IMG/VR virus record: IMGVR_UViG_3300041955_000607
Location: 1-62,921 of that record
Length of the DNA stretch: 62,921 nt
Source of the DNA: a virus
Direction: 5' to 3' (one strand)
The translations under genes and the position numbers were made by a program. A model generated the notes under the pieces. The model did no database searches. It was not told where the DNA came from and was given only the letters and a program-made list of their open reading frames with translations. How positions within the stretch are numbered: the first letter of the stretch is position 1; every line of letters starts with the position of its first letter. Positions 1 through 62,921 of this stretch are shown in pieces.

Positions 1-557
1 TCAGCCCATCACCACCACCGACGCCTACAAGGCGGAAATCCTGATTGGCCGCGGCCTCGGGCCGGACAACGAAGCGGTCACGGACTTCGAGTGGATCTGC
101 GGGCCGGATCAAGAACTGGCCGTAACGCAGCTCTACACGAACGTGTTGCAACAGAACTATGTCCCACCGGGCGATAAGGCCCTGGACATGGTGAAGAAGC
201 ACATGTCGCCGACCTACGGCAGCCGCGAACTGAACGTGAGCTACACCGCGCGTCAGGGACGGCTTGACGCGGTGTGCCCGGAAACCTGGGGGATTATCGA
301 GACAGTGGAACCTTCACTCTATGACTTCGGCGATGGCGTCACCACGATGCCTATCCCCGACTTCACCGGGCAAGGGTCCTACCTGACCAGTTCGATCTTT
401 TTCTATAACTTTTTCGGAAATTTGTTCAACAGTAACCTTAAAGCTGGGTGCTACATTAGCTCAGCAGCTGTACCGTCTGTGACCTCATAACCATTTTTCT
501 GCCGCGTTCTTCGCGGTAGAATAGGAGGAGAGAGGATGCCTAGAACATCCTCTCTTT
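1..557. repeat. Terminal direct repeat, copy A (pairs with 62365-62921)
   Basis: Positions 1-557 align with 62365-62921 without gaps at an offset of 62,364. Positions 1-123 and 431-557 are identical. Between 124 and 430 I count 24 substitutions, all synonymous in the MCP frame. The exactly identical tail is 127 nt, the length expected when a k=127 de Bruijn assembly of a circular genome ends on a strain bubble. I read it as circular-contig overlap joining two alleles, not as a true genomic duplication. Confidence 0.85.
2..490 (+). CDS. Major capsid protein, 3' end only (partial)
   Basis: The frame is open from the window edge to TAA at 488-490. The last 115 codons give exactly the same protein as the end of the MCP at 61804-62854. 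It is the 3' part of that gene seen a second time because the contig overlaps itself. The nucleotide sequence is a different allele with 24 synonymous changes. An internal ATG-like start near 143 is not a real gene start. Transcription ends at the hairpin at 530-558. Confidence 0.9.
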   Translation, partial: QPITTTDAYKAEILIGRGLGPDNEAVTDFEWICGPDQELAVTQLYTNVLQQNYVPPGDKALDMVKKHMSPTYGSRELNVSYTARQGRLDAVCPETWGIIETVEPSLYDFGDGVTTMPIPDFTGQGSYLTSSIFFYNFFGNLFNSNLKAGCYISSAAVPSVTS

Positions 558-558
558 T
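530..558 (+). terminator. Rho-independent terminator after MCP
   Basis: A perfect 9-bp stem (GAGAGGATG at 530-538, CATCCTCTC at 546-554) with a 7-nt loop is followed by TTTT. A second, weaker hairpin (CCGCG/CGCGG, arms 502-506 and 512-516) lies just upstream without a T-run. It closes the head transcription unit before the HNH gene at 580. Confidence 0.85.
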
Positions 559-579
559 CCACTCTTTCTAGGAGAGCAA

Positions 580-1296
580 ATGGCACAATCACCAGCAGAA
601 CGCGTGCGCAGATATCGCATGCGGCATCCAGATAAAGTAAGAGAAGCAAACAGGAAGAGATATAACGACCTTACCGAACAAGAAAGAAAGGATTACAACC
701 ATCAATACTATCTGCGCCATCACGAAGCACGAAAAGAGAAAAGTAGAAAATATCGTGAAGCGCACTCAGCGGAAATTCGCATACGAGAAAAACTGAGGCG
801 AGCGAATCTTACATCTGAACAGGTGGAAAGAATCCAAGACCAGAGACGTAGACGTTACCAACTTGACAAAGAAAGATTGAGTTCTCCAGAAGAAAGACAA
901 AAGGCTGCAAATAGGCAGCGAATATGGTATCGCGCAAATCTTGAACATGCGCGCAAAAAAGCGAGAGAGCAAGGCAGTAGATACAGGAAACGTAATCCGA
1001 AGAAAGTGAAAGAAGCCACTGAACGCTGCAGGGTGGCACGAGGCGCGAGAAACAAAGCCTATGTTGAAGCCTATAAACGCGAGCATCCTTGCATTCGATG
1101 CGGAGAGTCCGATCCAGTCGTCTTGGACTTGCATCACCGCGATCCGAATGAAAAGGAGTTCACGATTTCCGCTTGGACATTTCGCGCATCCATCAAGGCT
1201 CTTGAGGCAGAGATAGCAAAGTGTGATGTGCTCTGTGCGAATTGTCACAGACGCGCGCACTATCAACAGGAACAGAAGAATCGGGTGAACACATGA
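580..1296 (+). CDS. HNH endonuclease, free-standing
   Basis: 238 residues. The first two thirds is very rich in Lys/Arg/Glu and likely helical. The C-terminal ~70 residues hold a zinc-HNH module: CIRCGESD at about 168-175, LHHRDP as the HH core and CANCHRRAH as the second Cys pair. It starts at ATG 580 after SD AGGAGAG. It sits between the MCP terminator and the co-chaperonin gene, overlapping the latter by 4 nt (ATGA). A homing-type nuclease inserted in the head operon is likely; the target is unknown. Confidence 0.75.
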   Translation: MAQSPAERVRRYRMRHPDKVREANRKRYNDLTEQERKDYNHQYYLRHHEARKEKSRKYREAHSAEIRIREKLRRANLTSEQVERIQDQRRRRYQLDKERLSSPEERQKAANRQRIWYRANLEHARKKAREQGSRYRKRNPKKVKEATERCRVARGARNKAYVEAYKREHPCIRCGESDPVVLDLHHRDPNEKEFTISAWTFRASIKALEAEIAKCDVLCANCHRRAHYQQEQKNRVNT

Positions 1297-1646
1297 AAGC
1301 AGCAATCGCTGAGATTCCGCTAGTGAAGAAAAAGATTTATCGCGCCACGCCACTGAACAAGTGGGTGCTCATCAAGCCCATCGAAATCGAAGAGAAGAAA
1401 ACGGAAGCGGGCGTGGTCATGCCGGGGGCTACTACACCGGGCATGGATTCCAATATCGTTTCGCAGACAGGCCACGTGATTGCGGTCGCGGAAGGAGTTC
1501 CCTTGAATCCTGGGGATTTGGTGCTCTTCACGCGCTTCGCGATGAACTTCCGCCAATTGGAGGAATTCACCGGCATCCCCGGACTGAAACTTCTCCGCTT
1601 CGAGGAATGCTATTGCGCGTTTGAAGAGATTCCCGAAGGCGAATGA
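1293..1646 (+). CDS. groES: GroES-like co-chaperonin (Cpn10)
   Basis: 117 residues. The Cpn10 pattern is readable: PLNKWVLIKPIE (strand 1), the mobile-loop region EAGVVMPGATTPGMDS, GHVIAVAEG, LNPGDLVLFTRFA and the terminal strand with CYCAFEE. GroES caps GroEL; phage versions such as T4 gp31 adapt the host chaperonin to fold the capsid protein. I chose ATG 1293 because it overlaps the preceding stop (ATGA) and leaves a normal GroES length; an upstream TTG at 1242 would add non-homologous residues. It lies just downstream of the MCP in the circular map and overlaps the next gene by 4 nt. Confidence 0.85.
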   Translation: MKAAIAEIPLVKKKIYRATPLNKWVLIKPIEIEEKKTEAGVVMPGATTPGMDSNIVSQTGHVIAVAEGVPLNPGDLVLFTRFAMNFRQLEEFTGIPGLKLLRFEECYCAFEEIPEGE

Positions 1647-2374
1647 TGGACGCATATCCAGAGACGCGCGAAACCCCGCCAGAGTTTCAAGCGCGGCTCA
1701 CGGCACTTTTTGGGACTAATGTTTGGGGTGAGCCAAACTTCGTTATTCGGTGGGGGCAATCGCAGTTCATTCGTATCGGCAACGAGTGGTGCGATAAGTT
1801 CGGCAACCGCCACGTGGAGTATCGCGACCGCTATCAGTGCCACGGGATGCCTTGCTGGGTGATCATGCGGTGGAAGGCGCCAGTCGAGTACGGCACGCCG
1901 GAAATGTATTATGCGAACACGTTCGATCCGTTCACGGGACTCTACATCACCGGCGAATATCCTTGGCGGGGGCGCTATGAAAGCGTGCAGCCGCTGATCT
2001 CGAAAGAGTTTGTGGACGGCAAGTTGGTGATCGAGCACTTTCCGCTGTCTCACTACTTAATCGACATGCTGATTCCCATGATGCTCGCGTTTCAAGAACT
2101 CAGTGAAGAGCAGAAGGAAGCAGCAAGACAAGCGACAGCCGCGGCGGAAGAGCGCAAGGCCACAGAAGAAATCGCGGATCGCATGGCTGAGAATCTTCCG
2201 AGCTTCTGGGGTCCGGTTTCATTTGGGGCGGGCGGCTCGCGCTGTTCGGTGCTGGACAAGAAGATGGATGCGATCCAGAAGATTTGGGATAGACTTTCGC
2301 GCAGAGGACAACGGCCGAGGTTCAGACGCGCGATGACAATCGGGAATCGGCCAAGAATAATCGGGTATAACTAA
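1643..2374 (+). CDS. Hypothetical protein, probable virion or head-associated
   Basis: 243 residues, start ATGATG overlapping the GroES stop. The N-terminal ~150 residues are rich in Trp, Tyr, Arg and Cys and look globular. Residues about 150-185 form a charged, Ala/Glu-rich helix (EEQKEAARQATAAAEERK), and the tail is Arg-rich. I do not recognise the family. Tight coupling to GroES and to the next gene suggests expression with the head operon. Confidence 0.65.
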   Translation: MMDAYPETRETPPEFQARLTALFGTNVWGEPNFVIRWGQSQFIRIGNEWCDKFGNRHVEYRDRYQCHGMPCWVIMRWKAPVEYGTPEMYYANTFDPFTGLYITGEYPWRGRYESVQPLISKEFVDGKLVIEHFPLSHYLIDMLIPMMLAFQELSEEQKEAARQATAAAEERKATEEIADRMAENLPSFWGPVSFGAGGSRCSVLDKKMDAIQKIWDRLSRRGQRPRFRRAMTIGNRPRIIGYN

Positions 2375-2396
2375 AAAGATCGGGAGGAAAGAAAAA

Positions 2397-3290
2397 ATGG
2401 GAGTTCCACTGACACACGCAATCGCACAGAACCAGAAGAGAGCAATGGACCAGGCACGGGCCACGCAGGATGGCGCGAACCATGGGGCCACAACGCTGGA
2501 GACTCAGGAAACGGGGCCATCATCCGGCAAGGTGATTTACGTCTACAACATTCTCGCGCTTGATCACGTTGTGGAACAGCCGCCCGTGTTTCCGCACTTC
2601 GCAGTGCCAGCGTGCCAGAAGGGCCAGAAGTTCTCTTACACGCTCCTACCGGAATTCGTGAAGATCCCCTTCACCAAGCCCGGGACCACGGAAATGTATT
2701 ACAAGAGCGAGGACGGCCGGAAAGCGGCGACGAGCCTCATGAATCCCATGGCGTTCCCAAGCACGGACTGGAACGCGCAAGTGCAGAAGTGGGATACCGG
2801 CGATCAGTTCGGGAACAACTTGAACATGTTCGGGTGCTGGTGGTCGCTAAAGGCGCCCGATGATCCCAAACTGGATGAAGAGATCAAGATTTTCAAAGAC
2901 CGCTGGATGAAGACGATGCAAGAGTTGATCAACTCCGCTGAGACGCTCAACGCGCAAGGCAACCGCAAGGACATTTCCCCGCTCATGCACTTTGCGATGG
3001 ACTACGCCGGCAAACAAGCGCAGTGGCACATGTCCACCGAGCACATGATCTCCTGCCCGAATTGCGGCGCCATGGTGAAGGACGGACTCGCATACCACAA
3101 GAACGAATTCGGAGAGAAGTGCATTCTGGACTGGGAAAAGACTTACCAGGCGGGAGCCGTCAAACTCGAAGACGTGCCATTCGAGAAGCGGTGGTGGAGC
3201 GATCCCGCCGCAGAAGAGGAATTGGAACCCGCAGGAGTGCCAGCCAACGCCGCCCCTGCAGCGCGCAAAACGAAAGCGAGGCGAACTTAG
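2397..3290 (+). CDS. Hypothetical protein with a CPNC zinc-knuckle-like segment
   Basis: 297 residues after SD GGGAGGAAAG, a leader nearly identical to that before the scaffold gene. Middle region: DWNAQVQKWDTGDQFGNN and a Trp/Lys-rich helical stretch. Residues about 218-245 hold ISCPNCGAMVK followed by GEKCILDW, a possible three- or four-Cys metal site. The C-terminus is Ala/Lys/Arg-rich. The stop is TAG; in-frame read-through would stay open and overlap the next gene (see findings). Function unknown; its position suggests a head-completion or virion role. Confidence 0.65.
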   Translation: MGVPLTHAIAQNQKRAMDQARATQDGANHGATTLETQETGPSSGKVIYVYNILALDHVVEQPPVFPHFAVPACQKGQKFSYTLLPEFVKIPFTKPGTTEMYYKSEDGRKAATSLMNPMAFPSTDWNAQVQKWDTGDQFGNNLNMFGCWWSLKAPDDPKLDEEIKIFKDRWMKTMQELINSAETLNAQGNRKDISPLMHFAMDYAGKQAQWHMSTEHMISCPNCGAMVKDGLAYHKNEFGEKCILDWEKTYQAGAVKLEDVPFEKRWWSDPAAEEELEPAGVPANAAPAARKTKARRT

Positions 3291-3390
3291 CGCGCAAACG
3301 ATCTTCTTGGTGGGGAACTTCGTATCCAGGTGTACACCCGATTCATCTGGGCGCAGTTCTCCACCAAGTCGCTATTAAACGAGGGACACC

Positions 3391-4209
3391 GTGCCGAATG
3401 TACAGGTCACAAATTTCCCGGTAATCAGCGAAGTGATGGAGTTAACGCGCTCCATTTGCAATGATACGTTTCCGGGCATCGCGGGCACGCAAGGCCGCAT
3501 CTTCACGAATGACGCGCCCTTCACGCTTCCCTTTCTGAATTCCGCACTTCGCAAATTGCAGCGCTATCTGCGCGCCGAAGGTGTCACCTTCCCGATTGAG
3601 GACGGCGTGGTACTCGGAAATATCCCACCCGTCGTGCAGGCCGATCCTTCAGTTTTCGTGAGCATTGGATTTGATGGCACGAACAATGGCACCATGACTT
3701 CAAAGACGCCGGCGCTTCCCGGGGATTGCATGCAAGTCATGGTAGTGCGCCAGCGCGTCACGGGTTCGAATCTCCAGTTTGTGCCGATGGCCCAAGCGCA
3801 GGAAGGGCTTCCTTCGGGATATCAAAATCAATGGCTCGGGATGTGGGAATGGCGCAAGTACAGAATCTGGCTGAACGGGTCGCTCCAAGCGCAAGACATC
3901 ATGATTCGCTATCTCACGGGGCAGCCGCCGATCAACGTACCTGCTGCGGACTTTGATACCACGAATATTTACATCCTTGATTGTCAGGACGCGCTCGCGA
4001 ATCTTATGGCGGTCATGTACGGCACTGCCCGCGGCGGGAATCCCGAAGGCATCGCGAATTGCAAAGGGGAAGCGCAAGAAGCGATGGACAACATGGCGCT
4101 CGAGTATGTGAGAAGGCAACAAACTGTCACTTACAATCGCCCCAGCTATCAGGGAGGCGGATCAAGCGATAGCGTGAACACGATGGTGGGCTCGGCAGGA
4201 GTGCCCTAA
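3391..4209 (+). CDS. Head-tail connector/adaptor-like protein
   Basis: 272 residues from GTG 3391 (SD GAGGG). Features resemble podovirus adaptor proteins: an N-terminal helical region with LPFLNSALRKLQRYLR, a middle beta-rich part, MWEWRKYRIWLNG, an alternating segment ending in IMIRYLTGQPP, and a long C-terminal helix (GEAQEAMDNMALEYVRRQQ). Family-level similarity is my judgement, not a search. It overlaps the next gene by one base (TAATG). Confidence 0.55.
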   Translation: MPNVQVTNFPVISEVMELTRSICNDTFPGIAGTQGRIFTNDAPFTLPFLNSALRKLQRYLRAEGVTFPIEDGVVLGNIPPVVQADPSVFVSIGFDGTNNGTMTSKTPALPGDCMQVMVVRQRVTGSNLQFVPMAQAQEGLPSGYQNQWLGMWEWRKYRIWLNGSLQAQDIMIRYLTGQPPINVPAADFDTTNIYILDCQDALANLMAVMYGTARGGNPEGIANCKGEAQEAMDNMALEYVRRQQTVTYNRPSYQGGGSSDSVNTMVGSAGVP

Positions 4210-5216
4210 TGTCTATCTATCGACTGCAAGGTTCCGTGAACGCCGCTTATGGTCCCGCGCTGAACGGCGTGGATGTCTACATCTGCACGCAGCCCGCTGT
4301 CACCACGACCATTCCGCCTACGCCGCTCGCGAGTCTTTTCACTGATTCCACGGGAAGCACGCCGCTCGCGAATCCCGTGCAAACCGATGGTCTCGGGAAT
4401 TGGTTTGCGTATCTCGCGACGGGAACATATACCGTGGTCCTCGTGGACTCGAACAATCGCATCCCGGTCACGATCTTTCCTGATCAAGAAGTTGTCTCGC
4501 CTGGAGGTGGTACGGTTACCAATGTAACTTTCGTGATGCCTGCGGAATTCACGGTCTCTGGTTCTCCGATCACATCTTCCGGCACCATTACCATCACGAA
4601 GGTGGTTCAAAACGCGAACGCGGTCTATGCCGGTCCAACAAGCGGCTCGGCTGCAGCACCGACCTTCCGCCCGCTAGTCGCGGCGGATTTTACGGGATTG
4701 GTTGGCTCTGTCACTCAGGTCACGCTTGCTGTCAGTGCAAGCGCACTCTTTACCGCAAGCATTTCGGGAACAAATCCGATTACTACGAGCGGCACAGCGA
4801 CGATTAACATCACTTTCGCGAATCAAGCCGCGAATACGATTCTCGCAGGACCCGCAAGCGGAAGCACGGGCCCAATTTCCGCGCGCCAAGCGGTTGCGGC
4901 CGACATCGCGGGCATAAAAGCGGTCACATTCAGCGCGACTCCTGTTTTCGATGCAAGTCTCTTTGCGCTACCGACTTTTACGCTGACACTCACGGCGAAT
5001 ATCACATCAAGCAGTGTCACAAACCCGACTGCGGGACAACACATCGCTTTTATTCTCACGCAAGACGGTACGGGAGGCTGGAGCTTTGTTTGGCCGGCGA
5101 ATTTTCACGGAGCCTCAAATATCGGTTCCGACGCAAACAGCGTGAGCGTTCAAGAGTTCATCTGGACAGGCAGTATATGGCGGGCTGTGGGACCTGGCTC
5201 CGTCAATGCCTCATAG
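4209..5216 (+). CDS. Tail fibre/virion appendage protein
   Basis: 335 residues, ATG within TAATG. The N-terminal ~100 residues resemble a carboxypeptidase-regulatory/Ig-like sandwich (YGPALNGVDVYICTQP, GNWFAYLATGTYTVVLVD). The rest is Thr/Ser/Ala/Gly-rich with repeated motifs (NANAVYAGPTSGSA, then NTILAGPASGS) followed by a beta-rich C-terminus with GGWSFVWPANF. This composition is typical of phage fibres. The stop is TAG. Confidence 0.6.
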   Translation: MSIYRLQGSVNAAYGPALNGVDVYICTQPAVTTTIPPTPLASLFTDSTGSTPLANPVQTDGLGNWFAYLATGTYTVVLVDSNNRIPVTIFPDQEVVSPGGGTVTNVTFVMPAEFTVSGSPITSSGTITITKVVQNANAVYAGPTSGSAAAPTFRPLVAADFTGLVGSVTQVTLAVSASALFTASISGTNPITTSGTATINITFANQAANTILAGPASGSTGPISARQAVAADIAGIKAVTFSATPVFDASLFALPTFTLTLTANITSSSVTNPTAGQHIAFILTQDGTGGWSFVWPANFHGASNIGSDANSVSVQEFIWTGSIWRAVGPGSVNAS

Positions 5217-5224
5217 GTGAAAGC

Positions 5225-5296
5225 ATGCGGCGTGGCTCGGCACATGATTCCATCAACAAAGCCGAGGCAGCGTTTACGAATGCGCTGGCATACTGA
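5225..5296 (+). CDS. Possible 23-residue small protein
   Basis: ATG 5225 to TGA 5294, SD TAGGTGA nearby. The peptide starts MRRGSAHDSINKAEAAF and looks helical. It fills the gap between the fibre gene and the next virion gene, whose SD GAGGAG overlaps its stop. It could also be a non-coding spacer. Confidence 0.3.
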   Translation: MRRGSAHDSINKAEAAFTNALAY

Positions 5297-5308
5297 GGAG
5301 AAAGAAAC

Positions 5309-5692
5309 ATGGCACTGGCAACTCTTTCCGTAAGCGCTGGCTATCTCGTTGACAACACGCAAAAGAAGATCATCATCAGCGGACAAATCAAAGTTTCTTC
5401 CGCGAGTTCGACCTATCCTTCGGGTGGTATCCCGCTGGATTCCGTGATTCTGGCGCTTCCCGAAGCGACCACGAATTCGGGCGTGCGGCGCTGCATCCTG
5501 ACTTCCGATACCGGAACGGGATATATCTACCAGCGCATTCCCGCGAGCAAGACGATGATGATCCTGCAGGTTCCTCCGAATGGTTCGCTTACGACCGCTG
5601 CGCCTTTGCAGGAAATCCCGAGTGGCACAAATCTGCAAGGTGTTGTGAACGACATCATCAATTTCGAGGCTGAACTGCTTCGGAACGCTTAA
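5309..5692 (+). CDS. Small virion protein, unknown
   Basis: 127 residues, SD GAGGAGAAAG. Beta-rich: VSAGYLVDNTQKKIIISGQI, YPSGGIPLDSVILALPEA, TGTGYIYQRIPASKTMMIL. No Cys-rich or membrane segment. Placement between fibre and large tail genes suggests a structural role; family not recognised. Confidence 0.6.
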   Translation: MALATLSVSAGYLVDNTQKKIIISGQIKVSSASSTYPSGGIPLDSVILALPEATTNSGVRRCILTSDTGTGYIYQRIPASKTMMILQVPPNGSLTTAAPLQEIPSGTNLQGVVNDIINFEAELLRNA

Positions 5693-5744
5693 GCGATTTC
5701 TCCGCAACGTTTCTTGGAAGGAGAGCGTAGTGGGGATACTGGGG

Positions 5745-5782
5745 GCCACTCCTGACGTGCTTGGCGCACGGTTGGGAGTGGC
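5745..5782 (+). terminator. Long hairpin, probable terminator
   Basis: Outer arms GCCACTCC (5745-5752) and GGAGTGGC (5775-5782) enclose a second pairing, CGTGC/GCACG. TTTTT follows about 10 nt downstream. It lies between a rightward virion gene and the leftward endonuclease gene, so it may stop read-through into that gene. The offset of the T-run lowers confidence. Confidence 0.4.
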
Positions 5783-5783
5783 T

Positions 5784-6266
5784 CTAGCAACACTTTTTCC
5801 GTTTATTGTTTGCTTGTTCTTTCCACGTGGCCCAGCGGCAGTTTGATGGCTCGTAGTTACCATTTGTGTTGATTCGGTCTAACGTAGGTTTGGAGCGCGG
5901 TCTATGTCCCATGTCAGTGAGAAAATTATCGAACGATTTTCTCCATCGCGGGCATACGATTATCCCTCGGCCTCCGTAATGCTGAAAAGAAGAATACTTA
6001 GGGTAATAGCAGCGTTGAAGCATATTCCAATATGCCCAGTATTCTGGCGTTCCCCAATGCTTGTGTGTGAACCTTTGCTCTTTTTGAAGACATCCGCAAC
6101 TTTTGGTGGGGTTAATTCTGGCATTCAACGCTTTTCCGAGTATCTTTTTTTTCATCCCACAATCACAACGACAAAGCCACAAGCTGCGACGGTCTTGATT
6201 TGGAACTCTTTTGAGAACAACAAATCTTCCGAATCGTTTCCCTGTCAGTGCAAGTACTTTTCGCAT
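5784..6266 (-). CDS. HNH/AP2-type homing endonuclease-like protein (family copy 1)
   Basis: 160 residues on the minus strand. N-terminus KRFGRFVVLKRV, then a Cys-rich part (WLCRCDCG, SCGCL), then the family core: YGGRGIIVCPRWRKSF, DMGHRP, LDRINTNGNYEP, NCRWATWKEQANNKR. Three other genes here (21498, 40923, 52148) share this core. Such genes occur as mobile intergenic elements in phages, and this one is inserted antisense in the tail operon. Activity is inferred from the family. Confidence 0.7.
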   Translation of the reverse strand: MRKVLALTGKRFGRFVVLKRVPNQDRRSLWLCRCDCGMKKKILGKALNARINPTKSCGCLQKEQRFTHKHWGTPEYWAYWNMLQRCYYPKYSSFQHYGGRGIIVCPRWRKSFDNFLTDMGHRPRSKPTLDRINTNGNYEPSNCRWATWKEQANNKRKKCC

Positions 6267-6322
6267 AATGGTTCAATTATAAGGGAAACAACGCGGTTAA
6301 TCCATAAGGAGGTAGAAAGTCG

Positions 6323-9300
6323 GTGAACAATGCCTCCAGACCGCTGACTCCCATTGCCGTCGAGACAATGGGAGGATTGTACACAGAATGCCCCGCAGAA
6401 AAATTGCCAAATGGCGCGAGTCCGTTGTGTATCAACACGGATTTCATTGTCGGACAAACTACGCAGCGCCCTGGCAAGCAAAGCGTCTATTCCTTCGCGA
6501 ACTCATTTGTTGAGAAAGTTGCGGCCTTCGCCGCATCCGTCGCCGGATCGCACGCGCCGAATGAAACCGCATGGACAGATCCGAGCAACGTCACACTCAA
6601 TCTTCCTGGGACTTATGCATCAGTGTCCTTGAATTCCGGTGGTCCCTCTGAAATTCTGCAAGCCATTTCTGGCAGCAATATATTCGGTGTGACGCTACCG
6701 AATCCGATTTCTGCAGGAAGCAAACTGATTTACGCCGTTGGCATTTTTACGGCCTTCGATGTCGATACTACAGGGGCGGCTGACACTGACGATAATAGTT
6801 GGGCAACCGCGACAAAATCACTTGCTTCTGCTGATTGGAATTATTTCCTCTATGAATGCGATGCGCCAAATACAGGAGGCTCTCCGACTGTTCAAGCAGT
6901 GATTACTGGCTCTCCCTCGCAGGAACCGGCTATATTAATCGAAATTTCTGGATTAACAAATTCGGCATTTGACCAAAGTGCAATTGGGCGTGGAACTAAT
7001 GAAACGGCAATGGATAGTGGACCGACATCGCCGACATCACAAGCAGATGAAATGGTATTCGGATTTGGTTTCAGCGCCACATCAGAAGGAAATGTTAGGT
7101 TAACAACTGGCGTTGGATATGCGGATATCCCTGGCCTCACTAGTCCATATGTAGGATGGGGTGAATATAAAGTTGTAAATACAATTGGCGCGCAAGATGC
7201 AGTTATGACAAATGATGGAAGCTCCAATTATTGGCTGCTTGCATGCGCTACTTTTAAGACAGGTAGCACTCCGACCGGACCATATTCTGAAGTTCTCGAA
7301 TGCCTAAATTTTCCATTTTCGCTTTCTTCGACGGTCGTGCCACTCGGCTTCCAAGTGGAAATCAGCGGACATCAGACGAGTCTTGCGGCAGACACGATTC
7401 TGACGGTTTCGCTTCTGCATCCGAATGCCACTTCTCCAACCTTCATCTGTCAGTTGCCGATATCGGATGGCATCGTTACGGTCGCCACTCCTACTGAGGA
7501 TTGGGGACTGGCTCTCACGCCAGCACTTTTTAATGATCCTAATTTCGGCGTGAAAATCGTGGCCAGTGCCACAAACAGCACCCCAGTCACGTTCGATATT
7601 TACGCAGTAAAAATCAAATTATGGGTGACACCAGATCCGCCCCCAAGTTTCAATTACATCAAGACCTTCGCGCAAACTAACGGTGAAGTTCTCACTATGG
7701 CGCTCGGTGATGATGGCGTGTTCTATCAAGAAGATGTGCTCAACAATCCTGGCGTGCTTGAAGCAGTCTATACCGCCGTCGAACCGGACAGTTTCGCGCA
7801 ATCGGCAACGGTGGATGATCGCGAGTTCATTGCCATCTCGAATCTCCAAAATGGCACGGACATTCCTTACGGTTACGATGGCACGAATTTCGACCGTCTC
7901 TCGCAAGTAGGTCCAGGTGCCCCGCCATCGGCCTCAACTTCTTCTTCTGGAAATACGATTCTCACAATTACCCAGCCAAGCGCTAAGAGTGACGTGGAAT
8001 CGCCCGGACATCTTTCGGATATCCTTTGGTCCGCGGGCCCGGGAAACAGTTCACCGGGCAATACTCTGACAATCTACTATTCGCGCGATGCGGTGCTCCC
8101 GAATCCCGATGCGGATCTGCAACCCGGAGTTGGCGTGCAGCTCGCGAACATCGCACCGATTCAAGGAAACACGGTCAACGGGGATTACATCGTCACCAGC
8201 GTGGGATTGGGCATTCCTCCGGGCGGTCAATATGGCCGCTGGTACTTCACGGTGCAGATGCCCACTTCGCTCTTCGTGAACCTTGGTGGTGGTGAACCTT
8301 CGCCGCAAACAGGCACCTATCAGGTCACAACAGCAACAATGACCACGGCGAGCCAGGTGCCCAACCTTGAAGTCAACACGCAGTTCGCAATTGCTGGCAC
8401 GGGAGGATCACCTCCAGCGGGATATGACGGCACCTGGACCGTGCTCACGACGCCCAACGCTTCACAACTTCAGATCACTTCCACCGAACTCACGGGCAAT
8501 GTGGCCACCTATGGCTACAACTTGATCACGGGCACGAATCCCGTGCTGGGCCAAGCGATTACCGTCACGCAAACGCTCAACGGGAACGGGATCTTCAACG
8601 TCGCCCAGGCAATTATCGTTGCCACAAGTCCGGGGACTTTCTCGTTGAATATCGTTTCCGCGACGAATATCCCCACCGCCGCCGAGACGGGTTCAGGCAT
8701 CGTGTTCGGAACGATCTTTACTTTTGATCCGTTGATGATCGTGGGAAACAAGAGCGGTGGCAGCATCGTCACTGCTGGAGTCATCACACTCGGCGTCCGT
8801 AAAATCTGCTATTCGTTTCTGACGCGTAACGGATTTATCACACAACCTTCGCCGATCCTGACGCTGGATATCATCGCGGGCGCATCTACGCTTGTGGTAT
8901 CGGGTCTTCTAACTGGTCCTGATGACGTGATCGCGCGCATTGTGCATTTGACCGCTGCGGACGGAGGGAACTTCTACAATATCCCCGCTCCAGTCTCCGT
9001 GATCGATAACGGCGTGACCGTTATCAACTCCTCGACTTGGGTGCTCGACAATACTTCCACGAGCGTGACGCTGAGTTTCTCCGATGGCGTGCTTCTCGCG
9101 GCCGATCAGGTAGATATCCAGGGCAACAATCTATTTGAGTGCGCGGAACTTGGGAGTTGCGTGGCGCTTGTGCCTTACGCGCAACGCCTCGTGGCCATCG
9201 GGGAACAGAATAAAATCTCGAATCTGCTCAACTATTCTTTCGATGGCGGTTTCACGGGAAGCGCTGGCGCCTTTACCCCAGCCGGCTGGATTGCTGATCC

Positions 9301-10891
9301 GACTTCGGGCGCGGGTGGGACCGTAATCGCTTCGCCGATCTTTGGCTTCGCGTACCAGATTGCCAACACTACGGGAACCACACAAGCGACTTACGGGATG
9401 ATCACGCAGAACGCGTATCAGGATGAATTTCAAATCCCGATCATCGATGCCTCGACAGCGTACAGCGTGCGCGTCACTGTCGCAGTGCCCACGGGAGCCT
9501 CGGGCGGGAATCTCGTGGTTGACCTCTTCAGCAAGAATCTCGGCACGGTGCTTGGGACGTTCTCGCTGCCTCTCGCCAGCATCGCAACGTCGATGGAGAT
9601 TGACACGGGAACGTTGCTCACTTCGGTTCTCGCCCCGGTGCCGAATGATCTCGTGATCCGGCTCTACGCGACGAACATCCCGAACGGCGTGACCGTCAAC
9701 ATCGATCGCGTTGAGCCTTTCCCCACCATGGCGCCGAACCTGAATACTCAGGTCACGCTCAGTTACAAGGGCAACTTCGAGGCTTTCGACCAGTTGAGCG
9801 GAGTGATCCTCGGGACGAATCAGAACCAGCAGCCTATCGTGAGCGCTTTCATCCTTTTCGATTCGCTCTATCTCGTGAAATCGGGATCTATGATCTCCGT
9901 GACTGACAACAACACGACGGAGCCCTCGGGATGGGCGACACCGCGGACTATCTCGAATTCCGTGGGTACGGCTGGCGTGAATGCGGTGACGACTGGAATC
10001 GATGAGCCAAATGCGGGAGAAGAGTGGGCCATCACCGCGTATCAACCTGGACTCTTCATGTTCTACGGGGGCCAACCCGTCAAACTCAGCGAAGAAATTC
10101 AATCGCTGTGGAACATGATCAACTGGAAGTACGGGTACACCATCTGGGTGAAAAACGATATCACTGAGCGTCGGATTCTTGTGGGCGTGCCCTTGCGGCC
10201 GACAAACGCACAGGGCAAGGTTTCCTCATTCTTGCCGGCTGGAATCCTCACCGATCCGAATCCGACCACGCCAAACGCCGTGCTCATGCTGAACTACAAA
10301 CAACTCAACACGGCCAACACACTCGCGGACAGTCCTGAAGTGCATCGCTCCTATTCAGGAAAACTCTTGGCATCTGAACTCACGCGGAAATGGGCTATCT
10401 GGATTCTCAAGTCTCCGTGCGCTGGACTTATCGAGCGCGCGGATACGACCACGCCCGTGTTCCTCGGGAATTCGGATCATACGGGGAAAATCTATCAGCT
10501 CGTGGATGGCTTGCTTGAAGATGATGGCAACGCGATCCTCCAGATGTACGATACTTACGGCTTCGTGCCCACCGAAGAAGGCGAAGGTCGCCAAATGGGC
10601 GTTACAAGATTTTGCTATGACTACATGTCATTATTGCTCGACGGTAGTGGTGCTTGTACTATCAGCGTTTTCCCAAATACGCTCGATACGCCTTATGCTC
10701 ACGCGCTCTTGCCTGATCTGACTCTTCCCGCTTCCACGAACGGCGATGTCGAAGTGCCCGTGAATGAAGTTGGAAACCGCCTGTTCGTGCAATTCAAATC
10801 GAATGCTGTTGGTGCGGGATTCATTCTTTCGCGCGTAATTATGTGCATGTCTCAAGATCCTTGGGCGAGCGTTAGGGGAGTCAACAATTGA
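6323..10891 (+). CDS. Large virion/tail protein, 1,522 residues
   Basis: GTG 6323 after AAGGAGG. Starts MNNASRPLTPIAVETMGGLY, a conserved-looking opening of large tail proteins. Almost entirely beta-type, Gly/Thr/Ser/Asn-rich, with no long coiled coil or membrane helices, so it is not a tape measure. Residues about 110-320 form an extra domain (YAVGIFTAFDVDTTG, DDNSWATATKSL, CDAPNTGGSPTVQAV) in more AT-rich codons than the flanks, suggesting acquisition. The C-terminal third has GEEWAITAYQPGLFMFYGGQ and a Trp/Tyr-rich part. Probable tail hub or distal tail component. Confidence 0.65.
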   Translation: MNNASRPLTPIAVETMGGLYTECPAEKLPNGASPLCINTDFIVGQTTQRPGKQSVYSFANSFVEKVAAFAASVAGSHAPNETAWTDPSNVTLNLPGTYASVSLNSGGPSEILQAISGSNIFGVTLPNPISAGSKLIYAVGIFTAFDVDTTGAADTDDNSWATATKSLASADWNYFLYECDAPNTGGSPTVQAVITGSPSQEPAILIEISGLTNSAFDQSAIGRGTNETAMDSGPTSPTSQADEMVFGFGFSATSEGNVRLTTGVGYADIPGLTSPYVGWGEYKVVNTIGAQDAVMTNDGSSNYWLLACATFKTGSTPTGPYSEVLECLNFPFSLSSTVVPLGFQVEISGHQTSLAADTILTVSLLHPNATSPTFICQLPISDGIVTVATPTEDWGLALTPALFNDPNFGVKIVASATNSTPVTFDIYAVKIKLWVTPDPPPSFNYIKTFAQTNGEVLTMALGDDGVFYQEDVLNNPGVLEAVYTAVEPDSFAQSATVDDREFIAISNLQNGTDIPYGYDGTNFDRLSQVGPGAPPSASTSSSGNTILTITQPSAKSDVESPGHLSDILWSAGPGNSSPGNTLTIYYSRDAVLPNPDADLQPGVGVQLANIAPIQGNTVNGDYIVTSVGLGIPPGGQYGRWYFTVQMPTSLFVNLGGGEPSPQTGTYQVTTATMTTASQVPNLEVNTQFAIAGTGGSPPAGYDGTWTVLTTPNASQLQITSTELTGNVATYGYNLITGTNPVLGQAITVTQTLNGNGIFNVAQAIIVATSPGTFSLNIVSATNIPTAAETGSGIVFGTIFTFDPLMIVGNKSGGSIVTAGVITLGVRKICYSFLTRNGFITQPSPILTLDIIAGASTLVVSGLLTGPDDVIARIVHLTAADGGNFYNIPAPVSVIDNGVTVINSSTWVLDNTSTSVTLSFSDGVLLAADQVDIQGNNLFECAELGSCVALVPYAQRLVAIGEQNKISNLLNYSFDGGFTGSAGAFTPAGWIADPTSGAGGTVIASPIFGFAYQIANTTGTTQATYGMITQNAYQDEFQIPIIDASTAYSVRVTVAVPTGASGGNLVVDLFSKNLGTVLGTFSLPLASIATSMEIDTGTLLTSVLAPVPNDLVIRLYATNIPNGVTVNIDRVEPFPTMAPNLNTQVTLSYKGNFEAFDQLSGVILGTNQNQQPIVSAFILFDSLYLVKSGSMISVTDNNTTEPSGWATPRTISNSVGTAGVNAVTTGIDEPNAGEEWAITAYQPGLFMFYGGQPVKLSEEIQSLWNMINWKYGYTIWVKNDITERRILVGVPLRPTNAQGKVSSFLPAGILTDPNPTTPNAVLMLNYKQLNTANTLADSPEVHRSYSGKLLASELTRKWAIWILKSPCAGLIERADTTTPVFLGNSDHTGKIYQLVDGLLEDDGNAILQMYDTYGFVPTEEGEGRQMGVTRFCYDYMSLLLDGSGACTISVFPNTLDTPYAHALLPDLTLPASTNGDVEVPVNEVGNRLFVQFKSNAVGAGFILSRVIMCMSQDPWASVRGVNN

Positions 10892-11438
10892 TATGGCTCC
10901 AACGTTCCCCAGATGCGAGGCGAGCTAAATAGCTCATTGAAACATGAAACTTTTTACAAAGCCGAAGAATAACGACCTTTTCGCTTGGGTCACGTGGTCC
11001 AGTCCTAAGTGCTATCGGATATTTCGACAATATATATCGCACTTGCTTTTCAGTGAGACGAGCCATGGGATTGTGTTCTCCGTTCAATGCTCGTCCATGA
11101 GAAATCATGTCTCTATGATTATCGGAAGCATCACCAGGTCTTGTGTGCTCTGGATTTACGCACGGACAGTTATCGCAACTATGAAGAAGACCTTTCCCTT
11201 TTGGTATTGGCCCCTTCAAAAGTATCCATGCGATACGATGAGCACGGAGGCGTTTCGTATGTGTGTCGTCCCAGATAAGTCCGTAATCATGTTTTCTTTT
11301 GAGTCTTGCGCCAGTCCACATCCAGCACCGACCTAGCGCGGGATTGTAGGGATGAAGTGGACCGTTCTTGTTCACCTTGACCCAGAAGCGGTCCTTGAGA
11401 GGTACTTTTACGAATTGGCCGAGAGCATTGATCTTCAT
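10881..11438 (-). CDS. HNH endonuclease (HNH_3-like)
   Basis: 185 residues, ATG 11438 (MKINALGQF); longer upstream reading is possible but has no better signal. Motifs: CWMWTGARLKRKHDYG, LRAHRIAWILLKGPIPKG, LLHSCDNCPCVNPEHTRPGD (HNH core with DNCPCVNPEH), then a helix-turn-helix-like C-terminus (KKFHVSMSYLARLASGERW). Antisense to the neighbours, its 3' end overlaps the large tail gene by 11 nt. A TATATAC box lies within about 10 nt of its start. Confidence 0.75.
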   Translation of the reverse strand: MKINALGQFVKVPLKDRFWVKVNKNGPLHPYNPALGRCWMWTGARLKRKHDYGLIWDDTHTKRLRAHRIAWILLKGPIPKGKGLLHSCDNCPCVNPEHTRPGDASDNHRDMISHGRALNGEHNPMARLTEKQVRYILSKYPIALRTGPRDPSEKVVILRLCKKFHVSMSYLARLASGERWSHINC

Positions 11439-11485
11439 GGTATATATTGTACCGTGGTATCCAAGAAAGAGAAAGGAGGTTGCAA

Positions 11486-12067
11486 TTGGCCCTCTCACTC
11501 GACAAAGAAATAACCTTTCTGAAGCAGGTTCCCCAGATAGGTAACTATCTCAGCAATGCGTTGCAACTCCTTCAGGATGGCGTAAACAATCTTGGAAAGA
11601 ATGTGGCCGTCGATCCAGTGGGCACGCTTCCCGCACCGCCGCCGATCCAGCAACTTAGCGTGAAGACGAACGGGCAAGGTCTGGTCCACGCGGTGATCAC
11701 CGATAACAATGCGATTCAGAAACATCTGAACTATTTCGTGGAGTACGACACGGATCAGAATTTCGGACAGCCGCACGTCGTGCATCTTGGCGCTTCGCGT
11801 TCCATGTCTCCGATGATTCTGCCTGCGCAAGATGACAACGGCAAGCCGCAGAAGTTTTTCTTCCGCGCGTATTCGCAATATCAGGGCAGCGACCCAGGAC
11901 CTAAGATACAATCGGGGGCGGCAGTGGACCCAGGTGGAACGCAGATGCTTACGCTTCTCCCGAGCACGGGAAGCGGCACTGCATCGGCAAATGGAAGAGA
12001 AGGCGGAAGCGGTTTCGGAAAAGTTCTTACTAGGCCAGCAATCACCCAAAAGAAAGCAGGCACGTGA
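11486..12067 (+). CDS. Virion protein, unknown
   Basis: 193 residues. I chose TTG 11486 (MALSLDKEIT) because a perfect AAAGGAGG lies 6 nt upstream. N-terminal helix with KQVPQIGNYLSNALQLLQDG, then an Ig/Fn3-like region (FVEYDTDQNF, VHLGASRSM, KFFFRAYSQYQGSDPG). It overlaps the following GTG by 4 nt. Probably a tail or fibre-associated protein. Confidence 0.55.
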   Translation: MALSLDKEITFLKQVPQIGNYLSNALQLLQDGVNNLGKNVAVDPVGTLPAPPPIQQLSVKTNGQGLVHAVITDNNAIQKHLNYFVEYDTDQNFGQPHVVHLGASRSMSPMILPAQDDNGKPQKFFFRAYSQYQGSDPGPKIQSGAAVDPGGTQMLTLLPSTGSGTASANGREGGSGFGKVLTRPAITQKKAGT

Positions 12068-12305
12068 ACGAAGCACGGAACGAAGCGATATATGAAGTGA
12101 AAGGTACGGAACGGAAAGAGATCACGCAACGCAGTGTCCCCTGCGGTGAGTGCGTGACCACTTCTTACTACGATCCCGAATCGGGGGGCACTACACTTTT
12201 GCGTTCTCTCCAACAATCACGGGGCCGTTCTACATCGTGGCGTACAAATCAGGCAGTACGGATGTGGCGGGGACCTCTCTGAATACGCTTGTGGCCGGGT
12301 CCTGA
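12064..12305 (+). CDS. Small virion-type protein made by probable -1 frameshift
   Basis: GTG 12064 overlaps the previous stop. Frame 0 runs MNEARNEAIYEVKGTER to YYDPESGG. At 12183-12189 there is G GGG GGC, a canonical X XXY YYZ heptamer in frame. Slipping by -1 continues HYTFAFSPTITGPFYIVAYK to LNTLVAGS and TGA at 12303, two bases before the next ATG. Frame 0 after the heptamer gives Arg/Ser-rich sequence to 12282 that looks random. The product is about 80 residues. The alternative is a one-base length error in the G6 run. Confidence 0.5.
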
Positions 12306-12306
12306 G

Positions 12307-12609
12307 ATGCCCGATATCTTCCTTTATGCGAGCCAGCCCAATGTATATACGATTGTTCTCTCCGATCCCACGACTTCGCACTCGGGATCTTCGGTCAGCG
12401 TTACCGCAGCCGGAAATGCGGCTTCACTCTCTCTCGGCATCATCACGGCGAATGCTGGTATCAATGTGAACCTGAGCGGGAATATAATCGCTTCGGCAAG
12501 CGGCAAGGTCTTGATTCTGTCCACGAAGCCGAAAGTGAATTTTGGCAGAAGCAGTATCGGGTCCAACGCGAAGCGAAAACGAAAAATCGGGACGGTGACA
12601 CTGAGTTGA
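12307..12609 (+). CDS. Small virion protein, unknown
   Basis: 100 residues from ATG 12307; an upstream TTG at 12289 overlaps the previous gene without support. MPDIFLYASQPNVYTIVLSD, then an Ala/Ser/Thr/Gly-rich beta part and a Lys/Arg-rich C-terminus (SNAKRKRKIG). The stop overlaps the TTG start of the acetyltransferase-like gene. Confidence 0.5.
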   Translation: MPDIFLYASQPNVYTIVLSDPTTSHSGSSVSVTAAGNAASLSLGIITANAGINVNLSGNIIASASGKVLILSTKPKVNFGRSSIGSNAKRKRKIGTVTLS

Positions 12610-13028
12610 TCCGAAACTTCGATTTCGATACGGATGTGGAGCGCGCGAAAGAGATTCACGCGGCGAACGAGCTGCCCGAGAACTGCTTTCCGAATCTCAC
12701 AATCACGATCGAAGATGGTGAGACGGTAGCGAATCCGTTGTTCATCGTGAAAGCGGTCTACGAGCATCAGGGCAAGATCGCGATGATGAGTTTTCTAAAA
12801 GTCACTGGAGAACTTTTTTTGCTATTAAGTCATGACACAGGGACGCCAGAACAGCGCTGGCAGTGGCTTTGCGAGTTCAAAGATTGGATGAAGGCGGAAG
12901 GAGCGCGGCAAGGTCTGGAGCAACTTACTGCTTGGATTCCCCCTGAAATCGAAGAGAGCTTTGGTAAGCGTTTGTTGGACCTTGGCTTCGTGAGAAGTCC
13001 GTGGATTTCATATACGTTGAATTTGTGA
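12606..13028 (+). CDS. GNAT-like acetyltransferase
   Basis: 140 residues. The fold pattern fits GNAT proteins of phages: IRNFDFDTDVERAKEIHA (strand-helix), a middle strand FIVKAVYEHQGKIAMMSFL, a catalytic-region helix with WLCEFKDWMKAEGARQGLEQ and a C-terminal FGKRLLDLGFVRSPW. The acetyl-CoA loop is degenerate, so activity is uncertain. Similar proteins often sit among podovirus tail and ejection genes. Confidence 0.55.
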   Translation: MIRNFDFDTDVERAKEIHAANELPENCFPNLTITIEDGETVANPLFIVKAVYEHQGKIAMMSFLKVTGELFLLLSHDTGTPEQRWQWLCEFKDWMKAEGARQGLEQLTAWIPPEIEESFGKRLLDLGFVRSPWISYTLNL

Positions 13029-13077
13029 GGCGACTGCACTACACTCTCAGTCAATCGGGCGAACGAGGAGCAACGCT

Positions 13078-13758
13078 ATGATGCGAGTACTTCTCAACCC
13101 GACCTTCTCGATTGAAACTGGTGAACTTCTTTCTCACGATGGCGAGTCCTTCGTTGATTCCTTTCCTATCCGCTGCGACCGCGGCGCCGTGCAACAAGCG
13201 AAAAATCTTGGTTCCACTGCCGGTCAAGTAGGCGCTGGGTTCGGTTCGGTTGCTTCTGGAATCGGCTCTTCTATCATCCCCGGCCTTGAGCGCCAAGCGA
13301 ATAATCCCACAGGTTTCGATCCCACCACGCAAAACAGAATGCTAGTCGCGAGTCAAGAGGGCGCTGGTGGAGCGAATGCCGCAATTACGGGCGAAGGCAG
13401 ACTCGCCGCGCTGCGTTCGCGTACTGCCGGGGGATTCGCGCCGGCGCTGGCCGAGGCCGCACGAGCCAAGGGCCGCACGCTGGCAACTGGTGCACTTGAT
13501 GTGCAACTTGAAAACGCGAAACTCGCGCAAGAGAAACAACGCGCAGCACAACAGCAACTCGGCGGAATGTACAGTGGCTTGAATGCGGATCAGTTGAAGG
13601 CCATGGGTCTCCAGAACGAAGATTTGCAGTCTCAACTCGCGGCTGGTCGCCAGGGCTGGTTACAGGATACTGAAGGCGTATTAGGAACAATTGGTAAGCT
13701 AGGTCAAGGTGCTGGCGCTTTCATGTCTGGAGCGGGAGCGATGGGAGCACATTTCTAA
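13078..13758 (+). CDS. Internal virion/ejection protein 1
   Basis: 226 residues, SD GAGGAG. Gly/Ala-rich N-terminus (GSTAGQVGAGFGSVASGIGS), then a long Ala/Gln/Leu helix (QLENAKLAQEKQRAAQQQ), ending GAGAFMSGAGAMGAHF. It is the first of three genes linked by TAATG overlaps; the set resembles the small, medium and large ejection proteins of podoviruses (T7 gp14/15/16 analogy, by order and composition only). Confidence 0.55.
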   Translation: MMRVLLNPTFSIETGELLSHDGESFVDSFPIRCDRGAVQQAKNLGSTAGQVGAGFGSVASGIGSSIIPGLERQANNPTGFDPTTQNRMLVASQEGAGGANAAITGEGRLAALRSRTAGGFAPALAEAARAKGRTLATGALDVQLENAKLAQEKQRAAQQQLGGMYSGLNADQLKAMGLQNEDLQSQLAAGRQGWLQDTEGVLGTIGKLGQGAGAFMSGAGAMGAHF

Positions 13759-15635
13759 TGGCCCTAACTCTTGATCAAATTCTCTCGGCTCCAACCGATC
13801 CTGATCTACTTAATCGGCACTTGCAGAATCTCGGGTATCTGCAACCGCCTCCCACTCCTGCTCCACTTGTCCCTCCCGCTACAGTTGGCCCGCTTTCTCC
13901 CGTGACGCCGCACTCCGATGTTACGCCTATGACGCCTCCTACACTCGCGCCCAGTGCGCCATTAAGTCCGCGTGGTAGCGAACTTGCGATTGGCGCGCGA
14001 AGTCAACCCGTGAAACCCATGGCGAAGCCCGAAATTGTTGGTGGTGCTCCTGAGATTGATGGAATGACAGGCACTCCATCCCTTGATATGGGAACTCTTC
14101 CTGCCATTGCTGGACCGCGCGCACCAACCAAGAAGGAATCCATCGCCGCTGGAAAAGAAGAGTACGCTGCGAATCGTCCAACTGTTACTGCACCAGTGAA
14201 CAGCAAGGAATTTTGGCAACAGAAAATGGATCAGGACGAGTACGACAAGAAGCATACATGGGGGAGTCCCATTTCCGCGCAACCTGGATTGCTTGGAAAA
14301 ATCGGCCATATCGCCGCGCGGATTGGTGAAATCGGTGGTGGAATCATAGCTCCCGGTATCGTCGCAGGAATCCCCGGGACTCCGCTGAATCGCGCGCTAA
14401 AGGAAGCAGGAGAAGCGAAGGAAGAAGCAGGAGCGGAAACGCGCGAGAGAGTCGCAAAGACCGCCGAAACCGAGAATGCTGCACGAACCGCTCAAGCGGA
14501 ATTCAATACTCCCGAGAAGCGCAGCACTTACATGGAGCAGCATCCTGAACAGTTTGAAGACATGAGCGACTTCGAGAAGAACGACTGGAGAGTGACTGGG
14601 AAGTTTCCACAACGCGAACCTGCGCCACCGAAAGAAACAAATTTGCAGCAAGATTATGCTACCGCCGTACAAGCAGCGATCAAATCAGGTGTCGATCCCG
14701 AGAAAGATCCAAAGGTGCAGCAGATCGCGACGGCAATTCAGAACGTTCAGAAGCAGCCTGCGGAGAAAACGCCAAGCGAAAAGAAGGAAGACATTTCCGA
14801 TTATTTGGCTGCGAATAAACTTGAGGACACGCCCGCGAATCGAGAGAAAGCGCGCGATGCTATTGCGAAGCGAGCACCAGCCGCAACTCAAATTGTTCAA
14901 GCCGCTGGTGGTATCAACCCAATTCCTGCAGAAATTGCGAATGTCCATGGGGATGATTACTTGAAAGGTTTGCCTCCTGCTGACCGTGGGATCGTTATGG
15001 CACTCGCGGAAGGCCGCATGTCGCTTCCATCCAGTTTTGCGTTGCGCACTCCTTACTGGCAGCGCGTTCTTGCGCAACTGAATCAATATGACCCGCAATT
15101 CAGCGAACAGCGGGCGCAACTCCGAAAGGGATACACAGTCGGATCGCAGTCCAAGGAAATCAATGCCATCAACACGGCGATGGGCCATGTCGGTGTACTT
15201 GGAGATTCGATCAATGCGCTGGACAATGGCGATGTGCGCGCATTGAATCTCATCGCCAATCAGATGGGTGTTGAAATCGGCAAAGACCCTGTGACGACTT
15301 TCCGAACCATCGTGAATCGCGTGGGGCCGGAAATCGCTAAAGCTTACGTGGGTGCTGGTGGATCGGCGGGAGAACGCGGAGCGGATGAGAAAGATTTTGA
15401 TCCGAATCTCAGCCCGAAACAACTACGCAGCAACGTTTCGATGACCGCTAAATTGCTCCGTTCAAAAATCAGTTCGCTGGAAAATCAGTGGAATCAGAAC
15501 GCGGCACCAGGGATGCAGAATTTTCAGGATCGCTTCATTATGCCCGAGGCGAAACACCAGTTGGATAAATGGGCACCTCAAGGCGGCGGCGGTGGTTTTG
15601 CGGGATGGAAAAAGCAACAAAGTAAGGCAGAATAA
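13758..15635 (+). CDS. Internal virion/ejection protein 2
   Basis: 625 residues. Pro-rich N-terminus (PPPTPAPLVPPATVGPLSP), a Gly/Ile-rich segment near 175-205 that could insert in a membrane (LGKIGHIAARIGEIGGGIIA), then a Lys/Glu/Ala-rich helical region. The C-terminal third (RTPYWQRVLAQLNQYDPQF to the end) looks like the conserved helical part of podovirus ejection proteins. Overlaps both neighbours by TAATG. Confidence 0.55.
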   Translation: MALTLDQILSAPTDPDLLNRHLQNLGYLQPPPTPAPLVPPATVGPLSPVTPHSDVTPMTPPTLAPSAPLSPRGSELAIGARSQPVKPMAKPEIVGGAPEIDGMTGTPSLDMGTLPAIAGPRAPTKKESIAAGKEEYAANRPTVTAPVNSKEFWQQKMDQDEYDKKHTWGSPISAQPGLLGKIGHIAARIGEIGGGIIAPGIVAGIPGTPLNRALKEAGEAKEEAGAETRERVAKTAETENAARTAQAEFNTPEKRSTYMEQHPEQFEDMSDFEKNDWRVTGKFPQREPAPPKETNLQQDYATAVQAAIKSGVDPEKDPKVQQIATAIQNVQKQPAEKTPSEKKEDISDYLAANKLEDTPANREKARDAIAKRAPAATQIVQAAGGINPIPAEIANVHGDDYLKGLPPADRGIVMALAEGRMSLPSSFALRTPYWQRVLAQLNQYDPQFSEQRAQLRKGYTVGSQSKEINAINTAMGHVGVLGDSINALDNGDVRALNLIANQMGVEIGKDPVTTFRTIVNRVGPEIAKAYVGAGGSAGERGADEKDFDPNLSPKQLRSNVSMTAKLLRSKISSLENQWNQNAAPGMQNFQDRFIMPEAKHQLDKWAPQGGGGGFAGWKKQQSKAE

Positions 15636-17941
15636 TGGCGACTGATCCCACACAGGACCAGGATTTTCTTTCCGCGTCTCCGCAGGATCAGCATGCTTAT
15701 TTGATGCACTCTGATCCCGACTATGCGAAAGCCGCACCTGATGATCAGAAAGCGTATCTCGCACACGTCCGCACTATTGCTCCGAAACCATCGAGCGAAG
15801 CGATCACGAAGGCTTATCCCGACGTAACGCCAACGATGAAGCAAGCGTTGGCTTCTGGCAATGCACCGTTCATCGCGCCGACACAATTTGAGAAAGAGAA
15901 CACAATTCCAAAGTGGTACGGTTTCACGCCCAGGAATGTCGTGAAGAATGCGTGGGAAGGAGCAAAAGGATTAGTGGGATCTGCAGCACAGGGTGCTTAC
16001 GATATAGGACTCGGTGAAGTGAATCCCGAAACCAACGAAATCGAACATGGTGCTGGTGGTCTCATTGGTCTGAACACAAAAGGTGAATTCGCACCTATTG
16101 AACGTGCGAGAGCGATTGCTCACAGATACATTACGGGTCCTGCAGGAGAACATATCGGAAAGGCAGAGGAAGCGTTGCAGCGCGGAGATACGCTTGAAGC
16201 TATCGGACATGGGACCGCTGCTGCACTTCCACTGGTGGGTCCTTGGGCTGCATCACTAGGTGAACAAGCCGGAACTGGTGATATCGGTGGGGCAACTGGA
16301 CAAGGGTTAGGAACCATTGCTGCGGGCGAACTCATGGCTCATCCGACAATGATCGGCAAAAGTCTGAAAGCCCTTGGTGGTGGAACTGCCGATGTATTGC
16401 ATAATCCGCTGAACATTGGTCTAAGTGCCGAGGAGCGCATCACTAAAGCTATACGTCCGAGAGCCCGTGCGACGGGATGGGAGGAAGCGATTGAAAGCCC
16501 TGGGGTACAGCGCGCAATCGCAGAATATCATGCCGAATCGCCAATCAAGTCCATGGATGAATTCAAGGACGCGATTCCCCAGATAAAAGACAGCCTGTGG
16601 AATGAGAAAGTTCAACCTGCCTTAGATCGTCAGGGTCCGCGTGCTGTGGACATGAAGCCCGTGGGAGAACAAGTACGCGCAGCTATTACTCCCGAGATGC
16701 GTGAGTTCCATCCAGAGAAAGTGCAGGGGCTTGAAGATTTGGCCACAAAGTTAGAGCGTGCCCGCACGGTTGAAGAAGCGGATCGGCTGCAGAAATATGC
16801 CAACGCGCAACTGGAGAGCTACTACAACAAATATCCGACAGGGCGCCGATCCGCCTTTGCTACCAATCCCGAAACGATGGAATGGGAACTCGCACGGCGC
16901 GGAGTACGCGATCAACTTCTGAAGACACTTGAGGACGCTGGTGAAACAGAAGTCAGAGATGCACGGAAAGACTACGGCAATTTGACGACGATCCAGAAAG
17001 AATTGGAACGCAAGGTCAACGTGAACGCACGCAAGTCCACGATGAGCCTGCCTCGAATTCTTGGAATGATCAGCGCGGTCCCTACTCATGGCATCGGGAT
17101 TGTCGCTGGCGAATTAGCTCATCATTTTGCGCAACCTGATATTCTACTCAGACAGGGGATTAAGCGCCTGAATCCGCCAGAGGCAGCGCCATTTACCCCA
17201 CCAGCGCCCTACGTGTTGCCAGAAACGATTCAGGGGCAGGCAGCGGGGCAAACGCCAACTGCAGCGCCTGTTACCCCCATAAGTGCTCCGATTCGCGCCC
17301 CTGAGCCCCTTTCTGCCCCACAGCGCCCCATTCCAGAGGGTGAGGGCCTACTTCCGCGCCTTCAAGAGTCTGGTCAACACGGTATTTTGGGTCAAATTGA
17401 GGCACGCCGAACGGGTGCCGCAGATTTGAAGGTTGGCGATACCTTCGTGGATGACAAGGGCGAGCCACGCCGCATCGTGGACATCGCGGAAGGGAAGATC
17501 GAGACCGCTGACGGCACTAAGCGCACCTACGAAGATGAAGTAGGGCACTTGGGCGAGATCAATTCGCCTCGCGCGCAACTTGCACGCGGGGGAAAGTTCA
17601 TCGCTCAGGAAACCCAACCAAGCGAGGCAGATCGCTACTTGCAATCCTTGGGGCGCGAGGTTCCAGAAGTTGAATTAGGCGAGGAAACTGGACCGCGCGC
17701 AAACGCAAGCGGCCAACCTGGAGGTGGAGGGTTGGAAGAACAGGGACGCATACAAGCAGAAAATGCAGTGGGCGTGAAGTATTTCCGAGAAGATGCAGGT
17801 GGCAAACGCACGCCACTTATCGGACTTGGCAGGCAAGACTTGAGGGCTAATCCAGGCGGAAAAATTATTCGCGTGGAAGCCAACGGACAAGAAACGGTCC
17901 TGGATGCGAGGCCCATTGCTCGTCGGTTAACTCGACCTTAG
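15635..17941 (+). CDS. Internal virion/ejection protein 3
   Basis: 768 residues. N-terminus DPTQDQDFLSASPQDQ with a repeated D-x-QKAYL pattern; residues about 100-260 are Gly/Ala-rich and amphipathic; the middle is helical; the C-terminal ~200 residues carry GDTFVDDKGEPRRIVDIAEG, an SH3-like strand set. Last and largest of the ejection set. Its final 77 nt overlap the convergent minus-strand gene ending at 17865. Stop TAG. Confidence 0.55.
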   Translation: MATDPTQDQDFLSASPQDQHAYLMHSDPDYAKAAPDDQKAYLAHVRTIAPKPSSEAITKAYPDVTPTMKQALASGNAPFIAPTQFEKENTIPKWYGFTPRNVVKNAWEGAKGLVGSAAQGAYDIGLGEVNPETNEIEHGAGGLIGLNTKGEFAPIERARAIAHRYITGPAGEHIGKAEEALQRGDTLEAIGHGTAAALPLVGPWAASLGEQAGTGDIGGATGQGLGTIAAGELMAHPTMIGKSLKALGGGTADVLHNPLNIGLSAEERITKAIRPRARATGWEEAIESPGVQRAIAEYHAESPIKSMDEFKDAIPQIKDSLWNEKVQPALDRQGPRAVDMKPVGEQVRAAITPEMREFHPEKVQGLEDLATKLERARTVEEADRLQKYANAQLESYYNKYPTGRRSAFATNPETMEWELARRGVRDQLLKTLEDAGETEVRDARKDYGNLTTIQKELERKVNVNARKSTMSLPRILGMISAVPTHGIGIVAGELAHHFAQPDILLRQGIKRLNPPEAAPFTPPAPYVLPETIQGQAAGQTPTAAPVTPISAPIRAPEPLSAPQRPIPEGEGLLPRLQESGQHGILGQIEARRTGAADLKVGDTFVDDKGEPRRIVDIAEGKIETADGTKRTYEDEVGHLGEINSPRAQLARGGKFIAQETQPSEADRYLQSLGREVPEVELGEETGPRANASGQPGGGGLEEQGRIQAENAVGVKYFREDAGGKRTPLIGLGRQDLRANPGGKIIRVEANGQETVLDARPIARRLTRP

Positions 17942-18149
17942 GTTCGGCCCAAATCTGATTGAATGGCACTTCAAACAGCACCACTTGATTGGGGCAACGC
18001 GTCGCTGCAAGTTTGGAAATAAATCCAGGGATACTGCTATCCACGATCTCATTGATTACTTCGTGACCGAAGCATCCTTCCTGACCGCACAGACAGCGGT
18101 CCTCTTCAGATATCGAGGATTCTTTGGCGCTCTTCTCTGTGGTTTCCAC
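17865..18149 (-). CDS. Hypothetical protein, minus-strand island gene 3
   Basis: 94 residues from GTG 18149, chosen because AAGGAAGGAG precedes it. Contains CLCGQEGCFGHEVIN (possible metal site) and FEVPFNQIWAEPKVELT. A longer GTG at 18212 would overlap the preceding gene by 107 nt. Function unknown. Confidence 0.5.
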   Translation of the reverse strand: METTEKSAKESSISEEDRCLCGQEGCFGHEVINEIVDSSIPGFISKLAATRCPNQVVLFEVPFNQIWAEPKVELTDEQWASHPGPFLVRWLPRE

Positions 18150-18360
18150 GGGACTCCTTCCTTGCGATGCTATACGGCGTGAGGCGCGTCCATGCCTTTT
18201 CTGGTGCTTCACCGATTTCCCCCAGAGAATAGAAGCCGTCCACTTCGGGTGTGGGTTTGTGCGGACAGCGGAGAAAAATCAACCACATCGTTTGGATATA
18301 CGTTTTTCGCCAGTCATATTTCCTGGGAACAAAGGACACGATGGCGGTCTGGTTTGTCAT
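18106..18360 (-). CDS. Hypothetical protein, minus-strand island gene 2
   Basis: 84 residues, ATG one base after the stop of gene 1 (TGATATG). Aromatic N-terminal half (FVPRKYDWRKTYIQTMWLIF) and a very basic C-terminus (ARKESRGNHREERQR). The aromatic stretch could contact a membrane. Not recognised. Confidence 0.5.
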   Translation of the reverse strand: MTNQTAIVSFVPRKYDWRKTYIQTMWLIFLRCPHKPTPEVDGFYSLGEIGEAPEKAWTRLTPYSIARKESRGNHREERQRILDI

Positions 18361-18361
18361 A

Positions 18362-18835
18362 TCAGTGAATCTGAGAAGCGGCAACGGTGTTACATCCCTC
18401 TGCATCAGCCTCACATGCCTTTTTGACACTGTAGGCAAAAGTTGCCCACATTTTTGCGATTCTCTCATCGCTGGTGTAATTCACGAGGGAAACAAATGTA
18501 CTCTGCGCAATATAATCAGGCCGTCCAAATTGCAGATCAGGAGTTCCGAAGGCAAGAAATGCTTTGGCGCATGGCCACAGATAGAGTGAAGTCGCACAGA
18601 ACCGAGATCCATCCTGATTTGCATGGAGACACGTTACATTGATCAGGATATCGGCGCTGTTGTCAGTCACGACGGTGTAACGGTCACTGAGATTGAAATG
18701 GCTTATGAGCAAATTTTGAACTTGCCGAGAATCATCATCGTCCGAATCGAATCGAATTTTCACTTTCGGAGCTGCATAAAGCAGCGTAGAGAAGCCAAAG
18801 AGAAGTATCACTGCGGAGAAAAGGAACCGTTTCAT
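18362..18835 (-). CDS. Secreted protein, minus-strand island gene 1
   Basis: 157 residues with SD AAGGAG. A clear Sec signal peptide (MKRFLFSAVILLFGFSTLLYA, predicted cut before APKVKI). The mature part has four Cys in a TCLHANQDGSRFC ... PCAK ... KACEADAEGC arrangement, suggesting disulphides. With genes 2 and 3 it forms a leftward three-gene unit inside the rightward late genes, typical of a moron (extra cargo acting on the host envelope). Confidence 0.65.
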   Translation of the reverse strand: MKRFLFSAVILLFGFSTLLYAAPKVKIRFDSDDDDSRQVQNLLISHFNLSDRYTVVTDNSADILINVTCLHANQDGSRFCATSLYLWPCAKAFLAFGTPDLQFGRPDYIAQSTFVSLVNYTSDERIAKMWATFAYSVKKACEADAEGCNTVAASQIH

Positions 18836-18877
18836 AGTGGTTCTCCTTACGAGAGAGTATGAGGCTGTGGATATCGC

Positions 18878-19159
18878 GTGGAAATAGAACGCAAGGCTAA
18901 ACTCCTGTACTACACTCCCCTAGAACTTTCGGGTGACGAAGCAAAGGCGAATAGTATATACTCTATGGCTGACAGTCCCCAAGGGCTAAGTTACGAGGAA
19001 CTACTCGAAGCCATGAAACTCACCAACTGCGTGCCTCTGGGGATTCTCGGGTACAGCGTGGAGCACGAGCGCTTCGAGTTCTTCGTTTTTGCGGATCAAA
19101 GTCCTGATGAAGTCAACGCACTTCTCGCGAAGATTTTGCTCAAAGCGTATTTCCGCTAA
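18878..19159 (+). CDS. Small protein, start uncertain
   Basis: 93 residues from GTG 18878, or 64 from ATG 18965. The stretch from MADSPQGLSYEELLEAMKL onward (VEHERFEFFVFADQSPDEVNALL) looks well conserved. A TATATACTC box at 18955-18963 ends 1 nt before ATG 18965, too close for a promoter serving that start, so the GTG or a later ATG may be used. First gene of the rightward block after the moron. Confidence 0.5.
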   Translation: MEIERKAKLLYYTPLELSGDEAKANSIYSMADSPQGLSYEELLEAMKLTNCVPLGILGYSVEHERFEFFVFADQSPDEVNALLAKILLKAYFR

Positions 19160-19170
19160 GTGGAGGGAAG

Positions 19171-19347
19171 ATGAAAGTCCTAGCCTTTTTCCCAAGTGGC
19201 AAGCCTGAAGAGTTTGAAATCCCTGCGACTATCACACGGCCAGCCGAAGCGATAGAATTTGCGAAGAAGAAACTTGCCAAGCGTGCTCAAGTGAATATCA
19301 AAACAGTTGAAGTACTTCGGTGGGAAGTGGAGGAAGACTTCTTGTAA
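19171..19347 (+). CDS. 58-residue hypothetical protein
   Basis: ATG 19171 with SD TGGAGGGAAG. MKVLAFFPSGKPEEFEIP, an amphipathic helix (AEAIEFAKKKLAKRAQ) and VEVLRWEVEEDFL: a beta-alpha-beta mini-fold. The stop overlaps the next ATG by one base. Confidence 0.6.
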   Translation: MKVLAFFPSGKPEEFEIPATITRPAEAIEFAKKKLAKRAQVNIKTVEVLRWEVEEDFL

Positions 19348-19634
19348 TGGCCTTCGTGATGAATGTGCCAGAAGGCAAAGCACCAAAGCGTGGAGACCTG
19401 CTCCAATCTAATTACGGGGATCGCCGAGAAAGAACTTGGATGATTTTGTCAAGCACGCGAGTTAAGAATCATGCTACACGATTCAATGTGTGGCGTGCCC
19501 GCTGGTGGGAACTGGAGCCAGATTTCAGGATAAGGTTGTATCGCAGTGCGGAACGTAATGGTGGTCAGGTCGTGTGGTATCCAGAAATCAAGCAATTTGA
19601 AAACCTGAGAAAGAAAGCATCCAAATGCGCGTAG
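19347..19634 (+). CDS. 95-residue hypothetical protein
   Basis: ATG 19347 in TAATG. Basic and Trp-rich: GDRRERTWMILSSTRVKNH, FNVWRARWWELEPDFRIRLY. Possibly nucleic-acid or sugar binding. Ends TAG and overlaps the glycosyltransferase start by 10 nt. Confidence 0.55.
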   Translation: MAFVMNVPEGKAPKRGDLLQSNYGDRRERTWMILSSTRVKNHATRFNVWRARWWELEPDFRIRLYRSAERNGGQVVWYPEIKQFENLRKKASKCA

Positions 19635-21532
19635 CTCTTATCACGAACCTGAACGGAATTGGTTTGCAGCGCGATTTCGAGTTGCTACGCGACTATCTCG
19701 AATCCCTCGGCCATAGCGTGACAGGACTCCAGTATGATGCGCCGCTGCCCGATCCGCTGCCTTCCTTCGATCTCGCGCTCTTCCTCGAAACCGTCCCTCC
19801 CAACATGATGAAGCTCGCGCCGATCAATTGGCTTTTCGCGAACTGCGAGTGGATGAAGCCTGAGGTCATCAAGTTAGCGGATCGCCACTTTGATCGTATC
19901 TTCGCGAAAACACAGGAAGGCTATCGTCTCCTCGCGCCGCTATTCGGAGATCGCGTGGTCTACACCGGCTTCATGGCGCGCGACAATTACGACCCGAGCA
20001 TCCCACGCGAGAATCGCTTCCTTCACATTGGGGGCAACAGCGCGATACGCGGAACGACGGCGGTGCGCGATGCGTGGCTTTGGAAACACAACGGCGAGCC
20101 CATCGGCGCGGAATTGACCATCGTGAGTCGCGTGCTCAAAGAGCGGCCGGAAATCCCAAGAGTGACGTATTTGGAGCGCGTAAGCGACGAAGAGATCAAG
20201 CGACTCCAGAACTCTCACCGCTTCCATATCTATCCGAGCGCGACCGAAGGGTTTGGACACTCACTTCACGAGAGCCAAGGTGTTGGCGCGTTCGTTCTGA
20301 CAACTTCGGCTCCTCCCATGAACGAACTGCCGGATGCGCTCCTGATTCCCGCGAAGAAAAGCGGAAAGTACAATCTCGCGGACTTGTACGAAGTCTCAGC
20401 GCTCGATATCCACGAACTGGTGAAGGAATCCTACAAGTTCGCTGTGACGTGCCCTGGATTGTTGGCCGAGTGCCAAGAAGACACGCGCTCCAAGTTCCTT
20501 TCCGCGAACGATGATTTTAAGATGCGCTTTGCCGAGCAACTCGCGGACCTAGAGAAGCGCGGGAAGAAAGCGCGACCCACGCGAGTGAGAAGCGGAAAGA
20601 ATATCCTCTTCCTCGGGAACTTCCAGAACGTCGAGAGCACCGAAAACATGATTCGCTGGGCACTTGAAGAGCGCCTCGGCTACGAAGTGGAAGCGCTCCA
20701 AGAGAACGAAACGAATCTTCGCGCACTAGAGGACGCAAGCGAGTTCAACGACTTCTTCCTCTGGGTCCGCACGCCAACCTGGCTCAAGGTGCCCGATAGC
20801 GAGATGTTCGCGTTCCTTGATTCGCTTCGAGCGCGCAAGATCCCGAGCTTTGGCGTACATTTGGACAAATTTTGGGGCATTCCCGAGCGCGAAAAACTCA
20901 TCGGAAAGATTCCCTTCTGGAAACTCCAATATCTATTCACCGCAGATGGATCGCGCCAAGAGGACTTCAAGAAGTTTGGAATCAACCACATTTGGATGCC
21001 TGCCGCTGCGAGCGAAGTTTATTCGCATCGAGGTTGTCCAAGAGAGAATTTCCGTTGCGATGTGGCCTTCGTTGGCGCGAGAGGGTATCACCAAGAGCAC
21101 CAGTTCAGAACCGTACTCATAGAATTTCTCGAACAGACCTACGGCGATAGGTTCAAATTAGTTGAGGGAATCCGCGGTCATGATTTGAATGATTTCTACG
21201 CTTCATGTCGCGTGTGCATTGGAGACTGTTTCGGTGGAGGAAAAATTCCGTTCTATTTTTCTGACAGAATGGTAGAGACTCCGATGCGTTATGGATTTCT
21301 TCTCTCGCCAGAGATTGAGGGACTGAATATTCCACTTGCCACCTTCAGGCCAGAAGATTTGCTTGACCTTCACGAGAAAATAGAATACTGGCTCTCGCAT
21401 GAAAATGAAAGACGTGCCAAGGTAATAGAGTGCGCTGAATATGCAAGGCGATTCGATACGTGGACAGAAAGATTGAGATCAGTACTGGGAACTATTCATG
21501 ACGAAAGCACTGAAAGTGCCGGTACGGACTGA
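19625..21532 (+). CDS. Two-domain glycosyltransferase (GT-B type)
   Basis: 635 residues. The N-terminal half (1-~310) ends with the donor-binding signature YPSATEGFGHSLHESQ followed by VGAFVLTTSAPPMNEL, as in GT4-like enzymes. The C-terminal half (~325-635) starts ILFLGNFQNVESTENM and has CDVAFVGARGY, DFYASCRVCIGDCFGGG and RYGFLLSP, resembling a CgeB-like GT. Two catalytic domains in one chain would add two sugars. The last ~120 codons are more AT-rich next to the inserted endonuclease gene, which overlaps by 35 nt. Confidence 0.75.
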   Translation: MRVALITNLNGIGLQRDFELLRDYLESLGHSVTGLQYDAPLPDPLPSFDLALFLETVPPNMMKLAPINWLFANCEWMKPEVIKLADRHFDRIFAKTQEGYRLLAPLFGDRVVYTGFMARDNYDPSIPRENRFLHIGGNSAIRGTTAVRDAWLWKHNGEPIGAELTIVSRVLKERPEIPRVTYLERVSDEEIKRLQNSHRFHIYPSATEGFGHSLHESQGVGAFVLTTSAPPMNELPDALLIPAKKSGKYNLADLYEVSALDIHELVKESYKFAVTCPGLLAECQEDTRSKFLSANDDFKMRFAEQLADLEKRGKKARPTRVRSGKNILFLGNFQNVESTENMIRWALEERLGYEVEALQENETNLRALEDASEFNDFFLWVRTPTWLKVPDSEMFAFLDSLRARKIPSFGVHLDKFWGIPEREKLIGKIPFWKLQYLFTADGSRQEDFKKFGINHIWMPAAASEVYSHRGCPRENFRCDVAFVGARGYHQEHQFRTVLIEFLEQTYGDRFKLVEGIRGHDLNDFYASCRVCIGDCFGGGKIPFYFSDRMVETPMRYGFLLSPEIEGLNIPLATFRPEDLLDLHEKIEYWLSHENERRAKVIECAEYARRFDTWTERLRSVLGTIHDESTESAGTD

Positions 21533-22241
21533 ATTCGGCTGGCTCACAGTCCTCAGAGATTATAAAGCGAGCAAACGTGGAAGACTGTGGTGGTGTAGAT
21601 GTCGCTGCGGAAAAGAAATGGCTGTTCTTGGTTGGGTTTTGAAAATGGGTGATCGTACCAGTTGTGGCTGCAGAAGAGGAACTCTTCATATAAAGCATGG
21701 ACACAATAGAGTGACCCATTTTGGGATGGCTAGTCCAGAATACCGGACGTGGAATGCCATGATTCAGCGTTGTCATAATCCAAAATCCACCAACTACAAG
21801 AACTACGGTGCTCGGGGAATATGCGTTTGTCCGCGATGGAGGAAGTCATTTCCCGATTTTTTGAGAGACATGGGATTAAAGCTCAATCCGAAATTGACCA
21901 TAGAGAGAAAAAATAATGATCTTGGTTATGAACCGGGAAATTGTAAATGGGCCACCAGGAGAGAACAGTTGCAGAATCGAAGACCAATGTCTGTTGAAGG
22001 ACACAGAAGCATGTGTTTGGCCGCGCGCAAAAGATATCAAAGCGGGAAAATCTTAACTCACGAAATACAGGTTATGGGTGGTCGTGCGGCAATGAGATTA
22101 AGAACTCCTGAACAACAAAGACAATATGGGAAAATCGGTGGGAAAATCGGTGGCCCATTCGGTGCTCATACTCGATGGCACCTTCAAAGAGGAATCATCA
22201 ATCCCAACTGTGATCTGTGCATGAAAGTGGTGACGCCATGA
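21498..22241 (+). CDS. HNH/AP2-type homing endonuclease-like protein (family copy 2)
   Basis: 247 residues. Same core as the genes at 5784, 40923 and 52148: WWCRCRCG, SCGCRRG, YGARGICVCPRWRKSF, LTIERKNNDLGYEPGNC and WATRREQLQNRR. A longer C-terminus has a Gly/Arg/Lys extension (GGKIGGPFGAHTRWHLQRG) and a final CDLC motif. It sits inside the glycosyltransferase operon, overlapping both neighbours, so it did not break co-translation. Confidence 0.7.
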   Translation: MTKALKVPVRTEFGWLTVLRDYKASKRGRLWWCRCRCGKEMAVLGWVLKMGDRTSCGCRRGTLHIKHGHNRVTHFGMASPEYRTWNAMIQRCHNPKSTNYKNYGARGICVCPRWRKSFPDFLRDMGLKLNPKLTIERKNNDLGYEPGNCKWATRREQLQNRRPMSVEGHRSMCLAARKRYQSGKILTHEIQVMGGRAAMRLRTPEQQRQYGKIGGKIGGPFGAHTRWHLQRGIINPNCDLCMKVVTP

Positions 22242-22951
22242 CTCTCGCTTACGAGCCGGAACACTTTGGCAGCGTGTTGGAGCACATGCGCGAAGGGGAT
22301 ACGTTCATTGACATCGGGGCCTATGATGGCACGACCAGCCTCATCGTCGCTGACAAAGTGGGGCCTGAGAATCTCGTGATCGTGGAGCCCGCTGAATACA
22401 ACTGGCCCACCATCAAACTCAACTGGGAAAAGAAATATGGTTCGCAGATGCCCCTAGCTGCGTTTCCCGGCTTCGTCGCGTCGGAAGACAAACCAAATTC
22501 CCGCTTCTACATTGGCGAATGGCCTCCACAGTGCGGCAATCCCATGCGGACAGATGACAAGTTAGATTTCCGCTGGCTGCACTACGTGAACGAAGACGAA
22601 AGTTGCGCTGCGCTTCCTCGCTTGACCATTGATACCATAGTGAATCAATTGGCATCCACAAAACTCGGAATCACCATGGACGTGGAAGGCTCGGAATTGC
22701 AGGCGCTACTCGGGGCGAAACACACACTGACTAGAATCCGGCCGCTTTTTTGGATTTCCGTGCATCCGCAATTCATGCAAGAACGTTTCGGTCAGAAGGC
22801 GGAAGACCTCTATGCGTTCATGGACTATTATTTTTACAAGCGCACTCTTTTGAACAGTGACCAGGAGGAACATTTTCTTTTTGAGCCTTATGGCGCCATC
22901 GAATTTGATTCCACCCGGAAGTGTTGGGTCAAGCCGGGAGGTCAGATATGA
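22238..22951 (+). CDS. FkbM-family SAM methyltransferase 1
   Basis: 237 residues from ATG 22238. SAM motif I is DTFIDIGAYDGTTSL, the motif after it is LVIVEPAEYNWPTIK, and the FkbM signature is GITMDVEGSELQALLGA. These enzymes O-methylate sugars or polyketides; here a glycan made by the neighbouring glycosyltransferases is the likely substrate. Overlaps the endonuclease stop and the next ATG by 4 nt each. Confidence 0.8.
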   Translation: MTLAYEPEHFGSVLEHMREGDTFIDIGAYDGTTSLIVADKVGPENLVIVEPAEYNWPTIKLNWEKKYGSQMPLAAFPGFVASEDKPNSRFYIGEWPPQCGNPMRTDDKLDFRWLHYVNEDESCAALPRLTIDTIVNQLASTKLGITMDVEGSELQALLGAKHTLTRIRPLFWISVHPQFMQERFGQKAEDLYAFMDYYFYKRTLLNSDQEEHFLFEPYGAIEFDSTRKCWVKPGGQI

Positions 22952-23814
22952 TCCCGGTTATCTGGTACGGCCTTTTGGCGGGACAGGAGCACAAAAACTG
23001 CACGGTGATGCTGCGCGAAATGCTGAGTACCTACGATTGCCAGCATGACTATCTCGACATTCCCGATGGTTTGGAGGGGGCCGTCGTGGTCGTGCATGGA
23101 GAATCGTGCTTTAACAAGATACTTCGTCTCAACGCTTCGCTGGCAAAACTAAAGTGGGTGATCGTCGTGTTGCTTGGCGATGAAACGCACATGGTCAATC
23201 CAGAATTTATCCGCCACGAAAACAAAAGGCTTTGGCTCCAAGAGCCCGTGCCCAGAGTGTACGAAGCAGACCGCTACATCCTCGATGGCTGGACGTTTGG
23301 ATGCAAACGGGCTGATGTCCCCAAAGACCTATCTCTCTTTTTCGGGGGGCAAGATACACATTTGAGGCGCAAAGAATGCGTGAACGCACTGCGCGATCAA
23401 TTCGATTGGGATGTCGTCATGGTTCTCTCGAAGGGATACACGCTGGGAGTAGGCCGCGAAGAGTATTTTCGCATGATGAGCCGCGCGAAATTCGTACCGT
23501 GTCCATGCGGCCCCAGTTCGCCAGACTCGGCCCGGCCGTGGGAAGCCTTGCAATGCGGAGCGATTCCAATTCTGGATTCACGCGGCGGGTATGAAGGATT
23601 GCACGAAGTCACTGGCGGTTTTTGGTCTTTGGTGCTCGGCGATCATCCTCTCCCTGTTGTCACTGACTGGTCCGCATTTCCGCACCAATTCAAAACAGAG
23701 TGGCTCCCCAATTACGAAGTTCTACGGGATAAGTGTCTGACCTGGTGGGAAGGATATCTCGCGGATTGGAACACCTGGCTGGAAAAGGATATTCAATGCC
23801 TGACAAAGACATAG
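22948..23814 (+). CDS. Exostosin-like glycosyltransferase
   Basis: 288 residues from ATG 22948 (MIPVIWYG). Signature region FVPCPCGPSSPDSARPWEAL followed by QCGAIPILDSRGG matches exostosin/GT47-like C-terminal domains (the P-x-G-x-x-x-DS-x-R-x-x-EA-x-x-GC-x-P pattern). Ends TAG and overlaps the next gene by 19 nt. Confidence 0.7.
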   Translation: MIPVIWYGLLAGQEHKNCTVMLREMLSTYDCQHDYLDIPDGLEGAVVVVHGESCFNKILRLNASLAKLKWVIVVLLGDETHMVNPEFIRHENKRLWLQEPVPRVYEADRYILDGWTFGCKRADVPKDLSLFFGGQDTHLRRKECVNALRDQFDWDVVMVLSKGYTLGVGREEYFRMMSRAKFVPCPCGPSSPDSARPWEALQCGAIPILDSRGGYEGLHEVTGGFWSLVLGDHPLPVVTDWSAFPHQFKTEWLPNYEVLRDKCLTWWEGYLADWNTWLEKDIQCLTKT

Positions 23815-24527
23815 CGGTGCTCATCTCTTCCTCGGTCATTCCCAGCCATCCGAGCACGGCGATTATCGAAGAGACGTTGGCCTCGATTCGCTATCATCTT
23901 CCCGAGTCGCGCGTGTACATCATGCTGGACGGCCTCCGCGAAGAGCAGAAAGATCGCGAAGCGGCTTATCTCGAATACATCAAGCGCCTCGTGGGACTCT
24001 CCGTGTTCAAATGGAAGAATATCTCGCTGGTGCCTTTCGAGGAGTTCACGCACCAAGCGGCCATGACTATGAAGACGCTGGAACTCGTGACCGCTCCGTA
24101 TATACTCTTTGTCGAGCATGATACGCCGCTCGTGAACGCTTTCATCCACTGGGATATGCTCAAAAGCATGCTCGCTTCCCACGCGACGAACCATATCCGT
24201 TTGCACTATGACGAAACGATTCATCCCGATCACCAGCACATGATGCTGGGCAACTTGACTCCGTATCTGATAAAAACCAATCAGTGGCACCAGCGGCCTC
24301 ATCTCGCCTCAGCCGATTTCTACCGCGCGAAATTGAAAGCGCACTTTTCGCCACAGTGCCGCACCTTCATCGAGGACGCGATATATTCATCCTGTTGCTA
24401 TGGCGCCTGGGAAGATTGGAAGCTCACGGTCTACGACCCCGAGGGCACGGGACAGAATATGAGGCGAAGCGGGCATAGCAACGGACGGGCGGGGGAATGC
24501 AAATTTGATGATCGACTCGTTTTCTAG
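23796..24527 (+). CDS. GT-A-like glycosyltransferase
   Basis: 243 residues from ATG 23796 (MPDKDIAVLISSS). The Rossmann-like start, IIEETLASIRYHLPESRVYI, and LVTAPYILFVEHDTPLVN (DxD-equivalent EHDTP) indicate a GT-A fold; HQRPHLASADFYR and EDAIYSSCCYGAWEDW follow. Overlaps both neighbours. Confidence 0.65.
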   Translation: MPDKDIAVLISSSVIPSHPSTAIIEETLASIRYHLPESRVYIMLDGLREEQKDREAAYLEYIKRLVGLSVFKWKNISLVPFEEFTHQAAMTMKTLELVTAPYILFVEHDTPLVNAFIHWDMLKSMLASHATNHIRLHYDETIHPDHQHMMLGNLTPYLIKTNQWHQRPHLASADFYRAKLKAHFSPQCRTFIEDAIYSSCCYGAWEDWKLTVYDPEGTGQNMRRSGHSNGRAGECKFDDRLVF

Positions 24528-25467
24528 CGTTTCCATAATTCTTCTCTGCTTCAATCGCGCCAAGCAACTCGGTCCCACGTTGCGATCAATTCACGAGCAG
24601 AACTATCCCGGTTTGGAAATCGTTGTCGCGGAAGACGATGACGATGGGCTCACCGAAGAGATCGCGCGTGAATATGGAGCAAAGTACGTCCGTCACGTTA
24701 GAGCCGAATACTATCCGGCATTTCAGAGCATCGCTGTGGTGCGCAACCTTGGCGTGAAAGCGTCAACGGGTGACATTCTCGTGATGCACGATGGAGAAAC
24801 TTATCATGAAGGAAGCGTTATTGCGCCACTCGCGGAAACCGTTCGATCTCAGGACTGTCTAGCGGTGGCCCAGGCCAAGATGCCCGAGGGTCATTACGTC
24901 ACTGGGATCGTAGGTGCTAGGCCCCAGGCATTGAGGCGTGGCACATTCGAGGCCATGGGCGGTTTCGAGGAACAGTTTTTCGGGTACGGCTGCGAAGACA
25001 GTTTCTTTGTTTGGCTGCTCAATCGCCGCGGCATTCCCGTGGTGCAAATAGACGCGAAAGCCGTTCATCAAGCTCACGAAGCGACCGGAGGCGCATTTGA
25101 GGAGTACACGGGATTCAGCAACGTAGCCTTGGCGTGGGCATTGACCTATGAAATCGAGATGGGAGAGCGCCCTTCGGTAGCCAACTATGGCCCGCTCAAG
25201 CTGGACGGTACGCAGCCGATATATGGACTGGATGACATGTTCCCCTTATTTGACCGCCGCAACGCTGCATCCTCAGCCAACAACGAACAAGAACGATTGG
25301 CACTGGAGATCGAGTGGGCGAGAGGATGGGCGGGCAAGTGCGAAGAGAAAAGCAAAACCGAAGACAATCCCCAATGGGTGGCCCGTTTGCTGAAATGCCG
25401 CGACAAACACATAGCGCTTGCCGGCGCGGCCGGGAGGATGCTTGCGAGAAGAACAATCAAGGGATAG
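24508..25467 (+). CDS. Family 2 glycosyltransferase
   Basis: 319 residues from ATG 24508. SIILLCFNRAKQLGPTLRSI, IVVAEDDDDGLTEEIA (nucleotide-binding acidic run), GVKASTGDILVMHDGETYHE (DxD equivalent), FEAMGGFEEQFFGYGCEDSF (acceptor-side ED base). The C-terminal ~60 residues are a charged helix. Confidence 0.8.
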   Translation: MIDSFSSVSIILLCFNRAKQLGPTLRSIHEQNYPGLEIVVAEDDDDGLTEEIAREYGAKYVRHVRAEYYPAFQSIAVVRNLGVKASTGDILVMHDGETYHEGSVIAPLAETVRSQDCLAVAQAKMPEGHYVTGIVGARPQALRRGTFEAMGGFEEQFFGYGCEDSFFVWLLNRRGIPVVQIDAKAVHQAHEATGGAFEEYTGFSNVALAWALTYEIEMGERPSVANYGPLKLDGTQPIYGLDDMFPLFDRRNAASSANNEQERLALEIEWARGWAGKCEEKSKTEDNPQWVARLLKCRDKHIALAGAAGRMLARRTIKG

Positions 25468-26182
25468 AGATTCAGTCTGGGCACGGATCGCAACGGAGCA
25501 TCCCGAGTTCACCAAGGCCATGGACGTGACGAACAACTATCACATGGTGCGGGAAATCGTGCTAGGAGATTCTAGGACTTGGGCACCAGCCAATAAGCTC
25601 TTCAAGCCCGCGCCTGGTAAGCGCGTGATGGATGTCGGAGCCAACGTGGGCATCTACACCGCCTTCTGCGCGGCGAACGGCGCTTTGGTGACAGCTTATG
25701 AATGCGATCCCTCTACCTATCGCGTTTTGGAAACGGTGGTCCGTCAATTTCCTAAAGTGGAAGCGCGCTGTGTTGCTATCTACACGCGAAGTGGCACCGT
25801 CCGCTTCGAGAGCCATACCGTTCCTGATGAGGGCAGCGAAATCATCTGGCATAACGGAAGGGCTTCCTGCCCAGGGGTTCACGATCTGCCGGGAACCATC
25901 GAATTTATTGAAGTTCCGTGCCTGTCCTTTGACGAAGCCCTCGGAGACAAGATTTGGGACTGCATCAAGATGGACATTGAGGGCGGCGAGGCCGAGATAC
26001 TGATGTCCGTGTCGGAAGAGAAACTCAAGCAAGTGAAATTCATGTACGTGGAACTTCACCCTTGGACTCCTCAGGAATTGCACGATCAAGTGATCCAGCG
26101 GATGGATAGACTATTCCTCATGACTGGATATTGGTCTCAGGATCTTAAGCGTTACGAGGCGCTGTACTTGGAGGCAAAATGA
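25442..26182 (+). CDS. FkbM-family SAM methyltransferase 2
   Basis: 246 residues from TTG 25442 (GGGAGG 4 nt upstream); ATG 25520 is the alternative. Motif I is RVMDVGANVGIYTAFCA, followed by ALVTAYECDPSTYRVLE and the FkbM signature WDCIKMDIEGGEAEILM. Second methyltransferase of the island. Overlaps the upstream gene by 26 nt and the downstream one by 4. Confidence 0.8.
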   Translation: MREEQSRDRDSVWARIATEHPEFTKAMDVTNNYHMVREIVLGDSRTWAPANKLFKPAPGKRVMDVGANVGIYTAFCAANGALVTAYECDPSTYRVLETVVRQFPKVEARCVAIYTRSGTVRFESHTVPDEGSEIIWHNGRASCPGVHDLPGTIEFIEVPCLSFDEALGDKIWDCIKMDIEGGEAEILMSVSEEKLKQVKFMYVELHPWTPQELHDQVIQRMDRLFLMTGYWSQDLKRYEALYLEAK

Positions 26183-27138
26183 AAGAATGTTGTGTGGTGC
26201 CCACATATCGCCGGCCAGAACTTCTCCACGGTTGTCTTCGTCGGCTGCGCGGTCAGGACAGCGACGTGCCTATCGTGGTGTTCTCCGACCGCGGCGAGAC
26301 AAGTCCTGAACTGGAAGAAATCTGCCAAAAATTTGGGGCGACACTCATCCTTCAACCGAAGCACGAGTTCCTCGGGAACTCCTTCAACGCTGGAGAAGCT
26401 CTGCGTTTCGCATACAACGCGGGATTTGAACTCGTGCATTACGTGGAAGATGATGCCTTTGCCAAGCCGGATCTTCTTGCGTGGACTCGCGCAACGCACG
26501 AAGAGTGGGACGATATTTTCTGCACGTGCGGATGGGTGTTCAATCACCACATGCCGTTCACTGAAGATATATACTTCGTGCCCTGGATATATATACCGCA
26601 ATTCTCGATTCGCCGCGAGAAACTTGCGCTGGTGGTGCCCTACCTCGGGCCGCTCTACTACGCGGATATGTGGAAGTACGTTGCGGAGAACTTCCCCGAG
26701 AATCCGATCAACAAACTTTATCCCGATGTGGTTCATTACGAGCTTGACGGGCTCCTGCAGCGCATCATCATGAAAGAGAAACTCCAAGTCGCTTGGTGCG
26801 CGACAGCGAAGGTCCAACATCAGGGCTGGGGCGGTTACAACCGCGGGGGATTCATTCAGTACGAGGCTTTCTTCGATGACTGTCCGACCTTCGCGAGTCG
26901 CGTGGCCAAAGTGGAATGCTTTGCCCATGATCCCTACTGGCGCGCAAGTGTCATGGAGCGCAGTAATGTGGAACGCGAGATCGGCCACGAACTTCTGCCG
27001 CGCCAGTTCAAATATCGCGTGACACTTCCAGATGGCTGGAGCAGTGAATTTACTTCGGAACTTTCCATCGGCAGTCTTCCGCGGAAGGTGAACTCTGTAA
27101 ATCTTCCCCGTGAAGCGGAAATTGTGCTATCTTCCTAA
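26179..27138 (+). CDS. Family 2-like glycosyltransferase
   Basis: 319 residues. KECCVVPTYRRPELLHGCLR, PIVVFSDRGE, LVHYVEDDAFAKPDLLAW (DxD-like EDD) and an acceptor-side region with HQGWGGYNRGGFIQYEAFFD. Last gene of the island; no gene overlap after it, and the next gene has its own SD. Confidence 0.75.
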   Translation: MKECCVVPTYRRPELLHGCLRRLRGQDSDVPIVVFSDRGETSPELEEICQKFGATLILQPKHEFLGNSFNAGEALRFAYNAGFELVHYVEDDAFAKPDLLAWTRATHEEWDDIFCTCGWVFNHHMPFTEDIYFVPWIYIPQFSIRREKLALVVPYLGPLYYADMWKYVAENFPENPINKLYPDVVHYELDGLLQRIIMKEKLQVAWCATAKVQHQGWGGYNRGGFIQYEAFFDDCPTFASRVAKVECFAHDPYWRASVMERSNVEREIGHELLPRQFKYRVTLPDGWSSEFTSELSIGSLPRKVNSVNLPREAEIVLSS

Positions 27139-27192
27139 TCGCAAGGCGTTGAAGTCGGGCAGCGCACGTGATCTCTCGCTTTTGGAGGATTC

Positions 27193-27561
27193 ATGGCTGG
27201 CGCAACGCTTCAACCGATTATCTGGGGAGCCTCGACAAACCGCGGGATCACTCCGAATGATTCCATCTATGGTCCCTCTGGACTGATTCAGACTGTTCGC
27301 ACTACCTATACCATCACGCAGACGGACATAAATAACGGCTACGCGAACATCCCCATCGTTTTTCCGATCCCTTTTGCAGACACAAATTACACGATATCTC
27401 AAGCCATCACGAATAGCGCAGCGCTGGACGTAATCAACGCTGTGAGTCCAGGCGAAAATCATCTTGTCACCGCAAGTGGAATGACCGCTCAAATCTATGT
27501 GAATGGTGCGACCACTCCCGGTGATGTCATCACACTGCACACTATCGCGATTCACGACTGA
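27193..27561 (+). CDS. Small virion/tail protein
   Basis: 122 residues after GGAGG. Contains VRTTYTITQTDINNGYANIP and PFADTNYTISQAI, a pattern common in phage fibre C-terminal or knob domains. Beta-rich, no Cys. First gene of the receptor-binding region. Confidence 0.55.
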   Translation: MAGATLQPIIWGASTNRGITPNDSIYGPSGLIQTVRTTYTITQTDINNGYANIPIVFPIPFADTNYTISQAITNSAALDVINAVSPGENHLVTASGMTAQIYVNGATTPGDVITLHTIAIHD

Positions 27562-27573
27562 GGAGGAATTCAA

Positions 27574-28260
27574 ATGCCCGCTTATATTACTCGCCCGGCC
27601 ACCACGAACACGCCAGTCCAGATGCTCATCCCCGGGCAGCCAGCCTACGCTTTCGGGAGCAAGAACACTTCGTGTCCCACCGTGAAGATGAGCGTCACTT
27701 CGGTGGCGGCCGCGGCCAATGTGATTACACTTGGCGTCACGATCATGGACGGCTATATCCCCGCAGTTGGGGATCTCATCACTGTCGTGAACACGACCAC
27801 GGACAGCGGTGCCGCGAACGTAGCGAATGTTGCACTCGCCTCCGTGACGATCACCGCGCTCACGGGAAAAGGCACAGTCACGTATGCTGCGACAGCGGGC
27901 GCTCAACTCACAACAGCGGATACGGGAATGGCCTATGTTGCAGTGCCCGAAGTTCCAGAAGCGCTCTCAGCCATCGCGAGCCGCGCCTTCGCGATCCAGA
28001 ACACCATCGGGAGAGGCTACGGAATCACGTGGGCCTATGATTGCGTTTCCGCGCCGTCCACCATCGCGATTCAACTCGAAGGCGCTGTGAATGATGTGGA
28101 TGGCGAGTACACCATCATCGGCACTTCCAAGACCACCGCTTCCGGCTGGGTGGAGACGGTCGCACAAGTGCCGAACCTTGTCAATTTTCTAAGGGTAAAC
28201 ATTACGGCAACGACGGGAGGGACCGTCCCAACCATCATTGCGAAAATACTCCTAGCGTAA
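27574..28260 (+). CDS. Virion protein, 3' end duplicated downstream
   Basis: 228 residues, SD GAGGAAT. Thr/Ala/Gly/Val-rich beta protein (TDSGAANVANVALASVTI). The C-terminus, VNITATTGGTVPTIIAKILL, reappears with a few changes after the HNH gene at 28663-28728. This suggests the endonuclease inserted at the 3' end and supplied or left a second copy. Confidence 0.6.
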   Translation: MPAYITRPATTNTPVQMLIPGQPAYAFGSKNTSCPTVKMSVTSVAAAANVITLGVTIMDGYIPAVGDLITVVNTTTDSGAANVANVALASVTITALTGKGTVTYAATAGAQLTTADTGMAYVAVPEVPEALSAIASRAFAIQNTIGRGYGITWAYDCVSAPSTIAIQLEGAVNDVDGEYTIIGTSKTTASGWVETVAQVPNLVNFLRVNITATTGGTVPTIIAKILLA

Positions 28261-28270
28261 GGGTTCCAAG

Positions 28271-28666
28271 ATGACACTTGCAGAACGCAGAAAAGATGAT
28301 TGCATCAGAGCGAAGAGATGGCGCCTTCGTCATCCAGAGAGAGCGCGTCTGGCGCAATATAAGAATTCGCGCAAAGATGGCGTCCGGTATTCATGTTTGG
28401 TCTATTGGGCGAAGAAGCGCGGAATAGAACTCGGTTTGTCGCTTGAAGAATTTAAAAAATTACGAAGCAAGCCCTGTGAGTATTGCGGTGGAACACTCCC
28501 AGAAACAGGGTACGGAATTGATCGTATCGATAGCACTAAAGGATATGTTCTGGGCAATTGTGTTCCGTGTTGTGAAACATGTAATAAGGCCAAGTTGAAG
28601 ACAACCCAATCTGATTTTCGAGATTGGATTTGTAGGGTGTATGAACATTGGGCGAGGATCAATTGA
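28271..28666 (+). CDS. HNH endonuclease
   Basis: 131 residues. N-terminal Arg/Lys-rich helix (RAKRWRLRHPERARLAQY), then CEYCGGTLPETGYGIDRID (DR-I-D HNH core) and NCVPCCETCNKAKLKTT. It lies between two versions of the same gene end; its stop overlaps the remnant frame (TTGA). Confidence 0.75.
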   Translation: MTLAERRKDDCIRAKRWRLRHPERARLAQYKNSRKDGVRYSCLVYWAKKRGIELGLSLEEFKKLRSKPCEYCGGTLPETGYGIDRIDSTKGYVLGNCVPCCETCNKAKLKTTQSDFRDWICRVYEHWARIN

Positions 28667-28728
28667 ATGTCACCGCTACTGGTGGCGGAACAGTGCCCAC
28701 GATCATCGGGAAAATTTTGTTGTCGTAG
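28663..28728 (+). pseudogene. Remnant 3' end of the gene at 27574-28260
   Basis: The frame reads LNVTATGGGTVPTIIGKILL, then S and TAG. It aligns with the last 21 codons of the upstream virion gene, with most differences synonymous or conservative. It has no start of its own except a TTG and is best read as the original (or donor) gene end displaced by the HNH insertion. Confidence 0.8.
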
Positions 28729-28740
28729 CGGCTCGCGCTG

Positions 28741-28800
28741 ATGCCGAATCCCGTTATCTCCGCTCTCACGTACAGTGCGCTGATGCTTGAGGTGTTTTGA
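28741..28800 (+). CDS. Possible 19-residue leader peptide
   Basis: ATG 28741, peptide MPNPVISALTYSALMLEVF, whose TGA overlaps the tailspike ATG at 28800. It may act as a coupling ORF for the tailspike gene, which has no clear SD of its own. Short, so uncertain. Confidence 0.3.
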   Translation: MPNPVISALTYSALMLEVF

Positions 28801-30692
28801 TGTCATTCAACACATGGACTCCGCAAGGTATCGTTATCAGTGGTGTCGGCGGTGCTGCAGGAAATCCTACAGTCCTCTATGATACCAACCCCCAGATTCT
28901 GTCTGCCAACGGTGACGGTAAGATCTTCAAGATGTGGTATGGTCCTTTCGGCATTTACTACGCTGAATCCAACGATGGTGTGACTTGGACACAGTATACG
29001 GCGGGTTCCGGCAATCCCGTGCTCGCGTCGGGAACCAATGTCTCCTATCCCCACGTCTACAAGAATGGCAGCACCTACTATTTATATGTAGGGAGTCCTG
29101 CTATTGATGTTTACACATCTCCTGCCACCGGTGCCGGTGCAGGCATTACTTGGACTCTTGCGAAAGCGAATGCCATCGTCGCAAACCAAACTTGGGAGGG
29201 TGGTCTTGTCACTCAACTGAACGTCGTTGATGTTATCACGGTTGGAAGCACCACCACTTGGTATGGTTATTACTCGGGGATTGGTCCGAACTATCCTTCC
29301 GGCGATCCGTGGACTTGGTTTTATATGGGTTTGGCCACATCTTCGGACGGTGTCAACTGGACGAAGGACAACGCGCACAATCCCATCATTCAAGTTTCCA
29401 CATCCAATTTCTGTTTTGCTAAAGTCGGCAGCAAGTACTATGGTTGGTCAAGTGCGCCACTTCCTAATGACCCCCATACTGCAGCCCGTCAAGCTACTCT
29501 TTGGAACTCCCCCCTGTTCCGCTTTGAAGCCACAAACCCGAACGGCCCTTGGACACAAACGCCGACTTCAACTTGTTACAGCGTTCTTGAGACTGAACTC
29601 ATTTCTGGCGGCGTAAATACTTGTCCCGTTGACCCGACTATTTTAGAGGTAAATGGAAGCACATATCTTTATTACACGGTAACAGTTCTCGGCGCATCAC
29701 GTGGCATTGCTTGTGATATTGCATCGGGCGTAACACTAGCGCAGTTGGTGACGGGCTATGAAGGCGTGTTGAATGTCCCCATTCCCGGTTCTAATTTGAA
29801 CCTGACGACGATTGCCTCAGACTCCTTTGCAAGCGGCGACACAAATTGGACAATGTTGGGTACAACGGGCAATTGGGCGGGAAGTTCTCTCGCTTTTTCC
29901 ACGGGCAACGTTCAACCCGGTGCTGCAAACACCAACTGTTCCGCCCTTTACAATGTCGGCAGCTTTCCCAATGACCAGTGGGCAACAGCAGTAGTTAAGA
30001 CGTGCACGGGAGTTTCTATAGTTGGGCTTGTTGTAAGAGCAACCGCCAGTGGGACCAACACCCCAACCTACTATTTGTTTTACTGGTATGCCAATGGTGG
30101 CAGCTTAGGGAACAGCGGACAGTGGGCGCTGCAAAGGTATGTGAATGGCACTTACAATGCTTTGACTTCGGGGACTATAACTGCAAATGTCGGAGATAGT
30201 TTTACTTTAGCCGTTGTAGGCTCGAATCTCTATGTTTACTGGACGCCTTCTGGGACTGCGGCTCCAGGTTTCTTGTTTACCCAGGCAACGGATACGAATA
30301 TCGCGAGCGGCGCTCCGGGTATAACAATCCAATCAAATACCGATGTAGCGGATGCCCAGATTAGCGCGTGGAGCGCCGGTGGCTTTCAAGCTGCCCCTGA
30401 TAATGGGATACAAGGTGCATTGGGCGCAGGCGGCGCAGGAGCCACAGTTTCGTGGACGGGTGACTCGACTGGCTCTGTGACTGCGGATGGCTCGGGCAAC
30501 TACAACACAGGCGAAGCGTTGCTTCCATTCGGCAGCTACGTAATTACTCCATCCAAGACCGGCTACACCTTCTCGCCCACCAGCAGAAGCGAAACGATTA
30601 GCGGGTCGGACATCACTGGTGTAAACTTTTCAGCGACGACGAATATCTCGGGCAGTAGCGGCCTCGGTTACGATTTTAGATTCAGATTTTAA
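28800..30692 (+). CDS. Tailspike/receptor-binding protein with glycosidase-like beta-propeller
   Basis: 630 residues from ATG 28800. Residues ~1-320 show repeated blades of the five-bladed propeller type (GKIFKMWYGPFGIYYAESND, SSDGVNWTKD, DPTILEVNGSTYLYYTV), as in GH43/62/32 enzymes. ~330-530 is LamG/concanavalin-like (FASGDTNWTMLGTTGNW, YYLFYWYANGGSLGNSGQW). ~540-620 is a carboxypeptidase-regulatory-like sandwich (FGSYVITPSKTGYTFSP). Probably binds or cleaves host surface polysaccharide. Confidence 0.7.
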   Translation: MSFNTWTPQGIVISGVGGAAGNPTVLYDTNPQILSANGDGKIFKMWYGPFGIYYAESNDGVTWTQYTAGSGNPVLASGTNVSYPHVYKNGSTYYLYVGSPAIDVYTSPATGAGAGITWTLAKANAIVANQTWEGGLVTQLNVVDVITVGSTTTWYGYYSGIGPNYPSGDPWTWFYMGLATSSDGVNWTKDNAHNPIIQVSTSNFCFAKVGSKYYGWSSAPLPNDPHTAARQATLWNSPLFRFEATNPNGPWTQTPTSTCYSVLETELISGGVNTCPVDPTILEVNGSTYLYYTVTVLGASRGIACDIASGVTLAQLVTGYEGVLNVPIPGSNLNLTTIASDSFASGDTNWTMLGTTGNWAGSSLAFSTGNVQPGAANTNCSALYNVGSFPNDQWATAVVKTCTGVSIVGLVVRATASGTNTPTYYLFYWYANGGSLGNSGQWALQRYVNGTYNALTSGTITANVGDSFTLAVVGSNLYVYWTPSGTAAPGFLFTQATDTNIASGAPGITIQSNTDVADAQISAWSAGGFQAAPDNGIQGALGAGGAGATVSWTGDSTGSVTADGSGNYNTGEALLPFGSYVITPSKTGYTFSPTSRSETISGSDITGVNFSATTNISGSSGLGYDFRFRF

Positions 30693-30708
30693 GAAAAGGA
30701 GACTCTCA

Positions 30709-31155
30709 ATGAAAAGCAAGATTGTTGTGATGGTTCTCGCGTTATTGCTGTTCGGCGGGATCGTGGCAGCGGCTCCAGCAATGGAACCTCTTCCGCTTCC
30801 CCCGCTTCCGAGCGCGATGCTTCCCCCGCCTACGGGTCATGCGGTTGTGCTCACATGGGTCGCGTCTACGAGCGCAGCGGCTTGCGTAGCACCGAACTGC
30901 ACGTTCGCTTACAATGTCTTCAAGGGCACAGCAGCGGGAGCAGAATCCTCAACTCCGCTCAATTCGACGCCTCTCACGGCGTTGACATATACGGACGCGA
31001 TCACGCTGACGAGTTCGATTCAGAGCTATTTTTACTATGTTGAGGCGGTGGAAACTGCGTCGGGGATCACGTCGCCAAGCGTGCCCTCTAACGAAGTTTC
31101 CGCTACCTTTCCCGGTGTGCCAGCCGCCCCAGTCGTGTCCATCACCTCCAATTAA
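30709..31155 (+). CDS. Secreted Fn3-like protein
   Basis: 148 residues, SD AAAAGGAGA. Signal peptide KSKIVVMVLALLLFGGIVAA, a Pro-rich linker, then one Fn3-type domain (VVLTWVASTSAAACVAPNC, YNVFKGTAAGAES, YFYYVEAVETASG, SNEVSATFP). Exported by Sec, so it may act at the host envelope or be added to the particle after lysis starts. Confidence 0.6.
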   Translation: MKSKIVVMVLALLLFGGIVAAAPAMEPLPLPPLPSAMLPPPTGHAVVLTWVASTSAAACVAPNCTFAYNVFKGTAAGAESSTPLNSTPLTALTYTDAITLTSSIQSYFYYVEAVETASGITSPSVPSNEVSATFPGVPAAPVVSITSN

Positions 31156-31205
31156 GAAATGCAAGTGGTACGCTTTTTGGTGCTGGTGGTGGGGACTATG
31201 ACGCG

Positions 31206-31379
31206 ATGAAAGTGGGAATCTGGAGTTTTGCGGTGCCTACGATAACGAAAAGCGGCCTCGTAGTTACCAATATCATCCAGATTCCCTACGTGGTGGCTGA
31301 AGTGCGCGTGAAACCGCACAAGAACTGCCAAGGTCCAGATTGTGATTGTGTTCGTCGTTCCAAGAAAGGTACGAAATGA
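31206..31379 (+). CDS. 57-residue hypothetical protein
   Basis: ATG 31206 to TGA 31377, overlapping the holin candidate's ATG (ATGA), which supports translation. MKVGIWSFAVPTITKSGLVV and a C-terminal CQGPDCDCVRRSKKG with three Cys. Unknown role in the lysis cluster. Confidence 0.55.
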   Translation: MKVGIWSFAVPTITKSGLVVTNIIQIPYVVAEVRVKPHKNCQGPDCDCVRRSKKGTK

Positions 31380-31804
31380 ATTTCCTACAATGGTTTGAAG
31401 CAAATTATCTGATCATCCTCGCTGTGTTCTTCGCGTTTTACATCATCGGATTTCATAAGTTCCCGAGCATCACAGCGTGGCAAGCGTTTCTTGATAGTTT
31501 TGAATCCAAGGGCGGTCAGCTTCTGCTTCTTTGGGTCTCAGACGGTTTAGTGCTGCTCCTGCTGATTCACTTCTGGAAAATGTTCGACGCGCAACTCCAG
31601 ACCACCATCGTGGGAATTCTTTCCGCTGTGAATGGTGCGTTCCTGGGCGCGATCGGCGCGAAGGCTACGAGCAATGGCAACGGCGCTGCTCCAAGTACGC
31701 CCGAGAGCATCCCTGCGAACGGCAAAAATCAACCGACATTAGTTCCGCCCGCTTCAACGGCGCCAGTCACAACGCCCCCACCTTCAGGAGCCAATCATCC
31801 GTGA
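31376..31804 (+). CDS. Holin candidate, three membrane helices
   Basis: 142 residues from ATG 31376. Membrane segments near residues 8-25 (NYLIILAVFFAFYIIGF), 48-66 (LLLLWVSDGLVLLLLIHF) and 77-95, then a Pro/Thr/Ser-rich hydrophilic C-terminus. Overlaps by 4 nt with the next gene, and the endolysin is two genes downstream. Holin is inferred from topology and position. Confidence 0.55.
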   Translation: MNFLQWFEANYLIILAVFFAFYIIGFHKFPSITAWQAFLDSFESKGGQLLLLWVSDGLVLLLLIHFWKMFDAQLQTTIVGILSAVNGAFLGAIGAKATSNGNGAAPSTPESIPANGKNQPTLVPPASTAPVTTPPPSGANHP

Positions 31805-32115
31805 TACAAGGACAACCTTTCTGGCACTTCGATATAGGCAATGTTCTCACTTGGGGAATCGTCGCGTGCGCGTGGATCATCGCGCGCTTGGTGGATGCAC
31901 GTACCGCCACCGCAGATATCAAGGAACTCAAGCGATGGAAGGAGATCCACGAAGGCGAAGCCGATGACCGCGATACGTTGCTTCGCGAGATAGAAAAAAC
32001 CAACGTCAAGCTCACAACCCTTGTGGACATCGCAGAAAAGCGGCTGGAGCATCTAGAATCTGTGGCAGTCTCATTGCGTTGCCCGATGTTGCCTGACGAA
32101 TCCAGTAGGAAGTGA
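31801..32115 (+). CDS. Membrane-anchored coiled-coil lysis-cluster protein
   Basis: 104 residues from GTG 31801 (GTGA overlap). One membrane helix near 12-30 (VLTWGIVACAWIIARLV), then a helical charged part (DIKELKRWKEIHEGEADDRD). The layout resembles holin-associated or inner-spanin-type proteins; which one cannot be decided from sequence. Confidence 0.5.
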   Translation: MIQGQPFWHFDIGNVLTWGIVACAWIIARLVDARTATADIKELKRWKEIHEGEADDRDTLLREIEKTNVKLTTLVDIAEKRLEHLESVAVSLRCPMLPDESSRK

Positions 32116-32121
32116 AAGAAA

Positions 32122-32622
32122 ATGGGAAACGTAAGCGCTCACTTCGATGTTTCTGAATTCGAGCATGGCACCACGATCCCCGATGATTGCTTGCCTCTGC
32201 TTCGTCAATTCTGCGCGGAAATCTTGGAGCCAGTTCGCGCGTTCATCCATCGGCCTCTAGAGATCACGAGTGGATATCGTTCAGTGGCAACCAACACCGC
32301 CACGCATGGCGTGAAAGACAGCGAGCACATCTGGACGCCGCGGAAGATAGCGGCCGACTTCACCTTCAACACGACTTTTGGGACAATGCTCTCAGTGCGT
32401 GCGGTTTTTGACTGGATTCGCACGAGTCCCACGATTCCTTTCCACGAGGTGATTTTTGAACACTCAGTGGATGGATCGAGTATCATTCACGTTTCGCTAA
32501 ACCTTGATGCACCTGGCGTGCGTCAAGCGTTGGAGGGAGCTGTCCATAATTTATCTCCCTATACTTCTTGGGAGGTTGTGGACTATAATCCGCCAGACAG
32601 TTCGGGATCAATGAATGCTTGA
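32122..32622 (+). CDS. Endolysin, M15-type D,D-peptidase
   Basis: 166 residues. Fits the Peptidase_M15_3 pattern: N-terminal HFDVSEFEHG, EILEPVRAFIHRPLEITSGY followed by RS, an HG-x-x-x-S-x-H region (THGVKDSEHIWTP) with the KIAADF metal-Asp, and a C-terminal EHSVDGSSIIHVSL. These cut stem-peptide bonds in peptidoglycan and act with the holin. Confidence 0.75.
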   Translation: MGNVSAHFDVSEFEHGTTIPDDCLPLLRQFCAEILEPVRAFIHRPLEITSGYRSVATNTATHGVKDSEHIWTPRKIAADFTFNTTFGTMLSVRAVFDWIRTSPTIPFHEVIFEHSVDGSSIIHVSLNLDAPGVRQALEGAVHNLSPYTSWEVVDYNPPDSSGSMNA

Positions 32623-33070
32623 ACGACTTCCAGATTTTGTCCGCCGTAAAATCGTCCCAGTGAAATGTCCAATTTCCAGTTTGAAAAGTGATTGTTGGCT
32701 TCTAAACACGGCTCCTAATGGTCATGGCTATGGACAAATCACAGTCCATTATAAAAAGTGGGAAGCCCATAAGTTCATCTGGAGTCTACTTCGAGAGCCT
32801 ATACCTGAAGGATTAACATTGGATCATTTGTGTAGAGTTCCCAGATGTTGTAATCCAAACCATCTTGAGCCGGTCACTATGAGGATCAACATTCTAAGAG
32901 GCAATGGCCGCTCCGCTAGAAATTTTAGAAAGACACATTGTCCCAACGGCCATGAATTTGTTCCTGCAAATACATATCATAGGCCGGACCATCCAAGGTG
33001 GCGTGATTGCTTAAAATGCAGACGAGAAAAAGCAAAGGAATTTAAGAGATTGCGAAGGAGAGCTGCATGA
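32615..33070 (+). CDS. HNH endonuclease
   Basis: 151 residues, overlapping the endolysin by 8 nt. [54 protein letters not shown] (HNH core) and a C-terminal zinc pattern (CPNGHEF ... [12 protein letters not shown]). AT-rich compared with the flanks, supporting recent insertion. Confidence 0.8.
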
Positions 33071-33273
33071 GAGAAACTGGAATCACAAAATGGTTTTCCG
33101 CGCAGAAAGGGTTCGGTTTTATCGGGCGCGAAAAAGGTCCCGATGTTTTTGTCCATTTCAGTGCGATCAATGGCGAAGGCTACCGGCAATTGAAGGAAGG
33201 CCAGAAAGTGGAATTCGAGATTGTAAAAGGCGAACGCGGCCCCCAAGCCGCGAACGTGACAGTCATCGAGTAA
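33067..33273 (+). CDS. Cold-shock domain protein (CspA family)
   Basis: 68 residues. Both RNA-binding motifs are present: [11 protein letters not shown] (RNP1-like KGFGFI) and DVFVHFSAI (RNP2-like VFVHF), starting [13 protein letters not shown] proteins melt RNA structure and act as RNA chaperones and antiterminators. Overlaps the HNH stop by 4 nt. Placed in the lysis block, it may help late-mRNA translation. Confidence 0.9.
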
Positions 33274-33286
33274 GGAGCAAACCAAC

Positions 33287-33775
33287 ATGAAGAATCGGCC
33301 ATTCGCAGTATTGTTTCTCTGTTTTGCGCTCGCGTTCGGCGGATGCGCCGCTCGAGTGAAGACCGTAACGAATCTGCCACCTGGGGTCACGCAAGTTCAA
33401 GCGCAGAACTGGGATTCTGCTGTTCAGGATCTCAGCACCATCGCGAATGTCACCTCGACTGCACGACAGACCGTGATTGAACTGAACAAGTCGGGACTTT
33501 TCCCCGATGGCAACAATTACGCGACAACCCTGGAAGTTCTCGGGAAGATTGATCAGCTTCAGCTTTCCGCAAGTACGGTGCTGAAGCAATCGCCGAATAA
33601 TTTCAATGATTCGACTAAAGCGCAGATCAGAGATTACATGCAGCAAATCTCCGCGCAAATCCTTACGCTCAACACGCAGGGCGTGACCGGCATCAAGGAC
33701 CAGACGAGTTTGCAGAAGGTCAACGGGTTGATCGCGGAAATCACTGGTGCCGTCGCGCTGATTTTGTCATTCTAA
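33287..33775 (+). CDS. Lipoprotein, possible outer spanin
   Basis: 162 residues. Signal sequence AVLFLCFALAFGGCAA with Cys as the probable lipidation site, then a mainly helical mature part (ILGKIDQLQLSA-like register, AQIRDYMQQISAQIL) and a hydrophobic end (ITGAVALILSF). SD AAGGAG. A lipoprotein in the lysis cluster suggests an o-spanin. Confidence 0.55.
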   Translation: MKNRPFAVLFLCFALAFGGCAARVKTVTNLPPGVTQVQAQNWDSAVQDLSTIANVTSTARQTVIELNKSGLFPDGNNYATTLEVLGKIDQLQLSASTVLKQSPNNFNDSTKAQIRDYMQQISAQILTLNTQGVTGIKDQTSLQKVNGLIAEITGAVALILSF

Positions 33776-33790
33776 GAAAGAGAGACGAAC

Positions 33791-34075
33791 ATGCCGAACA
33801 CAGTCACACCGAAGTCTGTTCTCGATCAACTCAGTCAGATCGGCGGTTACGTGGGCCTCGCGATTCAGGTTGGCGAAGTGCTGGTGCCGATTGGAAAAGC
33901 GGTGGTCACGAAGATCAAATCCGCGCTCACTTCCGTGGACAGCGAGGATTATCAATTGCTCGTGGCCGGCGACCAAGCGGAACTCTTGGCGGTGGACAAA
34001 CTGAGCAACGATGATCTTGCCGCGATCAACGCGGAACTGGTGCGCCTCGGGAAGCCACCACTGACAACCGGGTAA
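33791..34075 (+). CDS. 94-residue hypothetical protein
   Basis: MPNTVTPKSVLDQLSQIGGY, a hydrophobic middle (GLAIQVGEVLVPIGKAVV) and a C-terminal helix pair (DDLAAINAELVRLGKP). SD AGAGACG is weak. Helical and possibly membrane-associated; late lysis-region gene of unknown role. Confidence 0.55.
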   Translation: MPNTVTPKSVLDQLSQIGGYVGLAIQVGEVLVPIGKAVVTKIKSALTSVDSEDYQLLVAGDQAELLAVDKLSNDDLAAINAELVRLGKPPLTTG

Positions 34076-34144
34076 TATCGCAAGCTGTACCAAAACGAAC
34101 AGACGCAAGAGTAAGCGCACGATAGTCTCAGCGTGGAGGAATTC

Positions 34145-34309
34145 ATGATTATATTTCTCAGTCTCTTAGTCGCTCTTGTCGGCCTATTGATGTACGCCTT
34201 TAGCGCGAATCCGAAACTCCAAGAAGTAGGCCGGATTTCATTCTTTGCGGGATTGCTTGCCTTCTTGCTTTTGATCGCTGGCGGGCATCCCATCGCTCTG
34301 TTGCGGTAA
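34145..34309 (+). CDS. 54-residue membrane protein
   Basis: ATG 34145 after GTGGAGG. Two membrane helices: IIFLSLLVALVGLLMYAF and ISFFAGLLAFLLLIAGG. Last rightward gene of this arm; its 3' end overlaps the convergent minus-strand gene by 72 nt. Confidence 0.6.
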   Translation: MIIFLSLLVALVGLLMYAFSANPKLQEVGRISFFAGLLAFLLLIAGGHPIALLR

Positions 34310-34534
34310 CTCTTTCTCGCGCACTTCGATACTCTTCACTTTTGGTGTGGCAACAATCGCGATCTGGACATCAGGGTGCATCTGGCGGATATCGCGCATG
34401 AGGGCATACGCTGCGCTTGCGGAGAATTCCTTGCCATCGCAGAGAATGAGATACGCGCAACCTGGGCGGAATTCATAGCCTCGCACTAGGGGAGAGAGCG
34501 GCGCGAAGTCATCGATGGTGAGCGGCTTCTCCAA
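34238..34534 (-). CDS. 98-residue early protein
   Basis: Starts at TTG 34534, the base after the upstream stop (TAATTG). Contains YEFRPGCAYLILCDGKEFSA and VQIAIVATPKVKSIEV, alternating strands and helices; Lys/Gln-rich C-terminus. Last gene of the leftward early block. Confidence 0.55.
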   Translation of the reverse strand: MEKPLTIDDFAPLSPLVRGYEFRPGCAYLILCDGKEFSASAAYALMRDIRQMHPDVQIAIVATPKVKSIEVREKELPQQSDGMPASDQKQEGKQSRKE

Positions 34535-34822
34535 TTAAAGTTTCCACGAGCAAAGATAGTGCCCGATAACCAGCGCGAGAAGCGGGCCAGCAACGAGAAA
34601 GGAAAAGTCCTCGAGGTCACTGCCGCGGGTCGCGGCATTCTCGTATTTCGCGTCATACCAGAATTCCTTCACAGCCGCATACAACAGTACGCCGATGGCT
34701 CCAATAAGCCAGCCGTGAAATCCCCACTTGGCGTAGATAGTGAAGGTGATGGCATAAGTGGTGGCGCAGTGTGCTACTTGGGAAATAAAGTTGAAGAAAG
34801 CTGGACTTATTGTGTCGTTCAT
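34535..34822 (-). CDS. Early membrane protein
   Basis: 95 residues with three hydrophobic segments (ATTYAITFTIYAKWGF, GWLIGAIGVLLYAAV, FLVAGPLLALVIGHYL). Overlaps the upstream gene stop by 4 nt. Possible host-envelope modifier; an alternative is a holin/antiholin. Confidence 0.6.
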   Translation of the reverse strand: MNDTISPAFFNFISQVAHCATTYAITFTIYAKWGFHGWLIGAIGVLLYAAVKEFWYDAKYENAATRGSDLEDFSFLVAGPLLALVIGHYLCSWKL

Positions 34823-35073
34823 TTTTTCTCTTTCGGTTTCCTGAAATCCGCAGCGTTAGGACAGACCTCCCAGTGAGGGACGCGAATCGTGCGGAGAATT
34901 GGCTGCGGGAAAATCTTGGATTCATCCTTCACGTCCTGAACGCTCATTGGCATGCGCTTCCCTCGAGGAGTAATCCACCATTCCATATACTCCCCGCATC
35001 CACGACAGCGAGACTCTCCGCTGAACACGTATCCAGCGGAGAGTAAGTCCTCGCGTTTTTCAGGAATGGCCAC
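34819..35073 (-). CDS. Zinc-ribbon-like early protein
   Basis: 84 residues. SRCRGCGEYMEWWITPRGKR gives a CxxC with a later HWEVCPNA; such small proteins are common near phage recombination genes. Overlaps the previous stop by one base. Confidence 0.6.
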   Translation of the reverse strand: MAIPEKREDLLSAGYVFSGESRCRGCGEYMEWWITPRGKRMPMSVQDVKDESKIFPQPILRTIRVPHWEVCPNAADFRKPKEKK

Positions 35074-35882
35074 TAGTCCTCATCCTCTTCATCGAACAAG
35101 GGCTCATCGGTTTCCTTGAGTGAGAGCCAGAAGTTGTTGCCAAGGTTCTGCTCCGCGAAGTGCGCGACTTCCTTGGAGAGCTTCACCTGGAGGCGGAAAG
35201 AGAGGCGGATCACTTTGCGCGCTTCGCCTTCTCCCTTGCGCTGGACTAGCGCGAGGCTCGCGTTGATCATCTTCGCGGCCGGCAGAACGAGCGACTCTTC
35301 TCGAATGTCCGAGGTCAAGAAGAACATCGCGTGCTGACCTGGCAGCTCCGTGAAGGTCATTCCCTTGCGGCCCTTCTTCGTGATGTCGCGATACCCGTCA
35401 TGGATGATCTTCGGGAGTAGGCCATCGTGGCTGTCCTCGAGCGGGAGGGTGATCGCGAGAGACACGGTGATGTCGCCCTTTGGCGTCTTCGCGAAAATGG
35501 GCTTGAGATAGAAAACCTCGAAGCGGTCCCCGACCACTTTCGGCTTGGGAGGCTGTTCGATTAGGAGCGAACCTTGTGCACCACCAAGCACTGTGGCTTG
35601 CGTGCGCGTTGGCGTGTCGAAGTCCTTGTCCGCGTCCAGCGCTGCGCTGTGAACCGCATTGGCGAGCGTCAGGCCACGCTTTCCGCTTCTTTTGGGGGGC
35701 GGTGGCTTTGGCGCGGGATGTTCCTCTTCCGCTGCGTTCTCCGGGGCCTCTGTGCCTCCCGCTTGTGCTTCGGGTGGTTCGGGCGCTGCAGGGGGCATTG
35801 ACGGGGCCTTAGGGAGCCTAGGGCCGCGCTTCTCCTTGGGCTTGGACTTCGGGGCTGCTTTCTTCGCTTTCTTGGCTGACAT
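35073..35882 (-). CDS. Early protein with Pro/Lys-rich N-terminal tail
   Basis: 269 residues. Residues 1-~75 are disordered (Lys, Pro, Ala, Glu). The folded part starts KRGLTLANAVHSAALDADKD and continues FEVFYLKPIFAKTPKGDITV, then TFTELPGQHAMFFLTSDIRE and an acidic tail (FDEEDED). Function unknown. First gene after a good promoter at 35945-35979. Confidence 0.65.
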   Translation of the reverse strand: MSAKKAKKAAPKSKPKEKRGPRLPKAPSMPPAAPEPPEAQAGGTEAPENAAEEEHPAPKPPPPKRSGKRGLTLANAVHSAALDADKDFDTPTRTQATVLGGAQGSLLIEQPPKPKVVGDRFEVFYLKPIFAKTPKGDITVSLAITLPLEDSHDGLLPKIIHDGYRDITKKGRKGMTFTELPGQHAMFFLTSDIREESLVLPAAKMINASLALVQRKGEGEARKVIRLSFRLQVKLSKEVAHFAEQNLGNNFWLSLKETDEPLFDEEDED

Positions 35883-35944
35883 GGCGTTCCTTTCGTGTTT
35901 TTGATTCCCTTCCGGCGTAGCGCCTCGGAAGGCGCGTGGAAGAG

Positions 35945-35979
35945 CGTTCTCAATATATACTCTTGGCCTCGCGAGTCAA
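35945..35979 (-). promoter_or_regulatory. Sigma70-like promoter for the leftward genes 35882-34238
   Basis: On the minus strand TTGACT (35979-35974) and TATATT (35957-35952) are 16 bp apart, with the shared TATATACTC box read from the other strand. Predicted transcript start is near 35945, about 60 nt before ATG 35882. Confidence 0.6.
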
Positions 35980-35983
35980 GAGG

Positions 35984-36328
35984 CTAATGCGCTCCGTTCT
36001 GACTCTTTACCAGGTGCATGATCGTGGTGTGGTGCTTCCCGAGGGCCGCGCCAATCTCGGGATAGGAGAAATTCTGTGCGCGTGCCAGTATCGCGAAGCG
36101 GCGCCGCGCTGCTACCACAGAAGCGACGTTGCTCTTTTCGAGCATGCGCGTGATGGTGATGCCAGTTTCGCGGCTGGCCTGCTCAAGAAGCTCGCGCGTT
36201 CTGTCGCGCATGATATTGCCCTTGAGTGGAGCGCTACCTAGCCTCTGGCGTATTTTCGATTGACAATCCAAGCAGATGTCTCCGATCAAATCCAAAACGC
36301 TACTGAGTGGCACCATCCGGTCATCCAT
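35984..36328 (-). CDS. DnaA domain IV-like DNA-binding protein
   Basis: 114 residues. The C-terminal ~75 residues match the DnaA DNA-binding domain: VVAARRRFAILARAQNFSYP followed by EIGAALGKHHTTIMHLVK, the DnaA signature (xPEIGxxxxxxHTTxxH). No AAA+ domain is present. The N-terminal ~35 residues contain DLIGDICLDCQSKIRQRLG. It may bind DnaA boxes to recruit or block the host initiator; it precedes the replisome organizer in the early block. Confidence 0.85.
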   Translation of the reverse strand: MDDRMVPLSSVLDLIGDICLDCQSKIRQRLGSAPLKGNIMRDRTRELLEQASRETGITITRMLEKSNVASVVAARRRFAILARAQNFSYPEIGAALGKHHTTIMHLVKSQNGAH

Positions 36329-36352
36329 TTTTTCTTCCTTTGATCGTATCGG

Positions 36353-37114
36353 TCACAACGGGGTCTTTTTGTATGTTTGTTGAGCTTCGATTTTTTCTAC
36401 CTCTTTTTTGTGCGCGTAGAATCTTCCTGGGACCTTGATTTTTGGTTTCTCTTTTTGACATTGCTGAATTACTCGCTCCATAGCGTCTGCCCAAGATGAC
36501 TTTCCATCGTGATGCTCGGCTTCATATTCCCAAAGAAGTTGAAATGTTTGACTTCCAAAGGGTTCACAGCCGATAAGTTGAAAAGCATCGCGGAGGCGGC
36601 GGGGGTGTAACCTCTGCCTCTCTTCTACTTCTCCTTCTACTTCTCCCTCTGTCTCTGTCTTGTTACTTTGAGTGTCACTTTGCGAGTCACTTTGCTGTAA
36701 CTTCCCTCGATACTTCTTTTGGCGTTGATATTCAGACTGGTAGCGATCCCAATTCACAAGTTCAATCATCACGAGTTTAATCGGCTTCTCAGATGTTGTG
36801 GTCAATCGGACTTTGCCAGTGCGTTCAAACAACTGGAGAGTTTCCTGAATATCAATAGGCTCGGCCATGAGGGACTGAAACTTATTAATGGGATAGCCGA
36901 CAAATGTTCCGTCAACCTGTCCAGCGCATATTTTTCCGGGGAACCTAGAGCGGCCAGCCATAGCAAGAAGATCAATCCAAAACGCTCTTTGAGCATCAGA
37001 CATCTCAAATCTTGTGGTTCCATCCAGCCATTCATTAACCCAGAGTTTTACCCACGAACGACGACCGAATCTTGGATTCACGCCTGTAACCTCCAGGCTG
37101 GATTGTTTACGCAT
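36353..37114 (-). CDS. Replisome organizer/replication initiation protein
   Basis: 253 residues. The N-terminal ~120 residues resemble the winged-helix phage replisome-organizer domain (RSWVKLWVNEWLDGTTRFEM, RAFWIDLLAMAGRS, VNWDRYQSEYQRQKKY). A low-complexity linker QQSDSQSDTQSNKTETEG and repeated EGEV units follow (a typical place for origin iterons), then a C-terminal domain with LLWEYEAEHHDGKSSWADAM. TAATG overlap with the upstream gene. The linker DNA (about 36600-36710) is a candidate origin. Confidence 0.7.
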   Translation of the reverse strand: MRKQSSLEVTGVNPRFGRRSWVKLWVNEWLDGTTRFEMSDAQRAFWIDLLAMAGRSRFPGKICAGQVDGTFVGYPINKFQSLMAEPIDIQETLQLFERTGKVRLTTTSEKPIKLVMIELVNWDRYQSEYQRQKKYRGKLQQSDSQSDTQSNKTETEGEVEGEVEERQRLHPRRLRDAFQLIGCEPFGSQTFQLLWEYEAEHHDGKSSWADAMERVIQQCQKEKPKIKVPGRFYAHKKEVEKIEAQQTYKKTPL

Positions 37115-37305
37115 TATTGTAACCTGTCAACTAGGTTTTTCTGCCGTTTTTTCAGTCTCTCAAGTTTCCCTTCCAACCTAAATACTCTTGCTCTCGTGCG
37201 ATTCGGCATTTCTTTCATTAGCTCGCAGCAAGGGCATTTCTTCCCGTCGTAGTACACGCGTTTCGGGTGATTACCGCAAACTTTGATTTTAGCGTTGATG
37301 CTCAA
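37114..37305 (-). CDS. Small Cys-containing protein
   Basis: 63 residues. KVCGNHPKRVYYDGKKCPCC, a probable zinc site, then a basic helix (RARVFRLEGKLERLKKRQKN). Overlaps neighbours. Confidence 0.55.
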   Translation of the reverse strand: MSINAKIKVCGNHPKRVYYDGKKCPCCELMKEMPNRTRARVFRLEGKLERLKKRQKNLVDRLQ

Positions 37306-37483
37306 GGAAGATTTTCCTGTTCTCCTTCGCTACTTCGGGCCAGCAATACTTGAAGCCATCCATACCCACAAGGCCTGCGTCCACCAATTGAATCAGCCGC
37401 GTGTGCGTGGCGGGAGAAAGTTCTTCGCCGCGGAATTGAGCGTCAAGACAGGTCACTATATATTTGAGGGTTTCTTCGTCCAT
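37289..37483 (-). CDS. 64-residue hypothetical protein
   Basis: MDEETLKYIVTCLDAQFRGE and RLIQLVDAGLVGMDGFKYCW; helical. Overlaps the next gene by 17 nt. Confidence 0.5.
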   Translation of the reverse strand: MDEETLKYIVTCLDAQFRGEELSPATHTRLIQLVDAGLVGMDGFKYCWPEVAKENRKIFLEHQR

Positions 37484-37857
37484 TTGATCACCCGATTATG
37501 ATGTTGCTCGTGCCACGGGGAACAAACCCAAAGCGCACACTTCAGACAATCGCATCTTCGACCGCCGTAGCTTTTCACGTTGTGGTGCCACTGACCAAAT
37601 ACCCAACTGACTGGATGAGGCCGTGGGCATCCCTGACATAGCGCGCTCCTGACGTTCACCCAGTGTTGAATTCGCTGCTTCCCAGGCTCGATGATGAGCT
37701 GCACTTCCCCGCCCGCTTGGCGGTAGACCTCGGCGCGCCGGAAAGCGTGATCCAAAACTCCCGCGAGATACTCGTGGCCAGCAAGAGACACATAAGAATC
37801 TTTGCTGTGAAAGTGGCGTGCGAGAGTGGCCTGCTCATCTCTTTTGTTTTCGATCAA
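37456..37857 (-). CDS. Cys/His-rich protein, possibly HNH-like
   Basis: 133 residues from TTG 37857 (GAGG upstream). N-terminal helix, then ALCQGCPRPHPVSWVFGQWH with HNVKSYG, CDCLKCALWVCSPWHEQHHN. The CxxC pairs around WHH and the final WHEQHH look like a treble-clef HNH core, but the order is unusual. No mobile-element signs, so it may be a resident early nuclease or a structural zinc protein. Confidence 0.45.
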   Translation of the reverse strand: MIENKRDEQATLARHFHSKDSYVSLAGHEYLAGVLDHAFRRAEVYRQAGGEVQLIIEPGKQRIQHWVNVRSALCQGCPRPHPVSWVFGQWHHNVKSYGGRRCDCLKCALWVCSPWHEQHHNRVIKWTKKPSNI

Positions 37858-38101
37858 GTTTCCTCGCTTCCACTGCGCGATCCAGCGCTTCAGAACCTTT
37901 CCGCATCAGCACGATCATGTAATCAACCGCGTGCTGCTTTCCTAATCGCGCGACGAACCCCTCATAGAACTCCGTGAGGCTCACCACTTGGTTGGTGTCA
38001 CACAGCACGCGGAACTGGCCGAGTTTGATGTTATTGGCTTTTCTGCGCTCGGCCGCTGCCTTAAATGTGGCTTTGTCAGCATCGCTGAGTTGCTCTTTCA
38101 T
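37835..38101 (-). CDS. 88-residue helical protein
   Basis: MKEQLSDADKATFKAAAERR, VSLTEFYEGFVARLGKQHAV, ALDRAVEARKLDRKQKR. Basic and helical. Overlaps both neighbours by 4-23 nt. Unknown. Confidence 0.5.
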   Translation of the reverse strand: MKEQLSDADKATFKAAAERRKANNIKLGQFRVLCDTNQVVSLTEFYEGFVARLGKQHAVDYMIVLMRKGSEALDRAVEARKLDRKQKR

Positions 38102-38574
38102 ACTTCATCGCCACATCGCGGACATTCATCCGCTGGCTCTACATCCTGACCGCTACCATCGTCCTGATAACCGTGAATCGCCCAGCGTCTCATCCCAGCC
38201 CATCCGCACATCTCACAACGAATTGCTTCGGGAGATTCGCGGCGACCCCAAACGGGATACTTTGTCAATTTGCTGGCAAAGAATGTCCACACCCAAGCAT
38301 AGGCAAACGGCACGTGATACCAAAGCCTGGTCGATGGTTCGGTTATTCTGTTTTCCCATTTGTCTTGCAATGCTTGATAGAGAAGGGCACGAGCGGCTTT
38401 GAAATCACTTCCATAGACAGCGCAAAGAGGATGCTTGAGTCCCACGACAATGCACCACCCAGCAATCGTCGCGGGCATCTTTCCTTCTAGATACAGGCGG
38501 ATTGAATCTTGCGGCTTGGAACTACTAAGCCATTCGGGATGTTGAATCTTTACGGCAAAGCGCGTCTTGTTCAT
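38098..38574 (-). CDS. Zinc-ribbon protein near the annealing protein
   Basis: 158 residues from ATG 38574 (MNKTRFAVKIQHPEW). Aromatic middle (WYHVPFAYAWVWTFFASKLT) and a C-terminal zinc ribbon: CEMCGWAGMRRWA ... DECPRCGDEV. It lies between the recombination protein and small early genes. Confidence 0.6.
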   Translation of the reverse strand: MNKTRFAVKIQHPEWLSSSKPQDSIRLYLEGKMPATIAGWCIVVGLKHPLCAVYGSDFKAARALLYQALQDKWENRITEPSTRLWYHVPFAYAWVWTFFASKLTKYPVWGRRESPEAIRCEMCGWAGMRRWAIHGYQDDGSGQDVEPADECPRCGDEV

Positions 38575-38581
38575 GTTCGTC

Positions 38582-40030
38582 TCAATAGAGCGTGCGCTGT
38601 CCAGGTTGCTGTTCACTGCGTTGCACGATTGGTGTGCGGCCGTCTTCATCGAAGTGGAGATCATTGATTCTCTTGAGCCCAACAATTTGCGAACGTTTGT
38701 CGAGCCACACTTCCACAACTAGCGGATAGCGCTTGCCGAGCAAGAAGTCATGAAGCGCTGGCGTCCAGCAGTAGTACCACGCCTGATTGATCTTCGCGTT
38801 CACGTAGGGCGCTTGATTCTTAGCCTGCCCGATCACGGCATTGTGGAGCGTGCCACAGAGCAAAGTAGGGCCAGAAGGGGTCGAGCCGCCCAGCACCGAC
38901 CCCTTGCCGGCCTTTCGTGCTTCTGGCGCGTCCTCCTGCTTGCCAGAATCCTTTTTCGGGCGCTTGGGCCAAATACCGCCCAATTCCGCCTCGGGAACTG
39001 CAGTAGGCGGCTGGTGGGTAGCGCCCTGAGACACGGGGCGTGCCTGAGCGGGCCTAGCGGGTGGGGTGGACTGGGAGGGCTTAGGGGTCACGTTTCGTGC
39101 GTCCTGGCCGTTCCCTTGGCCCTGGGGCATAACCTGAGCCTCTGCCGGCCGCGCTTTGGCGGCGCGTTCTGCAGCCTCCATCATCTCCATCTCCCCGTCG
39201 CTGTGCTCGTCTGCGGGGCACTGCGGGAAGGGACATTGGTGCCTCTCGCACCAGATCCCCTTGGCTTTGGCTTCTGCTACGACACCTTGCGCGGCTTTCG
39301 CGTCTTGATACCTTCGCTCTGGTGAGGTGTACGTGCCTGATGGCGATTTGCCGTCAATCAAGATCCGTCTGCCTTCCGGTGTCACGTCTTGCGCGAACTC
39401 CTGGTTCATGCGCTCGCACTCTTCGGGAATATAGAGTCCACCCAAGTCAGGGTAGGCTTCTCGGATGGCGAGGGCTGTCGCACACTTTCCAATCATGCGT
39501 CGTGGCATCTTTCTCCAGAATGGTGCTTTCGTCAGGTCTGCTGGGGCGTACTCTTCCCACCATGCCTCTGCCTCAGTGATTGAGCCGTTCTTTTTCGTCA
39601 CCTTGACGCTGGCCCATTCGGGGTGTCCGTTCACTATAGGGCCATACTCAGGCTTAGAGATGGCACCAAATTCTGTTTTGTGATCGCGCGCAGCGGCAAA
39701 AAGCAATCCATTGATGCCGACTTGTGGTGTCCAGACATTCGCGCCTCTCCCACCAGCGCCGTTATCCGCATTGCTGTCCCAGCGTTTCACGAACCATATT
39801 TGTTGCCGAAAAGGGTCCAAACGATAACGGCGTGCCACAGTCAAACAGAATTCCAATTCCACGTCAGAGGCACCCTTGGCGATACTGTTCTTGACGATAG
39901 TGATTTCTTTCTGGTCAAGTTGCCATGGCTTCTCGGGCGCAGGAGCAATGCGAACAATAGCGTTGCTCTGAACTGGTGCGTTATGCAGCTTGGGGCGGTG
40001 GCGCTTCGGGTGCTTCTTCTTTTTTGGCAT
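38582..40030 (-). CDS. Single-strand annealing recombinase (Red-beta/RecT superfamily)
   Basis: 482 residues from ATG 40030 (GTG 40039 is the alternative). Core ~45-225: FCLTVARRYRLDPFRQQIWF, TPQVGINGLLFAAARDHKTE, HPEWASVKVTKKNG, EAWWEEYAPADLTKAPFWRK with MPRRMIGKCATALAIREAYP, the Bet-family pattern. The C-terminal ~250 residues add a zinc-like CERHQCPFPQC, a Pro/Ala/Gln-rich linker and a folded end (YYCWTPALHDFLLGKRYPLV) that might bind SSB or a nuclease partner. No exonuclease gene is evident nearby. Confidence 0.8.
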   Translation of the reverse strand: MPKKKKHPKRHRPKLHNAPVQSNAIVRIAPAPEKPWQLDQKEITIVKNSIAKGASDVELEFCLTVARRYRLDPFRQQIWFVKRWDSNADNGAGGRGANVWTPQVGINGLLFAAARDHKTEFGAISKPEYGPIVNGHPEWASVKVTKKNGSITEAEAWWEEYAPADLTKAPFWRKMPRRMIGKCATALAIREAYPDLGGLYIPEECERMNQEFAQDVTPEGRRILIDGKSPSGTYTSPERRYQDAKAAQGVVAEAKAKGIWCERHQCPFPQCPADEHSDGEMEMMEAAERAAKARPAEAQVMPQGQGNGQDARNVTPKPSQSTPPARPAQARPVSQGATHQPPTAVPEAELGGIWPKRPKKDSGKQEDAPEARKAGKGSVLGGSTPSGPTLLCGTLHNAVIGQAKNQAPYVNAKINQAWYYCWTPALHDFLLGKRYPLVVEVWLDKRSQIVGLKRINDLHFDEDGRTPIVQRSEQQPGQRTLY

Positions 40031-40283
40031 CGACTTCACCCACTTTCTTGTACGGCAAAGTTTTGTCCTTCACGATGTTTTTGAGGAAATAGCTACCAAG
40101 AGACTCCGCAGCCATGAATTCCGCGAAGCGCTCAGGAGTGAAGGGTGAGTAAGTATATACCACATTCTTGGGCGTGGGTTGCCCTTGTTTTGCCCACGGG
40201 ATGATCTCGACTTCAAGAGTCTTCGTCGCGGGATCGTATCCGACACTCGCGAGTTTCTTGCTGGTTACTTTCGTTCGTTCCAT
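39981..40283 (-). CDS. KTSC-domain protein
   Basis: 100 residues from ATG 40283. SKKLASVGYDPATKTLEVEI, VVYTYSPFTPERFAEFMAAE and SLGSYFLKNIVKD match the small KTSC domain, proposed to bind RNA. C-terminal EEAPEAPPPQAA tail. Overlaps the recombinase start. Confidence 0.75.
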   Translation of the reverse strand: MERTKVTSKKLASVGYDPATKTLEVEIIPWAKQGQPTPKNVVYTYSPFTPERFAEFMAAESLGSYFLKNIVKDKTLPYKKVGEVDAKKEEAPEAPPPQAA

Positions 40284-40564
40284 TGCTGTGTTGCCTCCTC
40301 TTTCGACCATCCGATTTCAACCAAATTTGCGATGAATGATTCTTTGCTCACTTCTGTGGGCCGATTCTTTAAGCGTTCTTCAATGAACTTCACTATCTGA
40401 TGCTCTGGCTTTCGGCCTCTTTCGCCAGTCACCAGGTCATGCCAAGCAAGCGCACGATTGTGGTCTGTGAGCCAGAAATCAAACTCGCGATTCACGCGAT
40501 GCTGATAGCGGTCAAAGGCGTGAACCTCGAAGCCTAACTTGCGGAGTTTGTCGGCAAGCGTCAT
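40265..40564 (-). CDS. 99-residue hypothetical protein
   Basis: MTLADKLRKLGFEVHAFDRY, FDFWLTDHNRALAWHDLVTG, a C-terminal UBA-like helical hairpin (FIANLVEIGWSKEEATQQW). TAA-ATG contact with the small membrane gene upstream. Confidence 0.55.
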   Translation of the reverse strand: MTLADKLRKLGFEVHAFDRYQHRVNREFDFWLTDHNRALAWHDLVTGERGRKPEHQIVKFIEERLKNRPTEVSKESFIANLVEIGWSKEEATQQWNERK

Positions 40565-40684
40565 TTAGAGCGCCACAAGAATTGAACCGACCAGATAGAG
40601 AGTCACCAGAATTCCGCGAACCCAGCCTCGCGTGAACCTTACGATCACGAGCAAGAGAGCGAACCAAAGGATGAATGCAATCAC
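40565..40684 (-). CDS. 39-residue membrane protein
   Basis: GTG 40684 with SD GAGGAGG. Two hydrophobic segments (IAFILWFALLLVIV and ILVTLYLVGSILVAL) around RFTRGWVRG. Stop abuts the next ATG, supporting translation. Confidence 0.5.
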   Translation of the reverse strand: MIAFILWFALLLVIVRFTRGWVRGILVTLYLVGSILVAL

Positions 40685-40693
40685 GCGTCCTCC

Positions 40694-40909
40694 TCACTGC
40701 AGCAAGCGGCGAAGTTCGCTTTGCAGTTCCTGCATGTAGAGTTGAATCTCGCGCGCCAAGTCATCCAGCACGACTTCGCGTTCCCGCTCGCTCTTCGTTT
40801 CATCCATCATATCCACGTTCATGATATTGAAGATGCAGCACGCACCACCGTAGAATGCTTTGCGGATCTCCTCGCGCTCTGCCGGCGTCTTCGCGAGGCC
40901 CGGGTCCAT
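40694..40909 (-). CDS. 71-residue early protein, 5' end cut by an endonuclease insertion
   Basis: ATG 40909 gives MDPGLAKTPAEREEIRKAF. The same frame stays open and protein-like upstream (IELRLLDRWKDYADACVDNL followed by AK) to about 40978, inside the 3' end of the endonuclease gene, but no ATG/GTG/TTG occurs there. AGGAGG sits 4 nt before an ATC codon. The original start may have been replaced when the endonuclease gene entered. Helical, acidic. Confidence 0.55.
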   Translation of the reverse strand: MDPGLAKTPAEREEIRKAFYGGACCIFNIMNVDMMDETKSEREREVVLDDLAREIQLYMQELQSELRRLLQ

Positions 40910-40922
40910 CTTCGCGAGATTA

Positions 40923-41456
40923 TCAACGCACGCGTCTGCGTAGTCTTTCCATCGATCTAGTAGTCGAAGTTCGATATTTCCTCCTATTTGCTAACTGCTC
41001 TTTGCGAGTAGCCCAGCGGCAATTCCCAGGTTCATAGTTGCCATCGTTGTCAGGGAAACGGTCTAAAGTTTTTCCCTCTGGGCGTGGCCCCATATCTGCC
41101 AGAAAGAATGCGAATGTTCTCCATCTCGGGCAGATTTTGATTCCACGCCTGCCATAGTTTTTCCAATTGGGATTTTTGCGATTTGTACATCGCTGAACCA
41201 TGGCATCCCATGAGATGTAAGCCCCGCCTTTTTTCTGCCGACATCTCTTCATCATTTCTCTATCTCTTGGAGTAACTTTTCTCCTCCCTTCAATCTGCCT
41301 TTTATGGCTGGCGATCCGTTCCAATCGAAGGAAGTGTTCTCTTCGTGGTCCACGACGGCGTGCCTTACAGTAAGCGAGAAACCGCTCTCTGTTCTTGGCG
41401 TACCATTTCCTGCTGTACTCCGATTTCCATGTGTGTGAAGTGTTTCTGCCCATCAA
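40923..41456 (-). CDS. HNH/AP2-type homing endonuclease-like protein (family copy 3)
   Basis: 177 residues (TTG 41456 or ATG 41453). Basic N-terminal ~80 residues, then [69 protein letters not shown] and ANRRK. Lacks the N-terminal Cys-rich part of copies 1, 2 and 4. Its 3' end overlaps, in another frame, the natural-looking 5' extension of the next gene. Confidence 0.7.
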   Translation of the reverse strand: MMGRNTSHTWKSEYSRKWYAKNRERFLAYCKARRRGPRREHFLRLERIASHKRQIEGRRKVTPRDREMMKRCRQKKGGAYISWDAMVQRCTNRKNPNWKNYGRRGIKICPRWRTFAFFLADMGPRPEGKTLDRFPDNDGNYEPGNCRWATRKEQLANRRKYRTSTTRSMERLRRRVR

Positions 41457-42322
41457 TAGGACCTGTCTTCATATATTTCGATGCCGCCGACTTCCATCTC
41501 TATCGCGGCTTTGTCCGTGTCGGTTGAATCCTTCGTGAGTTTGCGAACCTCGGCACCGATCTTGGTCTCATCCGGGCAGAGATAGCGCATCTTCACTTGC
41601 TGCGCGTTGGTGACGCGGAAGCGCCAATTTTTTCTACGAACATTTCCGGCCACGATAGGGACGTTCGTTTCTACTTTGACGGTTTCCACGACCTTGGCGG
41701 ATTGCACCTTTGCTTCTTCCTGGTCGGCCGCGGCCTTGGCTTTGAGCGCTTCTTCCATCGCGCCCGCTTCGCGGAGCAACTTCTCCGCTTGGCGCTTGGT
41801 GATCTTTGCTGCCTTCAGGTCCGCGCGAATCTCGGCAACGCGTATCACGCGGAGTTCCCTCGCAGCCTGTTCGTCCGCTTGGCGCTTTTCTTCCGCTTGG
41901 CGGTCCAATGTTGCTTGCAGCTCGCGTTTCTTGCGCTCCTCTTCCGCCCTCGCCGCTGCCTCTTCAGCGCGATCCCAGTCGCCCATCTTGCCCATAAGGA
42001 TGCCGCGGGCTTCTTCCGCGCGATTCTTCACGCGGAGTTTTCGCGTCTGGATGAAGTCCTTTACGCGCTTCACGATGGCATCATACGTCGCGAGGGTCGC
42101 GTCACCCGTTTTCTGGATGTCCTTGAATTGCGCGTTGAGAACGCCGGCGCGTTCGCGTGAAGGCTTATCCGTGATCTTGAGTTCGCGTGCTTCCTTCGAG
42201 AGAGGCTCTAACTCCAATTCCAAACCGTCCATCTTCGCGAGTGCCTCGTTGAACTGAGGCATTTCCGTTGAGGGAATGATTTCTGTCGCGCCTTGCGGCG
42301 TGATACCCGATTTACTTGCCAC
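41453..42322 (-). CDS. Coiled-coil early protein
   Basis: 289 residues. Long Glu/Ala/Lys/Arg coiled coil from ~95 to 215 (RAEEAAARAEEERKKRELQA), then a folded C-terminus KNWRFRVTNAQQVKMRYLCP and DETKIGAEVRKLTKDS. Similar coiled-coil proteins occur beside annealing recombinases in other phages. Function unknown. Confidence 0.6.
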   Translation of the reverse strand: MASKSGITPQGATEIIPSTEMPQFNEALAKMDGLELELEPLSKEARELKITDKPSRERAGVLNAQFKDIQKTGDATLATYDAIVKRVKDFIQTRKLRVKNRAEEARGILMGKMGDWDRAEEAAARAEEERKKRELQATLDRQAEEKRQADEQAARELRVIRVAEIRADLKAAKITKRQAEKLLREAGAMEEALKAKAAADQEEAKVQSAKVVETVKVETNVPIVAGNVRRKNWRFRVTNAQQVKMRYLCPDETKIGAEVRKLTKDSTDTDKAAIEMEVGGIEIYEDRSY

Positions 42323-42333
42323 GATGTTCCTCC

Positions 42334-42459
42334 TTAGTAGTATTTGAAATAGAAAAACATGGCCTCAGCCGCGAGCAGCCCGAGAAGCGCGCCCACGATA
42401 GTGACCATCACGAGCACGCGAAAAGCATAGGTGCTGCGCTTGAAGTATTCGCGAATCAA
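42334..42459 (-). CDS. 41-residue membrane protein
   Basis: TTG 42459 overlaps the RusA gene's stop by 4 nt. One hydrophobic segment (VLVMVTIVGALLGLLAAEAM) flanked by basic N- and aromatic C-termini (FFYFKYY). Stop followed directly by AAGGAGG for the next gene. Confidence 0.5.
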   Translation of the reverse strand: MIREYFKRSTYAFRVLVMVTIVGALLGLLAAEAMFFYFKYY

Positions 42460-42860
42460 AGCATCTGCTCCTTATATATCTCCACTGTGATTTCAGTCCG
42501 CGGTTCTCGTGGGTCGCGTTCCTTCCGAATGGTGCATTGTCTCACTCTGGCGTCAGTATCGATGACGCCGCACTTCACGAGTGCATCAAGAAGAGGCTTT
42601 TGGAAATTGTCTGCATCCCCGCGTTGTCCCTTAGCAAGATAGACCTTCGCCGTCACTTTGAGCGGAACTTTTAGCGTAGTGAAGGTATGACCTCGCGCAA
42701 ATAAACGTACAGCTTGGTCAAATGCTTTGACATTGCTGGGAACGTAATGCTGACCTCGCCGCGTATGTCTGACAGTCCGATTCGCGCTCGGAGGAACAAC
42801 TGGTACTGCGAGAAAAAAAGAAAGCATCATGCCTTGCTCGTCATTCACCCATGTTGGCAT
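42456..42860 (-). CDS. rusA: RusA-family Holliday junction resolvase
   Basis: 134 residues (ATG 42860; ATG 42830 also possible). Signature GDADNFQKPLLDALVKCGVI followed by DTDARVRQ, with the catalytic Asp residues, and a C-terminal RTEITVEIYK. RusA resolves four-way junctions made during recombination-dependent replication, matching the annealing protein in this block. Confidence 0.85.
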   Translation of the reverse strand: MPTWVNDEQGMMLSFFLAVPVVPPSANRTVRHTRRGQHYVPSNVKAFDQAVRLFARGHTFTTLKVPLKVTAKVYLAKGQRGDADNFQKPLLDALVKCGVIDTDARVRQCTIRKERDPREPRTEITVEIYKEQML

Positions 42861-42862
42861 AT

Positions 42863-43276
42863 TCAGTGTCCAACCTTTTCGTACAGAATCAGAATCCAGG
42901 GGATCGCCACCGCAAGCAAGAGGAGGAGTGCCATCACGCCGAAGAAGATGTTCTTCGCGCGCCGCTCGAAAGTATACTGGCGTACCCAGAACGCGTGACC
43001 TTGTTCGCGTGCTTTCGCTTGAGCCACCAAATCATCAGATGTGACGCGCCGCTTCAGTTGGCTGAGATAGCGAATCTCCAAATCACGTTGTTGCTGGATT
43101 CTCGCGCCTACTGCTTCGGGAGTGACATCACTCACGCGCAAGGAAAGCGTACTGCGTCCCACGGGATCGTTGAAGAGCACTAGGTGCTCGCGTGTTCCTT
43201 CCTGAATGCCCACCCACTCGCCGCCGCCTTCCGCGACAGCGGAGCGCAAATACGCGTGGTCGATTCGAGAGGTCAT
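42863..43276 (-). CDS. First gene of the leftward early operon, C-terminal membrane anchor
   Basis: 137 residues, SD AAGGAG. Starts MTSRIDHAYLRSAVAEGGGE; middle helical; one membrane helix near the C-terminus (FFGVMALLLLLAVAIPWILI). Transcribed from the promoter at 43305-43334. Early host-takeover role possible; family not recognised. Confidence 0.6.
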   Translation of the reverse strand: MTSRIDHAYLRSAVAEGGGEWVGIQEGTREHLVLFNDPVGRSTLSLRVSDVTPEAVGARIQQQRDLEIRYLSQLKRRVTSDDLVAQAKAREQGHAFWVRQYTFERRAKNIFFGVMALLLLLAVAIPWILILYEKVGH

Positions 43277-43297
43277 TGGGGTTGGCTCCTTGACTTA

Positions 43298-43387
43298 CAG
43301 GGCGAGTATATACTCACGATATCCCTTTGTGCAAGTGAAATTATTTAACGCTTGCACGAAAGAAGCAACGGGTATATATAGAGGATA
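43298..43387. promoter_or_regulatory. Divergent early control region
   Basis: Leftward promoter: TTGCAC (43334-43329), 18 bp, TATACT (43310-43305). Rightward promoter: TTGCAC (43352-43357), 17 bp, TATATA (43375-43380), placing the rightward start at or next to ATG 43387. The two -35 boxes lie in an inverted repeat GTGCAAG/CTTGCAC. The leftward -10 lies in the perfect palindrome GAGTATATACTC (43304-43315). A dimeric regulator could switch both promoters; the first rightward gene encodes an RHH protein. Confidence 0.7.
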
Positions 43388-43560
43388 TGGCGACCGTAGG
43401 CAGACCCCCAAAGAAAAAGACCAAGGTTCTCTTTATTCGTCTCTCTGAGGAGACAGACAAAGCCGTGCGCGCAAAAGCGAAACGTGAATATAGAAGCGTT
43501 TCTTCCACGGTTGAGATGATACTTGAAGCGCATCTCTTTACTGCTGTGGCGCACCAATGA
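43387..43560 (+). CDS. Ribbon-helix-helix regulator (Arc/CopG-like)
   Basis: 57 residues. RPPKKKTKVLFIRLSEETDK gives the beta-strand, followed by two helices (AVRAKAKREYRSVSSTVEMI). Starts at or a few bases after the predicted transcript start, so possibly leaderless. Likely binds the palindromic boxes next to its own promoter. Overlaps the next gene by 4 nt. Confidence 0.75.
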   Translation: MATVGRPPKKKTKVLFIRLSEETDKAVRAKAKREYRSVSSTVEMILEAHLFTAVAHQ

Positions 43561-43961
43561 AGTATCCACAGCAATCTGATAAGCGGTTGCCGTATGTTCG
43601 CGCTGCAAGACGAGCCCAACAAATCACTCATCGTGCTGTGTTGGCCGGAGAACTACCAAACCTGAAAACTCAAAAGATTCGTTGTGCGGATTGCCCTGAA
43701 AGAGCCAATCATTATGATCACCGCGATTACGCCAAACCTCTTGAGGTAGTACCAGTCTGCCAAAAATGCAACGTGCGGCGCGGCAAAGCAATCATTAGCA
43801 GAAATGTTCCTCATCAGGGTCTTCCGAGAAATGCACATCTTCATATTCGCCTTTACGCCAATGAACTACGGATTTTCAAACGAGGTTCAAAACGTGAACA
43901 GCAGTCACTTTCCCACTGGATACGCGAAGCCTGCAACGCTTGGGCAAAGCGTATAAAATAA
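43557..43961 (+). CDS. HNH-like nuclease
   Basis: 134 residues. IRCADCPERANHYDHRDYAK and VVPVCQKCNVRRGKA form a compact HNH zinc motif. The C-terminal part (RLYANELRIFKRGSKREQQS) ends in a second RHH-like helix (WIREACNAWAKRI). The fusion hints at DNA-targeted cutting or a regulator. Confidence 0.65.
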   Translation: MKYPQQSDKRLPYVRAARRAQQITHRAVLAGELPNLKTQKIRCADCPERANHYDHRDYAKPLEVVPVCQKCNVRRGKAIISRNVPHQGLPRNAHLHIRLYANELRIFKRGSKREQQSLSHWIREACNAWAKRIK

Positions 43962-43971
43962 GGACGCGTGT

Positions 43972-44154
43972 ATGCCGATAAGGATCATCTCCACCAAGCG
44001 CGCGAGATTCGTTGACTCTTGTATAGGATGCGGCCGACTTGGGACTTTCCTGTGCGTCCCGTGCCGCGAACTCTATGACGCCACGCGCACCAGAGTGGAA
44101 AAGTTGTGGTCCACGACAGAGAGACGGTTCGCTCTTTCGCGGTTTTTCAACTGA
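43972..44154 (+). CDS. 60-residue zinc-binding protein
   Basis: SCIGCGRLGTFLCVPCRELY: CxxC...CxxC zinc finger, then a basic helix. ATG 43972. Unknown role. Confidence 0.55.
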   Translation: MPIRIISTKRARFVDSCIGCGRLGTFLCVPCRELYDATRTRVEKLWSTTERRFALSRFFN

Positions 44155-44185
44155 ACGCGTGCTAGACTTCTTCGCGTAGGGACTC

Positions 44186-44722
44186 ATGGCCAAGAAAACA
44201 TCGGGTAAGAAGCGCGGCAGGCACGCGGAACTCACGGTGAAGCAATCCCGCTTGGTTCAAGCGTTCGCGAACGGCGCGGAAACCAAAGCAGACGCGGCGC
44301 GTGCCGCGGGCTTCTCGGGAAAGTGGCCGACAAAGAGCGCGAATCAAGCGTTGAAATCCATCCGCGAGAAAACCCCCGACATCATGGATCGCTTGGGGCT
44401 CACAGTTCCCGGGCTGATCGAAAACCATCTAAAACCTCTACTCATCGCGGAAGAGACCAAAGTATTTGTGAGTGAAGGAAAGCGCGGAAAGCGTAATGTG
44501 ATGCGCGTGAAAGTTCCCGACTTCACCACGCGGCGCTACGGCACGCGCATGGCGTTTGAGTTGCAGAACGCTTTCCCTCCAGTCGATCCGAAACTCGCGG
44601 CGCAAGTTGGCGTCAAGGTTATTTTGGTGGACATCCCGCGGCCACCACGCGAAGCGATCAACGTAACTCCCCAGAAAGCCGCGCGCCTTCCCGTGCCGGC
44701 AGATCCGAGAGCGCAGCAATAG
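44186..44722 (+). CDS. terS: Terminase small subunit
   Basis: 178 residues. Typical TerS helix-turn-helix: LTVKQSRLVQAFANGAETKA followed by DAARAAGFSG, NQALKSIREKTPDIMDRLGL, VPGLIENHLKPLLIA; C-terminal part VPDFTTRRYGTRMAFELQNA. Binds pac DNA and recruits TerL. It is 5.8 kb upstream of TerL, with a cassette array between. Confidence 0.8.
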   Translation: MAKKTSGKKRGRHAELTVKQSRLVQAFANGAETKADAARAAGFSGKWPTKSANQALKSIREKTPDIMDRLGLTVPGLIENHLKPLLIAEETKVFVSEGKRGKRNVMRVKVPDFTTRRYGTRMAFELQNAFPPVDPKLAAQVGVKVILVDIPRPPREAINVTPQKAARLPVPADPRAQQ

Positions 44723-44737
44723 GAGTATATATTCCCC

Positions 44738-44766
44738 TTGAATGGCCAAAAGCGCGAGTATATACT
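44738..44766 (+). promoter_or_regulatory. Sigma70-like promoter upstream of the cassette array
   Basis: TTGAAT (44738-44743), 17 bp, TATACT (44761-44766) within GAGTATATACTT. A second related box, GGAGTATATATTCC, lies at 44722-44735. Predicted start near 44773; first gene 44794. Confidence 0.65.
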
Positions 44767-44793
44767 TTTCACGTGGAGCCAGTGAGGTAGACG

Positions 44794-44994
44794 ATGGGCG
44801 ACCCAATAAAACCAGCAAAAGGCCCGAGGTTGCGCTGGAAAGTTTTTTACCGGCGTGAGTGGTTGGACAAGCCGAAGTGGAGACATTGCTCGACGTTCTA
44901 CTACAAAAGGCATGCCATTGAACATTGCCGCAACGTACATCCATCGGCGAAGACGAAAATCATGCGCATCAAGAAAAAGAGCAGACGAGCGTAG
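44794..44994 (+). CDS. 66-residue basic protein
   Basis: PKGPRLRWKV-like start (KGPRLRWKVFYRREWLDKPK), CSTFYYKRHAIEHCRN, Lys/Arg-rich end. Probably nucleic-acid binding. SD GTGAGGTAG. Confidence 0.5.
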   Translation: MGDPIKPAKGPRLRWKVFYRREWLDKPKWRHCSTFYYKRHAIEHCRNVHPSAKTKIMRIKKKSRRA

Positions 44995-45038
44995 CCCCCA
45001 GCGGGCAGAGCGGGACCTGGAGGATGGAGGAGAACGCG

Positions 45039-45251
45039 ATGAGCGACAAAAAAATGAAATCATTGCAAGATGCTCTGCTGGCTTGTTTGGAATTTATGGA
45101 CTGTGAGATGTCCTGGGAAATATTCCGTGCTGAGTTCCTTTATTTTGACGATGAACCAAAGAAGCGGGTATCAGAAGAAAATGCACGTAAGTTAAGGAAT
45201 TTTCTTGCGCGTCCGGAAATCAAAAAGTATGTCATGGAGTTGAGAGCCTGA
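45039..45251 (+). CDS. Cassette protein, 70 residues
   Basis: ATG 45039 (MSDKKMKSLQDALLACLEFM). Preceded by the recurring GC-rich hairpin plus GGAGGAGA leader shared with 45282. Acidic helical protein. Confidence 0.55.
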   Translation: MSDKKMKSLQDALLACLEFMDCEMSWEIFRAEFLYFDDEPKKRVSEENARKLRNFLARPEIKKYVMELRA

Positions 45252-45281
45252 CGCGCCCCACGGGGCAGAGGGAGGAGAGCG

Positions 45282-45680
45282 ATGAGCGACAAGTTGAGGG
45301 AAGCGGTCGAGAAATTATGGGACGGCGACAGTACGCGCAATGCCAGCTATAAAGCAGGATTCAATGCTTGTAAGTTGAAAGTGCTGGAACTTCTCGCCGC
45401 GCAGCCCCCGGCGCTGACGGTGCGGCAGGTTCACGAGATATGGCGCGATGATTCGCTCTCTCGCCCACGCGAAGGGAGACAAATGAGCGCACCGTTTAAG
45501 GAGTTCGCAGTTGGTCTGCAAAAGTGGGGACCGGATACCACGCCGCCGGATTGGTTCTACCAATTTTATGTAACCGTCTGTCATGTTCGGCGCACCGGCG
45601 TCAAAGGCCGTGAAGCTATTCGTTCATTTATCCAAGACGCCATCTGCGCCGCTCTGGAGCGCGAGCGAGGCAGCAAATGA
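45282..45680 (+). CDS. Cassette protein, 132 residues
   Basis: MSDKLREAVEKLWDGDSTRN, ALTVRQVHEIWRDDSLSRPR; C-terminal helices with REAIRSFIQDAICAALERER. Leader GCCCCACGGGGC then GGGAGGAGA. Unknown. Confidence 0.55.
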   Translation: MSDKLREAVEKLWDGDSTRNASYKAGFNACKLKVLELLAAQPPALTVRQVHEIWRDDSLSRPREGRQMSAPFKEFAVGLQKWGPDTTPPDWFYQFYVTVCHVRRTGVKGREAIRSFIQDAICAALERERGSK

Positions 45681-45865
45681 CCGCCCGCTGGCGCACCAAC
45701 TGGTTCATCAAGCGCTTGTGCCCCGGCTGCGGCGGCATTCAATGGCTGCAATCGAAGTTCGGCACCAGCCAGCGGTGGAAGTGTAAAGGGTGCGGGCGGG
45801 AAGACGAGTGTGAGCAGCAGGGGAAGGGAGGTGATGGGCGGAATGCACACAGAGCAATACTATGA
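45677..45865 (+). CDS. Zinc-ribbon cassette protein
   Basis: 62 residues. KRLCPGCGGIQWLQSKFGTS and WKCKGCGREDECEQ: a classic four-Cys zinc ribbon, as in DNA- or RNA-binding adaptors. Overlaps the previous gene by 4 nt. Confidence 0.6.
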   Translation: MTARWRTNWFIKRLCPGCGGIQWLQSKFGTSQRWKCKGCGREDECEQQGKGGDGRNAHRAIL

Positions 45866-45923
45866 AACGCTGCAAAGCGGTGGAATGGTAAAGAGAGAGC
45901 GATGGGTGCCCAATGGTTGTTAG
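45834..45923 (+). CDS. Possible 29-residue peptide, TAG stop
   Basis: ATG 45834 with GGGAGG. MGGMHTEQYYETLQSGGMVK and a few residues to TAG 45921. The same frame continues across two TAG codons into a helical, protein-like stretch (LQRARQWEWLKPLLEELRER), so amber read-through is conceivable. Confidence 0.35.
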   Translation: MGGMHTEQYYETLQSGGMVKRERWVPNGC

Positions 45924-46023
45924 CCGGGGGACGCGCCGAGCCGGTAGGACTTGCAACGAGCGCGTCAATGGGAGTGGTTGAAGCCCTTGCTTGAAGAACT
46001 GCGCGAGCGAAGGAGGAGACACG

Positions 46024-46236
46024 ATGAGCAACTATCGAATCTACTTCAAGGGCATGCAGATTAGCCCGTGTCCGAATACGGTCTGGAAGACGCCCTACTT
46101 TGCGGGAACTCACATAAAGGGACTGGAGCTAAAGCATCCCGACTGGAAGGGCCAGCTCGAAGCTCGTTCCGATCTGGACCCCATCACCGTGAGCCACGGT
46201 AAGCCGGAGAAGCCGGAGCCGGGTGGAAAGAGATGA
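46024..46236 (+). CDS. Cassette protein, 70 residues
   Basis: MSNYRIYFKGMQISPCPNTV, GTHIKGLELKHPDWKGQLE. SD AAGGAGGAG. Beta-rich; unknown. Confidence 0.55.
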   Translation: MSNYRIYFKGMQISPCPNTVWKTPYFAGTHIKGLELKHPDWKGQLEARSDLDPITVSHGKPEKPEPGGKR

Positions 46237-46240
46237 AACT

Positions 46241-46408
46241 ATGAAGCTCAAGCCTTGGAGCAACAGTGACATTGAAATAGAAATGAATAAGCTATTGGAT
46301 CAGTGGAGTGAAGGAATACACAGTCTTTCCTCACAGTTGATTGTGTTTCTGCTTTTAGTGGCTTTGGAGCGTTTGGATCGCAACTTCGAGAAGGACGACA
46401 AGAGATGA
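46241..46408 (+). CDS. 55-residue protein with a hydrophobic helix
   Basis: ATG 46241. IEIEMNKLLDQWSEGIHSLS, SQLIVFLLLVALERL (possible membrane helix), basic tail. ATGA overlap with the next frame. Confidence 0.5.
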   Translation: MKLKPWSNSDIEIEMNKLLDQWSEGIHSLSSQLIVFLLLVALERLDRNFEKDDKR

Positions 46409-46653
46409 AAAAGTTTGGTTGCTGGCCTATTGCATTGCGCTCCAACCTGGTAGCAGACCTCGACGTAGCAACACACTATCGAGGGTGCCGAGAGGCATGC
46501 AGCACAGGGGGCAGCTACGGACGCGGTAGCGGGCCAGCAACCGGATGCGCGGGGGCCGTTGAGAGGTTAGGGCACTTTGGGACCCTAACTTCGTTAAGCG
46601 GCCCCGCAGCGCAAAGTTTTGACGCGCAACAAAGAGGAGGTGAGGCCACTTGA
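46405..46653 (+). CDS. Doubtful 82-residue ORF
   Basis: ATG 46405 overlaps the previous stop and its TGA overlaps the next TTG start, which favours translation. After residue ~25 the sequence is Gly/Ser/Ala/Cys-rich and low complexity (STGGSYGRGSGPATGCAGAV), which argues against a folded protein. Confidence 0.3.
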   Translation: MKKFGCWPIALRSNLVADLDVATHYRGCREACSTGGSYGRGSGPATGCAGAVERLGHFGTLTSLSGPAAQSFDAQQRGGEAT

Positions 46654-46796
46654 CACGAAACAATCTGAGCCGGTACATAAACCGAATATCGTTGTCTCTG
46701 GAGAAGGCTGCCAAATACAATACTTTCCTGGCAAACTTCCTAGCGATGATGTGTTTTATTGGGTTATCTGCCCAAGCTCAGACGAGTGAGGGCTGA
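46650..46796 (+). CDS. 48-residue membrane/secreted peptide
   Basis: TTG 46650 (AGGAGGTGAG upstream). MTRNNLSRYINRISLSLEKA, then a hydrophobic segment (FLANFLAMMCFIGLSAQAQ) like a signal sequence at the C-terminal side. Confidence 0.4.
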   Translation: MTRNNLSRYINRISLSLEKAAKYNTFLANFLAMMCFIGLSAQAQTSEG

Positions 46797-46864
46797 AAGA
46801 GCCGGGTATCAGCAGCCATACACGTTAACCGGCACGTTTTGACGCCCAAGGGAAGGGAGGAGCG

Positions 46865-47116
46865 ATGAGCAGTCAGTACGAACGAACGCATAGTAGAGTC
46901 TACATCAACGGCCACAAAGATGGTTTTGATCTTGCGCTTTCCATGCTTTCTGCGGAATTGGCGCAGGATTTGCGGGAAGACTACAAGGAACCAAAAGAGT
47001 CCGCACTGAGCATGATGGCAAATCTGCCACCCGAGCCACCTGAGTTGAGCGCGAGCAACAACGAAGTTTTAGCCTGGTGGAAGCTGAAGTTCATGCCCTG
47101 GTGGCTGGAGCGGTGA
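46865..47116 (+). CDS. Cassette protein, 83 residues
   Basis: MSSQYERTHSRVYINGHKDG, FDLALSMLSAELAQDLRED, C-terminal WWKLKFMPWWLER. SD AAGGGAGGAG. Confidence 0.5.
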   Translation: MSSQYERTHSRVYINGHKDGFDLALSMLSAELAQDLREDYKEPKESALSMMANLPPEPPELSASNNEVLAWWKLKFMPWWLER

Positions 47117-47140
47117 CGCGCAGGAGAAGGAGGAAGAAAG

Positions 47141-47347
47141 ATGCAATACTTTTACGAGGGCATTTGGTCGAAGATTGGTAAGTGGTTCCAATTTGGGGAT
47201 AATCAGCCCATTTTGCCAAATTCGGTCACAAGTCAAACGAATGCTTATCTATGCTGTTGCTTACAACCAGACTTAAATACGTGTGGCACTTGTATGCGAT
47301 GTGGCGGTGTCATGCGAACAGGGCAACAGTTGTCTGTTCGGAGTTGA
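47141..47347 (+). CDS. Cys-containing cassette protein, 68 residues
   Basis: MQYFYEGIWSKIGKWFQFGD; C-terminal LCCCLQPDLNTCGTCMRCGG with six Cys in 20 residues, a metal-site candidate. SD AAGGAGGAAG. Confidence 0.5.
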   Translation: MQYFYEGIWSKIGKWFQFGDNQPILPNSVTSQTNAYLCCCLQPDLNTCGTCMRCGGVMRTGQQLSVRS

Positions 47348-47385
47348 CCGCCCGTGACGCGCCCCGCCGAGGAGCGGGAGAGAGG

Positions 47386-47571
47386 ATGGGGGAAGTGAGT
47401 CTCGAATGCAGCGAATGTGAACATGATTTACGTGGAGGGCATGACCCATCGTGTTCCCGGTATGTGAAACCTTGTGAGAGGTGCGAGAGAGAACAGTGTG
47501 ATGAGGAGTGCGATTGTGAGTGCCATAACCCCGCGCAGCAACCCCCAGCGGGGCAGGGAGGCAGGCAGTGA
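47386..47571 (+). CDS. Cys-rich zinc-finger-like protein
   Basis: 61 residues, about nine Cys and two His: LECSECEHDLRGGHDPSCSR and CERCEREQCDEECDCECH. Likely metal binding. ATG 47386 after GAGAGAGG; overlaps the next GTG by 4 nt. Confidence 0.55.
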   Translation: MGEVSLECSECEHDLRGGHDPSCSRYVKPCERCEREQCDEECDCECHNPAQQPPAGQGGRQ

Positions 47572-47843
47572 GCGAGCAAATTAGCATGTACACGCCTGGA
47601 CCTTGGCGATTGGATGAGTATAAGGGTGGTCGCCGTATTGTCGTAGATGGTTATCCGCCAATCCCTATTCAGATTTTCAGAAATCGAGCAAACGCGCTTT
47701 TATGCGCTGCGGCACCAGAGCTATTAGAAGCCCTAAAGGCACTTCTAAAAGCAGAATGGATGGTTGAGCACAACTGGGGCGGCAATAGACCTGCTGTGAT
47801 TGCCAAAGCGGAAGAAGCTATTTGGAAAGCGGAGCGCCCATGA
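47568..47843 (+). CDS. Conserved phage small protein (TPGPW family)
   Basis: 91 residues from GTG 47568. YTPGPWRLDEYKGGRRIVVD, then the common phage pattern NRANALLCAAAPELLEALKA. This type is widespread in phages without known function. Confidence 0.65.
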   Translation: MSEQISMYTPGPWRLDEYKGGRRIVVDGYPPIPIQIFRNRANALLCAAAPELLEALKALLKAEWMVEHNWGGNRPAVIAKAEEAIWKAERP

Positions 47844-47929
47844 GCCGTTGGTTGCAGGTCGTGGCAGGGCTGGTGCTTCTTTATATACTCTTGACTCAAA
47901 CCGATTACCATATATACTCTTCTCGATGA
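47840..47929 (+). CDS. 29-residue membrane peptide overlapping a promoter
   Basis: ATG 47840 overlaps the previous stop. MSRWLQVVAGLVLLYILLTQ followed by a short polar tail. The DNA coding its C-terminal half also holds two TATATACTC boxes and the promoter at 47891-47918. Confidence 0.4.
   Translation: MSRWLQVVAGLVLLYILLTQTDYHIYSSR
47891..47918 (+). promoter_or_regulatory. Sigma70-like promoter upstream of RHH gene 47942
   Basis: TTGACT (47891-47896), 16 bp, TATACT (47913-47918). The 16-mer ATATATACTCTTCTCG here recurs exactly upstream of terL near 50393. Predicted start near 47925. Confidence 0.65.
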
Positions 47930-47941
47930 AGGTTGAGGCGC

Positions 47942-48331
47942 GTGAAAACATACTTGTTGAAGTTGGATGACTCGCTTTACGCGGAGTTCCTGAAAGCCGC
48001 GAAAGCGCGAAGAATGAAATTCGCGGAATGGATACGTGAAGCGTGTGCGAAACACACCGCAGCGCCGAGGAAGGAGGCAGGCCATGAAGTTCGTGATCAG
48101 AAGGACGCCGCTGGGCTTCGAGACCTACCTTTGGCTCGACGGCGCGCTCGCGGATCTGCGCGATCTGATGAGCCAAGTGGAAGTGCGCCATCCGCTCGCC
48201 CTGCGGCCGAGGCCGCTTATGCCGCCGCGCGACACCCCGATTCTTGCCAATGTGGCGTATGTGACTTTAGACGAAAAGCTCTTGGCGGTGGTCCACTAGC
48301 GAAACCGGAAAAGAAGAAACGGGGCCGCTGA
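47942..48331 (+). CDS. RHH-type protein with long basic tail
   Basis: About 129 residues from GTG 47942 (GAGG upstream; TTG 47933 possible). KTYLLKLDDSLYAEFLKAAK and MKFAEWIREACAKH form an RHH-like unit. Then an Ala/Arg-rich stretch and a C-terminal HPDSCQCGVCDFRRKALGGG. The middle overlaps another ORF in a second frame (48084-48299). Confidence 0.5.
   Translation: MKTYLLKLDDSLYAEFLKAAKARRMKFAEWIREACAKHTAAPRKEAGHEVRDQKDAAGLRDLPLARRRARGSARSDEPSGSAPSARPAAEAAYAAARHPDSCQCGVCDFRRKALGGGPLAKPEKKKRGR
48084..48299 (+). CDS. Overlapping ORF inside the RHH gene
   Basis: 71 residues from ATG 48084 with strong SD AAGGAGG 7 nt upstream. MKFVIRRTPLGFETYLWLDG, ALADLRDLMSQVEVRHP; ends TAG. Its N-terminal half looks more protein-like than the other frame, so either dual coding or a chimeric RHH frame is present. 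Confidence 0.45.
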   Translation: MKFVIRRTPLGFETYLWLDGALADLRDLMSQVEVRHPLALRPRPLMPPRDTPILANVAYVTLDEKLLAVVH

Positions 48332-48370
48332 AGATTTCCAGTAGTCATCTCAAATATCGGGAGGAACGTA

Positions 48371-48628
48371 ATGGAAGAAATCGTGGTTCTTGAACCAACG
48401 CAAGGCGTGATGGAGATGCTTGACCCATCCGGCGACACCAAACTCATCTGGGATCGCACAAAGCGTGTCGAGGTAGATGCGGCCGAAGAGATGTTCGATT
48501 CGCTTATCAAGAAGCAGTATCTCGCTTTCCAAGCCGAGGGCGACGATGGCCGCAAAGGGAAGCAAATCACAAAGTTCGATCCGAGCATGGAACGCATCAT
48601 TATGGTTCCGCGGATGGTCGGCGGCTGA
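48371..48628 (+). CDS. 85-residue hypothetical protein
   Basis: SD ATCGGGAGG. MEEIVVLEPTQGVMEMLDPS, TKLIWDRTKRVEVDAAEEMF and QITKFDPSMERIIMVPRMVG. Common type near phage packaging genes; unknown. Confidence 0.6.
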   Translation: MEEIVVLEPTQGVMEMLDPSGDTKLIWDRTKRVEVDAAEEMFDSLIKKQYLAFQAEGDDGRKGKQITKFDPSMERIIMVPRMVGG

Positions 48629-48630
48629 CC

Positions 48631-49311
48631 GTGGTCGGCTTCAGCCCAACAGGCGTCATGTGGGACGCCTGGAACCAAGGATACACGACCAGAAACACCG
48701 TGAACTGCGTGACGAATGCTGTCACTGTGTGGCAAGACTGGAACAGTAACTACATCCAAGGCACTACGGCTGGGACCACAGCGAATGCCGTGTGGTGCGG
48801 ATGGAATCAGTACTATCTCACGGGTGGCACTAACGCTGGGAATGTTTGGGTGCAATGGAACGGCGATTATGGCTTCGGCCAAACGCAGGTCCAGACCGTC
48901 CAGATGCTTGCATGTCAAGGCTACGCGGAAACAGACGAACAACGTATTGTCCGCGAAGAGCGTGAAGCTGCAGCGCAAGTCGCCTATCAAGAGCGTCAGA
49001 AGAAGACCGCGGAAGCGCGCGAGAAAGCCAAGAAGACTCTCAGTTCCGTGCTCTCGAAGAAACAGCGCGAGCAATACGTGAAGGAAGGCGTCTTTGAACT
49101 GGACGTGAACGGTCGGCTCTATCGCGTTAAGCCTGGATGTCGCGTGGAACGTCTCCATCCAGAGACAAAGAAAGTGCAGAGCTATTTTTGCATCCATCCA
49201 CACAACGCGCACGAGATTCCGCCAGAGGATACCGCGCTCAGTCAGAAGTTACTGCTCGAAGCGGCGGAAGCGGAGTTCCTGAAACTAGCGAACGAAACAC
49301 GAGCGGCGTAA
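48631..49311 (+). CDS. Conserved phage protein with C-terminal RVKPG-type domain
   Basis: 226 residues from GTG 48631. N-terminal ~95: Trp/Asn/Thr/Gly-rich repeats (VWQDWNSNYIQG, VWCGWNQYYLTGG, VWVQWNGDYGFG), a WNxxY motif three times. Then a charged helix and the domain LSKKQREQYVKEGVFELDVN, LYRVKPGCRVERL, YFCIHP, PPEDTALSQKLLLEAAEAEF, seen in many phages without known role. Confidence 0.6.
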   Translation: MVGFSPTGVMWDAWNQGYTTRNTVNCVTNAVTVWQDWNSNYIQGTTAGTTANAVWCGWNQYYLTGGTNAGNVWVQWNGDYGFGQTQVQTVQMLACQGYAETDEQRIVREEREAAAQVAYQERQKKTAEAREKAKKTLSSVLSKKQREQYVKEGVFELDVNGRLYRVKPGCRVERLHPETKKVQSYFCIHPHNAHEIPPEDTALSQKLLLEAAEAEFLKLANETRAA

Positions 49312-49347
49312 GATTCAGGCCACGCGCCTGACGCGCCTTACCACGCA

Positions 49348-49596
49348 ATGAAGCCAGCAAAAGACGGAAGCAAACTCTGGAAGCGCCTAGAAGTGAAGAT
49401 CATCGTGGGCGAGAAGGTAATGCCGCACGTCTTTCGCGCGCCGCCCCAGCGCGGCTACAGCGCAGCGGACATTGAAGCGTCCCTGGAGCGCGTGATCGAG
49501 CATCTTGACGCGAAGTTCCCGAGACTGGAGTTCAAGCAAGTGGAACTCGCGAGAAATAAATTCAATTTCATCGCGATTGGCGCGAGACAGAAATGA
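49348..49596 (+). CDS. 82-residue hypothetical protein
   Basis: MKPAKDGSKLWKRLEVKIIV, YSAADIEASLERVIEHLDAK, KFNFIAIGARQK. Beta-alpha-beta; basic. ATGA overlap with the next small membrane ORF. Confidence 0.55.
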   Translation: MKPAKDGSKLWKRLEVKIIVGEKVMPHVFRAPPQRGYSAADIEASLERVIEHLDAKFPRLEFKQVELARNKFNFIAIGARQK

Positions 49597-49700
49597 AGTG
49601 GCTCTTTTTCATCACGGTTTTCGTTCTTTTCGTTCTAGGACGTGGAGGGCGAATTTATCAAACTCTAAGGAGAAAATATGGCCAGAGGAAAACTGTTTGA
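49593..49700 (+). CDS. 35-residue membrane peptide
   Basis: ATG 49593. MKWLFFITVFVLFVLGRGGR and a basic tail. Its 3' end overlaps the start of the next gene, including that gene's AAGGAGA. Confidence 0.45.
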   Translation: MKWLFFITVFVLFVLGRGGRIYQTLRRKYGQRKTV

Positions 49701-50159
49701 ATACGCGGTGCTTTATCATCCCAAGGAAAAGAAAGACGCGGCAGGGAATCCATTGGAGACGAAGAAATCAATTCTTGTCTCTGAGCCGAAGTTCATCCTC
49801 GCGGGAAGCGACAAGGAAGTGGCGATGCTGGCCGCGAAGTCGATCCCTGCCGATTACGACGACAAACTTGACGACGTGGAAATCTGCATCCGCCCTTTCT
49901 AGCTCAGCCGCTTGAGCAAAAGAAAGAAAAGCGGCAACCAAAACCAGAGGCATCACAAGCGGGGCAAGCGCTTCCAGGGTATCTTGAGCGCTCTAGCTTG
50001 AATCCGCAATGGTGGGAACGGCACGAACCAGTCGTTGATGTAGCTGTCCGTACACTCGGAACAACCTCGGGTAACTTTGCGGGCTTAGTATACACATCAT
50101 CGCCAACCACAGCGTCATCGAGCTATACCGCTTCGCAAGTGATTACGCAGAACCAATGA
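49678..50159 (+). CDS. Frameshifted two-part protein upstream of terL
   Basis: ATG 49678, SD AAGGAGA. Frame 0 gives 74 residues (MARGKLFEYAVLYHPKEKKD to DDVEICIRPF) and TAG at 49900. The codons before TAG contain C CCT TTC (49893-49899), a canonical X XXY YYZ heptamer. A -1 slip continues for 86 codons (LAQPLEQKKEKRQPKPEASQ, LNPQWWERHEPVVDVAVRTL, SYTASQVITQNQ) to TGA 50157, overlapping the next ATG by 4 nt. The -1 frame has no suitable start of its own. The product would be 160 residues; both short and long forms are likely. Confidence 0.6.
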
Positions 50160-50347
50160 CCCCGGAAGAAAAAGCCGAGTGCGACAAACTCTGTGAGGGA
50201 TGCCGTTTGAATTGGGACCTCGGGCGTCGTGGGTGCCATTACGAACCCATCCCTTCAGACGTGAAAGAGCAAGAGGATTACGAGAGCGCGCAGATGCATT
50301 GCCGAGCGTGGCATATTCGGCGGAAAGAATTTCAGAGTGCATCTTAG
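50156..50347 (+). CDS. Cys-rich small protein before terL
   Basis: 63 residues. MTPEEKAECDKLCEGCRLNW, LGRRGCHYEPIPSDV and a late Cys-His: a zinc-knuckle candidate. Coupled to the -1 frame ORF by ATGA overlap. Confidence 0.6.
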   Translation: MTPEEKAECDKLCEGCRLNWDLGRRGCHYEPIPSDVKEQEDYESAQMHCRAWHIRRKEFQSAS

Positions 50348-50390
50348 CGCAGTATATATCCCAAAGTATCCAGAGCTAGGCACGCGAGAG

Positions 50391-50408
50391 TGATATATAC
50401 TCTTCTCG
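50391..50408 (+). promoter_or_regulatory. TATATACTCTTCTCG box upstream of terL
   Basis: Shares the 16-mer ATATATACTCTTCTCG with the promoter at 47891-47918. TATACT at 50396-50401, but no good -35 at 17 bp; a second box AGTATATATC lies at 50351-50360. It could be an operator or an activator-dependent late promoter. The 142-nt gap before TerL holds nothing else I can name. Confidence 0.45.
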
Positions 50409-50489
50409 CGCCGTTTTTACCGTGTCAGGAAACCCCAAAGAGGAACTCCGATACGGGGCGGCGCATTTTATTTGTGATACCCTTCTCGC

Positions 50490-52148
50490 GTGGCCAGCGT
50501 TTCTCCCACTCTCGAATACCGCGAAGATGAAGTGCTGAGAATCACGGACTTTTATAAACCGTGGTCCCACCAGAATGCCTGGCACTGTCTTCCCGCGAAG
50601 CACAGGTTGCACGTGGGCGGATTCGGTTCTGGAAAGTCGCGTCCTTTGCTCATGGAAGCGATTATCCACTGCATTGAATTTCCAGGCTCGAACAGCATCA
50701 TCCTTCGCCGCACCATCCCCGATCTGAAGCGCACCGTTTTGGATAAGTTCGAGAACGATATCCCTAAGTCGCTGTACGAGCGCGGTTCACAAGAGCGCGG
50801 GACCTACAACAAGTCAGACCACATCGTGTACTTCCCTCCCGTTCTCGTGGATGACTGGGACCCCGACACGGACACACCCATTATTGATCCCGAAACTGGC
50901 GAGCAAAAGAAAGTATGGAAGCAGAGCAAACTCTACTTTGGTGCGTGCGACCGCATTGAGGACGTGGGGAAATATCTCTCCACTGAGTTCGTGTTCATCG
51001 GCTTCGAGGAGCTGGGCGAATTTCCTTATCTGATCTATGACGCGATGGAAGGGCGCAACCGCTGCACGATTCATGGCTCGCGGCCGTGCATGGCCGGCGT
51101 GACCAACCCCATGGGCATCGGGTGGGGCTGGATCAAGAAAGTGTGGGTGGACCACCAGCCGTGTCACGGGATGGACCCAGCGGCTTACGACCCGAAGGAC
51201 TATCAATATATACACTCGACCGTGGACCAGAATCCCATCCTGATTCGCGACAAAGGGTATATACGCTCGCTTGAGAAGTCGCCGCTGCGCGACAAGATCC
51301 GTTGGGGCAAACTCGAAACGGTCAGCGGGCAGTACTTCTCTAATTGGGACCCGAAGCGCCACATTCTTCCGAAGAGCGCATTCATATTTGAACAGTGGCA
51401 ACCTGTTTGGGTGGGCTACGACTGGGGTTTCTCGCATTCGTCAGTGATGACTTTCTGGACCAAAGCTGTGTTGAAACCACGTTTTGATGGTGAGAAACCG
51501 CGCCTTGTAAATGTCACACTGAAGGAAGTGGTTCTTGAAGAGAAAACGGTGGAGCAGCAAACTAGTGCTCTTATCTTGGCTATTCCCCGTCTTCATGATG
51601 ATGAGGGTCGTGAAACTGGCTACGCTTGGGAAATAGACAGCATTCATCTCTCATGGGAGCGTTTTAATCGCACGGTCAGCAATCGAACTGTGGCTGATGA
51701 GATCGGAGATTTACTTCAGGCCGCTGGACTTCCACGCCCGACACGTTCAAACAATGATCGCATCGCGGGATGGACAAAAATGTACGAGATGCTAGATACC
51801 GACGAATGGTTCTTGCTCCAGGGAGAATGTCCTGCCTGCGTTGATTCCATTCCGCTCTTGGTTCGTGGGAATGGTACGACGTGTTCGATGGAAGACGTGA
51901 TAAAACCGAAGGGCAGTAGCTTAGAAGATGATTGTGCTGACTCTCTGCGCTATGCTGTGGCTGGTGTTTTGCTCGAAGGCGAGAAGCCTAAAGAACAGTT
52001 GCTCAGGGAAAAGCTGGCAGGAATCAAGGACCCATTTCGCCGCCATATTGAACAATTTAAAGAGTATAATCTCGAACAGGCACGGCAGAGAAAGGGTGAC
52101 GGTCCACCCAAGATCATTCCGACCTGGCAACAGAGGTTCAAAAAATAA
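50490..52148 (+). CDS. terL: Terminase large subunit
   Basis: 552 residues from GTG 50490. ATPase: adenine-binding WSHQNAWHC, Walker [13 protein letters not shown], Walker B-like [13 protein letters not shown], coupling motif region MAGVTNPMG. Nuclease domain starts near 330: [16 protein letters not shown] (first catalytic Asp), with a later [11 protein letters not shown] near the end (last catalytic Asp). Complete. The last ~230 codons (after about 51,460) are more AT-rich than the first part, next to the inserted endonuclease gene. Confidence 0.9.
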
Positions 52149-52735
52149 TGAGATACCCTGGAAGACCAATGCACGACTTAACAGGAAAACGATTTGGACG
52201 TCTCACTGCACAGTGGCCAGCGGGAATTAATGGTCGTCATGTTCATTGGCTGACTCTTTGCCAATGCGGGAATCTCAAAGTTGTCAAGGGAACTCATTTG
52301 ACGCAACGGCAAGTACAATCGTGCGGATGTTTAGTACGTGACACTTCGCGTGCTCTGATGCTCAAAAACATTCCTCAATTGAAGCATGGACAATCCTTCC
52401 ACGGAAGAATCACTCGTGAATATAAAACATGGGAATCCATGCGCCAACGATGCCTCAATCCCAGAAACAAAAAATACAAAGATTATGGTGGACGAGGAAT
52501 CAAAATCTGCCCGCGTTGGCTTGAGTCCTTTGAGAATTTCTTTGTGGATATGGGAAGAAAGCCAATCGGACTAACCATTGACCGAATCAACAACGACGGT
52601 AACTATGAACCCGGAAATTGTCGCTGGGCGACGCATTCTGAACAGGGGTTGAATCGGCGTCCGTGCAGCGAGCAAGCTAGGGCGAATATAAGAGCAGGTT
52701 GGGTCAAGCGTAAAGCAAGGAGTTCCCAGAAATGA
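52148..52735 (+). CDS. HNH/AP2-type homing endonuclease-like protein (family copy 4)
   Basis: 195 residues, ATG in TAATGA of ter[44 protein letters not shown], then [42 protein letters not shown]. It begins ATGAGAT, the same 7 nt that begin the next gene, suggesting insertion at that start codon. Confidence 0.75.
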
Positions 52736-53100
52736 GATTCGCTTCGCGTCACACCATCTGGCTTGAGCAAGAACTCGAAAAGCAGGAGCAACGCCACCGC
52801 GAGGAGATCGCACGCATAGAAAAGACTCACGCTTCGGAACTGGAGCGTGCTATAACCATTTCCAATGAGTTGCGCGATGAGCTGACTAGAACGCGCTACC
52901 TGCTCACCCCGCAATTGCAGAATGTTTCGCTCAAGCCGGATGACGCGCCACCTCCAGCGCTCGATGACCAGGAAGTGGGCACGCCTTGGCAACGAATCTT
53001 GAAGCGTTCAATCAAGGCCCAGCAAGAGCAAGACTCAATCGCACATCGGGTAGCCAGTGAAGCCGCTGCGAAGGTGGCGGCAGAGGAGAAACCAGCATGA
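52732..53100 (+). CDS. Coiled-coil protein
   Basis: 122 residues. A long Glu/Arg/Gln coiled coil ([20 protein letters not shown]) to ~65, Pro-rich linker, then a helical C-terminus with Ala/Lys. Between terL and portal; possible head-assembly helper. Confidence 0.6.
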
Positions 53101-53522
53101 CGATGCAAGCTCAAGATGGTTCTGTCCATCATTCAGCGAGTAGGGCTCGGCTGCACGACGAACTTTCCGCGAAGAAAGGCCCAGCGACCGAAGAGCCCGC
53201 AAAGGGCGCTGCACCAAATCCAGGGCCGCACAACGCGCCAACCAAGACGCCGATTGAAGAGCATGTGGGGATTCACGGTCCAGCGACCGCTATCGGTCAC
53301 ATGCACCACGAAGCCTCAGGCGTTCACCATGTCACGTCACATCACGGCGACGGGCCTCCCCACCACAGTCGGCACAAGAGCCACGAAGAGGTGCATGAGC
53401 ATCTCGGCAAGGCGCTTGGCGTGACTGGCGAGAACGAAGAGACCGAAACGCCGGATGAGAATGCCGAGGAATACGGTGGCGGCGAATCCAGCGGCTCGAT
53501 GCCTGGTGTAAGCGAAGCCTAG
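53097..53522 (+). CDS. Histidine-rich protein
   Basis: 141 residues, low complexity. Residues ~65-105 contain about fifteen His (GHMHHEASGVHHVTSHHGDG, PPHHSRHKSHEEVHEHLG), a metal-binding composition. Acidic Gly/Ser-rich tail. Stop TAG; the next gene is in the same frame five codons later. Confidence 0.55.
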   Translation: MTMQAQDGSVHHSASRARLHDELSAKKGPATEEPAKGAAPNPGPHNAPTKTPIEEHVGIHGPATAIGHMHHEASGVHHVTSHHGDGPPHHSRHKSHEEVHEHLGKALGVTGENEETETPDENAEEYGGGESSGSMPGVSEA

Positions 53523-53537
53523 TCTCAGGAGCGCGCT

Positions 53538-53705
53538 GTGCCTTGGACTCGCAGACAAGTGAAGTATCTTTTCTCTTCTGGCTCACCACTCACGGGCAAG
53601 CAGAAAGAGAAGATGCACTCAGAACTCCACGCCAACCCAGCGATGGGTCACATGCGCAAGGGCTCCTCGCGTATGGCCGCTGCTTTTAGGAAGGCGCGGC
53701 GATGA
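53538..53705 (+). CDS. 55-residue conserved phage protein
   Basis: GTG 53538. VPWTRRQVKYLFSSGSPLTG, QKEKMHSELHANPAMGHMRK: a small basic family often found beside portal genes. Same frame as the upstream His-rich gene after its TAG. ATGA overlap with the next gene. Confidence 0.65.
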   Translation: MPWTRRQVKYLFSSGSPLTGKQKEKMHSELHANPAMGHMRKGSSRMAAAFRKARR

Positions 53706-53992
53706 TTGAAATCTCAGCCAACGGCGCGTCAATCACTCCCATGATGGGCGTGCAGGTTCTTCGCCGCGCGAGAGGCATCGCGTATCTCGCGATGGGGAAC
53801 GAACAGGTTCAAGAGATCAAGAAACTCACGCCGCTTTCCCTCATGAGTTTTCTGGGCAAGGATATTCACGTTGACGCTGGCGTGCCGGAATCCGAAGTCC
53901 ATTTTCGCGATGAGAATAACGCGGTCGTCGCGAAGATCACGGGCCTCGGGAGATCGCGCGCCATTCCCGTGGAGGAGCTAAAGCGTGGCTGA
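53702..53992 (+). CDS. 96-residue hypothetical protein
   Basis: MIEISANGASITPMMGVQVL, YLAMGNEQVQEIKKLTPLSL, VHFRDENNAVVAKITGLG. Beta-rich small fold; overlaps the next GTG. Confidence 0.55.
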   Translation: MIEISANGASITPMMGVQVLRRARGIAYLAMGNEQVQEIKKLTPLSLMSFLGKDIHVDAGVPESEVHFRDENNAVVAKITGLGRSRAIPVEELKRG

Positions 53993-54191
53993 GACCTACG
54001 TGAAAATCTCCAAGGACGCCGCGCAGTACGAAGACGAAGCGCATGGTCCCGAGCATTGCAAAGCGTGTACCTACTTCGAGCGTATCGCGCCGCGCCATTG
54101 CGCGAGAGTGGAAGGAATCATTGACCCGGGCGGCTGGTGCAAACTGTTCGAGAAGAAGTCGCGGATCGCAAGCGCGATGAAAAAGAGTTGA
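53985..54191 (+). CDS. Four-Cys protein, HiPIP-like spacing
   Basis: 68 residues from GTG 53985. EHCKACTYFERIAPRHCARV followed by EGIIDPGGWCKLFEKK. The order C-x2-C-x-(Y/F)F ... C ... G-x-I-x-PxGWCxLF resembles high-potential iron-sulphur proteins and is seen in phage genes near portals. A redox role is not shown; a structural metal or Fe-S site is possible. Confidence 0.6.
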   Translation: MAETYVKISKDAAQYEDEAHGPEHCKACTYFERIAPRHCARVEGIIDPGGWCKLFEKKSRIASAMKKS

Positions 54192-54211
54192 TCGGGTAGA
54201 GAGGGGAGCAG

Positions 54212-54406
54212 ATGGCCACTAATAGGTGGATGGGCAAGGTTGCGAGCAAGATCGAATCTTCCGGTCACAAGGGCGTGTTCAAGGCCGCTGCAAAGCGCGC
54301 GGGAAAGAGCACGCACGAATTCGCGGAAGAGCACAAGCACTCAAGCGGAAAAGTTGGAAAGCGCGCGAGATTGGCGCTGGCATTTGCAAGCGCGCGTCAC
54401 GGGTAA
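54212..54406 (+). CDS. 64-residue basic protein
   Basis: MATNRWMGKVASKIESSGHK, AAKRAGKSTHEFAEEHKHSS, ARLALAFASARHG. Lys/Ala/His-rich, SD GAGGGGAG. Possibly DNA-binding virion protein. Confidence 0.55.
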   Translation: MATNRWMGKVASKIESSGHKGVFKAAAKRAGKSTHEFAEEHKHSSGKVGKRARLALAFASARHG

Positions 54407-54449
54407 GGCACGAGAAGCGCAAGTAATCGGGTGAGAACTGGCGTTTTCT

Positions 54450-57050
54450 TTGGCGACAGCGGTCCACAATTACACGGGAAACGACGAAGAGCAGGACGAA
54501 CCCAAGTATGGTTTAGGGGTCCTAGCGGGCGTCGAATGGTCTCCCGTCCCCAACGCGAAACTCACTGACACGCAGAAGAACGCGATCAAAGAGCGTTTGA
54601 CATGCGCGCAGAAACGCGACATGCCCGCTCGGCTCATAGAAGTGATTGCAGCATGGGAGGCCGCGCTCTTCTATCGCGGTTTCCAGTTCCTCATTCCTCA
54701 GCGTGGTGGCGGGTGGATCATTCCTGGTGAGTCCACTGGCTATGGTCCTTCAATGCAGATGGATCTCGCGCTGCTTCCCACAAATATCTATTCCGCTCGC
54801 GCGCAGATGATTATCGCTGCGCTGACGCGCACCGTGCCGAACACACGCTTCGCTCCTCAGCGTGCCGACTCGGACGCGCAAATCACCGCCGCTGAATCCG
54901 CCGACAAGTTCGTGAAAGTAATCTCGCGCAACAACGACCTCATCATGATTCAGACGGATGCTTCGCGCTATCTCTGGACGGATGGGCGCTTCGCGTACTG
55001 GTCGCGTTATGAGAAGAACGGCCAGAAGTTCGGTTGGGAAGAGGATGATGAACCCGATGACTTGGTGCCCGAGAACGAGCCGATCGAAGCGGGACAAACA
55101 GCCACAGAAGGCGCTGCAGCCGCTGCCACGCCCGAAGCGGCCGAGACGGCGCAAGAAGGCGATGCCGCGGGAGAGTCACAGAAAGAACTGAGCAACGTCG
55201 AGCAGGAAGCGGCCACCGAGAGCGAAACTGGTGGCGAAGCGGATCAAGCGGAAGAGGGCGAAGAAGAAGAGGAGCCCGTCAAGCGCACGCCCCGCGGCCA
55301 AGAGATTCGCACAGCCCACGGGAAACTCGAAACGAAGATTGTGCCGATGTCCGCAAACAACTTGGACGAAGCGGATGTCTTCATTTACGAGACGGAAGTG
55401 GATACCTCGAGAGCGAAGGGCATGTTTCCGTGGGTTGCTGATGACATCAAGGCAGGCGTGAATCAGTCCGCACAAGGGGAGATCGGCCGTCTCGCGCGTC
55501 AGAATGTGAAACTCGGGATGCAGTCTACCTATGTGACCAGTGATTCCGTGGCCGAGGATGTGACCATCCAGCGCGCTTGGATGCGTCCTTCGTGGCTGAT
55601 GAACATCAAGGACGAAGCGGTACGCGATGAACTGATCGAGATGTTCCCGAACGGATGCCTCGTGGTCTACGCCGGCGAGACTTTCTGCTATGCGCGCAAT
55701 GAATCGATGGATGATTCATGGGCACTCGGGCAAGCGTATTCAGGTGATGGGCAGAACCGCAACGCGATGGGCACTTCGACGTTGCCCGTGCAGAAACGCC
55801 TCAACAACTGGCTTGACTTGATGAACGATTACTTTGTGCGCGCAGTGCCGAAGAAGTGGATGGACAATCGTGCGTTCAACGTGGACGCCATTCGTGGGCA
55901 GACCAACGTACCTGGTGACGTGGGAGCGTTCAAGAACACGACCAACAAGCCCATTACTGAATTGATCTTCGTGGAACCCGCCGTGCCACAGCCCGTGAGT
56001 CTTGCGGACTTCATCAACAAGTACGCCGGGGATCTCGCGGAGCTGCTCTCGGGAGCGTATCCCGCACTCGCTGGTGGCGATACCGGAACCGCAGATAGCG
56101 GTGTCGCAATCGCCACACAGCGAGACTCCGCTCTCGGCCGGCTCGCGCCAACCTGGCACTCGATCAAAAACGCGGAAGCCAAGAGCATGAAGCAACTGGT
56201 GCGCTGGGGCGCGAAATGCCGCGATGGATCGATCAATGAGCGCATTCCCGGGGGCCAGATCATCCGCCTCGAAGTGAACGACCTGAAAGCGAATATCCTG
56301 TGCTTCGCGGAAAGCGATGAGAATTTCCCCGAGACCTTCACGCAACGCAAGAACGCGTTCATGCAGATATTCGACGCCTCCGCGAAGAATCCGCAACTTG
56401 CGGAAGTGATGTTTAACGCCGCGAATCTCGAATACATGCAGGCCATGACCAGCCAACGCGACGTGTACATTCCCCAAGTGGCTTCACACAATAAACAACT
56501 GGGTGAAATTCAGGTGATGCTTGGACAGCAGCCGATTCCGAATCCCGCAGTCATGGAAGCGCAAGCGAAGATCGAACAGATGAAGGGAATGGGCGTGGAC
56601 CCCGCAGTGCTTCAACAGGCAGAGGCGGAAGTCGCGGCCATGCCTCAAGAGATTTGTTCGTTGCCGATTGACGCGAAGCGCGATGACAACGTGACCGAAG
56701 CAGCGACAGTGTGGATGTTCCTAAATGGAGACGATGGCCGTAGAGAAAAACGGTCTAATCCTAAAGGCTGGGAAAATTGTGCGCTCCATTTTGACGCACA
56801 TGTGGAAGCAGCTCAAGCCAAAGCGGCTCAAGCCCAGCAAGTCGGAAAGCCGCCAAGTGTCTCGATTGGCTTTAAGGACGTTGTGCCCGTGGACGCAGGG
56901 GCCGCAAAGCAAATCCTAATGAAAGCCGGTGTTACGCCTTCTGCGGGTGAGCAGGCACCACCTCCTGTACCTGCCCCCGCAGGAGCGAAAGGACCAGCCG
57001 AACCTATTCCTGCCGGTGTACCAGAACAAGCCCCAACGAGGATTCAGTGA
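54450..57050 (+). CDS. Portal protein (P22-like, large)
   Basis: 866 residues from TTG 54450. Core features: YRGFQFLIPQRGGGWIIPGE, NIYSARAQMIIAALTRTVPN, later DVTIQRAWMRPSWLMNIKDE, GAYPALAGGDTGTADSGVAI and DSALGRLAPTWHSIKNAEAK (stem/crown helices). Residues ~205-285 are an acidic, Ala/Glu-rich insertion ending EEEEEPVKRTPRGQ, not usual in portals. The C-terminal ~100 residues are Ala/Gln/Pro-rich. Overlaps the convergent HNH gene by 7 nt. Confidence 0.8.
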   Translation: MATAVHNYTGNDEEQDEPKYGLGVLAGVEWSPVPNAKLTDTQKNAIKERLTCAQKRDMPARLIEVIAAWEAALFYRGFQFLIPQRGGGWIIPGESTGYGPSMQMDLALLPTNIYSARAQMIIAALTRTVPNTRFAPQRADSDAQITAAESADKFVKVISRNNDLIMIQTDASRYLWTDGRFAYWSRYEKNGQKFGWEEDDEPDDLVPENEPIEAGQTATEGAAAAATPEAAETAQEGDAAGESQKELSNVEQEAATESETGGEADQAEEGEEEEEPVKRTPRGQEIRTAHGKLETKIVPMSANNLDEADVFIYETEVDTSRAKGMFPWVADDIKAGVNQSAQGEIGRLARQNVKLGMQSTYVTSDSVAEDVTIQRAWMRPSWLMNIKDEAVRDELIEMFPNGCLVVYAGETFCYARNESMDDSWALGQAYSGDGQNRNAMGTSTLPVQKRLNNWLDLMNDYFVRAVPKKWMDNRAFNVDAIRGQTNVPGDVGAFKNTTNKPITELIFVEPAVPQPVSLADFINKYAGDLAELLSGAYPALAGGDTGTADSGVAIATQRDSALGRLAPTWHSIKNAEAKSMKQLVRWGAKCRDGSINERIPGGQIIRLEVNDLKANILCFAESDENFPETFTQRKNAFMQIFDASAKNPQLAEVMFNAANLEYMQAMTSQRDVYIPQVASHNKQLGEIQVMLGQQPIPNPAVMEAQAKIEQMKGMGVDPAVLQQAEAEVAAMPQEICSLPIDAKRDDNVTEAATVWMFLNGDDGRREKRSNPKGWENCALHFDAHVEAAQAKAAQAQQVGKPPSVSIGFKDVVPVDAGAAKQILMKAGVTPSAGEQAPPPVPAPAGAKGPAEPIPAGVPEQAPTRIQ

Positions 57051-57571
57051 GGAAAATTCAGGTGGGCAAAAGGACCGAAATACTTGGTCGCAGCAATATC
57101 ATAAGCATGACCGCCTTCCTCGGCAGAATTGAAAGTGCCGACATGGATTTCTTTCCTATTTACCACGACTCTGACCCGCCATTTGCTGTTTCTCTTGTTC
57201 CAACTAACTCCACAGAATCCACTTGTGTTGTTACGCTGAATTCTTCGGTTGGCTTGATTTTGAGAAGGAGAACACTTTCTTATATTTTTTCTGCGATTGT
57301 CGAGCGTATTATGATTTCTGTGGTCCGCCTCTTCACTTTTGGTACATCCGAGTATTTGCCGATGCATCGCTATGAAAAGATGATTGGGAGCTGTCCGCAT
57401 TGCATAGAAGCACTGCGCCAAAGGATTCCAGTTTGCAACCCAATTCCATTGAGAAAGCCACTCGAAATCTGCAGCATCCACGATGGCATTTTGATTTTGT
57501 GTCAGAGGGATAAAGCGGTAAGGTTTATCAAGCGGCTGAGTGACTGTGTGGCGTTTCACACGGTATTTCAT
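57044..57571 (-). CDS. HNH-AP2 homing endonuclease
   Basis: 175 residues on the minus strand. HNH part: DFEWLSQWNWVANWN, MHRQILGC, EEADHRNHNTLDNRRKNIRK, then NQANRRIQRNNTSGFCGVSW and an AP2-type DNA-binding domain (WRVRVVVNRKEIHVGTFNSA followed by EEGGHAYDIAATKYFG). A well-known phage mobile endonuclease layout. Inserted antisense between portal and scaffold, in AT-rich DNA. Confidence 0.9.
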   Translation of the reverse strand: MKYRVKRHTVTQPLDKPYRFIPLTQNQNAIVDAADFEWLSQWNWVANWNPLAQCFYAMRTAPNHLFIAMHRQILGCTKSEEADHRNHNTLDNRRKNIRKCSPSQNQANRRIQRNNTSGFCGVSWNKRNSKWRVRVVVNRKEIHVGTFNSAEEGGHAYDIAATKYFGPFAHLNFPH

Positions 57572-57656
57572 ATTCCCACCTCGAATGGGAGTCTGACTTC
57601 AGCCGCTATTTTAGCGTAGAATCGGGCGAAGGTAAAACATCGGGGAGGAAAGAAAA

Positions 57657-58982
57657 ATGCCAGAAGAAATCGCGGGAGCAGGAACAGCAGCGGTAGCGGA
57701 CGGTGCGGGAGCTGGAACTGAAGTTGTCGAAACGCCACCAGGACAAGAAGTTGAAACGCCAACTGAGGGCGTCGAAACTGAAGTCGTAGAAACTCCACCT
57801 GAAGAAACTGAAACTCCAACCGAGGGCGAGGAAGAGGACTTACTCGGCGATATTGACGCGGACGGGCGCAAAACAGACGCCGCAACGCGCAAGCAAATCG
57901 CCGACCTGAAGAAGACCAATCCCGAGATCGGCAAGAAGTGGGCTGACGATCACTTCCACCGGAAGGCGTTCGAGACGGAATTCCCTGGCGGTGTGCGCGA
58001 AGCGCGTCAGACCAAAGCGATACTTGAATCGCTCGGCGGTGAAGAGGGCATCGGGGATATGCAGAGCGAAGTGGAGGACTATCGCAACGAGATCCAGCAA
58101 TTCTCACAAGGCGATCCCGCGCTTCTCGCGCAACTCCAAGAAGCGAATCCAGAATCCTTCGTTACCGCAATGCAAAATGGGCTCGAACTTCTCGCCGGCC
58201 GCGATCTGAAACAATTCGACACCGCCATCATCCCCGCGATGGTGACGCGGCTCGACAAAGCGGGCATGTTCGATTCCGCTGATTCTGTTCTTGCGCTCAT
58301 CAAGGAAGGCAAAGGGCAGGAAGCCTATGACCTGCAAGCGAAGGTTGTGGCGTGGCTGCGTGGCGCGAAGGATCACGCGAGCAAGAATCTCGAAACGAAG
58401 TCAGCACGCGATCCTGAGCGTGAAGCGATATCCCGCGAACGCGCCGAAGTGCAGACCGAGAAGCAGAAGATGTACACGGAGTCTGTCACTGGCGACGTGA
58501 ATCGCATGAACGCGCCTGTACTCTCGCGCATCACTATGCAACTCTTCAAGGACCTGAAGCTGCCCGAGAAGGGGCGCAACACCTTCAAGCAAACGCTGGA
58601 ATCGCGCATCTGGAAAGCGATGGGTGAGGACAAAGCGTATCTTCGCGCCGCAAAGGCAATTCGCGCGAAGGGAGACCGAGTACGCCACGCGCGCTTCGTG
58701 CATGACAAGTTCCGCGAGATGCTGCCCGAGCAATTCCGCGCACTGCGTAACGAGATGTATCCGAGCCTCGCCAAACGCACCGCCGCACCAGCCGCTACAG
58801 CGCGACGGCCAGCGGCACCAGGGGCGAACGGAAAGGCTCCAGTGGTGGCAGCGCCCAAGCCCGTGGCGGGGAAGGTCTACAAGCGCGCCGAAGTGGACAT
58901 TGAGCGCACGCCAAGCGAGTACATCATCCTCGGCAAAGCCTACCTGAAGGGAAGCAACACCCCTGTCCCGTATGAACGATAG
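57657..58982 (+). CDS. Scaffolding protein
   Basis: 441 residues, SD GGGGAGGAAAG. Acidic N-terminal ~60 residues with repeats of VETPP and ETPTEG units, then a helical, charged core (QSEVEDYRNEIQQFSQGDPA, LKQFDTAIIPAMVTRLDKAG) and a basic C-terminal part (RVRHARFVHDKFREMLPEQF) of the kind that binds the capsid. Position between portal and capsid fits. Stop TAG, followed by a TATACT box at 58987. Confidence 0.75.
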   Translation: MPEEIAGAGTAAVADGAGAGTEVVETPPGQEVETPTEGVETEVVETPPEETETPTEGEEEDLLGDIDADGRKTDAATRKQIADLKKTNPEIGKKWADDHFHRKAFETEFPGGVREARQTKAILESLGGEEGIGDMQSEVEDYRNEIQQFSQGDPALLAQLQEANPESFVTAMQNGLELLAGRDLKQFDTAIIPAMVTRLDKAGMFDSADSVLALIKEGKGQEAYDLQAKVVAWLRGAKDHASKNLETKSARDPEREAISRERAEVQTEKQKMYTESVTGDVNRMNAPVLSRITMQLFKDLKLPEKGRNTFKQTLESRIWKAMGEDKAYLRAAKAIRAKGDRVRHARFVHDKFREMLPEQFRALRNEMYPSLAKRTAAPAATARRPAAPGANGKAPVVAAPKPVAGKVYKRAEVDIERTPSEYIILGKAYLKGSNTPVPYER

Positions 58983-59047
58983 GGAGTATACTTTCGCACA
59001 GACCCGCCCTTGACAGGTCGTGTACTATTTAAAAGGCAGGGCATCCA

Positions 59048-59668
59048 ATGGCAAAAGACAAACCTGTTTCACGGACTCCGCACGAAACGTCAGTCATCGA
59101 ATTTTTGGAGAAGATTCTTGACCGCCAAGGCAAGCTAGAAAAGCGCCTTGATGAAATCGAGAAAGACCAGGATCAGGTGCTCGCGCTTCAGCGGAAGACC
59201 AACGAACTTTCTCTTGAGGCTCTTAGCGTTGCAAACAGCGTGCAGAGCGATCAAGCGAAACAAGACGCACTCTTGGGACAGATTCTCGACGCCTTGGAGC
59301 CGTCTATCGAGGACTTCACTCTCACGCAAATTCAAGGAGACATAGAGATGGCAATCAATGGAACAGTAGTTGGAACGACCAGCACGTTTGTAGTTGGCTT
59401 CGTGCCCGCGACGAATTTCATTCCACTGCAATCCGGCCCAGCAGTAGCGGTCGATGATTCGCTCGTGACGCTCACGCAACCCGACCCGAAGACCCTGCAA
59501 TTCACGGCTGCGGTGGATGCCAGCGACACAGCCGCTTCCTACAACGTCACCATCACGGGAACCAACGATCAGGGCGTGGCGCTCACGCACACGTTCAACA
59601 TCCCGATCTTGCCGACGCCGCCTCCCCCGCCGACATCGATCACGGATTTTTCCCTCGATCAAGTCTAA
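59048..59668 (+). CDS. Coiled-coil plus Ig-like virion protein
   Basis: 206 residues. Residues 15-70 form a coiled coil (FLEKILDRQGKLEKRLDEIE); 90-200 an Ig/Fn3-like beta domain (VVGTTSTFVVGFVPATNFIP, SYNVTITGTNDQGVALTHTF). Head fibre or capsid decoration protein is likely from position just before the capsid gene. A TTGACA sequence (59011-59016) lies upstream but lacks a good -10. Confidence 0.6.
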   Translation: MAKDKPVSRTPHETSVIEFLEKILDRQGKLEKRLDEIEKDQDQVLALQRKTNELSLEALSVANSVQSDQAKQDALLGQILDALEPSIEDFTLTQIQGDIEMAINGTVVGTTSTFVVGFVPATNFIPLQSGPAVAVDDSLVTLTQPDPKTLQFTAAVDASDTAASYNVTITGTNDQGVALTHTFNIPILPTPPPPPTSITDFSLDQV

Positions 59669-59756
59669 GGCTTGGACGAGTTCAGTCGAGGTTTCGGCGC
59701 GCCGTTGAGCCCAGTCCCAGCGGCGCGCTGAAGCATTTCGCGCGAGGAACATCCAA

Positions 59757-59933
59757 ATGGAAAAAGCGAGCGAATTCGTTCCCTGCAATCACGGACTGCA
59801 ATCGCCTTCAATGAACGAGCCGAAGTTCTGCGAATTCGGACTGGGCCACGAGAACGCGGGCCAGCATACTTTTGAAGCGCTGACATGGAGCGAAAGCCAT
59901 CCGTGGGAAGTCGTGATAGAATCTTCGCGGTAG
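59757..59933 (+). CDS. 58-residue hypothetical protein
   Basis: ATG 59757 after GCGAGGAAC. MEKASEFVPCNHGLQSPSMN, FCEFGLGHENAGQHTFEALT, ending TAG. Followed by a strong terminator. Unknown. Confidence 0.5.
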   Translation: MEKASEFVPCNHGLQSPSMNEPKFCEFGLGHENAGQHTFEALTWSESHPWEVVIESSR

Positions 59934-59948
59934 ATGAGGGTTGAACAT

Positions 59949-59990
59949 CCGGCGTGTTGCTCGCGAGAGTGGCACGCCGGTTTTGTTTTT
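59949..59990 (+). terminator. Rho-independent terminator
   Basis: Perfect 8-bp stem CCGGCGTG (59949-59956) and CACGCCGG (59973-59980), a 16-nt loop, then TTTTGTTTTT. It separates the scaffold/decoration unit from the tRNA-capsid unit. A TTGACA lies immediately downstream (59995-60000), with a weak CAAATT at 17 bp, just before ATG 60030. Confidence 0.85.
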
Positions 59991-60029
59991 CCACTTGACA
60001 CTGTTTTCACTCTATGGCAAATTCTTCGC

Positions 60030-60482
60030 ATGAGACCTGACCGCTAGATTCCCACTGAAAGTTCTGCCATCGAAAGTTCTTACGTCTACGTGTTTGTTCG
60101 CACTGATATTCCTCTCGCTCATCAAATCGTTCAATCCAATCACGCTGTTTATCATCTGGCAGGTTTGCGTTACGAAGATGGCAATCCGAATCTTGTCGTG
60201 ATCGGCTTGCCCAGCAAATCCTCATTGCAGCGCACACTTCACAAGTTGGAAACACACCAGATCCCGCACTATGCGTGGACTGAACCTGACAATGATTTTG
60301 GACTGACAGCAATTGCGACAGCGCCACTCCGCGGAGAGGAGCGCAAGGTTCTCGCGAACTATCGAATTTATGCTCCTGTAGCTCAACAGAAAGAGCACCC
60401 CGTTCTAAGCGGGGAGGTTGTAGGTTCAATCCCTACCGGGAGCGCCAACCGGGGAGGCGCGGAGGCATCTGCGCGGGCTTGA
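60030..60482 (+). CDS. PTH2-type peptidyl-tRNA hydrolase with in-frame TAG at codon 6
   Basis: Domain: YVYVFVRTDIPLAHQIVQSN then HAVYHLAGLRY, NPNLVVIGLPSKSSLQRTLH, WTEPDNDFGLTAIATAPLRG, EERKVLANYRIY. This is the PTH2 fold, which releases peptides from stalled peptidyl-tRNA. GTG 60090 would delete the first beta-strand (SYVYV). The only upstream ATG in frame (60030) is separated from the domain by TAG at 60045, so a full enzyme needs amber read-through or a non-standard start. The 3' end has no stop before the tRNA and runs in frame through it to TGA 60480. Confidence 0.65.
60372..60447 (+). tRNA. tRNA with anticodon CUA (amber suppressor), CCA encoded
   Basis: Cloverleaf read by eye: acceptor GCTCCTG/CGGGAGC, D stem GCTC/GAGC with an 8-nt loop AACAGAAA lacking the usual GG, anticodon stem CCCCG/CGGGG with loop TTCTAAG, variable AGGTT, T arm GTAGG-TTCAATC-CCTAC, discriminator G, CCA at 60445-60447. 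Anticodon CTA at 60405-60407 reads UAG. Nested in the 3' end of the PTH2 frame. Confidence 0.85.
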
Positions 60483-60500
60483 GTGCCGCTCCCCGGACCA
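60449..60500 (+). ncRNA. Mini tRNA-like element with CCA
   Basis: Arms CCGGGGA (60449-60455) and TCCCCGG (60490-60496) pair perfectly over 7 bp and are followed by A and CCA (60498-60500), like an acceptor stem. Inside is a T-arm-like hairpin next to the 3' arm (GCGG, bulged G, C, loop TTGAGT, GCCGC). There is no room for D and anticodon arms. Possible tRNA-like decoy, processing signal or tRNA remnant. Confidence 0.5.
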
Positions 60501-60511
60501 ATTTTAACGGA

Positions 60512-60586
60512 GCGCGAGTAGCTCAATCGTAGAGCATTCGATTCTAAATCGAGGGGTTGTGGGTTCAAGTCCCGCCTCGCGCTCCA
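60512..60586 (+). tRNA. Second tRNA with anticodon CUA (amber suppressor), CCA encoded
   Basis: Acceptor GCGCGAG/CTCGCGC, D stem GCTC/GAGC with loop AATCGTA (no GG), anticodon stem TTCGA/TCGAG, loop TTCTAAA, variable GGGTT, T arm GTGGG-TTCAAGT-CCCGC, discriminator T, CCA at 60584-60586. Anticodon CTA at 60544-60546. The acceptor stem differs from the first tRNA, so the two may be charged with different amino acids. Confidence 0.85.
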
Positions 60587-60851
60587 AAATCTTCTTGCCA
60601 AAGTGAAACCTTAGATAGTACGCTCTCACTCGAAGCTGTAGGAGCCATTGGGATCAATCCCAAGAACAAGCGCCGTGCAACCGAGGCGAGGTGAGGGGCA
60701 GCACCAAATTTCGGGGAATCATCTCCACAACTTCTGCATTGTTCCACGCACATCGGGTGATCGACAATTCCGCGCTTGATTGCGCGTGAATGCCAACGCG
60801 TGAGCTACGGGTAGCCTCGCTGTTGAGCCAAAATGCAGAGGTAGTGTACCC
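60587..60851 (+). other. 265-nt untranslated leader before MCP
   Basis: No convincing ORF on either strand. Contains short inverted repeats (TTGGGATCAATCCCAA) and ends GCAGAGGTAG, a possible SD 9 nt before ATG 60852. Unusually long for this genome, where most genes overlap; it may hold the MCP promoter or a structured 5' UTR. Nothing else recognised. Confidence 0.4.
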
Positions 60852-61198
60852 ATGGCCGCAAATCCTCTTGCCGAAGCGGCCGTTGAAGCTGTAGAGCTGG
60901 AATCGTTTGCGAAAGGGATTCCTGATCTTGTCTTCAAGGGCCGAACGGTTTACAACTTCTTCAAGAAAAAGAGCAAGACTTTTCCGACCGCTGTGACCAC
61001 GCAAGCAGGTGGTCAGGCGCGTCCTTCCTTCCGTATTCCCGTGCGCATCCAGTCGGGTGCCGCGATCTTCCAGGCCACCGGCAACGGTGATGCTCTGGGC
61101 CGCGGGACTGGCGCGCTCTGGGTTGCGGGAGACCTTGCACCAATCGGTCTGTTCGCTGGGTATCCAACCGTGCCCAGCCTAAACTTCGCTATTTCGGT
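60852..61198 (+). CDS. Major capsid protein, exon 1
   Basis: ATG 60852. Encodes MAANPLAEAAVEAVELESFA to PTVPSLNFAISV, the N-arm and first strands of an HK97-type capsid protein. The frame then meets TAG at 61221, and the rest of the protein starts again after the endonuclease gene in another frame. Joining 61198 (T, end of the 5' exon) to 61804, after a G at 61803, restores one frame of 465 codons with a natural junction (NFAISV-NKSGEITYLARI). The splice point is inferred; T61194/G61799 is an alternative. Confidence 0.75.
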
Positions 61199-61803
61199 GA
61201 AACCCTCTAGCTTGGTAAACTAGAGACAACACCGAGGAAACCAAATGAGATCAGAGATTCAAATCGGATACATGGCAGCACTCCTAGATGGGGAAGGGTC
61301 ACTGAACTATACCCGCCTCGTTGACAAGCGTTCTGGCCGTGTCTCCCAAGGTTGCCGTCTGAATGTCACGGCGGTATCCAACAGCAATCCTCTGATCATC
61401 GGCAAGGCTGAAGAGATTCTGAAAGCGTGGGATATTTTCTTCATCACACGCGAAACCCATCCTCGTTTTTGGGCTGTGGACATCAAGGGGAACATTGATA
61501 ACAAACGGAAGTTCCTCAAGATTATCTACGAAGCATTAGCGGGGAAAAAGGAACAAGCTAGACTCATGCTGCAATTTATGGATCGGCGTGGGAATGGGAA
61601 ATACGTTCCGGTTACTGAATCTGACAGGGCCTTGCTACAAAGAGTGAGTTTGCTTAATCACTCGAATCGTTTGGGCTCCGTAACGACTGCACGCGAAGCC
61701 TTCCTCGAAACTGAGGAAGTGAAAATCCAGTCTGAACTCTTTGGTGACAAAGAGAGGCCGGCAGAAATGCCCGGTCCTACGCTGGTTAAGAAGTCAGCGT
61801 AAG
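61199..61803 (+). other. Probable group I intron in the capsid gene
   Basis: 605 nt between the two capsid exons. Structure visible: hairpin CTCTAG/CTAGAG (61205-61225) just inside the 5' end, and near the 3' end three strong hairpins inside the ORF: CTTCCTC/GAGGAAG (61700-61719), CTCTTT/AAAGAG (61737-61754), GGCCGG/CCGG-T-CC (61756-61777). A P7-like pair GACT (61685) and AGTC (61792) brackets them. The 5' exon ends in T and the intron in G at the preferred junction, as in group I introns. Core elements overlap the endonuclease ORF. Not folded by program. Confidence 0.65.
61245..61802 (+). CDS. LAGLIDADG homing endonuclease in the intron
   Basis: 185 residues from ATG 61245 (SD GAGG). Motif GYMAALLDGEGSLNYTR (residues 9-25) is one LAGLIDADG helix; VTAVSNSNPLIIGKAEEIL, FWAVDIKGNIDNKRKFLKII and FMDRRGNGKYVPVTESDRAL fit the single-motif monomer fold. 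The C-terminal ~50 residues are coded by the paired intron RNA and may be less conserved. In frame with exon 1 across TAG 61221, so amber read-through would give a capsid-endonuclease fusion. Confidence 0.85.
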   Translation: MRSEIQIGYMAALLDGEGSLNYTRLVDKRSGRVSQGCRLNVTAVSNSNPLIIGKAEEILKAWDIFFITRETHPRFWAVDIKGNIDNKRKFLKIIYEALAGKKEQARLMLQFMDRRGNGKYVPVTESDRALLQRVSLLNHSNRLGSVTTAREAFLETEEVKIQSELFGDKERPAEMPGPTLVKKSA

Positions 61804-62854
61804 TAACAAATCTGGCGAAATTACGTACCTAGCAAGGATCGCCACGAATGGCCCGAAGCGCAGTCTGATTTCGCTGCGCGCCGAAGAGTTGAAGAACTCC
61901 TTCAATTCCTTCATGCAGGGCGTTGACGCTCAATTCCTGAGCGATGGCGCCGGCGCGATCGTGCAACTGCCCGCGCTTGGGTCCACCGTGATCAGCAACA
62001 ACACGCTCGGTGGGGCCAACCCATCGTCCATCGTTGGCCTTGGTGGCCAAGCGAACCAATTCCAAGAACAGCAAGTCGTGCAGTTCTTTGCGGCTGAAGG
62101 CGGCTCGGCGCGCATTACTGGCGTTGCGACTGCCACTGTTTCCTACGTGGATGGCGCGAATGACACCGTGTACTTCTCGACGGCTCTACCAACGGGAACT
62201 ACATACGGCGATTACGTGATGATCCAGGGATCAACTGGCGCGCTCAATTCCGGCCTGCAGGGGATTTATTCCTATCAGGTCGCGAGCAACACGGGAAGCG
62301 TGCTCAATCTCGCGCGTTCGACGTATCCCGGGCAACTCTCCACGCCGAACATCAACAAAAACGGTCAGCCCATCACCACCACCGACGCCTACAAGGCGGA
62401 AATCCTGATTGGCCGCGGCCTCGGGCCGGACAACGAAGCGGTCACGGACTTCGAGTGGATCTGCGGGCCGGATCAAGAACTGGCCGTCACGCAGCTCTAC
62501 ACGAACGTGTTGCAACAGAACTATGTCCCACCGGGCGATAAGGCCCTGGACATGGTGAAGAAGCACATGTCACCGACCTACGGCAGCCGCGAACTGAACG
62601 TGAGTTACACCGCGCGTCAGGGACGACTTGACGCGGTGTGCCCGGAAACCTGGGGGATCATCGAGACCGTAGAGCCCTCCCTGTACGACTTCGGCGATGG
62701 CGTCACCACGATGCCTATCCCCGACTTCACGGGGCAGGGGTCCTACCTGACCTCTAGTATCTTCTTTTACAACTTTTTCGGAAATTTATTCAATAGTAAC
62801 CTTAAAGCTGGGTGCTACATTAGCTCAGCAGCTGTACCGTCTGTGACCTCATAA
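61804..62854 (+). CDS. Major capsid protein, exon 2
   Basis: Continues NKSGEITYLARIATNGPKRS, the spine-helix region LISLRAEELKNSFNSFMQGV, GTVISNN-type loops and the C-terminal beta-rich part ending LKAGCYISSAAVPSVTS, TAA 62852. No start codon in a suitable place: the first TTG (61889) lies inside the spine helix, which supports splicing rather than separate translation. The last 490 nt are the counterpart of the partial gene at window start. Confidence 0.85.
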
Positions 62855-62921
62855 CCATTTTTCTGCCGCGTTCTTCGCGGTAGAATAGGAGGAGAGAGGA
62901 TGCCTAGAACATCCTCTCTTT
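62365..62921. repeat. Terminal direct repeat, copy B
   Basis: Counterpart of 1-557: 24 synonymous differences in the coding part, identical last 127 nt. It ends inside the terminator hairpin (62894 onward), matching 530-557. Confidence 0.85.

Follow-up and report, generated by a model that had tools for sequence, protein, structure and literature searches.

Early in-frame amber codons in PTH2-like genes beside phage amber suppressor tRNA genes: a putative read-through switch

The pyrrolysine cassette pairs a dedicated tRNA-CUA (pylT) with methyltransferase genes that carry an in-frame amber codon, while the code otherwise remains standard. The translation-apparatus gene prfB is regulated through an early in-frame stop, at which a programmed frameshift takes place. 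Code-15 phages (crAss-like and Lak phages) carry a tRNA-CUA that reads in-frame UAG, and a regulatory role in late-gene timing was reportedly proposed for these suppressor tRNAs by Borges et al. in 2022. An engineered system was described in E. coli by Ho et al., in which a suppressor tRNA together with a stop-bearing gene acts as a coherent feed-forward switch and leaky expression is prevented (PMC7969014). For several published phages, the purpose of suppressor tRNAs is given as unknown (XacN1, Summit) or only vaguely (RsoM2USA, Atu_ph07), and the authors of the XacN1 study reported finding no target for its suppressor tRNA.

The locus considered here lies in a 62,921-base virus record from IMG/VR, the whole of which was analysed and is called the window, and it resembles each of these systems in part. 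As in the code-15 phages, a phage tRNA-CUA would read an in-frame UAG; however, TAG is a sense codon in many genes of those phages, whereas here it functions as a stop, and the gating is limited to one small operon, near its start codon. Like the pyrrolysine cassette, the locus combines dedicated tRNA-CUA genes with dedicated in-frame-amber genes, but no dedicated synthetase was noticed beside the tRNAs, and the amber codon usually falls at codon 2-6, outside the domain. Because of that position, and because TGA/UCA versions exist, it is unlikely to matter which residue is inserted. No PylRS or pyrrolysine biosynthesis gene was recognized among ten nearby proteins in a scan limited to Pfam and PHROG, and the ARAGORN label "tRNA-Pyl" denotes anticodon CUA and nothing more. 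The prfB system likewise regulates such a gene by an early in-frame stop, but its frameshifting is set by the RF2 level and involves no suppressor tRNA. The synthetic feed-forward loop (PMC7969014) has the same two parts, a suppressor tRNA and a stop-bearing gene, but is engineered; the phage module looks like a natural version. The decoding chemistry would be ordinary nonsense suppression, and the novelty appears to lie in the dedicated tRNA-plus-gated-operon arrangement, of which no description was found in the open literature searched (bioRxiv and most subscription journals were outside the scope).

Suppressor tRNA genes and the adjoining PTH2-like frame

ARAGORN identified exactly two tRNA genes in the window, both on the + strand with anticodon CTA, at the positions where the preliminary description, made from the sequence without database searches, had placed two amber suppressor tRNAs and had recommended an ARAGORN run. 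The features of the locus are as follows:

59949..59980, + strand: intrinsic-terminator-like hairpin with a T-rich tail (consensus scan: 14 pairs, TTTTGTTTTT tail)
59995..60023, + strand: promoter-like element, TTGACA at 59995-60000, 17-nt spacer, CAAATT at 60018-60023 (from sequence)
60030..60044, + strand: start ATG and four more sense codons, M R P D R (from sequence; compare the relative L077)
60045..60047, + strand: in-frame amber TAG (codon 6) gating the PTH2-like gene
60048..60371, + strand: PTH2-like coding sequence (Pfam PTH2 in relatives, AlphaFold, Foldseek)
60078-60371, + strand: structured PTH2-like domain, inside the PTH2-like coding sequence
60372-60447, + strand: tRNA 1, anticodon CUA (CTA), discriminator G73, CCA encoded (ARAGORN, Rfam)
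60512-60586, + strand: tRNA 2, anticodon CUA (CTA), discriminator U73, CCA encoded (ARAGORN, Rfam)

Both tRNAs score well over the cut-off of the Rfam tRNA model (tRNA 1, 61.1 bits, E 8e-11; tRNA 2, 66.8 bits, E 2e-12) and have the canonical tRNA fold with a 7-nt anticodon loop, which together with the ARAGORN call establishes them as genuine tRNA-CUA genes. The details of the preliminary description held as well: the anticodon loops are TTCTAAG and TTCTAAA, CCA is encoded in both, and the acceptor stems are unlike, as are the anticodon stems. Each D loop, read from the sequence, contains a single G (AACAGAAA, AATCGTA), confirming that the usual G18G19 is missing from both. An alternative Arg-UCU register, already disfavored in that description, was ruled out because it would break the anticodon stem and because ARAGORN calls CTA instead. 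Across 68 suppressor tRNAs compared, the discriminator bases are mixed, mostly A and G, so that no single charging amino acid is implied. Among relatives, tRNA-CUA genes on the L073 and L077 contigs (L206 665-768 and L207 1379-1481) have an insert or long variable region of ~30 nt and were not called CUA by ARAGORN, and C33 stands in place of U33 in other tRNA-CUA genes (L204, L207).

The preliminary description had favored selective amber read-through; this expectation was supported, but the likely target had been missed, namely the adjacent ORF at 60030-60482, which adjoins tRNA 1 upstream and contains a TAG early in its frame. The frame reads ATG AGA CCT GAC CGC TAG ATT CCC and then remains open up to the tRNA, and its relative in L077 reads M K P E R TAG I P T. 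Both tRNAs of the window are read as amber suppressors whose conserved dedicated target is the neighboring PTH2-like gene, joined in many relatives by an HD-domain gene beside it, a reading to which a probability of roughly 92% is assigned. Downstream, the open frame traverses tRNA 1, overlapping its sequence, to a TGA at 60480-60482. The same absence of a stop before the tRNA, with the PTH2-like frame running through it, was seen in the window (60372-60482) and in the relative L003 (2761-2836); in both, if gene and tRNA are co-transcribed, excision of the tRNA would leave an mRNA lacking a stop codon.

The protein encoded past the TAG has the PTH2 (PF01981) alpha/beta fold: its AlphaFold model has a pLDDT of 94.8, and the top Foldseek matches are Pth2 structures (TM 0.71-0.82), the significant matches comprising Pth2 structures and one entry titled protein of unknown function, Atu0240. 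At the profile level, the window member reaches only 14.6 bits against the Pfam PTH2 cut-off of 23, while 12 of 14 relatives are matched (best E 1.7e-6) and the family members of XacN1, RaK2 and Hallingskeid score over the cut-off. The family shares the fold and a conserved R..D......Q..H core with the Pth2/Bit1 peptidyl-tRNA hydrolases (PF01981), but differs from them in being stop-gated and in lacking the Lys of the canonical SxGK motif, which is absent from family alignments A2 and A7; because of this missing Lys, hydrolase activity is uncertain. No homologue was found in the bacterial genomes scanned with alignment A4.

The ATG at 60030 lies 6 nt past CAAATT, which would give an mRNA with little or no leader; no Shine-Dalgarno sequence stands upstream of this ATG. 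The promoter-like site was not listed by the consensus scanner because its -10 element is weak. Six relatives that also lack a Shine-Dalgarno sequence (L067, L068, L069, L072, L074, L077) have TTGAC(A/T) similarly spaced before the ATG, and in these and the window this promoter-like element would put the ATG near the transcription start. The upstream hairpin would close the preceding transcription unit; the consensus scan found 2 terminator-like sites vs 1.3 expected in shuffles.

Early stops and matching anticodons across phages

In each of the first three IMG/VR relatives, one to four sense codons separate the start codon from a TAG that is followed by an open frame, and a tRNA-CUA lies nearby; the same early-TAG layout is found in the named phages Kaldavass, XbC2, Arash, ME3, SNUABM_19, CBB and GAP32. 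Profile searches of IMG/VR yielded ~85 loci, or 70 after deduplication, including the window and the named phages. Near the start codon, the early in-frame stop is TAG in 58 of these, TGA in 2 and TAA in none, with no such stop in 10; the amber occupies codon 3 in 34 loci and codon 4 in 11. Among background ORFs, TAG is the upstream stop in only 24% (450/1894), giving a binomial p of ~1e-33 if loci are treated as independent. All but three of the 58 amber loci, i.e., 55, share their record with a tRNA-CUA, usually at a distance within 5 kb. ARAGORN called 47 of these in the fetched stretch; the other 8 either lie in another part of the record or escaped ARAGORN, those that escaped being accepted at an Rfam score of 50 bits or more. 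Of the three loci left over, two are contigs shorter than 15 kb, and the third, L131, has a degenerate tRNA-CUA candidate only. Setting amber against tRNA-CUA presence gives 55/3 against 4/6 (Fisher p ~1e-4). Since the loci are related, these p-values overstate independence and serve as guides only.

Homologues without the early stop were considered as controls. Those of RaK2 and Hallingskeid have none, and a whole-record pattern search did not find a tRNA-CUA; likewise, the PTH2 genes of Aeromonas 65.2 and CC2 are ungated, with no tRNA found within 5 kb, CUA or other. Exceptions are L105, L106, L108 and L136, where a tRNA-CUA is present, yet the PTH2-like gene starts ordinarily; no clear alternative target was found in the fetched stretch of any of them. 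L119 was rejected as a case because its frame is broken and no tRNA-CUA was found; it reads MKSQ, where its sisters L120 and L122 have MRS/MKS plus TAG. Stenotrophomonas phage Summit has a suppressor tRNA (L053 49872-49942) but was also set aside, as neither a PTH2-like or HD homologue nor a convincing early-amber gene was found.

In the two TGA loci, the tRNA differs accordingly: L069 (ATG CAT TGA) has one tRNA-UCA and L150 (ATG GAA TCG TGA) has two, with no CUA called in the fetched stretch of either, and the HD gene of L150 has an early TGA as well. Agrobacterium phage Atu_ph07, for which a UCA suppressor tRNA is reported (PMC6102473), had been named as a test case beforehand. One of its PTH2 genes reads ATG ATT GGC GAA CAC TTT TGA and is then open, with no ATG, GTG or TTG between the TGA and the domain; the annotated gene begins within the PTH2 domain. 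The tRNA-UCA is taken here from that paper and not from a tRNA scan, and the other two of the three Atu_ph07 PTH2 matches have no such early stop in the stretches inspected. As far as sequence can tell, these cases show that a change of stop codon goes with a change of suppressor anticodon.

About 40 loci have an HD-domain gene next to the PTH2-like gene; none was found in the window. An early TAG belonging to the HD gene itself is seen in L059, L075, L088, L101, L120, L145, L147, L148, L151 and L154, and an internal, positionally conserved TAG in the GAP32-like group, L080-L083 and L122, while some members have no TAG in this gene (e.g., L076, L093-L100, L102, L129). In the GAP32-like phages, the internal TAG is mid-domain, and dN/dS after it is 0.08. 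Additionally, XacN1 and CM1, both with a tRNA-CUA, encode the PTH2-like domain fused behind the HD domain in a gene that starts ATG AAA TAG, and Tenacibaculum phage pT24 encodes the fusion in reverse order, again with ATG AAA TAG and a tRNA-CUA. By structure and by profile, the HD protein is most closely matched by HD domains from A-adding tRNA enzymes (3wfo, E 2e-5; Foldseek E 0.2, probability 0.97, a weak structural match).

Read-through of the early stop

Alternatively, the early TAG could be a real terminator, with the protein made by re-initiation or from a non-standard start (ATT, GTT, AAC) and the tRNAs being unrelated passengers of the cluster. An ATG immediately past the TAG in two loci would suit this reading, as would mycobacteriophages Alice and Myrna, in which the TAG is closely followed by a GTG whose Shine-Dalgarno sequence is well spaced; that GTG start looks real, so these phages were rejected as cases and stop gating in them is doubtful. 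Elsewhere, however, the codon following TAG is variable (ATT, GTT, AAC, ACC, others), and the initiation signals fit the upstream ATG: a Shine-Dalgarno sequence (>=4 nt, spaced 4-13 nt) precedes it in 39 of 57 loci vs 13% of random ATGs, whereas only 4 loci have one before the codon that follows the stop. Moreover, re-initiation requires neither TAG over TAA (58:0) nor the switch to TGA in tRNA-UCA phages, and the internal HD-gene TAG of the GAP32-like phages sits mid-domain, leaving this reading very improbable. In the GAP32-like group, the 12 codons that follow the TAG have a dN/dS of 0.057 and the whole gene one of 0.105, a sign, in the group tested, of strong purifying selection on sequence past the stop. 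The base following the TAG is A in 42 loci, G in 13, C in 2 and T in none, i.e., a purine in 55 of 57, and a purine in this position is the context that amber suppressors favor. Taken together, upstream initiation, selection past the stop and the match between stop and anticodon imply read-through by the phage tRNA.

Suppressor tRNAs are also carried by the code-15 phages (PMC9523058, PMC7886860), and the PTH2-like gene could accordingly be one of many recoded genes in a genome where TAG is sense throughout. This is very unlikely, and was rejected because many ORFs of the window terminate in TAG: in a crude non-overlapping set, 10 of the 33 ORFs of at least 200 aa do so, as the preliminary description had noted for several genes. 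In a scan of the window and relatives, early ambers with a Shine-Dalgarno sequence were confined to the PTH2/HD families and a few one-offs, and the PTH2 homologue of code-15 phage Lak-B1 has no early stop. Selective read-through, preferred from the outset over recoding, is favored by a gated neighbor gene that is conserved in dozens of phages and whose stop matches the anticodon. Upstream of the ungated Lak-B1 homologue, at ~600 nt, ARAGORN calls a tRNA with anticodon TTA (L233 4338-4410). That the PTH2-like genes are pseudogenes being lost by nonsense mutation alongside decaying tRNAs is scarcely credible: an early stop alone resembles such a mutation and D or T loops are degenerate in some tRNAs, including the D loops of the window pair, but purifying selection past the stop is strong in the one group tested (dN/dS 0.06-0.1), and the stop matches the anticodon at a position shared by highly divergent phages.

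Under read-through by the phage tRNAs, initiation would occur at the ATG at 60030 and the ribosome would meet UAG as the sixth codon. In the absence of the phage tRNAs, a five-residue peptide would be freed by host RF1 and no PTH2-like protein would be made; once a host synthetase has charged the transcribed and processed tRNA-CUA, some ribosomes would insert a residue at the UAG and complete the protein. Since the stop is so early that the truncated product would be useless, this would be an on/off or dose switch and not a source of two isoforms. If gene and tRNAs share one transcript, a coherent feed-forward loop would result. The gate would keep both the PTH2-like protein and the HD protein off, or scarce, for as long as suppressor levels are low. 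Charging, expression, read-through in the cell, regulatory purpose and enzyme activity are all inferred, there being no expression, charging or proteomic data for this system. Both proteins probably act on tRNA or peptidyl-tRNA, again by inference. The gating may serve to hold back a protein that acts on tRNA until suppressor has built up, to provide feedback on suppressor activity or to sense tRNA damage, and all three remain open. A broader proposal can be offered only tentatively and is on balance doubtful: that these loci form an undescribed, widespread module in which an amber or opal suppressor switches on a gated PTH2-like (often also HD) gene and also senses the state of tRNA or translation in the infected cell, both enzymes answering on tRNAs. 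The state sensed could be, for example, tRNA-cleaving defences or release-factor competition.

The PTH2-like gene provides a concrete conserved target for the suppressor tRNAs of XacN1, Atu_ph07 and many other phages, and the early stop explains why standard annotation truncates, splits or misses such genes. The idea of a natural switch is directly testable in cultured GAP32, Acinetobacter ME3, Salmonella Arash, Xanthomonas XacN1 and Atu_ph07. Apart from the early stop, a second, internal TAG was observed in the PTH2-like frames of L135 (7913-8212, YLIPP-TAG-EDHPH) and L214 (about 6000-6270, EFP-TAG-IYE), and L141 has, at about 9237, a second PTH2-like frame upstream of the first with an amber at codon 2 (M-TAG-IGSKLIVITRRDLSPGYQAVQAAKK).
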